Part shown: in pieces, positions 1 to 64,000 of the stretch
Layout of the letters: each line of letters opens with the position of its first letter
Numbering within the stretch: the first letter of the stretch is position 1
Assembly: GCA_013298125.1 (NCBI GenBank)
Contig: JAAFJP010000014.1
Span: 62,001-126,000 of the forward strand
Length of the DNA: 64,000 nucleotides
Source: Cytophagales bacterium
GTDB taxonomy: Bacteria > Bacteroidota > Bacteroidia > Cytophagales > Spirosomataceae
Direction: 5' to 3'
Made by a program: the position numbers and the translations under genes
The notes under the pieces: generated by a model
Seen by the model: the letters and a program-made list of their open reading frames with translations, nothing else
Told to the model about the DNA's origin: nothing
Databases searched by the model: none

Positions 1-34
1 ACGACATACTTCTAACGGCACAGTCGCAACCGCT

Positions 35-57
35 CCCCTTCTGGGGGCTGGGGGGCT
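35..57 (+). repeat. G-rich palindromic repeat, copy 1
   Basis: A C-run/CTGGGGG/G-run element of the same kind as the two copies near 2968 and 3036. The reading frame of the RraA gene is open through it to the window edge, so it may sit inside that gene's N-terminus or just upstream of its start. Confidence 0.6.
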
Positions 58-85
58 TTCCCCTTTTCCAATCTCGATTGCCGAG

Positions 86-721
86 ATGCGGGAGCGTTAT
101 TTACGCCTGTATACAGGTGCGGTCAATGATGTGCTACGCTTCAATTACCAAATGCACGCATCAAGTTTGCCCGCTTGTTATGCTCCTTTGAGAGAAAATA
201 TGAAGTTGGCAGGACTGGCTTTCACCGTAAAAGGTGGACCCGACATCACCACCGAAGGCGAGTTTGAAATGCGTGCCGAAATGTTAGAAACACTCTACGA
301 AGATTCTATTGTAGTGTGGGACTGCACAGGCGACACCGTAACCTCACAATGGGGAGAAGTAATGACGATGGCGGCTCAAAAAATTGGTTGCCGTGGAGCA
401 GTTATCAACGGTATCAGAGACACCCAAGCCATTTTGGATTTAGGCTTTCCTGTTTTCCATCAATTCAAATCCAATACAGGAATGCTGGGGCGGTTCAGAA
501 TGTACCATTACCTCAAACCGATTTTGATGGGCGAAGTAATCGTTAATCCTGGCGATTGGGTTTTTGGTGATATTGATGGCGTAATTTCTATTCCTCAAAA
601 CATTGCTTACGATGTGCTTTTAGCGACTGAAAAATTGATGTTCAAAGAAGACGAAATTAGAGAAATGGTAGAGTCTGGCATGAAACCTACGGATGTAGTG
701 AAAAATGGGGGTTATTTTTAA
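86..721 (+). CDS. RraA-family aldolase/decarboxylase-like protein (5' end uncertain)
   Basis: RraA-like fold protein (4-hydroxy-4-methyl-2-oxoglutarate aldolase / demethylmenaquinone methyltransferase-like family) of 211 residues from the ATG at 86. The GAVINGIRDTQ segment supplies the Arg-Asp pair that binds substrate and divalent metal in active members, so an enzyme rather than an RraA-type RNase E regulator is likely. The frame stays open upstream to the window start, and the residues before the ATG (ISIAE) look like family N-terminus, so the true start may be upstream, with the palindromic element at 35-57 lying in frame. It leads the sugar-acid/uronate gene run that follows. The exact substrate is unknown; cleavage of a 2-oxo acid is inferred from the family. 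Confidence 0.8.
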   Translation: MRERYLRLYTGAVNDVLRFNYQMHASSLPACYAPLRENMKLAGLAFTVKGGPDITTEGEFEMRAEMLETLYEDSIVVWDCTGDTVTSQWGEVMTMAAQKIGCRGAVINGIRDTQAILDLGFPVFHQFKSNTGMLGRFRMYHYLKPILMGEVIVNPGDWVFGDIDGVISIPQNIAYDVLLATEKLMFKEDEIREMVESGMKPTDVVKNGGYF

Positions 722-930
722 GCCTGATAAAGGCAACATTTTGGTAGAGAACACGAAAAAAACAAAGCCAACAAGCCCCATCGGGGTGACATTTTGGTAG
801 AAAAATTTGAAAGTATATCCGTCTTCAAAGCCCCATTGGGGCAACATTCTGGACTGCCGCCCCGATGGGGCTTTTATATATACTTGTTCTATCACAATTG
901 CTACCAAATTTCCGCCCCGATGGGGCTAAT
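722..930. repeat. Array of GCCCC-ATC-GGGGC palindromes, array 1
   Basis: Five short units of a hairpin (GCCCCATCGGGGC or variants), the better ones followed by gACATTTTGGTAGA. Units near 722, 775 and 830 point right; those near 855 and 911 are inverted. The array fills the gap between the RraA stop and the heparinase start, and the early ATG codons of the longer heparinase reading frame fall inside it. A second array of the same family lies at 3444-3590. Confidence 0.85.
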
Positions 931-942
931 TCAAATGAATTC

Positions 943-3024
943 ATGCCCATATTTTTAAACGATACAGAAAAAAGAACCATTTTAACCGAAATCAAAAACG
1001 AAAATTCATTGGTTTCGATATTTTTTCATGCCCTCCAAAAAAGAGTTTATGAACGAGTTTCTTGGGGAAATCTATTAGGACCAAATGCCACGACGATTTG
1101 GTGGCATTCAACCGCTGAATATTTGTCGGATGCTGCCATGAGTTATGCCCTCAAACCAACGCCTGAATTGGCGGATTGGCTCAAAAGAGAAACGCTCGAA
1201 ATTGTCAGAAAATCAACCTACGATTGGGTAGGTCCAGCATTCAGAGACCATTCAGAGCCTTTCACTGGACATCTCGAAACAGCCTATCTTTGTTGGGGTG
1301 TTTCGGCGGTGTATGATTTGGCAAAAGGAGCATTTTCTGAAAATGAACAACAAGAAATCAAGACCGCTTTACACGAAAAAGGTATTATCCTTTGCAGAAG
1401 ATGGTTGGACAAAAACGTCCATTTAGCCAATTGGAGAAGCATTTTGTTTAGTGGAGCAATGGTTTCGGCGGTTGTTTTGGAAGATGAGAAAACGGTAAAT
1501 GAATTGTTGCCAGAGTTTGAATTATGTCAAAATGCCCTACAATATGATGGTTCTTACGGGGAATCTTTACAATATGGAAATTATCTTCTTTTGGCAATCA
1601 CATTTGCGAATGAAGCTATCAAAGGAGGTTTTCTAAACATCGAACAACAAACATCGAACATCGGAAATTCAATCAACTGGTTCGCTACCTCCATGTTCTA
1701 CGCCAAACCCTTAAACGGTTGGGGTGATGAACCACGAGCCAGAGCAGCCAATTTCAACGACAGTGCTTCTATTTTCAGACCATCGGGAGACATATTATTA
1801 CACGTTGCCGCAAGAAGTGAAAACGAAACAGAAAGAGGTTTAGCCAAATGGTTATTTGAAAAATATTATGCTACTGTTCCCAATCAAGAACCTCACGATT
1901 TGGCAACCTTGGGCATGAGAAATGATTGGGGATTTTTGACGCTTCCATTATTGACCTACGAGTCAAAAAGTATGTCGCCCGAAGAAGCCAATTTGCCTCT
2001 GACGACCATTTTTTCAAACGGAAATGGCTTCATACGTGATGCCTGGGAAGGAAAAACCATCATTGCCACCAATGGAGGAAGTGAGCCGCTGAACGGTTTA
2101 GGGCATTTACACGGAGATTTGAACAGCTTTATTTTGGTTCATAACAACGAAAGACTCTTGACAGACGCTGGGCATAGCTGTTATAGAAATTTGATTCATG
2201 GCTTAGAAAGTAGCTCGCAAACGCATAATACTTGCACATTTTTGATTGAAAAAGAGTCATTAGGTTTGCAAGAAGACTTAGCAAAAGCATCCTTATTGGA
2301 ACAAAAAAGCGTTTTCCCACGAAGATTAATCGTGAAGGGAAAAGGTGGGGGTACGTCCTTACGGGAGAAGATTGACCGAGGCGACCAATTATTGATTTGT
2401 GAAAAAGAAGATGTTATTTCTGTAATTGGTTCAGAAGTGGGCAAGGCTTATGGACAACCTATTCAAAATTTTTCAAGATTTTGGATTTTGGCAGGAAGCA
2501 ATGTTTTATTCATAATTGACCAAATATCAGCGGATTATCCAGTAACTACTTTGTGGAATTGGGTAGTCAATAATCGTGATGGAAAAACGGTTTGGCAAAA
2601 AGATAAGAACTGTTTGACCGTTCAAAAAAACAATGCTGGTATGAAACTATTTCATGGAGGCAATGGCTCATTTTCATTTCCAGTTCATGGTTTTCTGCAC
2701 GATGCCTATCACCCAGAACCCAATCAATTAGGCGAAGGACGTTCGGGCGATAGTTATGTGTTTCGTTTTACTGAAAAAGAAAAATTAGCAAATCGTACCA
2801 TCGTTCATGCTATTGCTTTGGACGAACCTAACTTATTGATTAACTGGAACTTAGCAATAAAAGATAATCAATATACCTTGAAAAGTGATACCAAAAACTG
2901 GACTCTGAAAATCAATGCGGATGATTCTTTTTCAATGATTTCAGGGCATAAACGTACTTGGGATATAAGCCCCTTAACCCCCAGAGGGGGAACAAAAAAA
3001 TATAGATTATCAAAAAATGAATAA
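943..3024 (+). CDS. Heparinase II/III-type polysaccharide lyase
   Basis: About 693 residues. The N-terminal part (about 1-340) is helical and matches an alpha/alpha toroid; the C-terminal part carries the heparinase II/III-like beta domain with GHLHGDLNSF, a DAGHSCYRN segment and SSQTHNT, the His/Tyr-rich stretch that forms the active site of these lyases. No signal peptide is visible, so it probably acts on oligosaccharides in the cytoplasm. The start at 943 is chosen because the upstream ATG (865) lies within a palindromic repeat. The last residues (SPLTPRGGT) are encoded by another palindromic element. The stop overlaps the next gene's start by 8 nt. With kduD downstream this fits uronic-acid polymer breakdown; the polymer itself is not determinable. 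Confidence 0.82.
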   Translation: MPIFLNDTEKRTILTEIKNENSLVSIFFHALQKRVYERVSWGNLLGPNATTIWWHSTAEYLSDAAMSYALKPTPELADWLKRETLEIVRKSTYDWVGPAFRDHSEPFTGHLETAYLCWGVSAVYDLAKGAFSENEQQEIKTALHEKGIILCRRWLDKNVHLANWRSILFSGAMVSAVVLEDEKTVNELLPEFELCQNALQYDGSYGESLQYGNYLLLAITFANEAIKGGFLNIEQQTSNIGNSINWFATSMFYAKPLNGWGDEPRARAANFNDSASIFRPSGDILLHVAARSENETERGLAKWLFEKYYATVPNQEPHDLATLGMRNDWGFLTLPLLTYESKSMSPEEANLPLTTIFSNGNGFIRDAWEGKTIIATNGGSEPLNGLGHLHGDLNSFILVHNNERLLTDAGHSCYRNLIHGLESSSQTHNTCTFLIEKESLGLQEDLAKASLLEQKSVFPRRLIVKGKGGGTSLREKIDRGDQLLICEKEDVISVIGSEVGKAYGQPIQNFSRFWILAGSNVLFIIDQISADYPVTTLWNWVVNNRDGKTVWQKDKNCLTVQKNNAGMKLFHGGNGSFSFPVHGFLHDAYHPEPNQLGEGRSGDSYVFRFTEKEKLANRTIVHAIALDEPNLLINWNLAIKDNQYTLKSDTKNWTLKINADDSFSMISGHKRTWDISPLTPRGGTKKYRLSKNE

Positions 3025-3060
3025 CGATATAAAAATTCCCCCTCTGGGGGTTAGGGGGCT
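2968..3060. repeat. Inverted pair of G-rich palindromic elements spanning a gene junction
   Basis: Two arms of about 25 nt, 2968-2992 and 3036-3060, are reverse complements with one mismatch. The left arm is coding for the heparinase C-terminus and the right arm for the N-terminus of the VOC protein; the stop/start overlap lies in the loop. The right arm is the same element as copy 1 at 35-57. Confidence 0.9.
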
Positions 3061-3430
3061 ATTTTTAGGAATAGACCACCCAGCCGTAGCCGCCGATGAT
3101 GTAGAAAAATTGGCGGATTGGTACTGCGATGTTTTGGGTTATGAAAAATGGTTCAGGCATGACAAGCCAGTTTGGATGCTTAAAGCCCCTGACGGAACAT
3201 TGCTCGAAATAATGCCCAAAGATGATACATTAAGACAAAGCCGAACTACATGGACACCAGGTTGGTCACATTTGGCTTTGAGAGTTGAGAATATAGAAGA
3301 AGCGATTGCTTATTTAGATACAACAAATATAGTTTGGGGTGGCGAAGTAATTAACGCCATTGGTGGCGGAAAAGTCCGCAATGCCTTTGATGGGGAAGGA
3401 AATATGATTCAGATTTTAGAAAGAAAATAA
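3017..3430 (+). CDS. VOC-superfamily (glyoxalase/dioxygenase-like) protein, copy 1
   Basis: A 137-residue single-chain VOC protein with the beta-alpha-beta-beta-beta pattern: GIDHPAVAADDVEKLADWY at the first metal-ligand His, a central GWSHLAL, and GNMIQILE at the C-terminal Glu. It is a paralogue of the VOC gene at 3623. Compared with that copy it carries about ten extra residues (IPPLGVRGLF) just before GIDHPAV, encoded by a palindromic element. The ATG at 3017 overlaps the heparinase stop, so the two are probably translationally coupled. VOC enzymes are metal-dependent isomerases, epimerases or ring-cleavage enzymes; its place beside a lyase and dehydrogenases suggests a sugar-acid isomerisation step, which is inference. 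Confidence 0.82.
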   Translation: MNNDIKIPPLGVRGLFLGIDHPAVAADDVEKLADWYCDVLGYEKWFRHDKPVWMLKAPDGTLLEIMPKDDTLRQSRTTWTPGWSHLALRVENIEEAIAYLDTTNIVWGGEVINAIGGGKVRNAFDGEGNMIQILERK

Positions 3431-3443
3431 TTTCAATAAATAA

Positions 3444-3590
3444 GCCCTGTAAGGGCGATAGTTTGGTAGAAATTAAAGACGATAACTCGAATCAAGCCCC
3501 ATCGGGGCGACAGTTACTGGATAGAAATGTCACCCCGATGGGGCTTGTTGTATTTCTATTATTACCAAAATAACAGCCGCATCGGCGATC
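3444..3590. repeat. Array of GCCCC-ATC-GGGGC palindromes, array 2
   Basis: Four units of the same family as 722-930: near 3444 and 3496 in one orientation with the TTTGGTAGA-type tail, then near 3531 and 3562 inverted. It separates the two tandem VOC genes. Together with array 1 it brackets the heparinase-VOC1 segment. Confidence 0.85.
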
Positions 3591-3622
3591 CGACCTATGG
3601 GCTTAAAAATAAACAATAATTT

Positions 3623-4015
3623 ATGTCAAATTTTAAAATAAAAGGCGTGGACCACCCAGCCGTGGCTGCTGAAAATGTAGATACACTTGCCGATTGGTAT
3701 TGTGAGGCTTTGGGCTTTGAAAAACTTTTCAGAGATGACCGCCCAATATGGCTACTCAAAGCACCCGATGGCGTGATTTTGGAAATATTACCCATTGATG
3801 CCAATCCACGTCCTGTACGCACAAATTTAACCCCAGGTTGGTCGCACGTAGCATTTGGGGTAGATGATATTGAAATAGGAATTGCTCATTTAGACACCTA
3901 TAATGTGGTTTGGACAAGCCCGCTTTCACCTGCAACAGGTGGTGGACAAGTGAGAACTTTCAAAGACCCAGAGGGCAATGTTTTGCAATTAATTGAACGA
4001 CCAAAAGAAAATTAA
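3623..4015 (+). CDS. VOC-superfamily protein, copy 2
   Basis: A 130-residue VOC protein and close paralogue of the 3017 gene (shared DHPAVAA, LADWYC, LLKAPDG, GWSH and GGGQVR/GGGKVR segments). The putative ligands are the His of GVDHPAV, the His of GWSHVAF and the Glu of NVLQLIE. It starts MSNFKIKGVDHPAV with no insertion, so it serves as the undisturbed reference for copy 1. The stop is 1 nt before the alcohol dehydrogenase start, so the two are co-transcribed. The reaction is unknown beyond the VOC family; a tandem duplication followed by divergence is likely. Confidence 0.85.
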   Translation: MSNFKIKGVDHPAVAAENVDTLADWYCEALGFEKLFRDDRPIWLLKAPDGVILEILPIDANPRPVRTNLTPGWSHVAFGVDDIEIGIAHLDTYNVVWTSPLSPATGGGQVRTFKDPEGNVLQLIERPKEN

Positions 4016-4016
4016 G

Positions 4017-5030
4017 ATGGAAGCACTTTTTTACGAAGGAAATCATACCTTCACCATAAAAACAACCGAGAAAAAACCGCTTGAAAAAGGCGAAGTACGC
4101 TTGAAAATGGCGTATGTAGGCGTATGTGGAACGGACGTACACATCTACCACGGAAAGATGGATGCACGAGTAAAACCACCTCAAATCATCGGACATGAGG
4201 TTTCGGGCGTAATTGATGAATTGGGCGAAGGCGTAACCGACTGGAAAATGGGTGAAAACGTAACCGTCAGACCATTGAATCCGGGCGTAGAAATGCCAGC
4301 TGATAATGGTTTCAGACACATCGGACAAAACCTTAAATTTATAGGCATAGATTCGGCAGGAGGGATGCAACAATACTGGAATGTACCAGCATTTACGCTT
4401 CATAAACTCCCTGAAAATCTTTCTTTGCAATTAGGGGCAATGATTGAGCCTTTGGCAGTTGCTTGCCATGATGTACGTTTGGGCGAAGTGGTTGCAGGAG
4501 AAAACGCTATCGTCATTGGCGGTGGACCCATCGGCTTGTTGGTAGCATTGGTAGCTCGTCAAAAGGGAGCAAATGTAATGATTTCGGAGGTAAATACAAA
4601 CCGTATTGATTTCATACAATCTCTTGGTTTTCAGACGGTTAATCCAATGGAGCAAGATTTAGTACAGACCGTTGAAGCCTTTACGAACGGTGCAATGGCG
4701 GATGTGGTTTTTGAAGTTTCGGGCGTGCAAGCGGGCGTAACAGCCATGACACAATTACCAAAAGTGCGAGGTAGAATCGTGATGGTAGCCATTCACTCAG
4801 AACCCAAAGCGGTTGATTTATTCCGTTTCTTTTGGCGTGAAATTAAGTTGATTGGAGCAAGAGTTTATGAGCCAGAAGACTTTGACGAAGCGATTGCCTT
4901 GGCAGCCAGTGGAACGCTACCTTTGGAAAAAATGATAACCCAAGTGTCGCCTTTGGCAGAGGCTAAAAAGGTTTTTGAAACCATTGACCAAAACCCTGCG
5001 GGCATGAAATATTTGTTGGAGATAGCTTAG
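4017..5030 (+). CDS. Zn-type medium-chain alcohol/polyol dehydrogenase
   Basis: About 337 residues of the MDR superfamily. The catalytic zinc lobe is visible in GVCGTDVHIYHG and GHEVSGV; the Rossmann motif is GGGPIGLL, with an acidic residue (ISEVN) at the end of the second strand, favouring NAD(H). The four-cysteine structural zinc loop normal for this family is absent: the region after NVTVRPLNPG has no Cys cluster. The start at 4017 avoids overlap with the VOC stop; an in-frame TTG at 3993 is the alternative. It probably oxidises or reduces a sugar acid or polyol in this operon (threonine or sorbitol dehydrogenase-like); the substrate is inferred only. Confidence 0.85.
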   Translation: MEALFYEGNHTFTIKTTEKKPLEKGEVRLKMAYVGVCGTDVHIYHGKMDARVKPPQIIGHEVSGVIDELGEGVTDWKMGENVTVRPLNPGVEMPADNGFRHIGQNLKFIGIDSAGGMQQYWNVPAFTLHKLPENLSLQLGAMIEPLAVACHDVRLGEVVAGENAIVIGGGPIGLLVALVARQKGANVMISEVNTNRIDFIQSLGFQTVNPMEQDLVQTVEAFTNGAMADVVFEVSGVQAGVTAMTQLPKVRGRIVMVAIHSEPKAVDLFRFFWREIKLIGARVYEPEDFDEAIALAASGTLPLEKMITQVSPLAEAKKVFETIDQNPAGMKYLLEIA

Positions 5031-5040
5031 AAATATTTTG

Positions 5041-5048
5041 TACTTTTG
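5041..5048 (+). promoter_or_regulatory. Bacteroidota -7 element upstream of the alpha/beta hydrolase
   Basis: TACTTTTG matches the TAnnTTTG -7 consensus and lies about 40 nt before the ATG at 5087. A good -33 partner at standard spacing is not seen. Confidence 0.5.
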
Positions 5049-5086
5049 ATAAGTAACTTTTGGGGAACTCAAAACTAATATACATC

Positions 5087-5938
5087 ATGTACGAACCAGG
5101 CTCATTATCGAAGACCATTGAAGGAAATGAAAATATCATTTCAACTCCTGACGGTACAAAAATATATTCAATCGAAGTAGGAAAGGGCGAAAAGACTATT
5201 GTTTTAGCTCATGGCTATGGTATGACAAATCAAGAATGGAATATCATAGCCCCACAATTGGTTGAAGCAGGTTACCGAGTAATTATCTTTGACCAACGAG
5301 GTCATGGAAAATCAAGTATTGGAAAAGATGGTATTAGTTCTGCTTCGATGGCATCTGATTATAAATCAGTTTTTGAGTTTTATAATGTCCAAAATGCAAC
5401 TTTGGTGGGTCATTCAATGGGTGGATTTCTGGCAATGAAAGCAATGCTTACCTATCCCGAGATGTTGAAAACACGTATTAAAAACTGTGTTTTGATGGCA
5501 ACTTTTGCTGGCGATGTCAATAAAAATAATTTTCAGAATCGCTTACAAATTCCTCTTATCAAATCAGGCGTTTTGCTTAATCTTATTAAAATTAAAGCAA
5601 TTGGCAACGCTTTCGGAAAATCTATATTAGGCGAAAATCCTGATAATGAAGTGGTTAGGTGTTTTGTTGAGGGTTTCAAAATTCAAAATCACAAAGCCCT
5701 AATTCCGATTTTGGAGGCTTTTGGGAATGAAAGTTACTATGACAAACTCCATAAAATCACCGTTCCGTGTACGGTAGTTATTGGTTCGAGTGATAAAACT
5801 ACGCCCCCTTTTCATACCGAAGATTTAGTGAAATTGATTCCGAATACGAAAAAAGTTGTGATTCCCCGAAAGGGACATGGCTTAAATTGGGAAGCACCAG
5901 AAAGTATCGTGAAAGAAATAATTGCTCTGGTAGGTTAA
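5087..5938 (+). CDS. Alpha/beta hydrolase
   Basis: About 283 residues with the complete hydrolase signature: HGYGMTNQEW (oxyanion loop), DQRGHGKS, the nucleophile elbow GHSMGG, and a C-terminal GHGLNWEAP supplying the catalytic His; the acidic residue is likely in SSDKTTPP. No signal peptide, so cytoplasmic. The ATG at 5087 is chosen over a TTG at 5060 because the -7 promoter element ends just upstream of the TTG. It resembles RsbQ/peroxidase-like hydrolases. It sits between the dehydrogenase and kduD, so a lactonase or esterase role in the same catabolic run is possible but unproved. Confidence 0.85.
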   Translation: MYEPGSLSKTIEGNENIISTPDGTKIYSIEVGKGEKTIVLAHGYGMTNQEWNIIAPQLVEAGYRVIIFDQRGHGKSSIGKDGISSASMASDYKSVFEFYNVQNATLVGHSMGGFLAMKAMLTYPEMLKTRIKNCVLMATFAGDVNKNNFQNRLQIPLIKSGVLLNLIKIKAIGNAFGKSILGENPDNEVVRCFVEGFKIQNHKALIPILEAFGNESYYDKLHKITVPCTVVIGSSDKTTPPFHTEDLVKLIPNTKKVVIPRKGHGLNWEAPESIVKEIIALVG

Positions 5939-6104
5939 GATTTTTTGAGGTGGACTTCAAGAAAAAAATTGTTCTATTGGGCAAAATGGTCATCCTCAGT
6001 TTATATTGTTTTTTCCATCATTCTATCTGTTTTGAGTAAATGTTTACAAGAAATAATTAGTTTTCATTGCAAGTAACAAATTTTTAAATTCAAATTGATT
6101 CAAA

Positions 6105-6875
6105 ATGAGCATCATAGATAGCTTTAAATTAGACGGCAAAATTGCCCTTGTAACGGGTTGTAAGCGTGGTATCGGCAAGGCAATGGCAATTGCTTTGGCA
6201 GAAGCTGGGGCGGATATTATTGGCGTGTCGGCTTCATTGGAGTTAGAAAACAGCGAAATCAAAAAAGAAATCACGGCATTGGGGCGAAAATTTTATGCCT
6301 ACAAATGTGATTTCAAAGACCGTGCAGCTTTGTATGATTTTATCAACAAAACTAAGGCATCACATCCCGTTGTAGATATTTTAGTAAATAATGCAGGAAA
6401 TATCCTCAGAAAACCTGCGGCAGAACATCCCGATGAATTTTGGGATGAAATCATGGAAATTAATCTTAATTCACAGTTTATTTTAGCCCGTGAATTTGGC
6501 AAAGAAATGGTAGAGCGTGGCAAAGGGAAAATTATTTTCACAGCTTCGTTACTTACTTTTCAAGGAGGAATCACCGTACCAGGTTATGCCGCCAGCAAAG
6601 GTGCGATTGGTAGTTTGGTAAAAGCTCTCGCTAATGAGTGGGCAGGTAAAGGTGTGAACGTCAATGCCGTAGCACCAGGTTATATCAGTACCGATAATAC
6701 CGAAGCCCTCAGAAATGACCCCGACAGAAGTGCCTCTATCCTATCAAGAATCCCCGCAGGACGTTGGGGAACACCCGAAGATTTCAAAGGAATTACCCTG
6801 TTTTTAGCTTCTGATGCTGCCAATTATGTAAACGGAACGATTGTAACAGTTGATGGCGGTTGGATGGGAAGATAG
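6105..6875 (+). CDS. kduD: 2-dehydro-3-deoxy-D-gluconate 5-dehydrogenase (KduD-type SDR)
   Basis: A 256-residue short-chain dehydrogenase. It has the cofactor motif TGCKRGIG, NNAG, the catalytic Ser (ASLLTFQGG) and YAASK. Family-specific stretches such as LANEWAGKGVNVNAVAPGY and RIPAGRWGTPEDF match KduD, which reduces 5-keto-4-deoxyuronate-derived 2,5-diketo-3-deoxygluconate to KDG in pectin/alginate-type uronate catabolism. This supports a uronate role for the upstream lyase. A kduI isomerase is not in the window. A gluconate 5-dehydrogenase specificity cannot be excluded. Confidence 0.85.
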   Translation: MSIIDSFKLDGKIALVTGCKRGIGKAMAIALAEAGADIIGVSASLELENSEIKKEITALGRKFYAYKCDFKDRAALYDFINKTKASHPVVDILVNNAGNILRKPAAEHPDEFWDEIMEINLNSQFILAREFGKEMVERGKGKIIFTASLLTFQGGITVPGYAASKGAIGSLVKALANEWAGKGVNVNAVAPGYISTDNTEALRNDPDRSASILSRIPAGRWGTPEDFKGITLFLASDAANYVNGTIVTVDGGWMGR

Positions 6876-7092
6876 TTTTTAAAGAAATTAGATTTTTGAA
6901 TAAAATGTGGCAAGAAGTTGTATTTTGTGTTTTCAATTTTAACCAAATAATTCTTTATAAATTATGAAAAGGCTTCATTTTAAAAGCATTTTAACCTTAT
7001 CGTTATTTACAAAAGTATATTCGTTCAAGATACCCATATTAAATATTTTGTAGCAAGGGTTATCAAGGATTTAATTATGCGAAAAATACAAA

Positions 7093-7854
7093 TTATCGCC
7101 TTTCTTCAAACCATTGTTCAAACAAAAAATTGATAGGTTCTTTTTCTGTCAAATAATTAAGTTGGACAAACTTAGCTCTTGGATTAGCCTCTAAGAAAAT
7201 ACCTCCTCTTAAAGACTCACCAGGGGCAAGCGTAGTAGTTCTAAAATTCTCATGCGACCACATTTGTCCATCCTGATTTAATTTATTCATTTTTGAAAAA
7301 TAATTTTCGTGGTCAATAATTCTTTTAACCTGAGCCACCTGCACAACCGTCTCAGCCGCTTGTGCAGTCCGCCAAGCTCCCTCCGAATGCTTACCTGAAC
7401 TGGCAATCAAAGCCACAATTCCACCAACAATCAAAACCGTATTGACAATTCTCGCCCGCTTAATCTTCGCCTCCTGATTCGCCATTTCTTGCTGAATTTG
7501 ATTCATTTGTTGTTGAGGTTCAACACCAGAATAACTATAAATATACTGCCCATCCTCCGAACGAAGATTTTGTTTGTTTTCATCCAAAGGGAAAAAAGTA
7601 AAATTCTTAGGAGAAATAGTAATCGGCTGGTTAGTCTTATTAAAAACCTCCACATCAAAAACCATATATTTTTGATAACGACCATCGTAAGAGGCAACTA
7701 TTTTCACCCCATCTTTTTCTTGTTTGACGATTTCCTTACCACCATCTACAATACTCTCTTGCTCCACAGGACGTAATCGCATAACACTCGTACTTGCACA
7801 CGAGAATATAAAATTGGCTATACCAAGGATAACTATTATTTTAAAAAACTTCAT
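7093..7854 (-). CDS. Conserved lipoprotein of unknown function
   Basis: 253 residues with a type II signal peptide ending in the lipobox IFSC, so a lipoprotein. Then a beta-rich domain with VFNKTNQPITISPKNFTFFP (immunoglobulin-like, as in DUF4352-type proteins), a short helical segment rich in Gln/Glu and a possible membrane helix (about 140-155, VLIVGGIVALIASS), and a C-terminal LAPGESLRGGIFLEA segment typical of such domains. No enzyme motif. It is transcribed convergently to the catabolic run and divergently from the tRNA cluster. Confidence 0.75.
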   Translation of the reverse strand: MKFFKIIVILGIANFIFSCASTSVMRLRPVEQESIVDGGKEIVKQEKDGVKIVASYDGRYQKYMVFDVEVFNKTNQPITISPKNFTFFPLDENKQNLRSEDGQYIYSYSGVEPQQQMNQIQQEMANQEAKIKRARIVNTVLIVGGIVALIASSGKHSEGAWRTAQAAETVVQVAQVKRIIDHENYFSKMNKLNQDGQMWSHENFRTTTLAPGESLRGGIFLEANPRAKFVQLNYLTEKEPINFLFEQWFEERR

Positions 7855-8053
7855 ATTTCTTCAATGGGTAATGTTTTCAAATTTCAGTTATTAGACAATC
7901 AAAGTTATGATTACCTCTATTCTGAATAAAAATTTATCAAAAATAATAAAAAAAACAAGACAAAACTGGTCTAATAACTGCCTGTAACTCAAATTAATAC
8001 AAAGTTATCAACAAAATAGAATCAAAATATTTCAAGTTTTTTTGGCATCAAAC

Positions 8054-8085
8054 TTGCAAGTTTATCAAAAAACGCCGTACCTTTG
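8054..8085 (+). promoter_or_regulatory. Promoter of the tRNA cluster
   Basis: A TTG (-33 type, 8054-8056) is followed after 21 nt by TACCTTTG (8078-8085), a full match to the Bacteroidota -7 consensus, about 50 nt upstream of tRNA-Ser. Confidence 0.7.
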
Positions 8086-8134
8086 CAAAACCTAAACACA
8101 ACAGGGGTATCGAAAGAGAAACCAAATGTGTTAA

Positions 8135-8222
8135 GGAGAGTTGCCTGAGAGGCCGAAAGGAGCCGTTTGCTAAACTGCCGTACCTCACAAGGGTACCGAG
8201 GGTTCGAATCCCTCACTCTCCG
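8135..8222 (+). tRNA. tRNA-Ser (GCT)
   Basis: 88-nt class II tRNA with a 7-bp acceptor stem (GGAGAGT/ACTCTCC), discriminator G, long variable arm, GGTTCGAATCC T-loop and anticodon loop TTGCTAA. The anticodon stem as read (GCCGT/ACTGC) has one C-T mismatch. CCA is not encoded. Confidence 0.95.
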
Positions 8223-8277
8223 CATAATTGATAGAATTAAGGTTATAGTCTTCAATTTTGTTTAAGGTTTTAATTTT

Positions 8278-8351
8278 CGGGGTGTAGCGTAGCCCGGTAT
8301 CGCGCCTGCTTTGGGAGCAGGAGGTCGTAGGTTCGAATCCTGCCACCCCGA
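8278..8351 (+). tRNA. tRNA-Pro (TGG)
   Basis: 74 nt; acceptor CGGGGTG/CACCCCG, anticodon loop TTTGGGA between CCTGC and GCAGG, T-arm GGTTCGAATCC, discriminator A. Confidence 0.96.
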
Positions 8352-8393
8352 CAAAATAGTTATCATGTATTTGATAACTATTTTATTTTGAAC

Positions 8394-8467
8394 GGTTCCG
8401 TAGCTCAGTTGGATAGAGCAACAGATTTCTAATCTGTGGGTCACAGGTTCGAATCCTGTCGGGATCA
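8394..8467 (+). tRNA. tRNA-Arg (TCT)
   Basis: 74 nt; acceptor GGTTCCG/CGGGATC with two G-T pairs, anticodon stem ACAGA/TCTGT around TTTCTAA, D-arm AGCTCAGTTGGATAGAGC, T-arm CAGGTTCGAATCCTG. Confidence 0.96.
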
Positions 8468-8549
8468 CGAGGGTTACCAGTGGTAACACTCCCTTCGTGC
8501 CAGATGGCACATTTTATATATACAAACAACGTTATAGACGATGTTTGAT

Positions 8550-8622
8550 GATTCCGTAGCTCAGTCGGTAGAGCAATACACTTTTAATGTATGGGTCCTG
8601 GGTTCGAATCCCAGCGGGATCA
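8550..8622 (+). tRNA. tRNA-Lys (TTT)
   Basis: 73 nt; acceptor GATTCCG/CGGGATC, anticodon stem ATACA/TGTAT around CTTTTAA, T-arm CTGGGTTCGAATCCCAG. It shares acceptor and D-arm sequence with the neighbouring tRNA-Arg. Confidence 0.96.
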
Positions 8623-8632
8623 CTTCATAAAT

Positions 8633-8669
8633 AAAAAAGCCTTTGAATTTAATTTTCAGAGGCTTTTTT
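8633..8669 (+). terminator. Rho-independent terminator of the tRNA operon
   Basis: A 15-bp stem with one mismatch (AAAAAAGCCTTTGAA / TTCAGAGGCTTTTTT) and a terminal T-run, 11 nt after tRNA-Lys. Confidence 0.85.
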
Positions 8670-8749
8670 GTTGTGCAAAAGTCAAGATATTGAGTATATT
8701 TACGATTATTATAAGGCTTTTAATTTGCTTACAAAATCATTTTTTACTG

Positions 8750-9424
8750 ATGCAAAAATCAAAACTTTTTTTCCTAATCTTAATATTCTTCGTAATTACA
8801 TTAGTTGGTGCTTTGTATTGGTTTGAAAATCAAGAAGCCAGTCCAGAAGATAATCAGTATATCGCCCTTCCTGATAGTTTAGTCCAACAAATTGCCCAAA
8901 AAGATTCTGTCGAAAAAGCTAATTTTTTGAATGCACCACCACCCAAAATGGAGGAAGCCGTGAAGCCAAATGAAAAGTTTTTTGAACAGAAAAAAGATGC
9001 TTACACTTTCCAACTTTTTCGAGATTCTTTGGGGGTAAAATTGGCGGTTTTGTTTGGAACAAAGACGATTGGAATAAGTAAAGATAAAAGTTTAGAAAAG
9101 GTACAAAAAGCCGAAACAAGTGACTTGAATTCGGATGGTTATCCAGAAATTTTGATTTACACAAAAAATAACAATAAACTTGAATTTACAGGATATGAAG
9201 TTAAAAGGGGCTTACAAAAATTCTCTTTACCACCTCTCATGGGCAGACAAAAATTTGGGTATGTAGGACAGGATACTCTGTTTGTAGAAAATAATAATCT
9301 TGTCAGACGTTTTCAATTCAGAAATTCTCAATTTTCAACATTTCCATCAGGTACACGCACTTGTGAGTATTCACTTGGGCATGATTTGAAATTTTCTATG
9401 TTTAGGACTTTGGACACTGAATAA
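8750..9424 (+). CDS. Membrane-anchored protein of unknown function with an FG-GAP/VCBS-like motif
   Basis: About 224 residues. An N-terminal hydrophobic helix (about residues 5-25, ending LYWFENQ) has no Cys lipobox, so it is probably a signal anchor. The rest is soluble, with SDLNSDGYPEILIYTKN, a calcium-binding-like DxNxDGxxE loop typical of FG-GAP/VCBS repeats. A longer in-frame start at 8591 lies inside tRNA-Lys and is rejected. It stands alone between the tRNA terminator and a GNAT gene. No function can be named. Confidence 0.7.
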   Translation: MQKSKLFFLILIFFVITLVGALYWFENQEASPEDNQYIALPDSLVQQIAQKDSVEKANFLNAPPPKMEEAVKPNEKFFEQKKDAYTFQLFRDSLGVKLAVLFGTKTIGISKDKSLEKVQKAETSDLNSDGYPEILIYTKNNNKLEFTGYEVKRGLQKFSLPPLMGRQKFGYVGQDTLFVENNNLVRRFQFRNSQFSTFPSGTRTCEYSLGHDLKFSMFRTLDTE

Positions 9425-9429
9425 AGTAT

Positions 9430-9481
9430 AACAGGTTGGAAATCTGTTAATTAAATATATCGAACAGGTTGGAAACCTGTT
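9430..9481. repeat. Two tandem AACAGGTTGGAAACCTGTT hairpins
   Basis: Near-identical 19-nt palindromes at 9430-9448 (GGAAAT variant) and 9463-9481. The same family appears at 48767-48823. Confidence 0.85.
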
Positions 9482-9492
9482 ATACAAAAAGT

Positions 9493-10002
9493 ATGTCTCA
9501 CAAAATCATCAAAGCCACTCCCGAAGACAACAAAATTCTCTCAGATTTATGTTTTGAGATTTATCCACAAACCTTCTCGTATTTATGGCATGATGAAGGA
9601 AAGTGGTATATGGAAACGATGTACAATCCTGATAAAATGTTACAGGAATTGGAGGATAAAAATTCTGAATTTTACTTTTTGACAATAAATGACGAACCTC
9701 GTGGGTATTTGAAATTAAATCACTCCTTTAAAGATGAACCCGAAAGTTTTGAAATTGAAAGAATTTACATTGACCAAAACTTTACAGGACAAGGTTATGG
9801 AAATATTTTGCTAAATTTTGGAATTGAAATAGCTCGTTTAATGGAAAGAAAAACCGTCTATTTGAAAGTTATGGCTTCTGGAATTGGCACAATCAAGTTT
9901 TATGAAAAGAATGGGTTTGAAGCAATTGGTTCAGAATTACTGCCTTATGAATTGCTAAAATCGGAGCTAAGGACAATCAATACAATGAAAAAAATCTTAT
10001 AA
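9493..10002 (+). CDS. GNAT-family N-acetyltransferase
   Basis: 169 residues with a GNAT fold: IERIYIDQNFTGQGYGNILL is motif A (acetyl-CoA pyrophosphate loop, Q-x-x-G-x-G), followed by KVMASGIGTIKFYEKNGFEAIG as motif B. The start at 9493 is preferred because a start at 9469 falls in the hairpin repeat. It lies 12 nt upstream of the sugar-acid dehydratase and may be co-transcribed with it. The acceptor substrate is unknown. Confidence 0.85.
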   Translation: MSHKIIKATPEDNKILSDLCFEIYPQTFSYLWHDEGKWYMETMYNPDKMLQELEDKNSEFYFLTINDEPRGYLKLNHSFKDEPESFEIERIYIDQNFTGQGYGNILLNFGIEIARLMERKTVYLKVMASGIGTIKFYEKNGFEAIGSELLPYELLKSELRTINTMKKIL

Positions 10003-10014
10003 AAATACCTCATA

Positions 10015-11724
10015 ATGGAAAAATTACGCTCACAAAATTGGTTCGGTAAAAAGGGGAAAGACGGTTTTATTTACCGTGCTTGGATGAAAAATCAGGGGAT
10101 TCCTGATGATATGTTTGATGGTCGCCCTGTGATTGGGATTTGTAACACTTGGTCGGAACTTACGCCCTGTAATGCTCATTTCAGAGACTTGGCTGAATCT
10201 GTCAAAAAGGGTGTTTACGAGGCAGGAGGCTATCCAGTAGAGTTTCCCGTGATGTCTTTGGGTGAGACATTAATTAAGCCAACTGCCATGTTATACCGTA
10301 ATTTGGCAAGTATGGACGTAGAGGAATCCATCCGTGCAAACCCGATTGACGGTGTCGTTTTGCTTTGCGGTTGTGATAAAACTACGCCTTCACTTGTGAT
10401 GGGAGCGTGTTCTGTTGACATTCCTACGCTCGTGATTTCTGGTGGACCGATGCTCAAAGGTCATTGGCGAGGCAAAGACATTGGTACTTCTGATGTTTGG
10501 CGTTTTGCCGAAGCCTTCAAATTAGGTGAAATTAATGAGCAACAGTTCGTAGAAGCGGAGGGCTGTATGGCTCGTACACAAGGGCATTGTGCCGTGATGG
10601 GAACTGCCTCGACGATGGCTACGATGGTGGAAGCCCTCGGACTTTCCTTGCCAAATAATGCAGCCATTCCTGCGGCTGATGTGCGTAGAAAGGTAATTTC
10701 TCAATTATCAGGTCGTCGGATTGTGGAGATGGTTAAGGAAGATTTGACGCTATCAAAAATTTTGACTCGTGAGGCATTTGAAAATGCCATTATGATAAAC
10801 GCTGCCATTGGTGGTTCGACAAATTTTGTGATTCACCTTTTGGCTATTGCAGGTAGAATTGGCGTAGAATTGAACATGGAAGATTTTGATAAATTTTCTC
10901 AAAATATCCCTCTATTGGCTAATTTACAGCCTTCTGGTTCATTTTTCATGGAAGATTTATATTATGCAGGAGGATTACCCGCCGTTATCAAAGAGATGAA
11001 AAATGTGCTCCATAATGATGCTTTGACTGTCAATGGAAAAGGAATTGGAGCAAATTCTGAAAGTGCCGAGGTATTCGATAGAAATATTGTCGGGACGATG
11101 GAAGTGCCATTTAAAGAAAGTTCTGGAATAGCGGTTGTCAGGGGAAATCTTGCTCCCAATGGTGCTGTGATTAAACCATCAGCGGCAACCCCTGCCTTGA
11201 TGACTCACCGAGGAAAAGCCGTAGTTTTTGAGACCATCGAAGACTATCACGCAAGAATAGAAGACCCAGATTTGGATATTGATGAACACTCAATTATGGT
11301 TCTTAAAAATGTAGGACCAAAAGGGTATCCTGGAATGGCAGAAGTGGGGAACATGGGCATTCCAAAGAAATTATTAGAAAAAGGCGTTCACGATCTAGTA
11401 AGGATTTCTGACGGTAGAATGTCTGGAACTGGCTTTGGAACTGTTGTCCTCCATGTTTCACCCGAAGCGGCGGATGGTGGAAACTTAGCATTGGTTCAAA
11501 ATGGCGATTATATCAGTTTAGACGTACCAAACAGGACTTTGAACTTAGAAGTCTCAGACGAAGAATTATCAAAAAGGCGTAAAAATTGGCAACCAATCGA
11601 TATGAACATTACTCGTGGCTATGTGAGTATGTACATCAAACACGTTGAACAGGCACATTTAGGAGCTGATATGGACTTTTTGAAAGGGAAGTCGGGGAGT
11701 GTGGTTTCGAGGGATTCGCATTAA
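10015..11724 (+). CDS. Sugar-acid dehydratase of the IlvD/Edd family (arabinonate/xylonate dehydratase-like)
   Basis: 569 residues, standard for the family. The three Fe-S cysteines are visible in CNTWSELTPCNAH, CGCDKTTPS and EGCMARTQGHC. The N-terminal NWFGKKGKDGFIYRAWMKNQG block and MDVEESIRANP are typical of aldonate dehydratases (L-arabinonate, D-xylonate) rather than of branched-chain IlvD. The expected reaction is removal of water from a sugar acid to a 2-keto-3-deoxy acid, with a [2Fe-2S] or [4Fe-4S] cluster and Mg2+. A terminator follows immediately. No ilv genes are nearby, supporting a catabolic role. Confidence 0.87.
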   Translation: MEKLRSQNWFGKKGKDGFIYRAWMKNQGIPDDMFDGRPVIGICNTWSELTPCNAHFRDLAESVKKGVYEAGGYPVEFPVMSLGETLIKPTAMLYRNLASMDVEESIRANPIDGVVLLCGCDKTTPSLVMGACSVDIPTLVISGGPMLKGHWRGKDIGTSDVWRFAEAFKLGEINEQQFVEAEGCMARTQGHCAVMGTASTMATMVEALGLSLPNNAAIPAADVRRKVISQLSGRRIVEMVKEDLTLSKILTREAFENAIMINAAIGGSTNFVIHLLAIAGRIGVELNMEDFDKFSQNIPLLANLQPSGSFFMEDLYYAGGLPAVIKEMKNVLHNDALTVNGKGIGANSESAEVFDRNIVGTMEVPFKESSGIAVVRGNLAPNGAVIKPSAATPALMTHRGKAVVFETIEDYHARIEDPDLDIDEHSIMVLKNVGPKGYPGMAEVGNMGIPKKLLEKGVHDLVRISDGRMSGTGFGTVVLHVSPEAADGGNLALVQNGDYISLDVPNRTLNLEVSDEELSKRRKNWQPIDMNITRGYVSMYIKHVEQAHLGADMDFLKGKSGSVVSRDSH

Positions 11725-11731
11725 TTCAAAC

Positions 11732-11767
11732 AAAAAAGTGGACGGTAATTTTATCGTCCACTTTTTT
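11732..11767 (+). terminator. Terminator after the dehydratase
   Basis: A 13-bp stem (AAAAAAGTGGACG / CGTCCACTTTTTT) with T-run, 8 nt after the stop. Confidence 0.85.
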
Positions 11768-11783
11768 GTTTCAGAGAAATTTG

Positions 11784-11791
11784 TAGATTTG
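11784..11791 (+). promoter_or_regulatory. -7 element for the FAD dehydrogenase operon
   Basis: TAGATTTG, a full TAnnTTTG match, about 20 nt before the TTG start. No well-spaced -33 partner. Confidence 0.5.
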
Positions 11792-11811
11792 TAGCTTAAA
11801 GAAATACCATT

Positions 11812-13269
11812 TTGAAAACAATCCAATACCAAATAATCATCGTGGGTGCAGGCAGTGCAGGGATGTGCTGTGCAATCCGTGCTGCCGAACGTGGACTTCA
11901 TGTTTTAGTCATTGAAAAAGATTCTGTTGTAGGAGGCACTTTGCATCTTACGGCTGGGCATTTGAGTGCGGGCGGAACTCGCCGTCAGAAATCAAAAGGG
12001 ATTGATGATTCTCCACAAAAGCATTTTGATGAAGTAATGAAAATTAGTCAAAATACTGCCAATCCCGAAATTGTAAAATTAGCGACTGAACTCGCTCCAA
12101 AAACCGTTGATTGGTTGGAAGATAATGGTTTTGAGTTTGCTCCTGAAACCCCCGCCATCATCTACGGACACGCTCCTTACGCCACCCCACGCACGTATTG
12201 GGGCAATCAAGACTATGCAGGAGGCAGAATCGCCACGGCTGGAATTACTATTTTCAATACCTTAAAACCTATTTGGGATAAATACGTTGAAGAAGGGAAA
12301 ATTAAGGTTTTGTTAGAACATAAACTAACGAATTTAGTTAAAATTGATAATAGAGTTGTTGGCGTAAAGGCTCAACACGAAGGTAAAGAAAGTATTTTTC
12401 ACGGAAAAAATATCGTTTTGACAACGGGCGGATATGCTTCAAATCATGAATTTTTCAAAAAAGTTACGCCCGACCATCCAAGATTAATTTCAACGGCAAG
12501 ACCCACCTCAACGGGTGATGGAATAATAGCTGCCCAAGCCATTGGAGCAAATTTCAAAGGGGCAGAAATGCACAATTCGACTTTGGGAGGAATAGAACTC
12601 GAACCCATGTCTGGACGAACAGATTTCTGGAAACAATGGGCGAGAGTTTCAAATTCTGTCGATAGAAAACCAAGAGAAATTTACGTAAATGAACAAGCCG
12701 AAAGATTCATAAATGAAGATGAACCAAACCCCGATGTTCGAGAAAAATTAGTCCATAAACAATCTGGGCGAAGATTTTGGTTGATTTTTGATGAAACTGC
12801 ATTAATGGCAGGTGCATCCATAATTCCACAATGGACACAAGAAAAAATCAAAGAAGAATGCCAAAATGAAAAGGCAATGTGGAAGGCTGATTCCATTTCA
12901 GAATTAGCTCAGAAAATTGGATTAGATGCTGAAAAATTAAACGAAACGGTTAATCAGTTTAATCAAAATTGTAAAGATAAATCTGACCCAGATTTTGCAA
13001 GAAACTTAACGAACGAAGAAACTGTTTTTCCAATACAAAATGCTCCATTTTACGCTATTTTGACCTATGCGTACTCTTTAATTACTTTCGGAGGTTTGGC
13101 AACCAATGCCAATTTACAAGTACTAAACGATGACAATGAACCCATCGAAGGCTTATACGCCGCAGGAGAAATCATGGGCGTTTCCTCAACCAGTGGCGAT
13201 GCTTTTTGTGGAGGAATGGTTTTAACTCCCGCATTGAGTTTTGGGAAATATTTAGGGGAGGTTCTTTAA
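11812..13269 (+). CDS. FAD-dependent dehydrogenase, fumarate reductase/TcuA-like
   Basis: 485 residues. The N-terminal dinucleotide-binding motif is IIVGAGSAGMCCAIRAAERG followed by VIEKDSVVGGT; the C-terminal FAD site is GLYAAGEIMG...FCGGMVLTPAL. The architecture (FAD-binding 2 family) matches fumarate reductase, 3-ketosteroid dehydrogenase and tricarballylate dehydrogenase flavoproteins. It starts at a TTG, with no suitable ATG nearby. No signal peptide or cytochrome partner is present, so soluble. It heads a run with an HMG-CoA-lyase-like protein and an aconitase-type dehydratase, consistent with handling a branched or tricarboxylic acid; substrate inferred. Confidence 0.83.
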   Translation: MKTIQYQIIIVGAGSAGMCCAIRAAERGLHVLVIEKDSVVGGTLHLTAGHLSAGGTRRQKSKGIDDSPQKHFDEVMKISQNTANPEIVKLATELAPKTVDWLEDNGFEFAPETPAIIYGHAPYATPRTYWGNQDYAGGRIATAGITIFNTLKPIWDKYVEEGKIKVLLEHKLTNLVKIDNRVVGVKAQHEGKESIFHGKNIVLTTGGYASNHEFFKKVTPDHPRLISTARPTSTGDGIIAAQAIGANFKGAEMHNSTLGGIELEPMSGRTDFWKQWARVSNSVDRKPREIYVNEQAERFINEDEPNPDVREKLVHKQSGRRFWLIFDETALMAGASIIPQWTQEKIKEECQNEKAMWKADSISELAQKIGLDAEKLNETVNQFNQNCKDKSDPDFARNLTNEETVFPIQNAPFYAILTYAYSLITFGGLATNANLQVLNDDNEPIEGLYAAGEIMGVSSTSGDAFCGGMVLTPALSFGKYLGEVL

Positions 13270-13344
13270 TTGTTGAATTGTTGGATTGTTGAATTGTTGG
13301 AATGAACCACTTTTCAACAACTCAACAACTCAACAACTCAACAA
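13270..13344. repeat. Inverted word repeat (TTGTTGAA / TCAACAAC) filling an operon gap
   Basis: The gap between the FAD gene stop and the HMG-lyase ATG consists almost entirely of iterated TTGTTGAAT/TTGTTGGAT words followed by their complements (CAACAACTCAACAACT). It would fold into one long stem-loop. Confidence 0.85.
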
Positions 13345-14235
13345 ATGAAAATACATATTGAAGAACAAGGAACAAGAGACGGTTTTCAAGTTGAAGCCGC
13401 CCAAATTCCAACAGAATTAAAAATAAAATGGATTGAACAAGCTGTTGAAGCGGGCGTTAAACGAATTCAAATGTCATCCTTTGTTCATCCAAAATTAGTT
13501 CCACAAATGGCTGATGCTGAGGCGGTTTGTACAGGAGTTAAGAAAAAAGAAGGTGTGATTTATAGTGGATTAGTTTTGAATGTAAAAGGTGTCGAAAGAG
13601 CCATCAAATCAGGATTAAATCACGTAGCAATTTCAATGTCAGCAAGTGATACTCATAGTCGTAAAAATGCTAATAAATCTATTGAAGAATCTTTGATTGA
13701 ATTTGCTGAAATGGCAAGAGTTGCCAAAGAGGCGGGATTGACCGTCAGAGGAGGTATTCAATGTGCTTTTGGGTGTCGATACGAAGGTGACATTTCAGAG
13801 CAATTTGTGATAGATTTAGCCAAACGTCATCTCGATTTAGGCATTGATGAATTATCTTTGGCGGACTCGACGGGTATGGGAAATCCAGTCCAGATGAAAA
13901 GAATTATGTCTCAAATAGTGCCATTGGCAGGGAATTTGCCAGTTATTCTACACTTGCACGATACCGAAGGAAAAGGAATTGCCAACATGATTGCAGCCCT
14001 TGAATGTGGCGTAAATTATTTTGACACGGCTTTCGGAGGTTTAGGCGGATGTCCATTTATCAAAGGAGCAACGGGTAATATTGCAACCGAAGATGTCGTT
14101 CATTGTATCCATCAAATGGGCTACGAAACAGGGATTAATAACCTGAAAATGATTGAATTAGCGAAAGAAGTAGAAGTGTTTTTAGGCAGAAAACTGCCTG
14201 GAAAAATGAAAGAAGTTCTTGGTTCTATGTACTGA
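13345..14235 (+). CDS. Hydroxymethylglutaryl-CoA lyase-like enzyme (HMGL family)
   Basis: 296 residues, TIM-barrel HMGL family. The N-terminal EQGTRDGFQVEAA carries the catalytic Arg-Asp pair; HLHDTEG is the metal-binding His-x-His; GGLGGCPFIKGATGNIATED is the lyase signature with the active-site Cys. These separate HMG-CoA lyase from isopropylmalate synthases, which lack the Cys loop. Expected chemistry is retro-Claisen or retro-aldol cleavage of a 3-hydroxy-3-methyl acyl compound. Genes around it are not leucine catabolic genes, so the natural substrate may differ from HMG-CoA. Confidence 0.87.
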   Translation: MKIHIEEQGTRDGFQVEAAQIPTELKIKWIEQAVEAGVKRIQMSSFVHPKLVPQMADAEAVCTGVKKKEGVIYSGLVLNVKGVERAIKSGLNHVAISMSASDTHSRKNANKSIEESLIEFAEMARVAKEAGLTVRGGIQCAFGCRYEGDISEQFVIDLAKRHLDLGIDELSLADSTGMGNPVQMKRIMSQIVPLAGNLPVILHLHDTEGKGIANMIAALECGVNYFDTAFGGLGGCPFIKGATGNIATEDVVHCIHQMGYETGINNLKMIELAKEVEVFLGRKLPGKMKEVLGSMY

Positions 14236-14320
14236 GTTCTTGGTTGGAATTTTCAAACTATTTTCTTCATTAAAATTACTTTCATATTAAAAACACAGAA
14301 CAAAGAACTCAGAACCAAAA
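14236..14320. repeat. Inverted GAGTTCTTGGTT-type repeat in operon gap
   Basis: Just after the lyase stop CTGAGTTCTTGGTT is answered near 14300 by AACAAAGAACTCAG, so the gap folds back on itself. It ends directly at the TTG start of the next gene. Confidence 0.7.
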
Positions 14321-15538
14321 TTGCAAACTATAACAGAAAAAATATTATCAACCCACGCTGGTAAAAAAGTCTATGCAGGTGAATTAGCCGTCGTTACGGT
14401 TGATGGTATTATGGCATCCGACACCACAGCACCTTACGCAATCAAAGCCTTTGAAGAAATGGGCGGTGCAAAACTCTGGGATGCTGAAAAATGTACTTTT
14501 GTTATTGACCACGCTTCCCCCGCACCCAACGAAAGAATCGCTAATCTCCATAAATTTATGCGAGATTTTGCCTTTGCCCAAAACATCAGATTATTCGATA
14601 TTGGCGAAGGAATATGCCACCAGTTAATCATAGAGAAGGATTTAGTAAGACCTGGGCAAGTTTTCATAGGGGCAGATTCACATACTTGTACATACGGTTC
14701 GCTCAACGCATTTGCCACGGGTGTAGGCTCGTCCGACTTGGCAGCGGTCATGCTTACAGGTAAAATTTGGTTGAAAGTTCCAGATACAATCAAGGTGATA
14801 TACAAAGGAATTTTACCAAAAAATATTGTTGCAAAAGATTTAATTTTAGCCTTAGAAAAAATATTAGGGATTGACGGAGCAACCTACCAAACCATTGAAT
14901 TTCATGGTGAAGTGGTAGAAAAACTAAGTTTGGCAAGTCGAATGACGATGGCAAACATGGCAATTGAAATGGGAGCAAAAGCGGGAATTTTTACCCCAAT
15001 TGGTTTGCAATTACCTTACGAATGGACTCCAACTTTTGCGGATGAAGATGCCAAATATATCAGAACGATTGAGATAGACGTTAGCAATCTCAATTCTCAG
15101 ATTGCCTTTCCAAATTCACCAGATAATGTTCACGACATACAAAAAGCCCTCGGAACGCCCGTACAGTACGCTTTTATCGGAACTTGTACCAATGGAAGGC
15201 TTGACGATTTGCACGAAGTAGCTGATATTTTGAGAAATAAAAAAATTGCTCAAACTGTGAGACTTTTGATTGCACCTGCGTCTAAACAAGTGTTCATTGA
15301 TGCCATGAATGATGGCACTGCCCAAATTTTAATGCAAGCGGGAGCAACATTTTTACCTTCTGGTTGTGGACCTTGCGTTGGTTCACATCTTGGCGTTCCA
15401 GGCGATGGAGAAACTGTAATTTCAGCGGGAAATCGTAATTTCAAAGGCAGAATGGGAAATCCTAATGCCCAAGTTTATCTGAGTTCGCCTTCGATAGTGG
15501 CAAAATCTGCCCTAAAAGGTGTCATATCAGATGAATAA
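14321..15538 (+). CDS. Aconitase-family dehydratase large subunit (3-isopropylmalate dehydratase LeuC-like)
   Basis: 405 residues, slightly shorter than classical LeuC (about 465) and like the archaeal/DmdA group. ADSHTCTYGSLNAFATGVGSSD, GTCTNGR and PSGCGPCVG provide the three cysteines of the 4Fe-4S cluster. It uses a TTG start right at the end of a repeat. Its partner small (swivel) subunit lies at 17303, separated by a subtilase gene. It should isomerise or hydrate a 2-hydroxy dicarboxylate; homoaconitate, dimethylmalate or isopropylmalate-like substrates are all possible. No other leu genes occur here. Confidence 0.87.
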   Translation: MQTITEKILSTHAGKKVYAGELAVVTVDGIMASDTTAPYAIKAFEEMGGAKLWDAEKCTFVIDHASPAPNERIANLHKFMRDFAFAQNIRLFDIGEGICHQLIIEKDLVRPGQVFIGADSHTCTYGSLNAFATGVGSSDLAAVMLTGKIWLKVPDTIKVIYKGILPKNIVAKDLILALEKILGIDGATYQTIEFHGEVVEKLSLASRMTMANMAIEMGAKAGIFTPIGLQLPYEWTPTFADEDAKYIRTIEIDVSNLNSQIAFPNSPDNVHDIQKALGTPVQYAFIGTCTNGRLDDLHEVADILRNKKIAQTVRLLIAPASKQVFIDAMNDGTAQILMQAGATFLPSGCGPCVGSHLGVPGDGETVISAGNRNFKGRMGNPNAQVYLSSPSIVAKSALKGVISDE

Positions 15539-15575
15539 AATATTAGAATTATACCATTTTTTTAGGTTTTTTCAT

Positions 15576-15583
15576 TAGATTTG
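15576..15583 (+). promoter_or_regulatory. -7 element upstream of the subtilase
   Basis: TAGATTTG, about 100 nt before the ATG at 15683, implying a separate transcript for subtilase plus small subunit. Confidence 0.5.
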
Positions 15584-15682
15584 TAGAACATTACTTGTTC
15601 AAATACAATTTTTTCGAGAATTTTATTTGTTAAAAAACAATATCCGCCAGATATAATCCTTCAATACTTTATATAACCAACC

Positions 15683-17302
15683 ATGAAATTTAATAAATTT
15701 CTTCTTTTTCCTCTCTTGCTAACTACGAGCATCGCAAATGCTCAATATCTGGAATATTCTCCTGACAAAGCCCCTTTAAATTGGTTCAATCTTGATTTTG
15801 CCGAAAACGGAGTTAGAGGTATTAGTACCGAAAGGGCTTATCGTGATTTTTTGAATAAAAAGGCTTCAAAACCTGTTATTGTGGCTATTATCGACTCTGG
15901 GGTTGATATTAACCATGAAGATTTGAAAGAAAACATTTGGATAAATACCAAAGAAGTACCCAACAACGGCGTTGATGATGACAAAAACGGTTACATCGAT
16001 GATATTTACGGCTGGGATTTTTTAGGCGGAAAAGACGGTACAGACATTGCCCGTGAGACGATGGAAGTTACCCGTGAATTTGGTCGTCTGAAAAGAATTT
16101 ATCAGTATATTCAAGACATCGGGAGTTTGTCACCAGCTATGAAAGCTGAGTATGATTTATACAAAAAATACAAAGCCAAATACGAAGCGAAAGTACAGGA
16201 ATTGCAAGAACAAGGACCTTTTGTAATTAAATTGTACGAAAAATACATTGATTCAAAGTTGGTTCTTTCTTCGTATTTGAAAGTAAAAGATGTTTCAAAG
16301 GACGATTTGAACAAAATAACTACGAAAGACCCCGAGGACGTTAAAAAAGCCAAAAGAGTTTTTGAATTATTGGAGCAAATTGGTCAGGACGAAGAGAAAT
16401 TAAAAGAGGCGTATGAATATTACGATGCTCAATTCAAATACGGTATAAATTTGTCTTTCAATCCTCGTGGAATTGTGGGGGATGATGTTGAAAATGTAAA
16501 CGATAGAGATTACGGAAATAACGAAGTAAAAGGACCAGATGCACGTCATGGTACGCACGTAGCGGGAATCGTGGCAGCAAACCGTAATAATTCATTGGGT
16601 ATTGCGGGTGTTGCAAGTAATGTCAAAATTATGGCAATTCGTGCAGTTCCAGAGGGAGATGAGCGAGATAAAGACGTAGCAAATGCCATCCGTTATGCGG
16701 TGGATAATGGAGCAAAAATTATCAATATGAGTTTCGGAAAATCGGTTTCTCCTCAAAAACAAGCCGTTGATGATGCGGTAAGATATGCACAATCGAAAGG
16801 GGTTTTATTAATTCATGCGGCTGGTAACGAAAACGAAAATATTGATATTAGCGAGAATTATCCTTCAAAGAAATTTGCCGATGGAAAACAAGCCGAAAAT
16901 TGGTTAGAAATCGGAGCAACTTCTTGGATGCAACCCCCAAGTGCGGTGGCAGAGTTTTCAAATTATGGACATAAAACCGTTGATGTTTTTGCCCCAGGTG
17001 TTGATTTAAAATCTACCGTGGTAGGTTCGCTATACGAAGATTTGAGTGGTACGAGTATGTCAGCACCTGTGGTTACGGGTTTGGCTGCACTTTTGATGTC
17101 CTATTATCCAGATTTTGATTACAGAAAAATTAAGCAAATTATCTTAAATTCTTCTATCAAAATGCCAAAGCAAAAAGTTTCACAACCTGGTACTGGTGAA
17201 TTAGTTGAGTTTAGTTTGTTATCATCAAGTGGAGGAATCGTGAATGCGTATGAAGCCGTGAAAATGGCTGAGGAGGAATTGAAGGCTTTAACAAGAAAAT
17301 AA
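15683..17302 (+). CDS. Secreted S8 subtilisin-family serine protease
   Basis: 539 residues with a signal peptide (about 1-20, ending ANA). The catalytic triad is intact: Asp in VAIIDSGVDINHEDL, His in RHGTHVAG, Ser in SGTSMSAPVVTG. Between Asp and His lies a long inserted charged helical region (about residues 120-260) common to Bacteroidota S8 proteases. No C-terminal sorting domain is seen, so periplasmic or outer-membrane-associated. It sits between the two subunit genes of the aconitase-type dehydratase, and its stop codon abuts the small-subunit start with no spacer. A functional link to the dehydratase is not obvious. Confidence 0.9.
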   Translation: MKFNKFLLFPLLLTTSIANAQYLEYSPDKAPLNWFNLDFAENGVRGISTERAYRDFLNKKASKPVIVAIIDSGVDINHEDLKENIWINTKEVPNNGVDDDKNGYIDDIYGWDFLGGKDGTDIARETMEVTREFGRLKRIYQYIQDIGSLSPAMKAEYDLYKKYKAKYEAKVQELQEQGPFVIKLYEKYIDSKLVLSSYLKVKDVSKDDLNKITTKDPEDVKKAKRVFELLEQIGQDEEKLKEAYEYYDAQFKYGINLSFNPRGIVGDDVENVNDRDYGNNEVKGPDARHGTHVAGIVAANRNNSLGIAGVASNVKIMAIRAVPEGDERDKDVANAIRYAVDNGAKIINMSFGKSVSPQKQAVDDAVRYAQSKGVLLIHAAGNENENIDISENYPSKKFADGKQAENWLEIGATSWMQPPSAVAEFSNYGHKTVDVFAPGVDLKSTVVGSLYEDLSGTSMSAPVVTGLAALLMSYYPDFDYRKIKQIILNSSIKMPKQKVSQPGTGELVEFSLLSSSGGIVNAYEAVKMAEEELKALTRK

Positions 17303-17782
17303 ATGACTTTTGTTTACGGAGATAATATTGACACAGACCGAATCATTGCAGGGAAATATACCAAAACCCTTGACATGAATACATTGGCTGAACACGTTTT
17401 GGAGGATTTAGACCCAAGTTTTAAAACCAAAGTAAAGCAAGGAGATTATTTAGTAGGAGGTGAAAATTTTGGTTGTGGTTCTTCACGTGAACAAGCACCC
17501 ATTGCTTTGAAATTATCAGGTGTATCAGTAGTTATAGCGAGTTCATTTGCCCGAATATTTTTCAGAAATTCCATCAATATTGGTTTGCCAGTTTTAGAAA
17601 TCAAAAACCACGATATTGAATCAGGCGATGAAATAAATGTAGATTTGAGTAATGGTGAAGTTAAGAATTTAACCAAAAATAAATCCTATTTCTCAGCACC
17701 AATGCCCAAAGTAATGATTGATATTTTGAGTGAAGGAGGTTTGGCGAATTATTTAAAGAAATATGGAGATTATCAGTTGTAA
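17303..17782 (+). CDS. Aconitase-family dehydratase small subunit (LeuD-like swivel domain)
   Basis: 159 residues, typical for separate LeuD/DmdB-type small subunits. It begins with the IDTDRIIAGKY substrate-loop motif and has GENFGCGSSREQAP, the hallmark swivel-domain sequence. It starts directly after the subtilase stop codon, so it is probably translated by coupling from that message. Partner of the large subunit at 14321. Confidence 0.87.
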   Translation: MTFVYGDNIDTDRIIAGKYTKTLDMNTLAEHVLEDLDPSFKTKVKQGDYLVGGENFGCGSSREQAPIALKLSGVSVVIASSFARIFFRNSINIGLPVLEIKNHDIESGDEINVDLSNGEVKNLTKNKSYFSAPMPKVMIDILSEGGLANYLKKYGDYQL

Positions 17783-17799
17783 AATACTGAGTATCAATA

Positions 17800-17844
17800 C
17801 AAACAAAAATACCTCAAAATTCAATTTTGAGGTATTTTTGTTTG
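17800..17844. terminator. Bidirectional terminator between convergent genes
   Basis: A perfect 22-bp inverted repeat (17800-17821 and 17823-17844) with a T-run on either strand, between the small subunit and aconitase. Confidence 0.9.
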
Positions 17845-17856
17845 TAATCATTAAAA

Positions 17857-20124
17857 TTACTTCCCAACATTAGCTCGAATAATATTCAAAGCACCACCAG
17901 CTTTAAACCATTCCACTTGTTGCTCGTTGTATGTGTGATTTGCCAAAATTTCTTCCGAAGTTCCATCTGCATGATTTAATACAATTGTCAATGGAACACC
18001 TGGAGCAAAAGTTGCCAATCCTTTAATGTCGATTGAATCATTTTCTTGGATTTTATCGTAGTCAGCTTCATTAGCAAAAGTCAAACCCAACATCCCTTGT
18101 TTCTTTAAGTTTGTTTCGTGAATACGAGCAAAAGATTTCACTAAAACCGCTCTCACGCCCAAGAAACGAGGTTCCATGGCAGCGTGTTCACGAGATGAAC
18201 CTTCACCGTAGTTTTGGTCTCCCACTACAATTGAACCTATACCAGCCGCTTTATAAGCACGTTGTGTTGCAGGGACAGCACCATATTCTCCTGTCAATTG
18301 GTTTTTAACATTGTCAGTTTTCTCATTGAAGAAATTGACCGCCCCAATCAACATATTATTAGAGATATTGTCCAAATGTCCACGGTATTTCAACCAAGGA
18401 CCTGCCATCGAGATATGGTCAGTTGTACATTTCCCTTTTGCTTTTATTAATAATTTCAAACCTGTCAAATCCGTACCTTCCCAAGCCGTAAATGGCTCTA
18501 ATAATTGAAGGCGGTCAGAAGTTGGAGAAACTTTTACTTCCACACCCGAACCATCTTCGGCTGGTGCTTGGTATCCTGCATCTTCTACATCAAATCCTTT
18601 TGTTGGCAATTCATCTCCCGTTGGAGCATCTAACATCACTTTTTCACCTTTTTCGTTTGTCAAATAATCTGTCAAAGGATTAAATGTCAAATCACCCGCA
18701 ATTGCCATAGCCGTAACTAATTCTGGAGAACCCACAAAGGCATATGTATTTGGATTTCCGTCCGCACGTTTCGCAAAGTTTCTGTTGAATGAGTGAACGA
18801 TTGTATTTTTTTCAGCTTTCTCAGCCCCTTTTCTTGCCCACTGACCTATACATGGTCCACAAGCATTTGAGAATACTTTTCCACCGATGCTTTCAAAGGT
18901 ATCTACAAATCCATCACGCTCAATTGTATATCTAACTAACTCAGAACCAGGTGTTACGGTATATTCAGCCTGAGCTTTTAAGCCTTTGGCAGCTACCTGA
19001 CGAGCCAATGAAGCGGCACGAGAAATATCTTCGTATGATGAGTTGGTACAAGAACCAATCAAACCAACTTCGATTTTTGTGGGCCAGCCATTTTTCTCAG
19101 CCATTTCTTTCATTTTAGAAATAGGCGTTGCCAAATCTGGTGTGAAAGGACCGTTCAAATGTGGTTCTAAGGTATCTAAATCAATTTCAATAACTTGGTC
19201 GAAATAGGCTTCTGGATTTGCATAAACCTCAGCATCAGCCGTCAAATGCTCACGTATTCCATCTGCCAAAGCGGCAACCTCTGCACGACCAGTTGATTTT
19301 AAATAACGAGCCATTGAATCATCATAGCCAAAAGTTGAAGTCGTAGCTCCGATTTCAGCCCCCATATTACAGATAGTACCTTTACCTGTACATGACATTG
19401 AAGTAGCACCTTCGCCAAAATATTCAACGACTGCACCTGTTCCACCTTTAACCGTAAGAATACCAGCCACTTTCAAGATAACGTCTTTTGCAGAAGTCCA
19501 ACCGTTGAGTTTACCTGTCAATTTTACGCCAATCAATTTTGGAAATTTCAATTCCCAAGCCAAACCTGCCATAACATCACAAGCATCTGCACCACCCACA
19601 CCAATCGCAATCATACCCAAACCACCTGCATTTACCGTATGTGAGTCAGTTCCTATCATCATTCCGCCTGGAAACGCATAGTTTTCTAAAACCACTTGGT
19701 GAATAATTCCAGCACCTGGTTTCCAGAAACCTAAACCGTATTTATCAGATACCGACGAAAGGAAATCGTAAACTTCTTTATTTTTATCAACTGCCACCGA
19801 AAGGTCAGTTTTTGATTCAATTTTTGCCTCAATCAAGTGGTCACAGTGAACCGTTGAAGGAACTGCCACTTGCGGACGACCCGCTTGCATAAATTGCAAA
19901 AGAGCCATTTGAGCCGTTGCATCTTGCATCGCCACACGGTCAGGAGCAAAATCCACGTAAGATTTACCTCTCTCGAAAGTTGCCGATGGATTTCCTTCCC
20001 ACAAGTGAGAATAGAGGATTTTTTCAGTTAAAGTAAGCGGTCTGCCAACTAATTTACGAGCTGCTTCAATACGTGAGGGCATTCTTTCGTAAACCGCCTT
20101 GATCATTTCTAAGTCAAAAGCCAT
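17857..20124 (-). CDS. acn: Aconitate hydratase (mitochondrial type)
   Basis: 755 residues, the length of mitochondrial-type aconitases. It has [32 protein letters not shown] and [10 protein letters not shown] with the three cluster cysteines, and the fused C-terminal swivel domain with [15 protein letters not shown]. It interconverts citrate and isocitrate in the TCA cycle using a 4Fe-4S cluster in the cytoplasm. It stands as a single gene between terminators. A palindrome (20146-20157) and a -7 element (20200-20207) lie upstream. Confidence 0.95.
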
Positions 20125-20145
20125 GATATGTTTGTTATTTGTTCG

Positions 20146-20157
20146 GAAAACGTTTTC
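20146..20157. promoter_or_regulatory. Palindrome GAAAACGTTTTC upstream of aconitase
   Basis: A perfect 12-bp palindrome with a central CG, followed by a further half-site GAAAACGT (20159-20166). It lies between the putative promoter and the aconitase start. Shape and centre resemble LacI/GalR-family operators. Confidence 0.35.
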
Positions 20158-20199
20158 AGAAAACGTAATTCTGAAACTTTGTTAAATATATTTCTTCTG

Positions 20200-20207
20200 C
20201 AAAACTA
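20200..20207 (-). promoter_or_regulatory. -7 element for aconitase
   Basis: On the minus strand this reads TAGTTTTG, a TAnnTTTG match, about 75 nt upstream of the ATG. Confidence 0.45.
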
Positions 20208-20327
20208 ATATTCAAAACTCAAACTTGCAGATTATTGAGATGAAATTAAAATTAGAATATTTTTTCTTTGAAAGTTTCAAAAAATAAGATGTTCGTATTG
20301 TTTACAAAAATACACAAAATAGGTCAT

Positions 20328-20360
20328 TTGTTCAAATTAGAGAAGGATTCCGTATCTTTG
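20328..20360 (+). promoter_or_regulatory. Promoter of mtaB, close to the start codon
   Basis: A TTG (20328-20330) and TATCTTTG (20353-20360) are 22 nt apart. The -7 element ends only 4 nt before the ATG, so transcription would begin at or next to the start codon. Confidence 0.65.
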
Positions 20361-20364
20361 TGCC

Positions 20365-21690
20365 ATGAAAAAAGTAGCGTTTTATACATTAGGCTGTAAA
20401 CTCAATTATTCCGAGACTTCAACCATTTCAAGAATGTTTGAATCGAAGGGGTATGAGAAAGTAGAATTTAACCAAAAGCCTGATATTTTTATTGTCAATA
20501 CCTGTTCGGTTACTGACAATGCAGACAAAAAGTGTAAGAAAATTGTAAAAGAAGCCAATAAAATAAATCCTGATGGCTACGTGGCGATTATTGGTTGTTA
20601 TGCTCAATTAAAACCACAGGAAATCGCTGATATTGAGGGCGTTGATGCTGTTTTAGGGGCGGCAGAAAAATTCCAATTGATAGATTTATTGGATGGTTTT
20701 GTGAAAAAGTCATCTCAAAAAACAGCTAAAATTTATAATCAAAATATTGAGGAGGCAATTGATTATCATACATCTTATTCGCTTAATGACCGTACTCGTA
20801 CTTTCCTAAAAGTGCAAGATGGTTGCGACTATCCATGTGCTTATTGTACGATTCCATTAGCACGTGGTTCGAGCCGTTCTGATACCATTGAGAACGTCAT
20901 GAAAGCTGCCCAAGAAATTACTGAAAGCGGGGTGAAAGAAATCGTTTTAACGGGTGTAAATATTGGAGATTTTGGTTTGAGAAATGGAAAACGAGAAGAG
21001 ACTTTTTTAGATTTAGTAAAGGCTTTGGACGAAGTTGAAGGCATTGAAAGATTTCGAATTTCATCTATCGAACCCAATCTTTTGACCAACGAAATCATAG
21101 AATTTGTGGCTCAATCAAAACGTTTTGTTCCTCATTTTCATATTCCTTTACAGTCGGGTTCAAACAAAATGTTGGGCTTAATGAAACGTCGCTACAAAAA
21201 AGAATTATACGTTGATAGAGTCAATAAAATCAAAGAATTAATGCCCCATTGTTGTATAGGTGTGGATGTAATTGTAGGTCATGCAGGAGAGACAGATGAG
21301 GATTTTTTAGAAACTTATAATTTTCTCAATGAATTAAATATCAGTTATTTACACGTTTTTACTTATTCTGAAAGAGAAAATACAAGTGCCTTATTGATTA
21401 AGCCAGTTGTGCCTTTGCAAAAGCGTTCGGAGCGTTCAAAAATGTTACATATTCTTTCAGATAAAAAGCGAAGATATTTTTACGAACAACAAATTGGCAA
21501 GAAATTTACGGTGCTTTTTGAAGAGGATATTGAGAATGGAATGATGCAGGGTTTTACAGAAAATTATGTAAGAGTAACTGCAAAATATGACCCGCTTTTG
21601 ATTAATGAAACGAAATTGGTTTCGTTGATGTCAATCAATGAAAATATGTTGGTGGAGGTTGAGGAAGTGGAGGTTTTTGAGGTTCACTAA
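20365..21690 (+). CDS. mtaB: tRNA (t6A37) methylthiotransferase MtaB
   Basis: 441 residues. The N-terminal UPF0004 domain has three conserved cysteines (TLGCKLN, NTCSVT, IGCYAQ); the radical SAM motif CDYPCAYC is at about 155; a C-terminal TRAM domain follows. The TLGCKLNYSE start is diagnostic of MtaB rather than MiaB or RimO. It converts t6A to ms2t6A at position 37 of ANN-decoding tRNAs. Single gene ending in a shared terminator. Confidence 0.93.
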   Translation: MKKVAFYTLGCKLNYSETSTISRMFESKGYEKVEFNQKPDIFIVNTCSVTDNADKKCKKIVKEANKINPDGYVAIIGCYAQLKPQEIADIEGVDAVLGAAEKFQLIDLLDGFVKKSSQKTAKIYNQNIEEAIDYHTSYSLNDRTRTFLKVQDGCDYPCAYCTIPLARGSSRSDTIENVMKAAQEITESGVKEIVLTGVNIGDFGLRNGKREETFLDLVKALDEVEGIERFRISSIEPNLLTNEIIEFVAQSKRFVPHFHIPLQSGSNKMLGLMKRRYKKELYVDRVNKIKELMPHCCIGVDVIVGHAGETDEDFLETYNFLNELNISYLHVFTYSERENTSALLIKPVVPLQKRSERSKMLHILSDKKRRYFYEQQIGKKFTVLFEEDIENGMMQGFTENYVRVTAKYDPLLINETKLVSLMSINENMLVEVEEVEVFEVH

Positions 21691-21696
21691 ACAAAA

Positions 21697-21729
21697 AACG
21701 CTGGTAGGGTTTTGAACCCTATCAGCGTT
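21697..21729. terminator. Bidirectional terminator between mtaB and the sugar dehydrogenase
   Basis: A 15-bp stem with one G-T pair (AACGCTGGTAGGGTT / AACCCTATCAGCGTT), between convergent stops. The GTAGGGTTTTGAACCCTA core looks like a dispersed repeat re-used as terminator. Confidence 0.8.
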
Positions 21730-21751
21730 AGATAGCGTAATTTTTTAATCC

Positions 21752-23161
21752 CTATTTCACTGGCATCAATCGAAATACCATCCCAGGATTTTCTGTTCCT
21801 ACATACAAATACCCGTCCGATCCCAATTCAATGTTTCTCATTCTACCGATATTTACCAACAGTTTTTCATGTCCCGTAATTTTGTTTCCTTTCATAATAC
21901 TACGGTCTAAATAGTTGAATCTCAATGAACCAATTAAGATGCTATTTTTCCATGCAGGATATTTATCGCTATTCACAAACGTCATTCCACTTGGGGCGAT
22001 TGAAGGCGTAAAATAGTTCTCTGGTTGCTCCATTCCGTCTTTTTTACTGATGTCTGTGATTGGCTTTCCGTTGTAATTGATACCGTAAGAAATCACGGGC
22101 CAACCATAATTTACCCCTTTTCTAATCAAATTTATTTCATCACCTCCACGTGGACCATGCTCATGTTCCCAAACATCACCCGTTTGAGGATTTAGAGCCA
22201 ACCCTTGAGGATTTCTGTGTCCGTAACTATAAATACTTTCTTTGCTTTTATCTTTTCCAACAAATGGATTGTCTTTTGGAACAGTTCCATCATCATTCAA
22301 GCGGTGAACTTTACCGTTGTCATTTTCAAGACTTTGAGGAAACTCATTCTCCATACCACGTTCACCCACCGTAAAATACATAAATCCTTTTTTATCGAAT
22401 CTAATTCTTGAACCAAAATGATGCTTGGTCTTGGTATATGGCGATGCTTCAAAAATTTCCTGCACTTCCGTTAATTCATTATTTTTCAACTTAGCTCTAA
22501 CGATTGCCGTTGTAGTCAATTTCTGTTTTCCTTCTTCCTTAAATTTAGAATACGAAATATAAATCCATCCATTTTCTGCATATTTTGGATGTAATTCAAT
22601 ATCTAAAAGCCCTCCCTGACCTTCTGCAAGGGCTTTTGGGGAATTTTTGATGATGGTTTTATTTTGTTTAGCATCAACCAAATACAAAACGCCAACTCTA
22701 TCCGTAATCAAATATTTACTATCTGGCAATTGTGCAAATCCCCAAGGACTTTCAAAACCCGTAGCGATAGTATCAAGCGAAACCGTCATATTTTCGGACT
22801 TGAAAATATTGGAAGAAGGTTTATTGGAAACCTTATACTCGTTTACTTTTCCGATGTATTTTGTGATTTCCTCGGCTAATAAATTGATGTCTTTTGCATC
22901 GACTACACCCTTCCAAGCGGGCATCCCCAAATCGGAATATCCGTTATTGATACTTGCTACGATTTGCTCTTTTTGAGTTCCATGTTTCCAAGTTCTATCC
23001 ACAAATGCCTCGATTCTTTCACCGTGACAACTTGAACAGTATTGATTAAAAACTTTTTCGGGTTCAGTAAAAATGGGTTTTGGATTAACGGGCTTAGATA
23101 TTTGTACAAAACTGGCACATAAAATGCCTATGGACAAAATTGAAATAAGTAATTTATTCAT
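21752..23161 (-). CDS. Secreted cytochrome c / PQQ-dependent sugar dehydrogenase fusion
   Basis: About 469 residues from MNKLL with a signal peptide (about 1-20). An N-terminal cytochrome c domain carries CSSCH as the heme site and a later Met in GMPAWKG. From about residue 135 a glucose/sorbosone dehydrogenase beta-propeller follows (GFESPWGFAQLPD, HFGSRIRFDKKGFMYFTVGERG, EHGPRGGDEIN). Sugar oxidation with electron transfer to the in-chain heme in the periplasm is expected. An upstream start at 23230 would put 23 residues before the signal peptide and is rejected. Confidence 0.87.
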   Translation of the reverse strand: MNKLLISILSIGILCASFVQISKPVNPKPIFTEPEKVFNQYCSSCHGERIEAFVDRTWKHGTQKEQIVASINNGYSDLGMPAWKGVVDAKDINLLAEEITKYIGKVNEYKVSNKPSSNIFKSENMTVSLDTIATGFESPWGFAQLPDSKYLITDRVGVLYLVDAKQNKTIIKNSPKALAEGQGGLLDIELHPKYAENGWIYISYSKFKEEGKQKLTTTAIVRAKLKNNELTEVQEIFEASPYTKTKHHFGSRIRFDKKGFMYFTVGERGMENEFPQSLENDNGKVHRLNDDGTVPKDNPFVGKDKSKESIYSYGHRNPQGLALNPQTGDVWEHEHGPRGGDEINLIRKGVNYGWPVISYGINYNGKPITDISKKDGMEQPENYFTPSIAPSGMTFVNSDKYPAWKNSILIGSLRFNYLDRSIMKGNKITGHEKLLVNIGRMRNIELGSDGYLYVGTENPGMVFRLMPVK

Positions 23162-23353
23162 GGTAGGGGAAATTTTTTTTGAATTTAAATAATGGAATAA
23201 ATTTACGAATTTCATTTTGGATTGGAGCAATATTTTTTTTGTGATATTGGATGTTCCTTGTTTGTGCTTACTTTACAAGCAAGTGCAAGTAGGTTGAAAT
23301 GTAGTTTTTGGGCATTTTTTAATAATTAACTCGAGACGTTGCTTCCTCACAAT

Positions 23354-23373
23354 GGCTGGTCGGGACACCAGCC
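23354..23373. repeat. GGCTGGT/ACCAGCC hairpin
   Basis: 7-bp perfect arms around a 6-nt loop in the 224-nt gap between two minus-strand genes. It could be a terminator-like remnant for the S8-like gene or another dispersed repeat. Nothing else is seen in this gap. Confidence 0.55.
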
Positions 23374-23385
23374 AAGGAGATAGAA

Positions 23386-24891
23386 TCATCTTTCAAGAGG
23401 GCAATTTGGAGGATAAGGAAGAAACAAGTTATCTAACTCAACTAATAGTTTATCCCCAGTGGGAATATATTTTGTAACACAGTCACTACAACTTTCATGA
23501 ATAACAAGCCTATTACTCGGTTTTCTGAAAAGATTTCTCATTTCTGTTGGACAGAGAAATCTTCCGTATCTTGTTTTACAAATACTTTGTATATCCACAG
23601 CCATTCCTGCAATGATAGCTGATGCTGCTGAAGTTCCACCATGTTTACCCTCATTAGTACAAATATTCTCACATAGGCTATAACAATCAACTCTATTGCC
23701 GAAATTCCACAAAGGTCTCCTATAAGTCTTTCCCCCAGAAATTAAATATCTTTCAGTTTTCGCACCACTGACCATTATAGCTCCTGAATCATAAGTTTCT
23801 GGATTCCACATTTCACTTAGTGTAGGAGGGTTTTTATATTCAAAGCCTCTTGTTTCTACTTTTGTTCCTTGATTCCCTGCAGGTTCAATGACTATTATGT
23901 TTAAACATTCCGTTGCTAATTTTATCAAATCATAATTGATTTTTACGACTTCAGCGAAATCTTGGTTACTTGTACCTCCAAATTCAATTAAAAGAACTCC
24001 ATATTCAGGTGTTTCCAAAATTCCACTTAACAGGGCATTAAATCTGACATCTTTTGAGTATCCACAATTACCATCTGCTAAGATTACTTTATTGATTTTT
24101 GCATTAGGTGAAACTCCTATATATTCGCATGAAGGAATATTATCGAATAAAATTGACAAATTTATGAGAGGATGAGGATTAGTTGAAAAAGTGGAAAAGA
24201 ATCGTTTAAAAATAGAAGCATTGCTTATCCAAGGGTTACTACTGCACCCGAAAGAATGTGTTGAGTCTATCAACTCATTTTCAACTAATGTCAAATTTGA
24301 ATTATCTCCTAAACCTCCTGCTTGTCTAAACAAAAAACCGAGGTTCATGATATATCTATAATCAGTACATGGTGAAGTCTGTAATCTCAGTGGATAGAGA
24401 GTTGGCTCTGTTTTGATAGAATGGATTGAATAAATTTCTATTGATTTAGTCTTTAAATCCTCTAATTCCTTCGTCACTTTATTTATAAATGTAGTATCAC
24501 AGCAATTAGTTGCATCAATTCTACAAATGGTAAATTGATTAATCAGTGATGTAAATCCATCAGAACAAGTAGTTACTTTTGAATTTATTCTATCAGATAA
24601 TAATCTTAGATTTTCACTATTCAGTATTGGTACAAACTTTACTTCGTATTTTTTCATGATTCTGATTAACTCAGAATCAGGCATATAGGGTTTAGCATTA
24701 GGGTTAAACCTATCAAAATACATATTGTAGTTTTTATCTAACTTAAAAATATCAGAATCTAAAATTCTAACGTTGGGGTCAAATATAATGGGTTTGACAT
24801 TTTTTTCATTAATCCACCATTTTTCTTGCCCAAAACTTAGTAATGGCATTAAACATAAAAGGATATTTAGTATATTTTTTTTTAGTTTCAT
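23386..24891 (-). CDS. Secreted aberrant S8/subtilisin-like protein
   Basis: About 501 residues from MKLKKNIL with a signal peptide ending SFGQ; the upstream start at 24951 is rejected. The C-terminal half has subtilase features: IIVIEPAGNQG (oxyanion Asn), DSGAIMVSGA, NFGNRVDCYS and the nucleophile motif GGTSAASAIIAG. The Asp motif is replaced by LTLVENELIDSTHSF, and there is no HGT motif; a His in NPHPL about 25 residues before GVSPNAKI is the only candidate. Cys-rich (more than a dozen Cys), suggesting disulphides outside the cytoplasm. The pattern resembles a divergent S8 group where Glu replaces the usual Asp. It is divergent from a gene run of unknown role. Confidence 0.75.
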   Translation of the reverse strand: MKLKKNILNILLCLMPLLSFGQEKWWINEKNVKPIIFDPNVRILDSDIFKLDKNYNMYFDRFNPNAKPYMPDSELIRIMKKYEVKFVPILNSENLRLLSDRINSKVTTCSDGFTSLINQFTICRIDATNCCDTTFINKVTKELEDLKTKSIEIYSIHSIKTEPTLYPLRLQTSPCTDYRYIMNLGFLFRQAGGLGDNSNLTLVENELIDSTHSFGCSSNPWISNASIFKRFFSTFSTNPHPLINLSILFDNIPSCEYIGVSPNAKINKVILADGNCGYSKDVRFNALLSGILETPEYGVLLIEFGGTSNQDFAEVVKINYDLIKLATECLNIIVIEPAGNQGTKVETRGFEYKNPPTLSEMWNPETYDSGAIMVSGAKTERYLISGGKTYRRPLWNFGNRVDCYSLCENICTNEGKHGGTSAASAIIAGMAVDIQSICKTRYGRFLCPTEMRNLFRKPSNRLVIHESCSDCVTKYIPTGDKLLVELDNLFLPYPPNCPLER

Positions 24892-25036
24892 ATCAAGTAA
24901 TTGATTTTTTTGTAAAATTAGGCTTTTAAAAACCTTAATAGCTATCAACAAATGACCGTTAAATAAATTTTTCAGTGTTCAACGAAACAAACTTCTTAAA
25001 TTTAGAGAAAATTAAAACTATAAACAATTAAATCAA

Positions 25037-25726
25037 ATGAGAACAGAAATTATTAGAGTAACCGCTGATTCAATTAATGCTGGAATTAGCTCACCGACAT
25101 CTAAGTCGTTTGATGTCTTTGGTACATTAGGTGACATCCCTTTGGCTGAAAGTAGATTATTATCAGCAAGTGTTGGGAATATAACTGAAAACTTTTCATT
25201 TTATATTTCAAAAATTGGGTTAAATACTATACTTTCAGGTGCGGAAGCATTATCCTTTTGCTTCTGTCATAGTGTAATTGGAACACGTAAAAGGGTATTT
25301 TTGAGAATTGTTAAGATTATCAGAGGAGGTTCAACGGGTTTCTTTATGGGAAATATTACAGCTGGCTCAAGAGATATTTTTTATACTAAATTCAATGCTC
25401 CATTTGTAGGTTCTGCTACTATTACAAATGCTGGAAATTTTGCTAATGGTAGGCATCAAGAATTTCTTAGAATATTTCAAAATACTACACCTACAATATT
25501 CTTTAATACAGGCTGGTTGCTTTACAAGAAAGATTTTGATAAACTAATTACTGCAAATCCCACTTATGCAGGTCTGAATTTTAGAATTGGAGTTACAGGA
25601 GATATTATACAACTGTTTATTGAGGTTTATGATAATAGTAGAACACTACTTTCAACCTACTCAACAGCAAATGCAGCAGTAGGGGCGGATCCAACTATAT
25701 GTCCTCCTGTTAAAGTTTGTCCATAG
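25037..25726 (+). CDS. Unrecognised protein, 229 residues
   Basis: Not assignable to a family. No signal peptide or membrane segment. It is rich in Ser, Thr, Asn, Gly and Phe with beta-strand-like alternation (FSFYISKIGLN, VFLRIVKIIRGG, LNFRIGVTGDIIQLFIEVYDN) and ends in a short Cys-containing tail (ICPPVKVCP). It starts 145 nt from the S8-like gene on the other strand, so the two could share a divergent promoter region. The following genes are a multi-pass membrane protein and a sensor kinase. Confidence 0.65.
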   Translation: MRTEIIRVTADSINAGISSPTSKSFDVFGTLGDIPLAESRLLSASVGNITENFSFYISKIGLNTILSGAEALSFCFCHSVIGTRKRVFLRIVKIIRGGSTGFFMGNITAGSRDIFYTKFNAPFVGSATITNAGNFANGRHQEFLRIFQNTTPTIFFNTGWLLYKKDFDKLITANPTYAGLNFRIGVTGDIIQLFIEVYDNSRTLLSTYSTANAAVGADPTICPPVKVCP

Positions 25727-25790
25727 TTTAAAATATCAGATTGTGTGAAGAATTTATTAAATTCGTAAGTAGATTATAAAATAACTGCTT

Positions 25791-26435
25791 ATGGATTTAA
25801 TAAATACGTACCTCTACCTTAATTACATAGCAATTTTTTCATATTTGCTGTGCCTTCTGGTTGGAATCTTTAATCTTGTTTTTAAAGATGTTTTTTTTTT
25901 GATAGTATTTGCTTTTGTTCTTAGTTGTACTCTTAATGAATCGTTATCTTTTCTCTTATCGGAACTACACATTAGAACTCACTTCCTTAACTACTTTCTG
26001 AGTCTTAACTATTTTGTTATATTATTGTTAATTGTTAGAAAATCAACTTCAAATAAAAAAGAGTTAAACTATGTATTTTTAATCTTTATAATTTGTGTAG
26101 CACTATTAATTTGTGAGTTTGTGAGTTTTGGTAAAGATAAAATGGGGGGTATTTCGGCAGTTGTTGCTTTTTTCTGGGTTATATTTATCATTGGTTATCT
26201 GATGAAGCAACTAATTTTAAAGGAATATGACAATTATCAAAACAATCATTTTTGGGTTTATATTTCTATTCTAATTGTGAGATTATTAACCATTGGTGAA
26301 AAAGGATTTGGGGATATGCTAATAGAAAGTAATTTGATAAATACATTATTGGTTGTTGCCATAATAGGTTACTTGGGTATTATCATCTCAAATATAATAT
26401 TTATTTACACTTTTTTTCTCTATTCAAAGAAGTAG
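25791..26435 (+). CDS. Multi-pass membrane protein of unknown function
   Basis: 214 residues, mostly hydrophobic, with about seven predicted transmembrane helices (roughly 10-30, 32-52, 60-80, 93-112, 118-138, 150-170, 186-210). No catalytic motif. The stop lies 8 nt before the sensor kinase ATG, so the two are likely co-transcribed and may form one sensing unit. 7TM proteins of this size often precede LytS-type kinases in Bacteroidota, but that is a general impression. Confidence 0.7.
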   Translation: MDLINTYLYLNYIAIFSYLLCLLVGIFNLVFKDVFFLIVFAFVLSCTLNESLSFLLSELHIRTHFLNYFLSLNYFVILLLIVRKSTSNKKELNYVFLIFIICVALLICEFVSFGKDKMGGISAVVAFFWVIFIIGYLMKQLILKEYDNYQNNHFWVYISILIVRLLTIGEKGFGDMLIESNLINTLLVVAIIGYLGIIISNIIFIYTFFLYSKK

Positions 26436-26443
26436 TTTAATTG

Positions 26444-27598
26444 ATGTTTTTTCCAAAAATAATAATACCTCTTTTTCTTTGTTTAGCTATTCTTCAAAAT
26501 ATAGTTGGACAAAAAATTGTGATTGATTCAATCGTAATTCCTCAAAATTCTCAATATAATAGAGATAAAAGTGTAATTATTCCCTCAAAATCTCAAATTG
26601 AGTTAAATTATCAACAGAACTATTTTTTCCTGTATTTTCATTCTTCCAAACCCGATGCTAATTACTCTTATTGGACACAAAATTTAGATGGTAATATCAA
26701 ACACTATGAAATACACACTAAAAATAATTATGCGTATTTTTCGAATTTACCATCAGGAGAATTTATTTTCAATGTAAAAGATGGTGAGAGCAAAGAATCA
26801 GAAACAAAACTAATAATACAAATTGATGCCCCCTTTTGGTTTCAATGGTGGTTTCCACCGTTATTATTTCTGATGATATTAGGTGTTGCAGGTGTAATCC
26901 TTTATATTTTCTTCCAATACCGCCTCCGCCAACAACTCCGCCTACAATCCGTTCGTCACGAACTCGAAATCAAGGCTCTCAGGGCTCAGATGAATCCGCA
27001 TTTTATCTTCAATTGTATGAATACGATTGATGCGTATATCCTCCGCAAAAAGTTTTTGGAGGCTTCGGATTATTTGCAAAAATTCTCAAAATTGATTCGT
27101 AAAATCTTAGAAAATTCTGAAAGTCAAACCATCAGTATTGACCAAGAAATCCAAACGCTCAGGCTCTATATCGAACTCGAACAAGAACGTTTTTCTCATT
27201 CTTTTGTATCTCATTTTGACATCGAACCCGACTTGGTAGCGAATGATTATCAGATTCCGTCATTAGTGCTTCAACCTTTCGTAGAAAATGCTATCTTACA
27301 CGGAATCAGACATTTAACTGAACGAAAAGGGCTAATTTCGATTGTTTTGAAAAAGATAAAAGGCGAGTCAGAAGAGGATATTTTGTATTGTCAAATCCAA
27401 GATAATGGCGTTGGTAGAAAAGCCTCGTCGGTCATCAACGAACAACGCCAAGCCAGTCATAAATCTATGGGCGTAAACGTAACCTTAGAAAGAATCAATA
27501 CCTACCAAGCTATCTACGGAAACCGAATGGAAACCACCATCTCGGACTTAGAAGTAGGAACTTTGGTAGAGATTAAATTACCGCTTTTAGTCAGTTAA
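26444..27598 (+). CDS. LytS-type sensor histidine kinase with a short sensor domain
   Basis: 384 residues from the ATG at 26444. Signal peptide (about 1-22), a Y_Y_Y-like beta domain (about 25-125, ending SGEFIFNVKDGES), one membrane helix (about 130-155), a linker helix, then the His_kinase domain with ALRAQMNPHFIFNCMNTID (phosphorylated His) and a HATPase with PFVENAILHGI and DNGVGRKAS. Most Bacteroidota relatives have a long Reg_prop beta-propeller before the Y_Y_Y domain; here it is missing, so another protein, perhaps the 7TM neighbour, may sense the signal. The cognate regulator follows at 27676. Confidence 0.88.
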   Translation: MFFPKIIIPLFLCLAILQNIVGQKIVIDSIVIPQNSQYNRDKSVIIPSKSQIELNYQQNYFFLYFHSSKPDANYSYWTQNLDGNIKHYEIHTKNNYAYFSNLPSGEFIFNVKDGESKESETKLIIQIDAPFWFQWWFPPLLFLMILGVAGVILYIFFQYRLRQQLRLQSVRHELEIKALRAQMNPHFIFNCMNTIDAYILRKKFLEASDYLQKFSKLIRKILENSESQTISIDQEIQTLRLYIELEQERFSHSFVSHFDIEPDLVANDYQIPSLVLQPFVENAILHGIRHLTERKGLISIVLKKIKGESEEDILYCQIQDNGVGRKASSVINEQRQASHKSMGVNVTLERINTYQAIYGNRMETTISDLEVGTLVEIKLPLLVS

Positions 27599-27675
27599 TA
27601 AGTTTTAAGTTGCTAAGTTGTCAAGCGACAGCCCAACTTAACAACTCGGAACTTATCAACTTAACAACTTAGAAA
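27599..27675. repeat. Inverted AAGTTGTTAAGTTG-type word repeat filling an operon gap
   Basis: The 77-nt gap between kinase stop and regulator ATG is built from AAGTTGCTAAGTTG words and complements (CAACTTAACAACT), running into the start codon. Same kind as 13270-13344 and 47504-47604. Confidence 0.8.
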
Positions 27676-28392
27676 ATGAACGCCATAATCATAGATGATG
27701 AAGTCTCGTGTATTGAGTCTCTTTTAGCTAAAATTGAGCTTTTCACGCCTTCTGTCAAAGTCATAAAAACCTATCTTGTCCCCCAAGAAGCCCTCCGAGA
27801 CTTGGATAGAATTGACGTAGATGTCATTTTTTTGGATGTCGAAATGCCTAACATGAACGGCATAACCTTTGCCCAAAAAGCCAATCTGACCACAACCGAA
27901 ATTATTTATACAACTGCTTATCAAAAATACGCCATTGATGCTTTCAGGGTATGTGCTTTTGATTTTTTGCTCAAACCGATTGACCGAAAAGAGTTGGTAA
28001 GTTCGATAGAAAAACTGAACCAAAAACTCCAAGAAAAGAACCTAAAACATTCGAGATTGCAAGCAAAATACAATAAAATAACGGTTCATACACCCAAAGG
28101 AATGTTGTTTGTACCAATACACGACATACTCTGGATAGAGTCAGATAATAGTTATTCAAAACTGCATTTACTTGAAAATCAAATCATTACAACAAGTCGT
28201 TCGATTGGGGATTTCGAAGAAATGCTCTTGGCTTATGATTTTTGTAGGATTCACCACTCTACTATTATCAATCTTCAACACCTACAAGAGTACGTGAGAG
28301 GCGAAGGCGGTAGCGTTGTGCTGACCAACGGAACTGAATTAGACGTTTCCCGACGACGTAAGGCTGATTTGATGAATCTTATTGGTTTTTAG
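27676..28392 (+). CDS. LytTR-family response regulator
   Basis: 238 residues. The REC domain has an acidic patch IIDDE, phosphorylation Asp in VIFLDVEMPNMNG, TTAY and the Lys in LLKPID. The C-terminal LytTR DNA-binding domain contains ILWIESDNSYSKLHL, CRIHHSTIINLQHL and the DVSRRRKADLM end. It is the partner of the kinase upstream. LytTR domains bind pairs of short direct repeats about two helical turns apart; a matching array lies at 28498-28546. Confidence 0.92.
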   Translation: MNAIIIDDEVSCIESLLAKIELFTPSVKVIKTYLVPQEALRDLDRIDVDVIFLDVEMPNMNGITFAQKANLTTTEIIYTTAYQKYAIDAFRVCAFDFLLKPIDRKELVSSIEKLNQKLQEKNLKHSRLQAKYNKITVHTPKGMLFVPIHDILWIESDNSYSKLHLLENQIITTSRSIGDFEEMLLAYDFCRIHHSTIINLQHLQEYVRGEGGSVVLTNGTELDVSRRRKADLMNLIGF

Positions 28393-28401
28393 TTCTATTT
28401 A

Positions 28402-28490
28402 GTTTTGAGTTCTGGGTTCTAAGTTATCGACTTATATTCTTAGGTTATTGACTATCAACAACTTATTTTTCAGAACCCAGAACCCAAAAC
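28402..28490. repeat. Inverted GTTTTGAGTTCTGGGTTCT-type repeat
   Basis: 19-nt arms at 28402-28420 and 28472-28490 (one mismatch), between regulator stop and LytTR operator-like array. Confidence 0.85.
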
Positions 28491-28497
28491 CAAAACG

Positions 28498-28546
28498 CCA
28501 CTTTTTCAAAAAAATCCCCCACTTTTTACCCAAAAGCATCCACTTT
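28498..28546 (+). promoter_or_regulatory. Three CCACTTT direct repeats at 21-bp spacing, candidate LytTR operator
   Basis: CCACTTTTT begins at 28498 and 28519 and CCACTTT at 28540: exact 21-bp steps, i.e. two helical turns. They lie about 60-110 nt upstream of the stand-alone LytTR gene and downstream of the LytTR response regulator. The spacing equals that of known LytTR sites (about 9-bp repeats with 12-bp gap). Confidence 0.6.
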
Positions 28547-28608
28547 CAAATTTCCGATTTTTGATTTTTAGATTTTCCCCAAATTTGACTCATAATCCCT
28601 AATGAGCA

Positions 28609-28953
28609 ATGGAAAATCTCAATCAGTTTATCACTAACTCCCCTAAAGGAATATCTCCCGAAGAAATCATTTTCTTGTCAGCGGATGCCAATTATACCAA
28701 TATCCACTTCGCCAACGGACGTAAGAGTACCTACGCCCGTACCCTCAAATCCGTAGAGGGGCAATTTACGGAAATTGGTTTTTTCAGAACCCACAAATCG
28801 TATTTGGTCAATCTCCAATTTTTTAAGGAAGTTCACTGGAATAAGGCAAACCCCTTTATGGTGTTGTCGAATGACTTTCGTGTGTCCATCGCAAGGCGGA
28901 AGCGGACTGAACTTAGGCGTGTGCTCAATACGATGTCCATTATCGAAAATTAA
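28609..28953 (+). CDS. Stand-alone LytTR DNA-binding protein
   Basis: 114 residues made up of a LytTR domain and little else: EEIIFLSADANYTNIHF, FFRTHKSYLVNLQF and FRVSIARRKRTELRRVL. There is no receiver domain, so it is not controlled by phosphorylation in the usual way. It lies after the two-component pair, with a candidate LytTR operator in front and a PQQ-propeller lipoprotein 27 nt behind, suggesting a small cascade: kinase, regulator, second LytTR factor, surface lipoprotein. Autoregulation is possible. Confidence 0.87.
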   Translation: MENLNQFITNSPKGISPEEIIFLSADANYTNIHFANGRKSTYARTLKSVEGQFTEIGFFRTHKSYLVNLQFFKEVHWNKANPFMVLSNDFRVSIARRKRTELRRVLNTMSIIEN

Positions 28954-28980
28954 TTCTTTCAATTCTTAACAAATAATACC

Positions 28981-30666
28981 ATGAAAAATCTTACCAAAAA
29001 TTTAATTGCTCTGTTTACCATCTGCCTTTTTGTTGTGATGGCTTGTAAAAAAGAGGATGAAGTTCCACCCAAAAGCTCCGAAAAAGCAATTTCTGCATTT
29101 TCGTTTGGTTCGCTGAGTCCAGCGGTTACGGGGGCAATTAGTGGGACAAATATTACGGCTACTGTTCCATTTGGCACTAATCTAAATTTAGCTCCGACTA
29201 TTACCGTTTCTGCCAAAGCCACTGTCTCGCCTTCATCAGGTTCATCACAGAATTTTGCCCAAAACGTTGCCTACGTCGTAACTGCCGAGGACGGTACAAA
29301 ACAGACCTACAACGTAACGGTAAACGTAGGTAAAAGCCCTGAAAAAGATATTTTGACCTTTGCCTTTAACGGAATTACGCCCGTAGTGGCTTGTACGATT
29401 GATGCTACCACCAAAACCATTTCGGCAACCCTTCCTGCGGGTACGGATGCTACGAAATTAGTGCCTACCATCACCAATTCACCCAAAGCAACGGTTTCGC
29501 CAGCTACGGGGACGGCTCAGGATTTTACAAAGGAGGTGAGTTATACCGTTACTGCGGAGGATGCGACTACGCAGGTTTATAGAGTTAAAATAGATATTGA
29601 TGTGCCTGATATTTTGAATGATATAGCATTATTTGTTGCTGACAAAAAACTTTTCGGATATGATGCAGAAACGGGAGCTAAAAAATGGGAGTATTCTTCG
29701 AGTAGTTTTATAAATACGCCTCCAACAGTTGTGAATGGTCTTGCTTATGTAATTTCTGGAAATAACATATTGGGTATAGATGTAAAAACGGGGCAGGAAA
29801 AATGGAATTACTATTTTGGATATATCACATCAAGTGACCCACTCACAATTATTGATAACGTACTTTATTTTGTATCAAATAATTTTTCTCCATACTCGGC
29901 ACGAGTTGGGGCTATTGATATTAATACAAAAAAAGAATTATGGGTATTTACAGCCCCTGGGGGTGGTGCTAAGCAAAACACTATTGGTGCTGCTCCCGTA
30001 GTTGCTAATGGTATTATTTGTTTCTCGACGTATGATAATAATTGGTACGCCTTAGATGCTAAAGCAGGGTCTATTAAATGGCAGTTTGCAGAAAACAGTT
30101 ACAGTTATACAAATTCAGCAGTTGTAAATGGCATAATTTATATCGGAGGTTCAGATGCTATTTACGCCAAAGACATACTTACAGGTACTACCAAATGGTC
30201 AGTTTCAGGCATTTATGCCAGGGGCATTACACTTGCTGATGGAATCTTATATGGAGCAACTTCCAAAAGATCGGATAAAACTAATGCCGTTTCTGCTTAT
30301 GATGCAGCCACAGGAACTTTAAAATGGGAATATAAACTCAGTGATCAAGCATCAGCACTTTCAACGGTTTCTAAAGGGTTAATTTATTTCACAGGAGATA
30401 CAGGAGATAAGATATTTGCACTTGATAGTAAAACAGGTGTAAAAAAATGGGAAGCTACTGGTGATTATGCAATTCCAGGTCCAACAGTTGCAAACGGTTT
30501 GGTTTATTATCCTGCCAATAAAACAAAAAAGATTCTGGCGATGAACTCAAAAACGGGAGCTTTAAAATGGGAATTTATTACTAATAGTGGTAGTAATACT
30601 GCTTGTACCATAATTGATAAAAATGGAGTTGTATATTATCCGAGTACGAGTGGGATGGTACAGTAG
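28981..30666 (+). CDS. Lipoprotein with two DUF5018-like domains and a PQQ-type beta-propeller
   Basis: 561 residues. Signal peptide with lipobox VVMAC (lipid-attached Cys at about 21). Two repeated domains of about 80 residues follow (FSFGSLSPAVTGAISG... and FAFNGITPVVACTID..., each ending in VTAEDxTxQxYxV), then from about 205 a pyrrolo-quinoline-quinone-like propeller with repeated ALDAKAG/ALDSKTG..KWEF blades. PQQ cofactor residues are not evident, so binding or scaffolding is more likely than dehydrogenase activity. Probably outer-membrane surface-exposed; 27 nt after the LytTR gene and likely its target. Confidence 0.85.
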   Translation: MKNLTKNLIALFTICLFVVMACKKEDEVPPKSSEKAISAFSFGSLSPAVTGAISGTNITATVPFGTNLNLAPTITVSAKATVSPSSGSSQNFAQNVAYVVTAEDGTKQTYNVTVNVGKSPEKDILTFAFNGITPVVACTIDATTKTISATLPAGTDATKLVPTITNSPKATVSPATGTAQDFTKEVSYTVTAEDATTQVYRVKIDIDVPDILNDIALFVADKKLFGYDAETGAKKWEYSSSSFINTPPTVVNGLAYVISGNNILGIDVKTGQEKWNYYFGYITSSDPLTIIDNVLYFVSNNFSPYSARVGAIDINTKKELWVFTAPGGGAKQNTIGAAPVVANGIICFSTYDNNWYALDAKAGSIKWQFAENSYSYTNSAVVNGIIYIGGSDAIYAKDILTGTTKWSVSGIYARGITLADGILYGATSKRSDKTNAVSAYDAATGTLKWEYKLSDQASALSTVSKGLIYFTGDTGDKIFALDSKTGVKKWEATGDYAIPGPTVANGLVYYPANKTKKILAMNSKTGALKWEFITNSGSNTACTIIDKNGVVYYPSTSGMVQ

Positions 30667-30684
30667 TGTTCAGAAACTTTATTT

Positions 30685-30770
30685 TGTCTGAATCAAGATT
30701 TACAAGATTTAAGGAAAATCAGGATAAAAATCACGAAAATCTTAAAATCCTATAATCATGATTCAGACAA
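30685..30770. repeat. Inverted TTGTCTGAATCA repeat with degenerate GATTT words
   Basis: 12-nt arms (30685-30696 and 30759-30770) enclose complementary AGATTTAAGGA / TCTTAAAATCCT words, forming a long imperfect hairpin after the lipoprotein stop. Confidence 0.8.
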
Positions 30771-30832
30771 ATTATTGTTTTTCAAACAGTAGTTCATAAA
30801 TCAATTTCAAAACAATTTAAACAAATAAGACA

Positions 30833-31138
30833 ATGGCAGGTACTAAAATTGACTCTTACGAAATCGTTTATTCGAGTGGTAAATTCCCTGCTCGGATTCT
30901 TTTAAAAGCAAGTAATTCAATTTTTGCTCAACTCGCATTTTATCCAAATAATACTGTGCTACCTCCTGATGGTTATAGTTCGGGAAGAAATAGCATTAAT
31001 TATCATACTGAAGATTTTAGGAATTGTATTGATATTCTTAGAAATGAATCTCCTGTATTTTTCTCATGCAATGGTGCAGGTTCTGAGAATAGCATCAATA
31101 CAGGCGGTGAAAATGTAGGTGATGGAGATAAAAATTGA
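30833..31138 (+). CDS. Small protein of unknown function (LRNE-P motif family)
   Basis: 101 residues without signal peptide or membrane helix. It has a beta-rich N-terminal half (SYEIVYSS, ARILLKAS, IFAQLAFYPNNTVLPPDG) and a conserved-looking end with IDILRNESPVFFSCNG and SINTGGENVGDGDKN. This resembles a widespread group of small bacterial proteins with an ILRNEKPVYL-type motif and an acidic EPVGE-like tail, recalled from memory, whose function I do not know. It has its own 166-nt leader carrying an inverted repeat and ends in a strong terminator. Confidence 0.65.
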   Translation: MAGTKIDSYEIVYSSGKFPARILLKASNSIFAQLAFYPNNTVLPPDGYSSGRNSINYHTEDFRNCIDILRNESPVFFSCNGAGSENSINTGGENVGDGDKN

Positions 31139-31144
31139 GTTTAT

Positions 31145-31186
31145 AAAAAAGGCTGTCTCAAACCCAATTCTGAGATAGCCTTTTTT
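31145..31186. terminator. Bidirectional terminator
   Basis: 16-bp stem with one G-T pair (AAAAAAGGCTGTCTCA / TGAGATAGCCTTTTTT) between the convergent 30833 gene and the sortilin-like gene. Confidence 0.88.
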
Positions 31187-31206
31187 AATTGGAAAAAGAA
31201 AACAAT

Positions 31207-34200
31207 TTACTTACCTTTCTCATCCAAAACTATCGCCTGAATTTTCTCTTTATTCACTAAATCATTAAACTCAGGCACTTTTTTGTCTTTTATTTCTTTG
31301 AATCTGGCAATTACTTTATCAATCCTAACTGCCAAATCTTCATAAACAGCGTAGTGTTGTTTATTAGGTTTTCCAAAACCATTTGACATCACATAGCTCG
31401 CAACGCCTGCCATTTTATCGTTCAACCTGATTGGATAAGCCAAAACGTCTTGCGGAGCTTTTGCTTTTGTTTGCATCAATTGAGCTTCAATTACTTCCAA
31501 AGAATCAATCATCGGTTGTGATACTTTCTTTAATTTTGAAACTAATGCCGTATCTTTTATTGCTGACAAATAACCTGATACTGATGACTTTATCTTACGA
31601 ATCTGATTTATCGTTTTATGGCATTCAGTAACTTTTTTATTTACTTTTTGGACTAAATCATGCTGTTCTTTCAAATCCTCATTCGATACCTTCAAACGTG
31701 GGTCTTTTTTGATTTCAAATGATTGTTCAGCAATCAATTTATTATCATCAATCAATCTCACTTTATACATTCCAGGCGTTGCAATAGCCCCTGCGGTACT
31801 TCCAGCCCACATTACGTTTGTTCCATCAACCTCAGTAGCATCTGGATAACTGAAATTCCATACAAAGTTATTCATGCCCAAATTCGCAGGAATTGACCCA
31901 GGTTTTGGTTGTTTGGTATCTTCATAAAAATCTTTTGATACCTTGATAACCTCCCCTTTTTTGTCCTTGATATTTGAGTAAGTATTTACGGTATCACCTT
32001 TTTCAGTCAAAAATTGCAATTTCAATTCTTTGCTTGGTTTTTTCACTAAAAAATACCTCACCTGTACGCCCAAAGGCACATTTTCACCTGCATCCGCATC
32101 AGGACGTTGTGGTCTTGCACCGCCATTCATCAAATAAGAGGGTCTTGGAGGGTACAAATAATTCTCCTCTTTAACCTTACCATCCATGATTTCATGAAGT
32201 GGTGAAATATCATCCAAAATCCAGAAAGATCGTCCGTGAGTAGCCACTACCAAATCTTTTTCACGTTTATGAACTTGCAAATCACGAATAGGGGTTTCTG
32301 GTAAATTTAACTTCAATTTTTGCCAAGTTGCACCATCTGAAAACGAAACATAAACGCCTCTTTCTGTTCCTGCATACAAAAGCCCACGCTTATTTGGGTC
32401 TTCACGAACTACTCTACAATATTCATCGGATGGAATCCCATTGGTGATTTTTGTCCATGTTTTTCCATAATCAACTGTTTTGAAAAGGTAAGGTGTTCTA
32501 TCACCAAACATATATTTATTGGCTGCCAAATAGGCTTTTCCTTTATCAAATTCAGAAGGAGAAATCAAGCTAATTAATGAATAATCAGGTAGTTGTGCGG
32601 TTGGTAAAGAAATATTCTCCCAGTTTTTACCACCATCTTTTGTAATATGAACTAAACCATCATCAGAGCCTATCCAAAAATTCCCTTTTTCCAAAGCTGA
32701 TTCTGCAAAAGTGAAAATTGTTCCGTAAATCTCAGCTCCTGTCATATCCTTAGTAATTGGTCCACCTGTTTCCCCCAAAGTTTTAGGGTCATTACGAGTT
32801 AAATCTGGCGAAATGGTTTCCCAAGAATGTCCTTCGTTATTCGTTACGTGAACATAATTTGAAGTAATATACAACTCCTTTGGATTGTGGGGAGAAAAAA
32901 CAATTGGGTATGTCCACTGAAAACGATATTTTTTCACTATTGAAGGGGATCCAATGGCTGATTCGGGCCAAATAGCTACATCACGGATTTCGCCAGTTTC
33001 AGCATTATGTTGCGACATTTGCCCGTCATACTCACCTCCGTAAGTAATTTTAGAATTCAATGGGTCAGCGGCAATATAACCTGCCTCCCCTCCTGCCACG
33101 GGATACCATGCTTTGCTGTCAATACTGTTTCCATCCGTCCGAGAGGCAATTCTAACCGAAGAGTTATCTTGCTGAGCCCCATAGACATTATATGGAAAAT
33201 CATTATCCAAAGACACATGATAAAACTGAGCCGTTGGCATATCAACATCCGAAAAAGTTGCTCCACCATTGAAAGTAACCTCCGCACCACCATCGTCTCC
33301 GATGATGTAATTATCTGGATTCTTGGGGTTTATCCAACAGTCGTGAGTATCACCATGATGTACCATAATTCTTTTGAAAGTCTTTCCACCATCGTTTGAT
33401 TTCATGGCATTTACGTTCAAAACAATCACATTATTCTCATTTTTAGGGTCTATTTCTAAATCCATATAATACCAACAGCGTTGCCACAAGTTTTTATCAT
33501 CATTGATTAGTGACCAATGTTCACCGCCATCATCCGAACGAAAAAGCCCCCCTTTGGCATTTTCAACTAAGGCAAAAAGTCGGTTAGAATTTGATGCTGC
33601 CACGGCAACTCCGATTTTTCCTAAAACACCTTTTGGCATTCCTGGTTTTTGACTCAAATTCTCCCATGTATCTCCTCCGTCAGTTGATTTATAGAGTCCA
33701 CAGCCTTTTCCACCACTACTCATCGAATAACCATTGCGATAGGCTTGCCACATCGAGGCATATACAATTCGTGGGTTATTTGGGTCTAAACGTACCATCA
33801 CAGCCCCTGTGCTATCATTTTTAGAAAGAATTTGTTTCCAAGATTTACCTCCGTCAGTCGTTCTAAAAACTCCTCTTTCTGGATTTGGGGCAAAGGGGTT
33901 TCCCACCGAAGCCACATAAGCTACATCTGAATTGGTAGGGTGAACTTCAATATTTGAAATCGCATCAGCTTTGGGTAAACCCACGTGTTTCCACGATTTT
34001 CCCGCATCGGTAGATTTATAGACACCGTCACCGTAGGAAATATTACTTCGCATATCGCCCTCACCCATGCCCACGTAAAGCACGTTGGGGTCTGAGGGAG
34101 CAACCGCAATCGCACCGACTGACGAAGAATGAAAAGTTGAGTCTGAAATAGGAAACCAGTTTGCCCCAGCATCAACCGTTTTCCAGACACCTCCTCCTAC

Positions 34201-34464
34201 TGCACCGAAGTAGTAAATTAAAGGTTGGTCGGCATGACCCGCCACCGCCAATGACCTTCCTGCACGAAATGGACCTATATTTCTCCATTTCAAGGCATTA
34301 AAAAGGCTATCATTAAGCGTTACATTTCCTCTACGAACAGTTGTAGAAACAGGAATTTGAGCTTGATTTTTTTTATTTTTTTGTGCGATTGAAAAATTTG
34401 AAATTTGCACAATTAAAAGCACAATAATTGCTTTTAGAATCTGATGAAGTAATGGTTTTTTCAT
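31207..34464 (-). CDS. Secreted VPS10/sortilin-like BNR-repeat protein
   Basis: About 1085 residues from MKKPLL, signal peptide ending SIAQ. It contains many BNR/Asp-box blades (GGVWKTVDAGANW, GVYKSTDAGKSW, GVFRTTDGGKSW, GLYKSTDGGDTW, GLFRSDDGGEHW), a sortilin/Xyloglucanase-type double beta-propeller, then a C-terminal beta and helical part (about 800-1085). These large proteins are common in Bacteroidota and usually annotated as glycosyl hydrolase or sortilin-like; no experimentally set function is known to me. Probably periplasmic or outer-membrane-associated. Confidence 0.85.
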   Translation of the reverse strand: MKKPLLHQILKAIIVLLIVQISNFSIAQKNKKNQAQIPVSTTVRRGNVTLNDSLFNALKWRNIGPFRAGRSLAVAGHADQPLIYYFGAVGGGVWKTVDAGANWFPISDSTFHSSSVGAIAVAPSDPNVLYVGMGEGDMRSNISYGDGVYKSTDAGKSWKHVGLPKADAISNIEVHPTNSDVAYVASVGNPFAPNPERGVFRTTDGGKSWKQILSKNDSTGAVMVRLDPNNPRIVYASMWQAYRNGYSMSSGGKGCGLYKSTDGGDTWENLSQKPGMPKGVLGKIGVAVAASNSNRLFALVENAKGGLFRSDDGGEHWSLINDDKNLWQRCWYYMDLEIDPKNENNVIVLNVNAMKSNDGGKTFKRIMVHHGDTHDCWINPKNPDNYIIGDDGGAEVTFNGGATFSDVDMPTAQFYHVSLDNDFPYNVYGAQQDNSSVRIASRTDGNSIDSKAWYPVAGGEAGYIAADPLNSKITYGGEYDGQMSQHNAETGEIRDVAIWPESAIGSPSIVKKYRFQWTYPIVFSPHNPKELYITSNYVHVTNNEGHSWETISPDLTRNDPKTLGETGGPITKDMTGAEIYGTIFTFAESALEKGNFWIGSDDGLVHITKDGGKNWENISLPTAQLPDYSLISLISPSEFDKGKAYLAANKYMFGDRTPYLFKTVDYGKTWTKITNGIPSDEYCRVVREDPNKRGLLYAGTERGVYVSFSDGATWQKLKLNLPETPIRDLQVHKREKDLVVATHGRSFWILDDISPLHEIMDGKVKEENYLYPPRPSYLMNGGARPQRPDADAGENVPLGVQVRYFLVKKPSKELKLQFLTEKGDTVNTYSNIKDKKGEVIKVSKDFYEDTKQPKPGSIPANLGMNNFVWNFSYPDATEVDGTNVMWAGSTAGAIATPGMYKVRLIDDNKLIAEQSFEIKKDPRLKVSNEDLKEQHDLVQKVNKKVTECHKTINQIRKIKSSVSGYLSAIKDTALVSKLKKVSQPMIDSLEVIEAQLMQTKAKAPQDVLAYPIRLNDKMAGVASYVMSNGFGKPNKQHYAVYEDLAVRIDKVIARFKEIKDKKVPEFNDLVNKEKIQAIVLDEKGK

Positions 34465-34512
34465 GAACATTTAGGAAATTAATTTAGGATAGTAATTTAC
34501 GAAGAAAAAACG

Positions 34513-35415
34513 TTAAAAAAACATTTTTTCAGCTAAACGAAAAGTATTGCAGTGTGCTTCGACAATATCACGAATCTGGGTAGAATAGCCACCTCCCATC
34601 GAAACGACAATTGGTAAATTATTTTTAATGGCTTGTTGGAAAACGAATTCATCACGCCTATAACACCCTTGTAATGAAACACTTAGCTTTCCCAATTTAT
34701 CCGTTTCTAAAATATCAACTCCTGAAATATAGAAAAGAAAATCAGGTTTTTGTTCTGAAATAAGCCTTGGTAATGTCTCAAAAAGGATAGCTAAATATGC
34801 TTCGTCTTTGGTAAAAGTTGGTAATTCAATATCCAAATCCGATTTTTCTTTGTGGAGGGGATAATTCTCTTTTCCGTGCATCGAAAAAGTAAAAACTCGT
34901 GGTTCTTTTTGGAAAATTTCAGCCGTCCCATTGCCTTGGTGGACATCTAAATCAATCACCAATATTTTTGTAGTTAATTGATTATCAAGTAAATAGTTAG
35001 CTGCAATACCCACATCATTCAAAAGGCAAAAGCCCTCTCCCCTATCCGTGTAAGCATGATGAGTACCTCCCGCAACGTTCATGGCGATTCGATTTTTTAA
35101 GGCAAAATGACAGCAATCAATTGTCCCCTGAGTGATGATAGTTTCTCGTAAAACTAATTCCTCTGAGAGTGGAAAGCCAATTTTACGGATCATTTTAGGG
35201 TCGAGACGAAGGTGTTTTAGGTCTTCCCAATAGGCTTGTTTGTGGGTACGAAGAATCCATTTTTCATCAACTGGATTGGGAGCAAAGAAGTTTTCAGGTG
35301 TACAAGTTCCTTCGTAAATCAATTGTTCTGGAATTAGCTCATATTTCAACATCGGAAAACGATGTCCTTCGGGGAGAGGATGTTGATAGATGGGGGAATG
35401 GGTGATTTTGAGCAT
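34513..35415 (-). CDS. Histone-deacetylase-family amidohydrolase
   Basis: About 300 residues. Class IV/AcuC-like HDAC fold with GGTHHAYTDRGEGFCLLND (His-His active site), VIDLDVHQGNGTAEIF (Asp and His zinc ligands) and SGVD (second Asp ligand), plus MGGGYS. All catalytic residues are present. Bacterial members remove acetyl or other acyl groups from polyamines, acetoin-related proteins or unknown substrates. The start at 35415 (MLKITHSP) is preferred to 35427. Confidence 0.88.
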   Translation of the reverse strand: MLKITHSPIYQHPLPEGHRFPMLKYELIPEQLIYEGTCTPENFFAPNPVDEKWILRTHKQAYWEDLKHLRLDPKMIRKIGFPLSEELVLRETIITQGTIDCCHFALKNRIAMNVAGGTHHAYTDRGEGFCLLNDVGIAANYLLDNQLTTKILVIDLDVHQGNGTAEIFQKEPRVFTFSMHGKENYPLHKEKSDLDIELPTFTKDEAYLAILFETLPRLISEQKPDFLFYISGVDILETDKLGKLSVSLQGCYRRDEFVFQQAIKNNLPIVVSMGGGYSTQIRDIVEAHCNTFRLAEKMFF

Positions 35416-35432
35416 TTTATAAAACAATTTTA

Positions 35433-35471
35433 AATACGGAAGTCGTCCTTTTGAAGGACGACTTCCGTATT
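35433..35471. terminator. Perfect 18-bp hairpin, likely terminator of rpe
   Basis: Arms 35433-35450 and 35454-35471, loop of 3 nt. The GGAAGTCGTCCTT core is palindromic and may itself be a dispersed repeat. Confidence 0.75.
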
Positions 35472-35477
35472 AGCATC

Positions 35478-36137
35478 TTACTTTTTCATATTTTTCAAGC
35501 CAGCTATCGCCTCAATAGGGTTTTTGTTTCCAAAAACATAACTACCTGCTACTAAGACATTTGCACCTGACTCTACCAATCTTTGACCCGTTTCTTGATT
35601 TACTCCACCATCAATTTCAATCAACGTGTCAAGTCCTCTTTCGTCAATCATTTTACGAAGTTTTTTTACTCTATCAATCGTAATTTCTTCAAATTTTTGA
35701 CCACCAAAACCTGGATTAATTGACATCAAAAGTACCATGTAACATTCGGGCAAAATATCTTCCAAAACAGAAACAGGGGTTGATAAATTCAAGACAACAC
35801 CAGCCTTACAACCAGCATCTTTTATTTGTCTGAGCGTACGGTGTAAATGTACAGTTGCCTCATGGTGAACTGTGATAATATCTGCCCCAACTTGCTTGAA
35901 GTTTTCGATATACCTTTCGGGCTTTTCTATCATTAAATGCACGTCCAAAGGCTTTGTTGCGTGTTTTTTGATAGCCTCAATAACGGGCATACCATAAGAA
36001 ATGTTAGGCACAAAGTGTCCGTCCATAACGTCTATATGAAACCAATCCGCCTGTGAATTATTGACCATTTCAATATCACGTTGAAGATTAGCAAAATCAG
36101 CGGCAAGAACCGAAGGGGCAATTAAAATATTACTCAT
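35478..36137 (-). CDS. rpe: Ribulose-phosphate 3-epimerase
   Basis: 219 residues, standard length. Family motifs: APSVLAADFANL, WFHIDVMDGHFVPNISYG (His/Asp metal ligands), LDVHLMIEKP, MSINPGFGGQKF and IDGGVN. It interconverts ribulose 5-phosphate and xylulose 5-phosphate in the pentose phosphate pathway, in the cytoplasm. Confidence 0.96.
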   Translation of the reverse strand: MSNILIAPSVLAADFANLQRDIEMVNNSQADWFHIDVMDGHFVPNISYGMPVIEAIKKHATKPLDVHLMIEKPERYIENFKQVGADIITVHHEATVHLHRTLRQIKDAGCKAGVVLNLSTPVSVLEDILPECYMVLLMSINPGFGGQKFEEITIDRVKKLRKMIDERGLDTLIEIDGGVNQETGQRLVESGANVLVAGSYVFGNKNPIEAIAGLKNMKK

Positions 36138-36199
36138 TGTTTATGGGATAAATCAAAAATACATTCAACTACAAAATTAAACCATAAATCGCCCTAAAC

Positions 36200-36232
36200 A
36201 AAAAAAGCCTACTCGCACACTGCAAGTAGGCT
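36200..36232 (-). terminator. Terminator of the porin-like gene
   Basis: 11-bp stem with one mismatch (AGCCTACTCGC / GCAAGTAGGCT); on the minus strand it is followed by a T-run. Confidence 0.75.
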
Positions 36233-36250
36233 CAAAATTATTATCTTTTT

Positions 36251-36829
36251 TTAAAATATAAATCCAAGGGATATGCCCGTTGATGTATTTCTAAATCCAA
36301 GAGGATTGGGAGAATCACTACCTAATTTCCAAATATTACCACTAAAGTTATATCTTCCTTCTAAAAAAATATGGTCACTAATTCTATAACCCAATCCAAA
36401 TATTCCACCCCATCCAAACGATTTTTCTTCGGGAGCATTGTCGTTGAGTGTTGGTAAATATGAAATATACGGTCCTATAACAGTGTACATTCCTCCATCT
36501 CCCATATTTATTTTCACTAACAAAGGAACTTCTAAATAGTTGGATGAATTTAAGATAGTGTCTGCTTTAAAACCTTTTTGATTGAAAGCAATTTCTGGAC
36601 AAAGAGATATATCTTCTGAAAGAGCAATATCAGCAAATAATGCACCCTCAAAACCTACTTTTATAGATTCGGGATTAGCTATTATTGCTCTTCCCCAAGG
36701 GGTTCCTGCATGGACACCTCCTCTAATTCCAAATCTAATCCCTGATTGGGAAAATGAAATCTGAGAAATTGTTAAAATTAGTCCAATTATTAAAACCTTA
36801 ATAGTTGGTAAAGTAAACGCTTTTTTCAT
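36251..36829 (-). CDS. Outer-membrane beta-barrel protein (PorT/OMP_b-brl family)
   Basis: 192 residues with signal peptide (about 1-27, ISFSQ). Then about eight amphipathic beta strands starting IRFGIRGGVHAG and ending in ISLGFIF, with the terminal aromatic residue expected for outer-membrane barrels. Small PorT-like barrel; specific function unknown. A TACTTTTG -7 element lies 15 nt upstream. Confidence 0.82.
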   Translation of the reverse strand: MKKAFTLPTIKVLIIGLILTISQISFSQSGIRFGIRGGVHAGTPWGRAIIANPESIKVGFEGALFADIALSEDISLCPEIAFNQKGFKADTILNSSNYLEVPLLVKINMGDGGMYTVIGPYISYLPTLNDNAPEEKSFGWGGIFGLGYRISDHIFLEGRYNFSGNIWKLGSDSPNPLGFRNTSTGISLGFIF

Positions 36830-36843
36830 AATGTGATAAATTA

Positions 36844-36851
36844 CAAAAGTA
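36844..36851 (-). promoter_or_regulatory. -7 element for the beta-barrel gene
   Basis: Reads TACTTTTG on the minus strand, a full TAnnTTTG match close to the ATG. Confidence 0.55.
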
Positions 36852-36920
36852 TGGATGTAAATTTAATGTTTTTTATTAAAAACCTTGTTAAAACTTATTT
36901 TTTGGCGGTAAATTCGTTAA

Positions 36921-38933
<2,013 letters not shown>

Positions 38934-38982
38934 CTCAAACTTTCCTGTTTGATAATTACGAAAATTAAAATACACAAATATT

Positions 38983-39000
38983 CCGAACTGGAAAGTTCGG
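38983..39000. repeat. CCGAACTGGAAAGTTCGG hairpin
   Basis: A palindrome in the ligA-dapA gap, with a related AACTTTCCTG word at 38938-38947. Probably a dispersed repeat related to the AACAGGTTGGAAACCTGTT family. Confidence 0.65.
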
Positions 39001-39014
39001 ATTACAATTAAAAA

Positions 39015-39896
39015 ATGAGACCAAAATTTCATGGGGTAGCCCCAGCCTTAGTAACTCCAATGTTGGCAGATGGGCAAGTTGATTATCAAGGATTAAAAAA
39101 ACTAATCCAACACGTTACTGATGGAGGCGTGGATTATATGGTTGTACACGGCACAACTGGCGAGTCTGCAACTACCGATAAAAATGAGCAAAAAGCGATA
39201 TTAGATTTTATAAAAGAGAATAATTCAAAAAATCTTCCAATTGTATATGGTTTGGGTGGAAATAATACGCCGAACGTAGTTCAAGCCCTTAAAGATATTG
39301 ATTTTCAAGGAGTTGATGCTATTTTATCTGTTTGTCCATACTACAATAAACCTGGGGCAAGAGGCGTGATTGCACATTATACAGCTATTGCAGATGCAAG
39401 TCCTGTTCCTGTTATCATGTACAATATTCCAGGGCGTTCGGGTATCAATATGACTTCGGCTACTACTTTAACTTTGGCTGAACATCCCAATATTATCGGT
39501 ATCAAAGAGGCTTCTTGTATCATCGAACAGTGTATGGAGATCAATAAAGACAAACCAGAAGATTTTCTTTTGATTTCGGGTGATGATGTGCAAGGTGTAC
39601 CCATTATTGCTTGCGGGGGTGTGGGAGTTATGTCTGTGATTGCCAATGCTTTACCTGCCAGATTTACAGAGATGATTCATGCTGCTTTGGATGGCGATTT
39701 CTTAAAAGCCAGAACTATGTTAGGCAGTTTCTTAGCAATTGATCCACTTTTATACGAAGAAGGAAATCCAGTAGGCGTTAAGAAAATCATGGAAATCAAA
39801 GGTTTGATAAATTCAGATGTAAGATTGCCATTGATGAAAGCCTCTAATGATTTAGAACAACGAATGAGAGTAGTTATCTCAAAAGATGGGCTTTAA
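39015..39896 (+). CDS. dapA: 4-hydroxy-tetrahydrodipicolinate synthase
   Basis: 293 residues. HGTTGESATT (Thr pair), CPYYNKPGARGVIAHY (Tyr), GRSG(I)N, and the Schiff-base Lys in IIGIKEAS; GDDVQGVPIIACGG follows. Condenses pyruvate with aspartate semialdehyde in lysine and diaminopimelate synthesis. No uronate or aromatic context here, and the Arg/Tyr active-site set fits DapA rather than a KDG aldolase. Confidence 0.93.
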   Translation: MRPKFHGVAPALVTPMLADGQVDYQGLKKLIQHVTDGGVDYMVVHGTTGESATTDKNEQKAILDFIKENNSKNLPIVYGLGGNNTPNVVQALKDIDFQGVDAILSVCPYYNKPGARGVIAHYTAIADASPVPVIMYNIPGRSGINMTSATTLTLAEHPNIIGIKEASCIIEQCMEINKDKPEDFLLISGDDVQGVPIIACGGVGVMSVIANALPARFTEMIHAALDGDFLKARTMLGSFLAIDPLLYEEGNPVGVKKIMEIKGLINSDVRLPLMKASNDLEQRMRVVISKDGL

Positions 39897-39952
39897 AGTC
39901 TAAAAAAAAATTATTCCATTTTCAAATCATCAAATTTTCAAATTAAAGTATC

Positions 39953-40255
39953 ATGTTTGTTCACGTAGTAAATTTTTGGTTAAAAAAAGACCTCACAGAC
40001 GCAGAGCGTCAGCAATTTTTGACAGGTGTAAAAACTCTGGGTACTATTGACACTTGTACAACGTTTAATGTTGGGACACCTGCCAAAACTGACCGTCCTG
40101 TAATTGACAATAGTTATGATTATTGTCTTTTAACAATTTTTAACGACATTGAAGGGCATGATGTGTATCAAGAAGCTCCAATTCATCTTAAATTTATAGA
40201 CGAATGCAAACACCTTTGGGAAAAGGTATTAATTTATGATTCAGAAACGATTTAA
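39953..40255 (+). CDS. Dabb (stress-responsive alpha-beta barrel) protein
   Basis: 100 residues of the Dabb fold: MFVHVVNFWLKKDLTDAERQ at the N-terminus and DYCLLTIFNDIEGHDVYQEAPIHLKFI towards the end. These small proteins dimerise into barrels; roles range from stress proteins to polyketide cyclases. Function not determinable from context. Confidence 0.85.
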   Translation: MFVHVVNFWLKKDLTDAERQQFLTGVKTLGTIDTCTTFNVGTPAKTDRPVIDNSYDYCLLTIFNDIEGHDVYQEAPIHLKFIDECKHLWEKVLIYDSETI

Positions 40256-40258
40256 TTT

Positions 40259-40290
40259 AGGTATGAGGTATGAGGTTTTAGGTATGAGGT
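40259..40290. repeat. GGTATGAGGT word repeat at a gene start
   Basis: Three copies of TATGAGGT supply several possible ATG codons in front of the lipoprotein gene. Related words, in both orientations, recur after that gene at about 40785-40880. Confidence 0.75.
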
Positions 40291-40778
40291 TTAAGAAAGT
40301 GAAGCAATTTAAGATATACAAAAATTACATTGTTATCTGCTTTCTCCTTTCTTCTTTCACCTTTCTCCTATTTATTTCTTGTAAATCAAATAAAAACCTA
40401 CAAACAACGTCCTATTATCAACCCAATTATCAAACTGGGACTAATGATAGAAAAGACGGTTTAGGTTTTCAATTGTCTGATAAATATCCCATTGAGATTT
40501 TAATTGGCGATGAACAACCTCAAACAGCCACAGAAGTAATTGAAAAATTGACAATTTCAGATGAAACTCCACTTCAAGAAGGTCAATTGTACAAAGGTAG
40601 AATGCTAAATCGTGGAAATGACCAACAACAAAAGAAGGCTTTATTAGATAGAATGGTAGCACAAGCCCAAGATTTAGGTGCAAGTGGCTTAATGAAAATA
40701 AATTATAAAGTTTTTACAACTGCGAAGACAACTGGTTATACATTGTCTGGAACAGCTTTTAAGTACGTTGTAAAATAG
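40284..40778 (+). CDS. Lipoprotein of unknown function
   Basis: About 164 residues. A hydrophobic signal (YIVICFLLSSFTFLLF) ends at the lipobox FISC. The mature part has ATEVIEKLTISDETPLQEGQLYKGRMLNRG, MVAQAQDLGASGLMKINYKVF and YTLSGTAFKYV, a pattern reminiscent of YbjQ-like small domains but not a firm match. The start is ambiguous: ATG codons at 40263, 40269 and 40284 arise from the word repeat, and one at 40236 overlaps the Dabb gene. 40284 gives the most normal signal peptide. Confidence 0.65.
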   Translation: MRFKKVKQFKIYKNYIVICFLLSSFTFLLFISCKSNKNLQTTSYYQPNYQTGTNDRKDGLGFQLSDKYPIEILIGDEQPQTATEVIEKLTISDETPLQEGQLYKGRMLNRGNDQQQKKALLDRMVAQAQDLGASGLMKINYKVFTTAKTTGYTLSGTAFKYVVK

Positions 40779-40784
40779 GTTTTG

Positions 40785-40880
40785 AGGTTGTAGGTATGAA
40801 TTATGAGGTCGTAGGTATAAGTTCTTATATTTACGACCTTTTAATTTATACTTCATACCTATACTACCTACTAACTCATA
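40785..40880. repeat. Degenerate inverted GTAGGTAT/ATACCTAC word repeat
   Basis: GGTTGTAGGTATGAATTATGAGG-like words (written in part) are answered by CTTCATACCTATACTACC, giving a long imperfect stem after the lipoprotein stop. Confidence 0.65.
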
Positions 40881-40907
40881 ACTGAACTGGTTAGTTAAGT
40901 TATACCC

Positions 40908-40994
40908 ACTCACCCCACCCAACCCTCCCCTCGAAGGGAGGGCTTGTTGAGCTTAAAAGCCCTCCCTTCGAGGGGAGGGTTGGGTGGGGTGAGT
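40908..40994. repeat. Perfect 37-bp inverted repeat
   Basis: Arms 40908-40944 and 40958-40994 are perfect reverse complements around a 13-nt loop. Each arm contains a smaller palindrome, CCCTCCCCTCGAAGGGAGGG. The sequence is homologous to the 38-bp repeat at 48577-48666. It lies between convergent genes. Confidence 0.97.
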
Positions 40995-41047
40995 ACAACT
41001 TGATAAACTAATTCACATAACTACGACCTCACACCTACCACCTGTTA

Positions 41048-43570
41048 TCAGTTTCCCACCACAAAAACCGCATTCCCAAACAACAATTTCCCATTTTGCC
41101 AAAATCCTCTGAAAAGTGGGTCGTTTGCTAAATAGACTACTTGTCCACGACCTAAGTCTTGCGTTCCGAAAATTAACGAATTCTTCAATTTCTCTTGGGC
41201 TTTTGAACCTGCAAAACCAGCAACGGGAACTTTATTGTCTTTAATTACACCCACATTCCAACCTGAACTAAGGTATTGATAATCAGAAGATTCTAATACT
41301 AAACTGAAATAATTTTTGTCATATCCAAATGCCAAAGGGTTTGTATTGTCCATGGTCAGTTTATAAATACTACCTGGGGTTTCTTCCGAAATTGATTCAC
41401 GTTCGGCATTGGCATAAACTTTCAATTTATCTTTATCCTCTTCTTTCTTTTTATCTTCTTCTTTATGTTTTATGTCAAAACCATCCTTACCAGCAAGTCC
41501 GTTGATTGCCCCTTGAACAGCAATGAGTTTTCCTCCCGCCTTTACCCAATCTTTCAATTTTCCAAGATTTTTTTCGTCTAAAATTTTACCATAACTCCCA
41601 TCCGTCAGAACTAAAACATCAAATTTTGAAAGGTCGGTACTGCCAAAATAACTCTCCCCCAAAATGGTTGCAGGGTAATCTATTTGTTTATCGAAGAAAT
41701 GCCAAGTTGCTCCAAATGAGGTAGATGCAACACCATCGCCCGATAAAATAGCCACTTTGGGAGCTTTCAAAAAACTCACATAATCAGAGCCAAAATCTGA
41801 ACCTTTCGTAACCATCCCTGTCGTTGAAGTATATAAGTTTACTTGTAATTTCTCCGCTTCGGCTTTTACTATTTTATCAAAATTATCTCCCAGACGCTCA
41901 TTGCCTGTACGAGTAATGATGAGTGTTCCTTCGTTAAATGCTTGATTTTCAACCTCAAAAGGCTTACCAGCCGAACGAACTTTGATGCCTTTTTTGAGAA
42001 GTGCTGATAAAAACTTCAAATCAGTAAATGATTGCCATTTAGCCATGTAGGCATAAGGCTTTTCAGTTTTGGGTGATGAAGTAATGAAGGTAGGTTTTGC
42101 AGAAGGATTTATTCTATCTTTCACCGCAAAGGCATTCAATCCATACGCAAAAGGCAGCGACCACGACGTAATATCATAAGTCATAGTGTCTTCTACCATC
42201 GTTTTAGGTTCTAACAAAATCTTCAAAAATGTCGAGCGAGGTTGGTAGAGATTTAGTACAATATCCTCTGCATCAATTTGAAAAGTCTCATTTTTATCGT
42301 CCTGATAACTAAAACCTGATGCCATCATAGACTTTCCAGCCGTACCATATTGGAAATTTTCACGGTCTAAAAAACTCAAAAACTCACGAACACGACTCTC
42401 ATTTCCTTTGGTCTTGAAAACAAACGATTTATACTGTCCAACGGGAGATTTTTGTGCATTATCAAAAAACTTAATAAATTCAGTAACCGTCTTGTCAGCA
42501 TTGGCAGAAATTGCTTCCATACAAGCAAAGGAGGTACTAAAATGATGGTCAATTCTTTGTTTTAAAGTCAATGTGTCACCATCTCTTTTGGAAATTCCCA
42601 AGCCTGCCCCAATTCCGCCTTGTTCGTAAGTCATTCCGAAAGCACCATTGTAAGTTGGGTAAGTATCACCATACGATGGATACAACAAATCAAATCTTTC
42701 TTTCGAGAAAAATAACCACCCGTTTTTATCAAAATCTCGCTTGTTATAATTTCCTAAAATCGTTTGAAATTCTCGTTGCCAAGGAGTTATGTCTTCGTGA
42801 AATGGCTTGGCGGCAGGTGAAAAATAATACGGATTTTCATAACCTTGTTCGTGAAAATCAGCGTGTAAGTGTGGCATCCATTGGCGATAAAGTGCCATTC
42901 TTTCTTGTGACTCTTTTTGAGTTTGCCATGCCCAATCACGATTTAAATCAAACAAATAATGGTTAGGTCTTCCCCCAGGCCAAGGCTCTTTATGTTCAAC
43001 TGATGATGATAAGGGGTTGAAGTTTGAACCTACTTTTTGATTATAAAAATTTACGTATCTATCGTATCCATCGGGGTTTATACAAGGGTCAAGCATGACA
43101 ACTGTATTCGACAATATCCCTTTTGAACGCTCATTCAGTTTGTTTAAAAGTTCGTATATGACGAATGGGGCTGTATTTGAGCTACATGACTCGTTTCCGT
43201 GTACGTTATAACTTATCCATGCAATGGCGGGTTGTTTTTTGGTAGGTTTTCCTTCCATCAAACCAATTGACTTCAAATTATTGGTTCTAATTTCGTCTAA
43301 CTGCGTGAAATTTTCGGGTGAAGCAACAACTGCAACCATCAAAGGACGACCTTCATTGGTTAAACCATATTGAATCAGTTTTACTTGATTGGGAAATTGT
43401 TGAGCGATGTATTCATAGTAACTCACCACTTGATGATGGCGTAAAAACCGTTCCCCTTTTTTGAATTTCAAAAACTCCTCGGGTGATTGGATAGTGGTTT
43501 GAGCTTTTGTTTGAAATTCAAGAGAAAAAATAAACGTTAAGCAAGTGATGAAAGTGAAAATTTGTTTCAT
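41048..43570 (-). CDS. Secreted M14-family zinc carboxypeptidase
   Basis: About 840 residues from MKQIFTF with signal peptide ending TKAQ. The N-terminal M14 domain has NVHGNESCSS (zinc His and Glu), DLNRDW, HLHADFHEQG and YEQGG. The C-terminal part (about 500-840) resembles a class I amidotransferase-like/ThuA-type domain (VAILSGDGVAST, VLVLTDGSYG). Likely periplasmic or surface peptidase. Its start lies 14 nt after the yidD stop. Confidence 0.88.
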   Translation of the reverse strand: MKQIFTFITCLTFIFSLEFQTKAQTTIQSPEEFLKFKKGERFLRHHQVVSYYEYIAQQFPNQVKLIQYGLTNEGRPLMVAVVASPENFTQLDEIRTNNLKSIGLMEGKPTKKQPAIAWISYNVHGNESCSSNTAPFVIYELLNKLNERSKGILSNTVVMLDPCINPDGYDRYVNFYNQKVGSNFNPLSSSVEHKEPWPGGRPNHYLFDLNRDWAWQTQKESQERMALYRQWMPHLHADFHEQGYENPYYFSPAAKPFHEDITPWQREFQTILGNYNKRDFDKNGWLFFSKERFDLLYPSYGDTYPTYNGAFGMTYEQGGIGAGLGISKRDGDTLTLKQRIDHHFSTSFACMEAISANADKTVTEFIKFFDNAQKSPVGQYKSFVFKTKGNESRVREFLSFLDRENFQYGTAGKSMMASGFSYQDDKNETFQIDAEDIVLNLYQPRSTFLKILLEPKTMVEDTMTYDITSWSLPFAYGLNAFAVKDRINPSAKPTFITSSPKTEKPYAYMAKWQSFTDLKFLSALLKKGIKVRSAGKPFEVENQAFNEGTLIITRTGNERLGDNFDKIVKAEAEKLQVNLYTSTTGMVTKGSDFGSDYVSFLKAPKVAILSGDGVASTSFGATWHFFDKQIDYPATILGESYFGSTDLSKFDVLVLTDGSYGKILDEKNLGKLKDWVKAGGKLIAVQGAINGLAGKDGFDIKHKEEDKKKEEDKDKLKVYANAERESISEETPGSIYKLTMDNTNPLAFGYDKNYFSLVLESSDYQYLSSGWNVGVIKDNKVPVAGFAGSKAQEKLKNSLIFGTQDLGRGQVVYLANDPLFRGFWQNGKLLFGNAVFVVGN

Positions 43571-43583
43571 AGATTTTGATGAA

Positions 43584-43814
43584 TTATTTGTGAGCATTAT
43601 TTTTCTGAGGCACGGGGTCAAAGCCATGTCCACCACACGGTTGACATGTTGAAATTCGTTTCATTCCCAAGATAAATCCTTTCCAAAAACCCCAAATTTG
43701 GATTGCCTCAATCATGTATTGCGAGCAAGTTGGGGTGTATCTGCATGAATTTGGAAAGTAGGGCGATAAAATGGCTTGGTAAATTTTTACGAATATGATT
43801 AAGATTTTTGACAT
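43584..43814 (-). CDS. yidD: Membrane protein insertion efficiency factor YidD
   Basis: 76 residues with the family signature SPYFPNSCRYTPTCSQYMIEAI and the following GF.KG.ILG..RI..C.P.GGHGFDPVP. It helps YidC-dependent insertion at the inner face of the membrane. Here it is first in a two-gene unit with a peptidase rather than with rnpA/yidC. Confidence 0.95.
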   Translation of the reverse strand: MSKILIIFVKIYQAILSPYFPNSCRYTPTCSQYMIEAIQIWGFWKGFILGMKRISTCQPCGGHGFDPVPQKNNAHK

Positions 43815-43973
43815 CTTTGTCCTAAATTGTTGATGTTATTACGAAGATAAGAAGGTAATTTCAAAATATTAATGAAAAAGGTTCTGTGATGAAAAATAAA
43901 GGATATTTTGAAAAATAATTTTGAGTATAAGTAGTTTTTCGTTCTCTTTGTAAGCTAAATCAAATAATTAGAA

Positions 43974-44303
43974 ATGAAAAGATATTGCCTTACCCTTGAC
44001 CTCAAAGACGACCCCAAGCTCATAGCTGAATATGAAGCCTATCACGTAAAAATTTGGGATGAAATCCAGAAAAGTATCAAAGATTCTGGCATTGAATCCA
44101 TGCAAATTTATCGCCTTCACACTCGTATGATTATGATTATTGAGGCTCAGGATGATTTTAGTTTTGAAGTAAAAGCAAAAATGGATGCCGAAAACCCCAA
44201 AGTTCAAGAATGGGAAGAATTGATGTGGAAATATCAACAAGCCCTCCCAATGGCAAAAGAGGGAGAAAAATGGATGTTGATGGATTTAATTTTTGATATA
44301 TAA
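43974..44303 (+). CDS. L-rhamnose/L-fucose mutarotase-like protein (RhaM family)
   Basis: 109 residues of the RhaM fold: a leading RYCLTLDLKDDP, YEAYHVKIWDEI with the catalytic-type His, MQIYRLHTRMIMIIEA and MDAENPKVQEWEELM. It interconverts sugar anomers. Its stop is 3 nt before an SDR start, matching oxidative L-fucose/L-rhamnose gene pairs; the other pathway genes are not seen. Confidence 0.85.
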   Translation: MKRYCLTLDLKDDPKLIAEYEAYHVKIWDEIQKSIKDSGIESMQIYRLHTRMIMIIEAQDDFSFEVKAKMDAENPKVQEWEELMWKYQQALPMAKEGEKWMLMDLIFDI

Positions 44304-44306
44304 AAA

Positions 44307-45071
44307 ATGTTTTCACTAAAAAACAAATCAGTAGTAATCACAGGTGGCGGTTCTGGAATCGGGCAGGCTATTTCTATGCTTTTTGCCAAACAAGGAGCAT
44401 TGGTAAATATCATTGAACTCAATCATGTTGCTGCCGAAGATACTGTAAATCAGATTCTTAGCTCAGGTGGGAAAGCAATTGCACACACTTGTGACATTGC
44501 CAATCAAGCTAAGGTCATTGAGGTTTTTCAAGCTATTGGGAAGGTAGATATTTTAGTCAATAATGCTGGAATTGCCCACGTCGGAAACCTTGAAAATACT
44601 TCTGAGAGTGATTTTGAAAGAATTTTTCAAGTAAATGTTAAAGGGGCATACAATTGCCTTTATGTGGCTGTACCCATGATGAAAGCACAAGGCGGAGGCG
44701 TGATTTTAAACATGGCATCGGTTGCAGCTACGGTTGGAATCAAGGATAGATTTGCTTATTCCATGTCAAAAGGGGCAGTTTTTACGATGACACTTTCTAT
44801 TGCAAAAGATTATTTACAAGACAATATTCGTTGTAATTGCATCTCGCCTGCCCGTGTGCATACGCCTTTTGTGGATGGATTTATCGAAAAAAACTATCCC
44901 AATAATAAGGAAGAAATGTTTGAAAAATTATCCGCTTCACAGCCTATTGGCAGAATGGGAAAACCAGAAGAAGTTGCCGCCTTAGCTTTGTATCTTTGTT
45001 CTGATGAAGCTGGATTTGTAACGGGTTGCGACTATCCAATTGATGGGGGATTTACCAGATTAAATAACTGA
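44307..45071 (+). CDS. Short-chain dehydrogenase, 2-keto-3-deoxy-L-fuconate dehydrogenase-like
   Basis: 254 residues, classical SDR: TGGGSGIG cofactor motif, DILVNNAG, Ser in NMASVAA, YSMSKGA and GFVTGCDYPIDGGFT. The RCNCISPARVHTPFVDGFI stretch and the neighbouring mutarotase favour a deoxy-sugar-acid dehydrogenase of the fuconate route; other sugar or hydroxy-acid substrates remain possible. NAD preference is suggested by an acidic residue after the second strand (IIELN). Confidence 0.83.
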   Translation: MFSLKNKSVVITGGGSGIGQAISMLFAKQGALVNIIELNHVAAEDTVNQILSSGGKAIAHTCDIANQAKVIEVFQAIGKVDILVNNAGIAHVGNLENTSESDFERIFQVNVKGAYNCLYVAVPMMKAQGGGVILNMASVAATVGIKDRFAYSMSKGAVFTMTLSIAKDYLQDNIRCNCISPARVHTPFVDGFIEKNYPNNKEEMFEKLSASQPIGRMGKPEEVAALALYLCSDEAGFVTGCDYPIDGGFTRLNN

Positions 45072-45093
45072 ATTTATACATATTACTTTTTAA

Positions 45094-45226
45094 TTCAACG
45101 GATTAAAATCCGTTGTTAGGACATCGGTCATCCCGATGGGATTATTACAAAGCAATAGTCCCATCGGGACGGGCAATATCCTAACAACGGACGGTTCGCC
45201 GCTGCGATTTCAACCCGTTGAAAAGA
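45094..45226. repeat. Nested inverted repeat (CAACGGATT / CATCCCGATGGGA)
   Basis: Outer words TTCAACGGATTAAAATCCGTTG and CTAACAACGGA..TTCAACCCGTTGAAAAG pair across an inner CATCCCGATGGGATTA / TAGTCCCATCGGGACG pair. It fills the SDR-SGNH gap. Confidence 0.85.
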
Positions 45227-45258
45227 GGTTTGCTTGACAACATTAAATAATTAAATTC

Positions 45259-45924
45259 ATGAAAAAAACTTTTTTACTCATCACATTTTTCTGGTCAATG
45301 ACTTCGTTTGTACAAGACAAGCCTAAGAAGGTTATTTTCTTCGGAGATTCAATCACTCAGGCGGGCGTTCTACCAACGGGTTATATTACCAAAATGGGGC
45401 AATCGCTTGAAAAACAAGGGCTTAAAGAGAAATATGAATTGATTGGTGCTGGTATTGGTGGAAATAAAGTTTATGATTTATACCTTCGATTGGAAGATGA
45501 TGTTCTCAATAAAAAGCCAGATATTGTTGTGATTTATGTTGGCGTAAATGACGTTTGGCATAAATCAACCTACGGAACGGGTACGGATTTGGATAAATTT
45601 GAAAAGTTTTATCAGGCTCTTATCAACAAAATGAAAGCCAACAATATCAAAGTTATTGTATGTACACCCGCAGTCATTGGTGAACGTACGGACGCAAGTA
45701 ATCAGCAAGATGGAGACTTGAACCAGTTTAGCAAAAGTATCAGAAACTTGGCTTCAAAAAATGACTTGCCTTTGTGTGATTTAAGAAAAGAGTTTCAAGA
45801 TTATAACCTGAAAAATAATCCTGAAAATAAAGAAAAATCTATCCTCACAACGGATAGAGTACATTTAAACGAATTAGGAAATCAATTTGTGGCTGATAAA
45901 ATGTTGCCGTTAATTTTGAAATAA
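45259..45924 (+). CDS. Secreted SGNH/GDSL hydrolase
   Basis: 221 residues, signal peptide (about 1-18). Block I IFFGDSITQAG (Ser), block II GAGIGGNKVYDL (Gly), block III YVGVNDVW (Asn), block V TDRVHLNELG (Asp, His). Platelet-activating-factor acetylhydrolase/rhamnogalacturonan acetylesterase-like; probably removes acyl groups from a carbohydrate outside the cytoplasm. Confidence 0.88.
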   Translation: MKKTFLLITFFWSMTSFVQDKPKKVIFFGDSITQAGVLPTGYITKMGQSLEKQGLKEKYELIGAGIGGNKVYDLYLRLEDDVLNKKPDIVVIYVGVNDVWHKSTYGTGTDLDKFEKFYQALINKMKANNIKVIVCTPAVIGERTDASNQQDGDLNQFSKSIRNLASKNDLPLCDLRKEFQDYNLKNNPENKEKSILTTDRVHLNELGNQFVADKMLPLILK

Positions 45925-45976
45925 CATTGGTGATTTTGTAGTAATGATGAATATAATTAATTTCAAATTACTTATC

Positions 45977-46291
45977 TCATTCACCACCTTTGACTCCATA
46001 AAAAATCACCCAAGTAGAAAAATCATCTGAGAAATTCTCAAAACGATGTTCCACACCTGCGGGAACGAAAAGAAAATCCCCTTTTTGAAATTTCACCGTT
46101 TTTCCATCGGAATAAAAATCACCTTCGCCTGAAATTACGAGATAAATTTCGTCCTTTTCGTGGGGTTGTTGGAAGTCCTTTTCTATGGGCTTATAAACTT
46201 CTACTGATAATGTTCCGTGCGTGAACAATTCCAAAAATAGTTGTTTGGAATTGGATAGTTTTTCGAGGGCTTCGTGTGTGGAAATTTGCAT
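45977..46291 (-). CDS. Small cupin protein
   Basis: 104 residues with cupin motif 1 (EKDEIYLVISGEGDFY) and motif 2 (GDFLFVPAGVEHRFENF). Metal ligands are partly replaced: motif 1 has HEKDEIY rather than HxHxxxxE. It follows the MFS gene by 3 nt as last gene of a VOC-MFS-cupin unit, so an accessory role such as isomerase or dioxygenase in the same catabolism is likely. Confidence 0.83.
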   Translation of the reverse strand: MQISTHEALEKLSNSKQLFLELFTHGTLSVEVYKPIEKDFQQPHEKDEIYLVISGEGDFYSDGKTVKFQKGDFLFVPAGVEHRFENFSDDFSTWVIFYGVKGGE

Positions 46292-46294
46292 GAT

Positions 46295-47503
46295 TTAGAA
46301 ATTTTGATTAATTGGTTTCAAAGACATACTTTTCAATAAAATGGAACAAAATAAAGCTACACAACAGACTGATAATAAAACATTTATGCCAAAATTGTAG
46401 CTTCCGTCAATATCATGAAATTTACCCAACAACATAACGCCCAAGAATCCTCCAATTGAATCAAATGAATTGACAAAGCCCAAGATATTCCCGAATGATT
46501 TTCCTCTATATACATCCGCAACGGTGAGCTGAATCATGGCAAATGCCCCACTGTACCCAAATCCGTAGGCAATTGCATATCCATAAGCCATATAAACATT
46601 TTGGTCAATCATTTTTAAACAAACAATTCCCAGAATTAAGAAAATGGTTGCTAAAATTAGGATGTTCTGTTTGTTGAAATTATCAGAAATATATCCAAAG
46701 AATAATTTGCCTATAATACTGAAAACGAAGAAGATACTGGAAATATTGGTAGCTTTTTCGAGGTCAAAATGGTGTTCATTCAGGTACAAGCGTAAATGAC
46801 TCAAAACGCCAAATCCACAAAACCAAAATGAAGCGGTGATGATGAGCAATACATAAAATGTATTTGTTTTGAAGGCTTCTGTCAGCGTTATTCCATCTTT
46901 TTCTTCGATACTATTTTTTGTCAAATTTAACTCAACAGAAGGCTTATTTCTCACAAAAAACATGGGTAAATAAGACAAAAATGCACCCAAGCAAGCAACT
47001 CCCAAAAGAGCAATCCGCCAACCATATTCTGGCATTAAAAATTTGGCAAATTGTGGATAAATAATTCCGCCAAAACTTGAACCTAACAACAAAACTCCAA
47101 CAGCTACTCCACGTTTTTCTTGAAACCAGTTGGCAATAATGACCATACTCGGAATTAAGCCAGAAAAGGTGATTGCGATGGACAGGGCTACATAAATAGC
47201 ATAAAATTGCGTGTATGAGGTAATTTTTGAAAGAAGTATTTGTGAAACAAATGCCAAGGTTATTCCAAAAAGCATCAAGGTTTTTGCAGGAATTTTTGTC
47301 AGTAAATAACCTACAATTGGAGCGAAAAGTGCAATGATAATGAAGTAATAAGAGGTTGGTTCACTCACTTGCCCGATTGTCCAACCAAATTCTTTGATGA
47401 TTTCTGGAAAAAAAGCGGGAAGGCAATTAGTACTAATGGTGCTGGATGTATAAATGACAAATAATAAAATTACTTGTGTCCATTTTGAGGAATTTTGTTT
47501 CAT
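46295..47503 (-). CDS. MFS transporter (monocarboxylate/OFA-like)
   Basis: 402 residues, about 12 membrane helices with two six-helix halves, as in MCT/OxlT-like carriers (GWTIGQVSEPTSYYF, GYISDNFNKQNILI). The start at 47503 is chosen because the longer reading frame runs into the word repeat upstream. Operon partner of the VOC and cupin genes; likely imports an organic acid. Confidence 0.85.
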   Translation of the reverse strand: MKQNSSKWTQVILLFVIYTSSTISTNCLPAFFPEIIKEFGWTIGQVSEPTSYYFIIIALFAPIVGYLLTKIPAKTLMLFGITLAFVSQILLSKITSYTQFYAIYVALSIAITFSGLIPSMVIIANWFQEKRGVAVGVLLLGSSFGGIIYPQFAKFLMPEYGWRIALLGVACLGAFLSYLPMFFVRNKPSVELNLTKNSIEEKDGITLTEAFKTNTFYVLLIITASFWFCGFGVLSHLRLYLNEHHFDLEKATNISSIFFVFSIIGKLFFGYISDNFNKQNILILATIFLILGIVCLKMIDQNVYMAYGYAIAYGFGYSGAFAMIQLTVADVYRGKSFGNILGFVNSFDSIGGFLGVMLLGKFHDIDGSYNFGINVLLSVCCVALFCSILLKSMSLKPINQNF

Positions 47504-47604
47504 AATTAAGTGATAAGTCGTTAAGTGGCAAGTTGTTAAGTCGTTAATTGATAAGTTGTTGAGCATTTCTTCTTAACAACTTATCAATTAACGACTTATC
47601 ACTT
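47504..47604. repeat. Inverted AAGTGATAAGTCGTTAA word repeat between MFS and VOC genes
   Basis: AAGTGATAAGTCGTTAA (about 47508) pairs with TTAACGACTTATCACTT (about 47588), and CGTTAATTGATAAGTTGTT pairs with its complement at 47575. It covers the whole operon gap and touches the VOC stop region. Confidence 0.88.
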
Positions 47605-48558
47605 TTCTTTATACATCGTCCTCCCGCCTGTTCTTCCATCTTCTTGTTCCAACTCAATTTGCAGATTATCAGGACTCATCAAAATACAGAAAGTGTATGG
47701 CGTTGGTTTGTCGTAATACATCAACATTCTTGGTTCCATGACTACTTTGTAATTATTGGCTTTGGCAGCATAAAAAGCTGGCTCAATTTCATCAAAAAGA
47801 AATCCTAAATGGTCGATGTTCGGAACAAATTTCTTTGAATCTCTTTCAACAACCTGTTCACGAGATAAATTGAGAGCTTCGGGTTCTGACAAAACAAATC
47901 TGTGATTACCAATTTTAAGAACCGTCGAACGGTCTTTTTTATCAATAATTTCTGCCCCTAATACATCCTGATAAAACTTTACATTGAGTTCTAAATTTTT
48001 CACCAACAACTGCAAATGGTCGATTCCGAAAGGGTTTTTAGATTTTTTCATCTTTGGTCTTTCTACCAAAACGATGATATTACTGTCGAATCCGTACATG
48101 GCGACGGCATTGACATCGGGTTCTGTTGGTAGGGTGAAATCCTCCGCTGCAAAATCATAGCCCGCTTTTAAGAGTTGTTTGACCGTCTTTTTGATACTTC
48201 TTGTGTTTATGGCTAACCATCTCACGCCATACATAGGAGGATTATTGGGTGATGGCATCACTTTTTCTCTAATCCAACGTTTTGGGTCGCCTACTTTTAC
48301 CCCTGGAAATGGTCCTGGGGAAGAAATATTGATGGTTGATTCGTCAGGACGAAGAGATATAAAATCAATAAAAGCCAAGGGATTCATTTCTTGTTCTGCC
48401 ATAGCTTTGCCCTTAAAAAAGGTCTTGAAGTAGTTGTTCGCTACTTCACGTACAGACGAATCACTCACGTAATAGTGAATATCGTCAAGCATGATGGGCT
48501 TTTGGGCAAAGGAATTTACTGAAAAAAATATCAGGTATATGATGAAGTGTTTTCTCAT
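47599..48558 (-). CDS. Secreted double-VOC-domain protein
   Basis: 319 residues with a clear signal peptide (MRKHFIIYLIFFSVNSFAQ). Two VOC-like modules follow: the first (about 20-170) is degenerate, the second (about 175-310) has FGIDHLQLLVKNLELNVKFY, NIDHLGFLF and NLQIELEQ with His, His and Glu in metal-ligand positions. VOC ring-cleavage or isomerase enzymes are nearly always cytoplasmic, so export is unusual. First gene of a VOC-MFS-cupin unit next to a TonB receptor on the same strand. Confidence 0.83.
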   Translation of the reverse strand: MRKHFIIYLIFFSVNSFAQKPIMLDDIHYYVSDSSVREVANNYFKTFFKGKAMAEQEMNPLAFIDFISLRPDESTINISSPGPFPGVKVGDPKRWIREKVMPSPNNPPMYGVRWLAINTRSIKKTVKQLLKAGYDFAAEDFTLPTEPDVNAVAMYGFDSNIIVLVERPKMKKSKNPFGIDHLQLLVKNLELNVKFYQDVLGAEIIDKKDRSTVLKIGNHRFVLSEPEALNLSREQVVERDSKKFVPNIDHLGFLFDEIEPAFYAAKANNYKVVMEPRMLMYYDKPTPYTFCILMSPDNLQIELEQEDGRTGGRTMYKEK

Positions 48559-48576
48559 GGGGAATCTGTTAGTAGT

Positions 48577-48666
48577 TCACCCCATCCCAACCCTTCCCCT
48601 CAAAGGGAAGGGCTAAAATTTGTGTGAAAGCCCTTCCCTTTGAGGGGAAGGGTTGGGATGGGGTGA
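48577..48666. repeat. Perfect 38-bp inverted repeat
   Basis: Arms 48577-48614 and 48629-48666 are perfect reverse complements around a 14-nt loop, homologous to the repeat at 40908-40994 (TCACCCCA.CCCAACCCT core). Confidence 0.97.
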
Positions 48667-48702
48667 TTGAAAAAGTATATTAATCCAAACGAAATTATAC
48701 AG

Positions 48703-48754
48703 AAAAGGCACTAAGTACAAAGAAACTGTAAAAATCTTTGTGCTTAGTGCCTGT
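48703..48754. repeat. AGGCACTAAGTACAAAGA inverted repeat
   Basis: 18-nt arms (48703-48720, 48737-48754) with one mismatch; second hairpin in the same intergenic gap. Confidence 0.85.
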
Positions 48755-48766
48755 TTCCTTAAAGTA

Positions 48767-48823
48767 TCACAGGTTTCCAACCTGTGAACGGACTCCACTT
48801 ACAGGTTGGAAACCTGTGATACT
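48767..48823. repeat. TATCACAGGTTTCCAACCTGT inverted repeat
   Basis: Perfect 21-nt arms (48767-48787 and 48803-48823); each arm itself holds the palindrome ACAGGTTTCCAACCTGT seen also at 9430-9481. Ends 13 nt before the TonB receptor stop. Confidence 0.92.
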
Positions 48824-48836
48824 CAAAAGTTCCTTT

Positions 48837-51605
48837 CTAAAACGAAACCTCAGCCGAGAACATAAAACGCTGTGGCAAGAAAGGTACACCACGAACATAT
48901 TTAAAATTACCCAAACCATTGTTCAAATTAGTTTGATAAAAAGTATCATCAGTTTGAGCTGACACCACACTACTTGCCCCTGTGATATTTAACAGGTTAA
49001 ACGAACTAATTTTTAACTTCAACGTATTTTTTATCAATTTTGCAAAAATATTAGCATCCATTAAACTTGCCGTTGGATAATCCAAAGTGTTATAAGCATC
49101 AACAGGACGACCAGCAACATAGTTATTATTGATATTTAATCCAAAATAACTATTTTCATAACCTGCACTTAAATTCCAAACTGTCGAAGGCACACTTGCA
49201 ACACGATTTCCAGCTAAATTAACACTTCTTCTGTCTGGATTTGGAATAGGAGTATCAACTCCATTAACTTTTTCAATTCTGGTCAAAGGTACACCATTGA
49301 TTGAATTGACTGTAACAGCTTGTGTTAAAGCTGTATATTCCGTTTTTTGTTGTGTCAAACTCGTTCTAAAATACAAACCTTTAAGTGCTAATGGCGTATA
49401 TGTCAAGCTAATTTCAGCTCCATAAATTCGATTATCTCCTCCTGGAACACTCACGGCTAATGCACCCACAAACGTTGATACAAGACGATTACTCAGGTTA
49501 TTCAAGAAAATTCCTCCATCCAAACTCAAATCTCCTATGGTAGTTCGGTAACCCAATTCCATACTTGAAACTTGCTCATTTTTATCAATATATGGTTTTG
49601 TGTACATTGTTCGACCTAATTCGTCTCTGGTTGTTATTTGTGTGTAATCAGGCTGACCAGTGGCATCTTTTGGGAAAGCTGTTGCAAAAGGATTTAATAT
49701 TGTTCTTGTATCAGATGGATCGGTTAATCTACGATAAGCATATTCAACCGTAGTGTAAGCTGAGTAATCAGGAGCTCTATATGAACTCGAAAAGTTCCCA
49801 TAAAGAGCTGTATTTTCATTGATGAGATAGTTAAAGCCTAATGAAAAACTTGTTCCACTATGTTGAACAGTTCTACGAGCATTTCTTTGATAAGCGTATC
49901 GATCTTCTACCATATCTAAATCTACAACATCACTTCTCAAACCAATATTCACAGTTAATCTATCATTAAACTTCATTTCATCACCAATGAAATACGAGTT
50001 TACCGTTTCGTTATAAGTACCATTTCTGAAAAGAGATGGAATAATTGCACCACCCACAAGTGTTGAACCTACAACTGAACGAGCTGCAACATCATCACTT
50101 TTGTCTAACCCATAAAAAATTCCCCAAGCAACGGCTCTGACTTTTACGGAACTATAATAATATCCTGCGGTGATGTTATGAATAGAACCTCCCAATTCTA
50201 AATTCTTACTCAAACGTAATTCGTTAATATAATCAAAACCTCTTGAACCTTGGTCTGGTGTTCCTCCTGCAAATAATGCTCTATTCTGAATCCCTGAACC
50301 CCAAAATTGTGTTAATGGGAAGTCAAATTGCGTTCCTGTAAGCATATCTTGGTAACGTCCATTGTTATTTAAAGTAAATCCTGCCCCAAGATTAAGGTTT
50401 AATTTTAATCCAACATTCAAGCCTTTCGATAAATTACCTTCTCTTAATGCTTTATCAACATCAAGAACTTCTCTTGTTCCGTCTGGGTAAGTTGTTGCAA
50501 AGGTTCTTCCTCTTAAACTGTTGGTTACTGGAAGTGCAATATCACGGGTTGTATATCCACCAAAAGGTTTACTTAAATCATTGTAAATGTATGGAACATC
50601 AATTTGATTTTGAATATTCATATTGATAATTCCTCCCGATAATCTGAAAGTATTTCCTTTATCATCCAAATAATCAAAATTAGCACGTATCTGTCCTCCT
50701 TCGTCAGGATAAAGGTTATTTCTAAAACCATTATCGGTCATCAAGTACATTCCTCCAATATTGTAACGAAGTGTTTTCGATTCGTTCAGAGGTCCATTTA
50801 CATTAAAATCTAATTGACGCATATTATTATTTGCTCCTGTAAATCTAATGCCTCCGCCGTGTTCAGTTCCGCCCGTTTTTGTGATAACGTTTATCGCTCC
50901 TGCGGCGGCACCACGACCATATAAAGTTGCGGCAGCACCTCGTACAATTTCTATCTTCTCCACATTCATATCCATTCTGAAAGCCGCATCAGGCACCATT
51001 TCGGGACTGGCAAAAGTTCTCAAACCATCAAATAATAAGGACGTATAAACCAAACCATTTGAGCCATTATCTGGAAATCCACGCATCCAGATAGCATTGC
51101 GGGTACGCCCTGCACCCGTATGCACGAATACCCCTGGTACAAATTTGATAGCATCTGCAATTGAAACGGTACTGGTACGAGCGAGTTGCTTTGCATCAAG
51201 AACCTCAACCGCCGTAACAGTTTCTAATTTTCTGATTGGTTGAGTCGTTGCAGAGACTACTACCTGACTCAATTCTGAAACTTCTTCGTACATCACGATA
51301 TTGATTTCAGAAAAAGCATTCATCGTTTTTTCGACACTACGATAACCTACAAACGAGAACTGTAATTTTGTGCCTTGTGCATCTGGAGCGGATATTTTGT
51401 ATTTTCCGTCTGAATCGGTTGTAGTACCAACAGTTGAAGATTTTACGGTAACATTGACCCCTTGGAGAGGCTTTCCGTCTCCACTAACCACACGACCAGT
51501 GACTAATCGGCTTTGGGCAAAAAGGGTAAGGCTTGTAAAGAAAGAGAAAATCGTTAGGAACAGCACAGTTCCAAACACACGATAATTGGTAAAGTGGTAT
51601 TTCAT
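48837..51605 (-). CDS. TonB-dependent receptor with carboxypeptidase-D-like N-terminal domain
   Basis: About 922 residues from MKYHFTN; signal peptide ending LFAQ. A CarboxypepD_reg-like domain (about 32-120, VSGDGKPLQGVNVTVKSS), a plug domain (about 125-260, with VEKIEIVRGAAATLYGRGAAAGAINVITK), and a 22-strand barrel ending MFSAEVSF. No SusD partner, so uptake of a small molecule or chelate rather than a glycan is likely. Divergent from an MFS-lyase-VOC operon; a palindrome at 51680-51706 lies between. Confidence 0.9.
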   Translation of the reverse strand: MKYHFTNYRVFGTVLFLTIFSFFTSLTLFAQSRLVTGRVVSGDGKPLQGVNVTVKSSTVGTTTDSDGKYKISAPDAQGTKLQFSFVGYRSVEKTMNAFSEINIVMYEEVSELSQVVVSATTQPIRKLETVTAVEVLDAKQLARTSTVSIADAIKFVPGVFVHTGAGRTRNAIWMRGFPDNGSNGLVYTSLLFDGLRTFASPEMVPDAAFRMDMNVEKIEIVRGAAATLYGRGAAAGAINVITKTGGTEHGGGIRFTGANNNMRQLDFNVNGPLNESKTLRYNIGGMYLMTDNGFRNNLYPDEGGQIRANFDYLDDKGNTFRLSGGIINMNIQNQIDVPYIYNDLSKPFGGYTTRDIALPVTNSLRGRTFATTYPDGTREVLDVDKALREGNLSKGLNVGLKLNLNLGAGFTLNNNGRYQDMLTGTQFDFPLTQFWGSGIQNRALFAGGTPDQGSRGFDYINELRLSKNLELGGSIHNITAGYYYSSVKVRAVAWGIFYGLDKSDDVAARSVVGSTLVGGAIIPSLFRNGTYNETVNSYFIGDEMKFNDRLTVNIGLRSDVVDLDMVEDRYAYQRNARRTVQHSGTSFSLGFNYLINENTALYGNFSSSYRAPDYSAYTTVEYAYRRLTDPSDTRTILNPFATAFPKDATGQPDYTQITTRDELGRTMYTKPYIDKNEQVSSMELGYRTTIGDLSLDGGIFLNNLSNRLVSTFVGALAVSVPGGDNRIYGAEISLTYTPLALKGLYFRTSLTQQKTEYTALTQAVTVNSINGVPLTRIEKVNGVDTPIPNPDRRSVNLAGNRVASVPSTVWNLSAGYENSYFGLNINNNYVAGRPVDAYNTLDYPTASLMDANIFAKLIKNTLKLKISSFNLLNITGASSVVSAQTDDTFYQTNLNNGLGNFKYVRGVPFLPQRFMFSAEVSF

Positions 51606-51679
51606 AAATTTTGATGGGTTTTTTGATGGGTTAAAAATAAAATTTGAGTTCGATTGTGAACCCAAGTATAAATATAGTA

Positions 51680-51706
51680 GTTTAGTCTATACGTTCGTAT
51701 TTTAAA
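51680..51706. promoter_or_regulatory. Palindrome in the divergent TonB receptor / MFS promoter region
   Basis: ATACG-TT-CGTAT (51689-51700) flanked by GTTTA on the left and TAAAC on the right: an extended imperfect dyad, 18 nt from the MFS start. Candidate operator for a shared regulator. Confidence 0.4.
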
Positions 51707-51723
51707 CTAATACAATTTTAGGA

Positions 51724-53004
51724 ATGTTTCAAAAAAATATTCAACCTTCATTGCTAACCCCTAATTGGAAACAAAAATATTACCCCTGGCTCATTTGCTT
51801 TTCGGGGCTTCTCATCTTGATAGTTGTTAATGGATTGACTACCACCTCTTTATCTGTTTTTGATAAGGCTTTTTTAGACGAATTTCATTGGAGTAGAGAG
51901 GAATTGAAGATGAGAGAATCAGTTACCAATGGAGTTACCCTCTTTTTTATCTTCATTTCTGGGATGATTATTGATAAAATACGAGTCAGAAAAATGCTCC
52001 TCTTTGGGACTTTTGTCTTGTTTGCGACCTTAGCAAGTTATAGTTTCATAGAAAATAAATATCAAGCCTATCTCATTCATTTTTTCTTGGGAATTTCAAT
52101 GATTGCGGCGGGTTCAGTTTCGTGTATCATTTTGGTTTCAACCTGGTTTAATGAGAAAAAAGGCTTGGCTTTGGGCATTGTATTGGTAGGAACAAGTTTG
52201 GGAGGAGCTATTTTTTCGAGGCTCAATAATATCCTTTTTGATTTATACGGTTGGCGACAGGCTTTTTTAATTCTATCGAGTTTTCCGCTTTTGATATTCT
52301 TTTTTATTTTATTTTTTGTCAAAAGTTCCCCTCACGAGATAGGAATTAAGGCTTTTGGAGAAAATACAGGAGCATCAAAACCTGTAAATTCAGATTTACT
52401 GACTCAAGGAATGACCTATCAAAATGCTACGAAAACGCATTTGTTTTGGTTAATTTGTATTTGCGGTTTTTGTACATTTTATAGTTTAGTTGGTACAATT
52501 GCTAATGTTTTCTTACATTTGGTAGGTCTAAATTTTACCGAAAAAGATGCCAGTTATTATTTGTATCTCTATTTTTTGATTGCTGGTTTTGGAAAATTTT
52601 TAATCTCTTTTTTCTCTGATTATATCAATCCCTACATCGTTTTTTCAACTTGTTGTTTAGTAATGATTTTGGGAATATTTGGGTTAAGCACCTCCGACCA
52701 ATCGTTTATTATTCTTTCAATTTGCTTGTTAGCATTGAGTTGGGGCGGAATATACTCACTTTATAATTTGATAATAGTCAAAACTTTTGGATTAAAAGAA
52801 GCGGGGAAAATCAACGGAACAATCAGTATGTTTGAAGGTGGAGGAGCATTTTTAGGACCTTTCCTTACGGCAAAACTATTTAATTTAGAAGGTTCATATC
52901 AAATTCCGTTTCTGATAAATGCGGCTTTAATTGGCTTTGTTTTTATTATTTCCATTAAATTCAAATCATATATAAATAAAATAAAACCAACCGAAACATT
53001 ATAA
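51724..53004 (+). CDS. MFS transporter
   Basis: 426 residues with about 12 membrane helices; N-terminal HWSREELKMRESVTNGV and GWRQAFLILS are typical of the MCT/oxalate-formate antiporter-like group, the same group as the 46295 carrier. First gene of a tight three-gene unit (next ATG 3 nt after the stop). Likely imports the compound processed by the C-S lyase and VOC protein. Confidence 0.86.
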   Translation: MFQKNIQPSLLTPNWKQKYYPWLICFSGLLILIVVNGLTTTSLSVFDKAFLDEFHWSREELKMRESVTNGVTLFFIFISGMIIDKIRVRKMLLFGTFVLFATLASYSFIENKYQAYLIHFFLGISMIAAGSVSCIILVSTWFNEKKGLALGIVLVGTSLGGAIFSRLNNILFDLYGWRQAFLILSSFPLLIFFFILFFVKSSPHEIGIKAFGENTGASKPVNSDLLTQGMTYQNATKTHLFWLICICGFCTFYSLVGTIANVFLHLVGLNFTEKDASYYLYLYFLIAGFGKFLISFFSDYINPYIVFSTCCLVMILGIFGLSTSDQSFIILSICLLALSWGGIYSLYNLIIVKTFGLKEAGKINGTISMFEGGGAFLGPFLTAKLFNLEGSYQIPFLINAALIGFVFIISIKFKSYINKIKPTETL

Positions 53005-53007
53005 TTT

Positions 53008-54147
53008 ATGAAGTACAATTTCGACGAAATTATTAATAGAAAAAACACAGATTCTTTTAAATGGGATTTTTATAATGACCCCGAAGGAACAATCTCCATG
53101 CCTGTCGCAGATATGGATTTTCGTAGTCCAGAACCTATTTTAGAAGCATTAAGAGGCGTTACAGAACACGGAGTTTTTGGCTATTCTGTCGTTCCTGATG
53201 AATTAAAAAATGTACTTCAAGAGCGTTTGGAGAGACTTTATGGTTGGAAAACTGAAAAAGAATGGCAAGTTTGGATTCCTGGACTTGTGCCTGCCATCAC
53301 GGCTACGTGTAGAGCGATAGGTGAAGTTGGAGATGGAGTTTTGACTTCAATTCCTGTTTATCATCCCTTTCATTTAGCTCCAAATTATGTTGGAAAAAAA
53401 CTCCAAACCTTTCCAATGATTGAGCAAAATAATCGTTGGACTTTTGACTTTGAAGCACTTGAAAAAGCCATAACTCCCGATACAAAACTTTTCATGTTAT
53501 GTAACCCCTACAACCCATCGGGAACCGTTTTCACGAAAGAAGAATTAGAAAAATTAGTTACAATTTGTCAAAAAAATAACATCGTAATTTGTGCGGATGA
53601 AATCCATTGTGATTTGATTTTGGATATTGATAAAAAACATATCCCGCTTGCAAGTTTGAGTCAAGAGGCTGAAAACATGACGATTACGTTGTTAGCACCT
53701 TCCAAAACTTTCAACATTGCGGGTTTAGGTTGTTCAGTTGCGGTCATACCAAATCCAGAATTAAGACAAAAATTTAATGCTGCCAAAGATGGTTTTTTCC
53801 CACCATTACCACGTCATTCGATGGTAGCGGCTTTGTCGGCTTATCGTGATTGTGAAGATTGGCGGCTACAATTAGTTGAATACCTGAAAGCCAACCATGA
53901 TTATTTGTACCAAGAATTGAATGGATATAAAGGACTGAAAATGTTACCGCTTGAAGCCACATATTTAGCGTGGATTGATGCAAGCGGAACAGGTATTCCA
54001 GATATTCAAGAGCGAATTTTAAAGGCAGGAGTTCGTCTAATAGATGGAAAATTATTCATGGGAGAAGGGTTTTTGAGACTCAATTTTGCTTGTTCAAAAA
54101 TTGTTTTAGAAGAAGGGATTAAGAGAATCAAAGAAGCATTGAAATAA
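53008..54147 (+). CDS. PatB/MalY-type PLP-dependent C-S lyase (aminotransferase fold)
   Basis: 379 residues, fold-type I. It begins with the YNFDEIINRKNTDSFKWDF signature of MalY/PatB, has MPVADMDF, CNPYNPSGTVFT, ADEIHCDLI and the PLP Lys in APSKTFNIAGLGCS, then a terminal Arg in FLRLNFACS. Family members cleave the C-S bond of cystathionine or cysteine conjugates to pyruvate, ammonia and a thiol. In an operon with a transporter and a VOC protein, breakdown of a sulphur-containing nutrient or conjugate is plausible. Confidence 0.9.
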   Translation: MKYNFDEIINRKNTDSFKWDFYNDPEGTISMPVADMDFRSPEPILEALRGVTEHGVFGYSVVPDELKNVLQERLERLYGWKTEKEWQVWIPGLVPAITATCRAIGEVGDGVLTSIPVYHPFHLAPNYVGKKLQTFPMIEQNNRWTFDFEALEKAITPDTKLFMLCNPYNPSGTVFTKEELEKLVTICQKNNIVICADEIHCDLILDIDKKHIPLASLSQEAENMTITLLAPSKTFNIAGLGCSVAVIPNPELRQKFNAAKDGFFPPLPRHSMVAALSAYRDCEDWRLQLVEYLKANHDYLYQELNGYKGLKMLPLEATYLAWIDASGTGIPDIQERILKAGVRLIDGKLFMGEGFLRLNFACSKIVLEEGIKRIKEALK

Positions 54148-54148
54148 C

Positions 54149-55114
54149 ATGAACTTCCAACTCCAAACATATTCCGAAATCGTAATCAGTGTCAAAAATC
54201 TTGATGCAGTGCTACCAGTTTATACACAAACATTGGGTTGGGAAGTTGCTTGGAGAGGAGAGGGTGATAAATCTCAAATTCAATTTTGGAATTTGCCAGA
54301 AGCAACTGAAATCGAAGAAATTTTGCTTCGCTTTCAAAATTTAGATTATGGACAAATTAGATTAATACAATTTAAGAATATTGAACAAAAGCTAATCCGC
54401 CCCGCTGGACAAACATGGGACACAGGCGGTATTTTAGACATAGATTTACGCACCTCTGACCTACAAAAAACATACGATGAACTAACCGAATTAGGCTGGC
54501 ACGCATACAGTCGCCCTGTTATGCAAACGATGGGACCTTTCATTGTTGAGGAGGTTCTATTAAAAGGACATGATGAAGTCGTCATTGCCTTCGTTCATCG
54601 GTCAGTTCCACCACATCCAAACCCTTTTGAGTTAGAAGGTATTACAAGTAATGTTTATCTTAGTGCAATGATTATCAAAGACTTAAAAGTAGCTACTGAT
54701 TTCTTTGTCAATAAATTAGGATTCATTTCTCACAATGAAATCTCTTTCAAAACGGATAAGCCAGAGACAACTATGTTTGGTTTACCCCATAATTTAGCTG
54801 ATAAAACCAACGTCAAATTAAACATCATCGGATCAACTGAAACCCGTGACGGATTGCTTGATTTAGTAGAATTAGAAGGACTTTTAGGAGAAGATTTTTC
54901 TGCAAATGCTTACCCACCCAACAGAGGGATTTTGATGTATCGTTTTCCAGTAAAAAATATTCAGAATTACTATGATTATATTCTAAAAAACGGAGTTCAC
55001 CCTGTTTGTAAAATTAAAAAAGTACAATTAAATTCAATTGGAGAAGTTGAGCTTTTTGCAGCTCAATCTCCTGATGGGGTTTGGTTAGAATTTTATGAAG
55101 TGATTTCAGATTGA
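54149..55114 (+). CDS. Double-VOC-domain protein
   Basis: 321 residues without signal peptide. Two VOC modules: about 5-150 (SEIVISVKNLDAVLPVYTQTLGW ... EVVIAFVHR) and about 165-320 (SNVYLSAMIIKDLKVATDFFVNKLGF ... SPDGVWLEFYEV). Ligand residues are only partly kept (the first module starts with Glu rather than His), so a binding rather than metal-enzyme role is possible. It starts 1 nt after the lyase stop. Its last 9 nt overlap the convergent gene. Confidence 0.82.
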   Translation: MNFQLQTYSEIVISVKNLDAVLPVYTQTLGWEVAWRGEGDKSQIQFWNLPEATEIEEILLRFQNLDYGQIRLIQFKNIEQKLIRPAGQTWDTGGILDIDLRTSDLQKTYDELTELGWHAYSRPVMQTMGPFIVEEVLLKGHDEVVIAFVHRSVPPHPNPFELEGITSNVYLSAMIIKDLKVATDFFVNKLGFISHNEISFKTDKPETTMFGLPHNLADKTNVKLNIIGSTETRDGLLDLVELEGLLGEDFSANAYPPNRGILMYRFPVKNIQNYYDYILKNGVHPVCKIKKVQLNSIGEVELFAAQSPDGVWLEFYEVISD

Positions 55115-55756
55115 AACAATCAAAACAATATTCTCTCTCCCCAAACCCTCAAATGCCAACTTCTTAATATTCCATAATGAAAGTGCTGAGCGAGATTCCA
55201 ACAAACGATTTTGACACTCAAAAACGCCGTTAATTACCAAAACGAAAGCCTTATTTCTGATGGACAAATTCCCTTCTTTTCTTCCATCAAATTTTCCAAT
55301 AATTATCTTTTCTGAAATTTGATTTCTTGAAATATCCATCAACAAATTCTTATTTTTATCTATATCAAAATCATTTAAAATGATTTTTTCATCCAATTTT
55401 TTATCCGAACGAATCCAGATTTCTAAGTAATTTACTAATTCATTGTCATAAGGATTTATGATTGCTATTTCTTCATTTTTTTCAAGAGAAATATAGGCTA
55501 TTTCGCCAGAATTGATGATTTCTGAGATTCCACCTTTTTCAATTTCAATAGCTCCGACCAAAGGTAGTAGCACTATTAAAACAAAATTATCCGCCAAAAT
55601 CTTTTGAAAATTTTGAGCGGATAAAGTATTGTCTAAACATTTAATTATTGGCGATTCTACAATCGAAACTAAGTCTATTTCAAAACTTCTGAAAGTATTA
55701 TTTTGTAAGCATTTTCTATTCTCAGAAAGATGTATAATAGCCTCTGAACTAAGCAT
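55106..55756 (-). CDS. Cupin-like protein coupled to the intradiol dioxygenase
   Basis: 216 residues, low in polar motifs. The C-terminal part (RNKAFVLVINGVFECQNRLLESRSALSLWNI) resembles the second cupin domain of pirin/quercetinase-type proteins, though no metal-binding His set is seen. Its ATG overlaps the dioxygenase gene end by 8 nt, so translation is coupled. Probably an accessory factor; function unknown. Confidence 0.68.
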   Translation of the reverse strand: MLSSEAIIHLSENRKCLQNNTFRSFEIDLVSIVESPIIKCLDNTLSAQNFQKILADNFVLIVLLPLVGAIEIEKGGISEIINSGEIAYISLEKNEEIAIINPYDNELVNYLEIWIRSDKKLDEKIILNDFDIDKNKNLLMDISRNQISEKIIIGKFDGRKEGNLSIRNKAFVLVINGVFECQNRLLESRSALSLWNIKKLAFEGLGRENIVLIVSI

Positions 55757-56471
55757 TTACAACAATATTATGAGTTAATTCTAAGCCATCTGTTATATTT
55801 CCCGAGATTGTTCCTAATTGCTTAGCATATCCATCACTAAAAATCCCATCTCTATCGTTTGAAGTATCAGCTTTTCCTCTTTTGTAAATCGAAGTAGCCG
55901 TTGTAAAAACACTATCGCAAGCGGCAGGAGGGAAGGCGATTTGAGTTACCAAAAGTGATTTTCCCGTGGCACTATATATGTGTACGTGAATATGAACGGC
56001 ACGCCCACTGTACCATCCTGGGAAAATAGTATCAAAACTCACCAAACCATTAGCATCTGTAACCTGACGACCTCTCAGAAAATGAGCCGAAGTAAATCCA
56101 CCATATTCTGAATAATTACCATCTGCGTCGCAATGCCAAATGTCCACAATTACGCCTTGTAATGCTCCACAACCTGTATTTTTGTTTTTGATTGATAGGT
56201 TTGCTTTCATATTTACCCCTTTGCTTCCAGCTTTTATGTCTTTAATAACAAAGCTGGCGGGGTCTTTTGTTGGGAAAGGTCCAGCGGTTTCTGAGGGATT
56301 GATTGCACAATCAGTTGATGAACTTCCGTTGGTTGATCCTTTGGTTGTTAAAATATTCGTTGTAGGGTTTAGGGTATCATTGGCAATGGTTTTGCATGAT
56401 ACTAATATTGGGGCAATTGTCATCATTCCCAAACTCGACAATCCCATTTTTAAGAATTCTTTTCTTTCCAT
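55749..56471 (-). CDS. Exported intradiol ring-cleavage dioxygenase-like lipoprotein
   Basis: 240 residues. Signal with a lipobox (ILVSC) and an N-terminal MERKEFLKMG that resembles a weak Tat motif. The catalytic domain keeps the Fe(III) ligands expected: Tyr in NYSEYGGF, then Tyr and two His in GWYSGRAVHIHVHI; AGPFPT and IVDIWHCDADG are family hallmarks. Such secreted members act outside the cytoplasm on catechol-like or other diols; true substrates are poorly known. Confidence 0.86.
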   Translation of the reverse strand: MERKEFLKMGLSSLGMMTIAPILVSCKTIANDTLNPTTNILTTKGSTNGSSSTDCAINPSETAGPFPTKDPASFVIKDIKAGSKGVNMKANLSIKNKNTGCGALQGVIVDIWHCDADGNYSEYGGFTSAHFLRGRQVTDANGLVSFDTIFPGWYSGRAVHIHVHIYSATGKSLLVTQIAFPPAACDSVFTTATSIYKRGKADTSNDRDGIFSDGYAKQLGTISGNITDGLELTHNIVVNA

Positions 56472-56536
56472 TGAATTTATAAATTTAATCAGAACTACGC
56501 ATTTTGAGACGATGATATTGCCCCAGATTAAAATTA

Positions 56537-57280
56537 TTAAGTTTGTCTAAAAACATTATCCAAAACAACTGCCGTTGCTATGCCAGCATTTAATGACTCA
56601 GCCCCTCCAAATCTTGGAATAGTGATTTTGTGAGTAATTAGTTTTTCTATTTCTTCCGAAATTCCATTTGCCTCATTTCCAATAACAATGAACCCTGATT
56701 TTGAAAAATTGGTGCGATGAATATTCTCACCAGATAATAAAGTTCCGTAAATATTGGTAGTTTGTTTTTTTATAAATTGCTCAATATCAGTATAATACAA
56801 TCCTATTCGAGTGAAAGAACCCATTGTAGAATTAATAACTTTTGGGTTATAAAAATCAACGGTAGAATTTGAACAAATAATTTTTGTAATACCATACCAG
56901 TCTGCGATTCGGATAATTGTTCCTAAATTCCCAGGGTCACGAACGTCGTCGAGAATTAAAGCAAATTCGTTTTCAGAAATCAATAATTCTGTGTTTTTTT
57001 TCGTTTTTACTACGGCAAGGGCAGCATTATTGGAACTAAACGAACCCACTTTTTCAATATCGCCTGATTTGATGATTTCAAATGCTAATGTTTGGGATTG
57101 TAAAAGAGTCTGGTTTTCCTCAAAAAAATCATCCGTAACAAACAATAATTCGATTTCAAAGTCTGATTTCAGTAATTCAAGCACACTTTTTGCCCCTTCT
57201 ACCACAAAAGATTGATGTTCAATACGAAATTTCTTTTGTTGTAGAGAATTAATGTATTTAATTTGATTTTTAGTTATCAC
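56537..57280 (-). CDS. SpoU/TrmH-family RNA 2'-O-methyltransferase
   Basis: 247 residues. N-terminal substrate-binding part (FRIEHQSFVVEGAKSVLELL) and SPOUT domain with the three family motifs DDVRDPGNLGTIIRIADWYG, GFIVIGNEANGISEEI and IPRFGGAESLNAGIATAVVLDN. Probably methylates rRNA or tRNA. It is divergent from the TamL gene, an arrangement I recall as common in Bacteroidota. Confidence 0.92.
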   Translation of the reverse strand: MITKNQIKYINSLQQKKFRIEHQSFVVEGAKSVLELLKSDFEIELLFVTDDFFEENQTLLQSQTLAFEIIKSGDIEKVGSFSSNNAALAVVKTKKNTELLISENEFALILDDVRDPGNLGTIIRIADWYGITKIICSNSTVDFYNPKVINSTMGSFTRIGLYYTDIEQFIKKQTTNIYGTLLSGENIHRTNFSKSGFIVIGNEANGISEEIEKLITHKITIPRFGGAESLNAGIATAVVLDNVFRQT

Positions 57281-57299
57281 AGAATTATTTTTTGAAAGT

Positions 57300-57430
57300 T
57301 TAATTGCTCTTCGGAAGTAGGCAGAATTTAGTAGGCAGTTTCAGTAATTTGGTGTTTCAAATTTACTTTTTACTATAATTAACTTTATTTTATGACTGTC
57401 AAGACTGCCAACTGCCAACTATTGTACTGG
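57300..57430. repeat. Degenerate inverted AGTAGGCAG / CTGCCAACT word repeat
   Basis: AGTAGGCAGAATTTAGTAGG-type words after 57314 face ACTGCCAACTGCCAACT words near 57402; an imperfect long stem in the 195-nt divergent gap. Confidence 0.6.
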
Positions 57431-57475
57431 CTACTGAACAAATTTACTACAAAAGAAAAATAACAACGTCTCATT

Positions 57476-59965
57476 TTGAAACAAATCCTTATTTACATAC
57501 TCATTTCTTTTCAATTGATTTATCTCACGGGGTGTTCGCCCAAAGGTGTTTTGACTGAACCTTTGCTTTCTTCTCAAACGGTCAAAGGTGTTAAAACTAT
57601 TCCCAAAGAACGTATTGAGGCACTTTTGCCACAAAAACCTAACAAAAGACTCGTCCGTACCCCCATCACGCTTGGGTTATATTTTTACCAATTTTTTTCA
57701 GCAAAGATTCCTCCTCTGACCTTCAAGACTTATGCTGAAAGCAAAAAAGAGTGGGAAGTTGAGCTTGCCAAGGTGCAAAATGACTATCAAAAAAGTATTG
57801 TTGGTTTAGAAAACAATTCAGAAGAATACTTGAAATTGACCAAGATAAAAGATAAAAAAGTTCAGAAATTAACACGTAAAATCAACGAAGGAAATTGGGC
57901 AATGAGAACCTTTGGGGAACAACCTTCTTATTTTCGAGAAGAAGATGCTAAAAAAAATGTTGTCAAAATCAGTACTTATCTCAAAAATCACGGTTTTTTC
58001 AGAAATTCAGTTTCTTATAAAGTTGATACTACTTTTTTGAATAAAAATGGCGTTGCTCTAACCTACACAGTTGATGAAGGAACGATTTATCCTTTGAAAC
58101 AAACTGATTCTTTGGTGGTAGAAGATAGAACGATCAGAGAAATTTTGAGAGCCAATCAATCCGAAAGCAAGCTCAAAGTAGGAGAAAGATTTGAAGTAGA
58201 TAACATGAATAATGAGAAAAGTAGAATTGAGCAATTATTGAAAAATAATGGCTACTATAATTTTACAAAAGATAATATCTGGATACCTATCAACGACCTT
58301 GATACTGCCATTACAAAAGGCATCGGCTCAATTGTTTTTATTCCGAACCCTTCGAGACCGCCCTTGAATAATAATTATCGAAAATCTTACCCGCTCAATA
58401 AAATTACTTTCATTGCGGATGGTACTTCCTCAGTTTTTAGCACACAACAAGTAGATACTGTTAATTTTAAAGGGATTGAGTACATTTTTGTTAATAAAAA
58501 ATTCTCAACTAAACTCTTGGATTCAAAGATTCAGCTACGACCAAATGAGCTTTTTAAGTTGAATAACAAAATCCAAACCGAGAAAAATCTTTACGGTTTA
58601 GACCAATTTCAATTTACCAGAATAAATTTTGATACCGCTCGGGGGCAATTGGATGCCACGATTTATGCAAAACCTTTGGATAAATATCAGTTTACTTTCG
58701 AAGGTGGCGGAAGTGTTTTTCAGTCTGTTTTCGGACCTTTTTTTAATACTTCTCTCAAAGTACGAAATATTCGAGGAAGTGCGAGTTCCTTGGAAAATAA
58801 CCTACGACTTGGATATGAGGCACAAACGGGCTTTTTTAATACTGTGGATGTAAGAAATAATATAGAATTGGGGTTGAGTACAGCTCTGATTTTCCCTAAA
58901 CTCATTGCTCCTAATGTTATTGCTCAAAAATTTAATGCTTACACCCCTCAAACCCGTCTGGGAATAGGTTTGGATTTTACTGACCGTCAAGATTATAGTC
59001 GTTTAAATATCAAATTTAATGGTTCATATCTTTGGCGACCATCCATCAAACAGTTTTGGCAAGTTTCTTTGTTGGACTTAAACTTAATTTCGACGAGTGG
59101 GCAATCTGAGAAATTTTCAGACTATTTGGATAGATTAGAGAAGGAAGGTAATAATTTAAAGCAAAGTTTTAATACCTCTTTCGTATCATCAATCAGTGCC
59201 TCATACACTTACACAGACGACCCATACGGACAAATCAAAAAAGGGAATTATTTGCGGGTACTCTTTGAATCTGGCGGAACAACCTTAAATCTGTTTCCAA
59301 ATAGTAAAATAGGTTTTCTTTCAAAAGTTTTTAATGATAGTCTTCAATTTTATAAGTTCTTACGATTGAATGTAGATTATCGAAAATATTTACCAATTGG
59401 CAAGACTCTCAATTCTATTTTTGCTTATAAACTAAACGTAGGATTAGCTTATTCGTACAGTCAAGGTAGAAATTTGCCTTATGAGAAAAACTTTTTTGTG
59501 GGAGGTCCGAGTAGTTTGAGAGCGTGGCAACCAAGAACTTTGGGACCAGGTTCGGACACTACTTTTAGGAGGTTGGATAAACCTGGAAGTATTTTGTTTG
59601 AAGCAAGTGCTGAGTATCGTTTCAAGATATTTAGGTTTTTAGGAGATTATAATTTCAATGGGGCATTATTCGTCGATGCAGGAAACGTGTGGCGTTTTGA
59701 AGGACAAAATACCCAAGGTTTTGAAGCTACTACGTTTAGATTTAATAGTTTTTATAAAGAAATTGCTGTTGGGGCAGGTTTTGGTTTTAGGATGGATTTA
59801 TCATTTTTTGTTATCAGGACCGACTTTGCCGTCAAGGTCATAGACCCTGCACAACTTGATGGAAATCGTTGGGTTTTATTTAGAGATAAAAGTAATTTTG
59901 TGGGTGATATTGGTAAAAATGGTAATCCTTTAATATTTAATTTTGGAATAGGTTATCCATTTTAA
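57476..59965 (+). CDS. tamL: TamL: lipoprotein BamA/TamA-like outer-membrane assembly protein
   Basis: 829 residues from a TTG. Signal with lipobox YLTGC, which marks the lipoprotein TamA form of Bacteroidota. POTRA-like domains (about 125-350) and an Omp85 16-strand barrel (about 400-829) with the conserved KNFFVGGPSSLRAWQPRTLGPGS loop (written in part: FVGGPSSLRAW) and a C-terminal NFGIGYPF. It works with an inner-membrane TamB in envelope assembly; tamB is not in the window. Confidence 0.88.
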   Translation: MKQILIYILISFQLIYLTGCSPKGVLTEPLLSSQTVKGVKTIPKERIEALLPQKPNKRLVRTPITLGLYFYQFFSAKIPPLTFKTYAESKKEWEVELAKVQNDYQKSIVGLENNSEEYLKLTKIKDKKVQKLTRKINEGNWAMRTFGEQPSYFREEDAKKNVVKISTYLKNHGFFRNSVSYKVDTTFLNKNGVALTYTVDEGTIYPLKQTDSLVVEDRTIREILRANQSESKLKVGERFEVDNMNNEKSRIEQLLKNNGYYNFTKDNIWIPINDLDTAITKGIGSIVFIPNPSRPPLNNNYRKSYPLNKITFIADGTSSVFSTQQVDTVNFKGIEYIFVNKKFSTKLLDSKIQLRPNELFKLNNKIQTEKNLYGLDQFQFTRINFDTARGQLDATIYAKPLDKYQFTFEGGGSVFQSVFGPFFNTSLKVRNIRGSASSLENNLRLGYEAQTGFFNTVDVRNNIELGLSTALIFPKLIAPNVIAQKFNAYTPQTRLGIGLDFTDRQDYSRLNIKFNGSYLWRPSIKQFWQVSLLDLNLISTSGQSEKFSDYLDRLEKEGNNLKQSFNTSFVSSISASYTYTDDPYGQIKKGNYLRVLFESGGTTLNLFPNSKIGFLSKVFNDSLQFYKFLRLNVDYRKYLPIGKTLNSIFAYKLNVGLAYSYSQGRNLPYEKNFFVGGPSSLRAWQPRTLGPGSDTTFRRLDKPGSILFEASAEYRFKIFRFLGDYNFNGALFVDAGNVWRFEGQNTQGFEATTFRFNSFYKEIAVGAGFGFRMDLSFFVIRTDFAVKVIDPAQLDGNRWVLFRDKSNFVGDIGKNGNPLIFNFGIGYPF

Positions 59966-59967
59966 TC

Positions 59968-60387
59968 TTACTTTTTCAACCAATCTCCAATCCCATAAGG
60001 GTCTTCCAAGGGAGCTGAAACGTGTTCATGCTTGATTTGCCAGTTATTTTCTTCATTTTTTCGCAAAACAAAAGTAGAACGAAATTTTACGGCAAATTCT
60101 TTTCCTTTTACCTCCACGGTAAGTACAATCATTCCTCCTACCCACGACATATCACTGGAAGTTTCTTCAAACGGACCTTCAACCCATTCGATTTTATTTA
60201 ATGTCAAGGGCGAATTACAAAAATCTCCCCAACCTTTGGCAATTTTTTCGTAGCCCAAAGTGGTATATCTTGGACCTTCCAAAATGACATAAGTTTCTTC
60301 CGAGGGTACATAACTCGAACGTATATCTTCAACACGTTTATCAATGATGGCTTGGTAAAAATGGTTAATGGTTTCAATTGGGGACAT
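59968..60387 (-). CDS. SnoaL/DUF4440-like (NTF2 fold) protein
   Basis: 139 residues of the NTF2-like fold: an N-terminal helix (IETINHFYQAIIDKRVEDI), a YVILEGP strand, GYEKIAKGWGDFC and the paired strands FRSTFVLRKNEENNWQIKHEHVS. Often annotated as nuclear transport factor 2 or SnoaL-like. No specific function can be given. Confidence 0.82.
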   Translation of the reverse strand: MSPIETINHFYQAIIDKRVEDIRSSYVPSEETYVILEGPRYTTLGYEKIAKGWGDFCNSPLTLNKIEWVEGPFEETSSDMSWVGGMIVLTVEVKGKEFAVKFRSTFVLRKNEENNWQIKHEHVSAPLEDPYGIGDWLKK

Positions 60388-60472
60388 TTTAGCTGTAATT
60401 TATTTTGGAAACGAATAACCAAAGATAGCTATTTTCTGTTAAATTTGAATAATTGAAATACCAACAGAAACA

Positions 60473-62146
60473 ATGAATCAAACAAAATACGACCCCATCA
60501 GCCTATCCATTCTCTGGTCAAGACTTTTAGCTATCGTTGATGAGGCAGGAACAACCCTCCAAAGAACTTCTTTTTCAACCGTTACTCGTGAATCCAATGA
60601 TTTTGCCGTGGTTTTGATGGATGAACAAGGTCGTTCAATTGCTCAATCAAGTACCTCAGTACCTTCATTTTTAGGTGTTTTGCCTATGCTGACGAAGGCT
60701 TTATTGAAAGATTATTTTCCTATCGAAACTTGGCAAGAAGGTGATTGTGTAATGACCAACGACCCGTGGCTTTGTGCGGGGCATAAACCTGATATTGGTT
60801 TGGTTTCGCCAATTTTTCGTACTTCTCCCTCTAATGAAGGAGAGGGTCGGGGTGATGTGAAAACTTTAATCGGTTTCATAGGCACAATCGCTCACTCACC
60901 TGACATGGGCGGAAGTTTGTGGGGGGCAGGTGCGAGAGATTTATACGAAGAAGGCTTGATGATTCCGCCTACAAAATTATATGATGCTGGTAAGGTAAAT
61001 CAAATGCTTTTTAACATTATTGAAGCCAATGTAAGAGCCTCACGACAAACTTTGGGAGATATTCGGGCTCAATTGGCTGCCAACGAACAAGGCATTCGCT
61101 CTTTGAAAAGATTAATGGATGAGAACGATATGGCAGATTTGAAAGCCCTTTCAGAACAAATCATCGAAGCCTCCGAAAAAGCTATGCGAGAAGCCATTTC
61201 CAAAGCCCCAGACGGTGTTTATAATTACAAATATGATGCTGATGGAGACGGTTTAGATATGTTAGTTCATATAAATTGTACTGTTACCATCGCAGGAGAC
61301 GAGATTTCGGTTGATTATGCAGGTTCGTCTGGACCTCATTATTTAGCAATAAATGCCGTGATGAATTATGTGTATGCTTATACGGCTTATCCAATTAAAT
61401 GTACCTTCTCGCCCGATGTGCCTAATAATGAGGGTGCGTTTAGACCCATAAAAGTGACAGCACCAAAAGGTTCTTTATTGAATGCTCAAAAACCCGTTCC
61501 GTTGGGCGGTAGAAATATAACTGGCAATATCCTTCATGCTCCTGTTTTTGGGGCTTTGGCTCAGGCAGTTCCTCTACAAGTTCAGGCAGATTGTGGCTCG
61601 GCTTGTTGGTGTATTGTGTTGAATGGACAAAAAGATATTGCTACGAAAACAGGTACTGAGAAAACGGATTTTGTAGAATATTTCTTCTTAAATGGAGGAT
61701 ATGCTGCCCGTCCCAATCAAGATGGCGTGAATGTTTTGAGTTTTCCTACCAATGTTGCGAATGTACCAATTGAGGTTTTAGAACGTGATGCTCCGATTAT
61801 GGTAACGGAAAAATCCCTTCGCCCAAATACAGGCGGAAAAGGAAAGTATAGAGGAGGTTTAGGACAAACTTTTGCTTTCAAAATGGTTGGAAAAGAACCT
61901 ATTAACCTTTCTATTTTAACAGAAAAAACAAAAACTTTTCCTCACGGAATTTTAGGTGGTGAAAATGGCTCTGGCGGTTCGATGGAAATTCGTCCGCACC
62001 GTTTTGTTCCACCAAAAGGATTAACTAAATTTTATCCAGGCGAAGAATTAATTTTGAATTTGCCAGGTGGTGGAGGTTATGGTTTGAAAGAAGAACGTGA
62101 TAGTAAATTAGTTGAGCGTGATTTGGAGTTGGGGTATAATTCATAA
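60473..62146 (+). CDS. Hydantoinase B / 5-oxoprolinase B-type ATP-dependent amidase subunit
   Basis: 557 residues of the HyuB family: MTNDPWLCAGHKPDIG, HSPDMGG, GTLGD-equivalent RQTLGDIRAQLAAN, NVANVPIEVLE and the C-terminal LNLPGGGGYG. It normally pairs with HyuA (ATP-binding), which is absent from this window, so it may act alone, as acetophenone carboxylase-like relatives do not, or with a distant partner. About 15 residues after SPIFR (TSPSNEGEGRGDVKT) are encoded by a palindromic repeat in frame. Shares a 16-nt leader with the gene starting at 63799. Confidence 0.9.
   Translation: MNQTKYDPISLSILWSRLLAIVDEAGTTLQRTSFSTVTRESNDFAVVLMDEQGRSIAQSSTSVPSFLGVLPMLTKALLKDYFPIETWQEGDCVMTNDPWLCAGHKPDIGLVSPIFRTSPSNEGEGRGDVKTLIGFIGTIAHSPDMGGSLWGAGARDLYEEGLMIPPTKLYDAGKVNQMLFNIIEANVRASRQTLGDIRAQLAANEQGIRSLKRLMDENDMADLKALSEQIIEASEKAMREAISKAPDGVYNYKYDADGDGLDMLVHINCTVTIAGDEISVDYAGSSGPHYLAINAVMNYVYAYTAYPIKCTFSPDVPNNEGAFRPIKVTAPKGSLLNAQKPVPLGGRNITGNILHAPVFGALAQAVPLQVQADCGSACWCIVLNGQKDIATKTGTEKTDFVEYFFLNGGYAARPNQDGVNVLSFPTNVANVPIEVLERDAPIMVTEKSLRPNTGGKGKYRGGLGQTFAFKMVGKEPINLSILTEKTKTFPHGILGGENGSGGSMEIRPHRFVPPKGLTKFYPGEELILNLPGGGGYGLKEERDSKLVERDLELGYNS
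60824..60855. repeat. In-frame palindromic repeat inside hydantoinase B
   Basis: The element CTCCCTCTAATGAAGGAGAG followed by GGTCGGGGTGA is a half-copy of the family at 40908-40994 and 48577-48666 (CACCCC and inner CTCCTT/AAGGAG palindrome). It keeps the frame. Confidence 0.75.
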
Positions 62147-62248
62147 CCATTTTTGATTATAAATTCATAACATAACCAAAAAAGGTTATAAACATTTCCA
62201 TAAAACAAATCGTGTTTTTTTGCGTTAAAAATAGAAACAACAAACGAA

Positions 62249-63469
62249 ATGAAATCAATAAAACACACATTCAGAGTATATTACTTAATTTTTCCAGTAA
62301 TATTTTTTATTGTAAATGCTTGTAAAACAGACACTACTGAGCCAACACCAGTTCCCGACAAATATTTAGTTAGTGCTGACTTGATTGGAACTTTTACAAA
62401 AGCCTCTTTACAAAATCGTGCAGACGGACTAACGGGTGGTACGGCTAATCCTCTTGTAACAGCCTTTGTTAATGGTCTTTTGAAATATGACATCAAGGCT
62501 TACAAAATCATTTACAAAACCAAAAATACTGATGGAACAGAAATTCAGGCTTCGGGGGCATTGATTATTCCAACGACAACCGATGCTGTCCCAATGATTA
62601 GTCAGCAACACGGCACTATCAGAACGGATGCCCAAGCACCTTCAAACTACGGAAATAATAGCGAAGCCTACTCCATTGCCTCTATTTTTGGGTCGAGTGG
62701 GTATATCATTGCTTGTCCCGACTATATCGGTTACGGTGTTTCTAAAAATATCATTCATCCTTATGAACATCGTGAGTCATTAGCTCAGGCGAGTTTGGAT
62801 ATGATTAGGGCTTCGACAGAATTTATCAATAAAGAAAAAGTGAATTGGAGTAAAAAATTGATGATAACGGGTTACTCACAGGGCGGTTTTGCTACGATGT
62901 CTTTACAGAAAAAAATTGAAGAGCAATTCCCAACGGAGTTTAATTTAGTAGCTTCATCGTGTGGTGCGGGTGCGTACAATAAAACCCAATTTATGAAAGA
63001 TTTGATGAATACAACCACGCATGGCATTTCTGAGTACAATCAATTATACATTTGGGTAACACAGACTTACAACCGAGTTTACGGACTGAATCGTCAGATG
63101 AATACCTACTTTAAAGAACCGTATGCGACTGATATTCAAGCAAATGGAAATAATGCAACGGTAAAAGTGAGTATTAATTTAGCTTTTGCGGATGCTATGA
63201 AAAAAGGCGTTAATGATGGAACTGACAAACAATTCTTGGATGCCGTAAAAGACAATGACGTTTTCGATTGGGCTCCTAAAACAGAAACGCAATTGTATCA
63301 TGGCGATGCAGACCTACAAGTTTTCTATAATAATTCTGTAACGGCAGTAAATGCCATGAAAGCCAAAGGAGGAAAAGTATCACTACTAACTACTACTGGC
63401 GGAACTCATGGCTCAACTTTGCAAGATTATGCTCTTGGAACTTTTCAATTTTTTGGAAGTAAGAAGTAA
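62249..63469 (+). CDS. Lipase-like alpha/beta hydrolase lipoprotein
   Basis: 406 residues with lipobox IVNAC, so lipid-anchored. Secretory lipase-like fold with nucleophile elbow GYSQGG, acid in HGDADLQV and His in GGTHGST; a PDYIGYG loop precedes. Resembles bacterial LIP/secretory lipase family proteins acting on esters outside the cytoplasm. A separate transcript from hydantoinase B is likely given the 102-nt gap. Confidence 0.86.
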   Translation: MKSIKHTFRVYYLIFPVIFFIVNACKTDTTEPTPVPDKYLVSADLIGTFTKASLQNRADGLTGGTANPLVTAFVNGLLKYDIKAYKIIYKTKNTDGTEIQASGALIIPTTTDAVPMISQQHGTIRTDAQAPSNYGNNSEAYSIASIFGSSGYIIACPDYIGYGVSKNIIHPYEHRESLAQASLDMIRASTEFINKEKVNWSKKLMITGYSQGGFATMSLQKKIEEQFPTEFNLVASSCGAGAYNKTQFMKDLMNTTTHGISEYNQLYIWVTQTYNRVYGLNRQMNTYFKEPYATDIQANGNNATVKVSINLAFADAMKKGVNDGTDKQFLDAVKDNDVFDWAPKTETQLYHGDADLQVFYNNSVTAVNAMKAKGGKVSLLTTTGGTHGSTLQDYALGTFQFFGSKK

Positions 63470-63476
63470 ATCACTG

Positions 63477-63773
63477 ATGAAAGAGTCACAAAAAATAATT
63501 TTTCAAAATATCAATTACTTGTTATATCTGGTTTGTTTATGTTCAATAATTTATTTTTTTTATGAATATAACAGATACATGGTAGGTGAAATAGGAGACT
63601 CAATAAAGATATTCTTAATTTTAATAATGACCATTTACAATACCGCTATTTACTTCAAATTGAAAAGATTGGAACTTAAAAATAATTTATTTTGGGGAAT
63701 TTTCATTTTGCAAATTGCCCCTAATATCCTTTATATTTATTCATTAAACTTACTTATTTACAATTGTTGTTAA
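63477..63773 (+). CDS. Small membrane protein of unknown function
   Basis: 98 residues from the ATG at 63477, 8 nt after the lipase stop. Three predicted membrane helices (about 11-29, 38-58, 72-92). No known motif. The longer reading frame beginning at 63408 overlaps the lipase gene and is rejected. Confidence 0.6.
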   Translation: MKESQKIIFQNINYLLYLVCLCSIIYFFYEYNRYMVGEIGDSIKIFLILIMTIYNTAIYFKLKRLELKNNLFWGIFILQIAPNILYIYSLNLLIYNCC

Positions 63774-63798
63774 TAAATTGAAATACCAACAAACGAAT

Positions 63799-64000
63799 AT
63801 GAATAATCCAGTAATCAATCTCCCACCAGTTTATAGCCTCATCGGCAAACATGAGGTTTTTCCAGAAGTTTCGCATGATGAAACGGCTCGATATAATTTC
63901 TTGGCGAATCTCAATCGCCATTTATCGACAGTTATTTCACCAGGCAATAAAGTTGCTTTTGAAAAACGTGTTCAGCCCAATTTCATTAAAGAAAATGGGC
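63799..64000 (+). CDS. Unrecognised protein, N-terminal 67 residues (runs off the window)
   Basis: The reading frame is open from ATG at 63799 to the window edge. The visible part (ending VAFEKRVQPNFIKENG) is soluble and lacks a signal peptide; I cannot name its family from this fragment. Its leader from 63776 repeats 16 nt of the hydantoinase B leader exactly, pointing to a common origin or shared control. Confidence 0.6.
   Translation, partial: MNNPVINLPPVYSLIGKHEVFPEVSHDETARYNFLANLNRHLSTVISPGNKVAFEKRVQPNFIKENG

Follow-up and report, generated by a model that had tools for sequence, protein, structure and literature searches.

The junction between two genes in the window, by which we mean the whole 64,000-nucleotide stretch analysed here, carries one copy of a dispersed repeat, hereafter referred to as family A, which consists of two inverted arms around a spacer and which appears, judged by its reading frames, to be translated as extra protein loops or tails. 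The genome holding the window (G000) is a draft in 72 contigs, and its host genus, a member of the Bacteroidota, is probably free-living. We propose, with a probability of about 0.78, that family A is a non-autonomous inverted-pair element that has multiplied in G000 and, to a lesser extent, in one sister genome, that it arrives by replacing target sequence, and that selection filters the resulting copies. Dozens of inserts lie in usually essential enzymes of one Bacteroidota genus, beside sister genomes with empty sites. In-frame palindromic repeats are best known from Rickettsia and Wolbachia, both intracellular, according to PMC3767692 and PMC10969869, and no report of them in Bacteroidota was found in the literature searched, which covered few subscription journals.

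The inverted pair at the heparinase/VOC junction

A preliminary description of this stretch had pointed to about ten extra residues ahead of the GIDHPAV motif of a VOC (glyoxalase-like) protein, encoded by a G-rich palindrome inserted in frame into the gene. The extra residues are present and in frame in the forward-strand ORF 3017–3430, which encodes the peptide MNNDIKIPPLGVRGLFLGIDHPAV (Pfam PF00903 from residue 18), but they number 13 when compared with the two closest orthologues, and they extend the protein at its N-terminus instead of interrupting it. The G-rich palindrome (TTCCCCCTCTGGGGGTTAGGGGGCT, 3036–3060, plus strand) is also real and encodes IPPLGVRGL in the N-terminal part of the VOC ORF; it is, however, one arm of an inverted pair and not a single palindrome. 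Its partner lies at 2968–2992 on the minus strand (25 nt, 96% complementary, with 43 nt between the two) and, in frame with the heparinase II/III-like gene upstream (865–3024, plus strand; Pfam PF07940), reads SPLTPRGG close to the C-terminus of its product. The element therefore spans the gene junction instead of being confined to the VOC gene. The AT-rich spacer of 43 nt (2993–3035, unstranded) contains both the stop codon of the upstream gene (TAA, 3022–3024) and the ATG of the VOC gene (3017–3019).

The closest orthologues come from two loci, L040 and L041, of MAGs labelled Cytophagaceae and Emticicia; their VOC proteins are 90% and 85% identical, respectively, to that of the window. Both loci lack both arms; their heparinase DNA ends in YKLKRTK*, their VOC proteins begin with MKFLGIDHPAV, without the extra residues, and an ATGA overlap joins the two genes. 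The orthologue alignment that had been suggested thus bore out the absence of the residues, and PPLGVRGL, whose occurrence in distant orthologues had been named as an argument against insertion, was found, among the orthologue N-termini listed, in none outside the rows of the own genome. The picture of a simple addition did not survive this comparison: a doublet of about 93 nt in G000 corresponds in position to about 43 nt in the two relatives (flanks lined up by eye). A family A copy would have replaced the heparinase/VOC junction, its spacer now providing the stop codon of the heparinase-like gene and the start codon of the VOC gene. When the heparinase orthologue was sought across the genus at E 1e-15, G000 was the sole match; the contig of one genus member, G007, ends within the VOC gene.

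The paralogous VOC gene (3623–4015, plus strand) carries neither the element nor the extra residues, as had been noted and as its translation, a domain search and orthologue comparison confirm. For its proposed role as a built-in control it is not well matched: it is a sister gene that also stands beside the VOC gene in L040 and L041, and the orthologues make the better control. A third family A arm, with three mismatches, lies at 35–56 (plus strand), in frame within the likely N-terminal extension of an RraA-like ORF, the start of which would be just 5′ of the window. With the 22-nt core and up to three mismatches, the window thus has three matches, as compared with none in 100 dinucleotide shuffles.

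Copies within genes and their reading frames

Family A has the form A-GCCCCYTAACCCCCAGAGGGGG-spacer-CCCCCTCTGGGGGTTAGGGGGC-T, with variants. The same core search (up to three mismatches) found 75 arms in G000 (39 forward and 36 reverse) and none with the reversed control; together with the shuffles, this control rules out an origin by chance or low complexity. Among the eight genomes of the genus, G005 has 33 arms and the six besides G000 and G005 have one or two each. In a draw of 194 genomes of the order, which did not include G005, the exact core occurred in two, namely G000 and one genome with a single copy. All arms but the one at 35–56 of the window, which was read separately, were analysed with their flanks, and these 74 form 51 clusters. 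Both orientations are present in 46 clusters (up to six mismatches), all of which share one arrangement, and a single arm is present in the other five, at least two of which have a degraded partner by eye. A typical doublet encodes 20–31 residues and a single arm encodes eight, while doublets with long spacers encode up to 58.

The genome search for the element inside coding sequences, also recommended in the preliminary description, showed it to be dispersed, with 34 of the 51 clusters lying in frame within ORFs of at least 150 amino acids that extend for at least 25 amino acids on each side. An NCBIfam scan covered 30 of the 33 distinct ORFs concerned, those from contig C45 (three) being left out. 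Curated cut-offs were passed by leuS, valS, pheT, uvrA, murD, argC, lnt, pbpC (PBP1C), nirB and rhaD, UvrA scoring above the cut-off for TIGR00630 and below that for NF001503; the remaining scanned ORFs had a match below the cut-off or none. The other 17 clusters are at gene edges, where reading of the ORF lists placed them in intergenic regions, 5′ of starts, in N-terminal extensions or at C-termini. N-terminal extensions with the start codon in the spacer are found in the VOC gene of the window and at C1:61845, C23:42897 and C72:76712, the last in a gene that we take to be argB. In genomes of this kind, repeats can be the source of start sites and loops, a point that deserves attention in annotation. 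No gene-breaking copy was seen by reading of these ORF lists. By the same ORF test, 10 of 24 clusters in G005 are internal, including one (L276) that is probably 5′ of the true start.

The arm of family A contains TAA or TAG in one of its three frames. At the 29 sites with both ends defined, left arms kept their own stop in 0 of 16 cases when read in the stop frame and in 9 of 13 when read in the other frames (Fisher p 7e-5), and the corresponding values for right arms were 0 of 12 and 5 of 17 (Fisher p 0.06; left and right pooled, p 1.8e-5), a comparison that is partly circular, since the sites were picked as open frames. It shows that an arm read in the stop frame is a copy that carries substitutions. 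Arms that are not internal kept their own stop in 20 of 28 cases.

A membrane context accompanies the hydrophobic reading FPLWxLGG at two sites: in Lnt (C71) and in what seems, from its sequence pattern, to be the signal peptide of a lipoprotein, MNFKKIMLSILLPLWGLGGLSC (C2:52833). A doublet at C4:48963 links two glycosyltransferase domains that are encoded by separate ORFs in G001 and G007. Repeat DNA therefore supplies stretches of protein, a likely part of a signal peptide and one apparent gene fusion. In alignments of ArgC and MurD with PDB entries, the inserts fall in poorly aligned or gapped stretches.

Empty sites and alternation of repeats within loops

The joined flanks of 28 of the 34 in-ORF sites were searched in G001, G002, G005 and G007. 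A homologue in at least one genus relative was available for 29 of the 34 sites and for five there was none. At 26 of these 29 sites, no relative examined had a family A arm, a shorter variable loop being present instead; at the other three (pbpC, nirB and an RNA-ligase-like gene), G005 was the only relative that had one. G000 retained fewer native loop residues than its relatives in 25 of 25 comparable rows, from which rhaD was left out, in which two rows represent both leuS copies of one site, and in which two medians include arm-bearing G005 rows. ArgC is the clearest case: four relatives have S/T-D/E-D-L-H/Y-T-N/D-I/V-D-V where G000 has SPLTPRGGTLADEYLEELSPSGGQGA. The apparent replacement could instead reflect an old insertion followed by trimming of the loop, or insertion into loops that already held other repeats. 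A regression meant to distinguish a net gain of the two arms only from a net gain of the whole doublet favoured neither (p 0.31 for S versus N and p 0.18 for S versus D).

G000 has two leuS genes, the DNA sequences of which are 88% identical. One doublet is common to both, and each copy has one additional doublet that is missing from the other. The two copies could represent two strains in one bin. Together with the empty sites, the differences between them make both the movement of the element and the tolerable addition of protein segments directly testable.

Other repeats of the same genus occupy some of the same loops. Family D (GAGAGGGGCTGGGGGTGAGG doublets, LTPSPSPxERG) resembles family A in forming inverted doublets that are also found in frame within ORFs, but it has a different sequence and an arm spacing of mostly 61–68 nt; its arms have 181 matches in G000 and 32 in G001. 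Six of 20 sampled G000 clusters are in ORFs (one of them, L302, doubtful), in addition to the pbpC case in G007. Family D is thus in ORFs less often than family A (6/20 versus 34/51, Fisher p 0.008), the family D sample being the first-listed matches and non-random. As a control for coding location we used family B (CCCTTCGAGGGGAGGG, nine arms), for which none of five loci was in a long ORF, and a short stop-free frame ran through the repeat in four of the five.

The pbpC loop contains family A in G000 and G005, a doublet of family D (LTPSPSPLERG...SPLQRRGAGGEV) in G007, and a heptamer repeat of the AACTCACAATTC type in G001 (exact copy at C2:180308; 37 matches in G001), while nothing in the loop of G002 was recognised as a repeat. 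At leuS site 3, a family D arm is present in G001 and in one G000 copy, family A in the other G000 copy, and a short plain loop in G002 and G007. In valS, the counterpart in G005 of the family A insert of G000 is a AACAGTTAGCAGT repeat with 24 matches, an exact copy lying at C383:1699. The heptamers make simple search patterns, the reversed controls of which gave 5 matches as compared with 68 and 1 as compared with 106, and many of the matches are overlapping registers of one array. As these same-loop cases were chosen for their repetitive look, they show occurrence and not frequency. Elements of Wolbachia and Rickettsia also occur in the same region of one gene, according to PMC3767692. We tentatively suggest, at somewhat less than even odds, that loops of housekeeping enzymes in this genus serve as exchangeable cassettes, in which the repeat active in a given lineage swaps in for loop DNA rather than inserting into it. 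If so, sister species carry unrelated in-frame repeat families at one and the same position.

Mode of spread and rival explanations

The palindromic elements of Rickettsia and Wolbachia are described, in PMC2229807, PMC3767692 and PMC10969869, as repeats of about 100–150 bp that lie in frame in unrelated and often conserved genes, and one protein that was tested retained its activity. Compared by description rather than by sequence, family A seems to work like the Rickettsia elements. The likeness to them, already raised in the preliminary description, stands: family A is a dispersed palindrome (75 arms), most of the copies analysed (34 of 51 clusters) are read in phase with the protein-coding gene around them, and orthologues without the element exist, both at L040 and L041 and at 26 of 29 internal sites. 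It differs from them in belonging to another phylum, in having as its unit an inverted pair with arms of about 24 nt and a variable spacer, in standing in place of native loop residues, and in that several repeat families alternate in one loop between species of its genus.

In the explanation that we prefer, spread of an inverted-pair element by target replacement, the arrival of a new copy would remove some tens of target bases and leave no target duplication, and selection would retain only those copies that leave the frame open and lie in a loop that tolerates them, at a terminus or between genes. As to the route, the fixed arrangement of the pair, the lack of duplication and the loss of target bases would be compatible either with an intermediate in the form of a single-stranded hairpin or with repair in which the repeat serves as filler. 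One site, rhaD, does not fit insertion as one unit, for its arms flank about 40 codons of clearly host-like sequence. Target-site duplications were sought in 43 doublets and none was found, the best z of 2.6 among 128 settings being within the expectation from multiple testing. In being small, apparently non-autonomous and bounded by terminal inverted repeats, family A resembles MITEs, from which it differs in the absence of such duplications and of a parent insertion sequence, the search for the latter being confined to PF01797.

One rival explanation, in our view an unlikely one, is that family A is a genuine REPIN, mobilised in trans by a host RAYT (Y1 transposase), the in-frame copies being what selection has left over. 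In common with REPs and REPINs, it has many copies, made up of short palindromes rich in GC that are paired as inverted doublets in a single arrangement (46 of 51 clusters), and intragenic REP copies are reported from several species in PMC3733652. RAYT-type genes are available as well: PF01797 has five matches in G000 and 47 in the genus, all eight genomes of which have some. PMC3733652, however, defines REPs by a tag, GTAG or CGTC, that terminates the palindrome on one side, and the consensus arm of family A, AGCCCCYTAACCCCCAGAGGGGG, contains neither. Nor was a RAYT gene found that is clearly flanked by arms. At 31 of the 47 PF01797 loci, scanned with up to six mismatches, there was no good arm, only two weak look-alikes (L035/L142), one of which, degraded, lies about 2 kb from a RAYT gene of the own genome (L142). 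The five loci of the own genome had no good adjoining arm, in a draft from which a RAYT gene could be missing. G001–G004, G006 and G007 have PF01797 genes and yet only one or two arms each. Furthermore, family A is not mainly extragenic, as only 17 of its 51 clusters are outside genes or at their edges, and its target is replaced and not just interrupted. Bacteroidetes subclass 2.6 is reported, in PMC6006769, to be flanked by 'atypical' structures, so a distant tie between family A and REPs or REPINs is conceivable.

It is also possible, but improbable, that each arm inserts on its own, in opposite orientation to the other and with host DNA between them, so that the spacer is host sequence. 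The arms of rhaD, with the host-like codons between them, fit this idea, and with rhaD included the agreement of spacers with the native loops of their own sites exceeds that with swapped loops (permutation p 0.02). Without rhaD, by contrast, the own mean was about 10.3 as compared with 10.5 for swapped loops; apart from rhaD and the focal junction, a spacer derived from the retained host loop is unsupported. At the focal junction, where some of the spacer may be old host sequence, the YRLSKNE* ending resembles YKLKRTK* and the positions of stop and start are kept, but the spacer matched the native junction no better than shuffles did (p 0.59 for L040 and 0.20 for L041; dinucleotide shuffles, 0.81 and 0.40). 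That all 46 pairs share one arrangement also argues against independent arms. A conserved spacer forming part of a mobile unit was considered too, and was rejected: the sharing of 6- to 8-mers between spacers was within the range of shuffles.

A further proposal, which we consider quite improbable, is that the hairpin serves to control translation at the heparinase/VOC junction and that its coding role is incidental. The predicted RNA structure of the junction, a hairpin whose loop contains the VOC start codon (−55.4 kcal/mol, z −7.85), is in line with this proposal; any long inverted repeat, however, folds in this way whatever its role, the majority of clusters (34 of 51) are inside ORFs, and the junctions of L040 and L041 have no hairpin arms.

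The next in-frame ATG, GTG or TTG of the VOC ORF after 3017 is the TTG at 3110, beyond the conserved GIDHPAV, and the right arm would therefore be translated, barring initiation at a less common start codon, for instance the CTG at 3044. That the VOC protein starts downstream and leaves the arm untranslated, or that the entire pattern is an assembly artefact, is accordingly hard to credit: a survey (PMC3733652) does caution that repeats located at the 5′ ends of predicted genes may in many cases be extragenic, and G000 is a draft, but the common start codons lie past GIDHPAV, the frame is kept in 34 internal clusters, and the same pattern recurs in the separate assembly of G005. In the AlphaFold model of the VOC protein, the first strand begins at residue 16, residues 1–15 precede it and residues 1–8 have pLDDT values below 50; the alignment of PDB 2p25 likewise begins at residue 16. 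In this predicted structure, the extension looks like a tail added to an intact fold.

Family A arms at the ends and junctions of reading frames

A further arm of family A, the dispersed palindromic repeat, lies in frame at window positions 35-56 (locus L146), within what is likely an N-terminal extension of the RraA-like ORF (MNNNGRHTSNGTVATAPLLGAGGLSPF...). The start of this ORF would fall just upstream of the window, and the start listed for it, 86, may be too late.

Elsewhere in the same genome, at G000:C4:48963 (locus L027), two glycosyltransferase domains are linked within a single ORF by a family A doublet; these domains are encoded by separate ORFs in the relatives G001 and G007. At G000:C8:92206 (locus L030), the arms constitute the end point of two convergent ORFs (...VIAP and ...PIAP), and thus appear to supply both stop codons.

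Other palindromic repeats

A AAGCCCCATCGGGGCGACA-type palindromic repeat, distinct from family A, occupies window 3442-3600 and fills the gap separating the two VOC genes; in L040, the orthologous locus of a relative, the same genes overlap by ATGA. The same repeat type is found after the RraA-like gene (720-930). CCCTTCGAGGGGAGGG-like repeats form perfect 38-nt inverted pairs at 40908-40994 and 48577-48666, with no long ORF around either pair.

Family D, another inverted-doublet repeat of the genus, outnumbers family A in G000, with 181 arm matches (≤2 mismatches) and doublets such as that at C1:11511. Its doublets have the coding potential LTPSPSPxERG/SPLxRRGAGGEV.

Two leuS genes

G000 carries two leuS copies (C2:90749-93770 and C3:130788-133809) that are 88% identical; either the gene is truly duplicated or the bin combines more than one strain.
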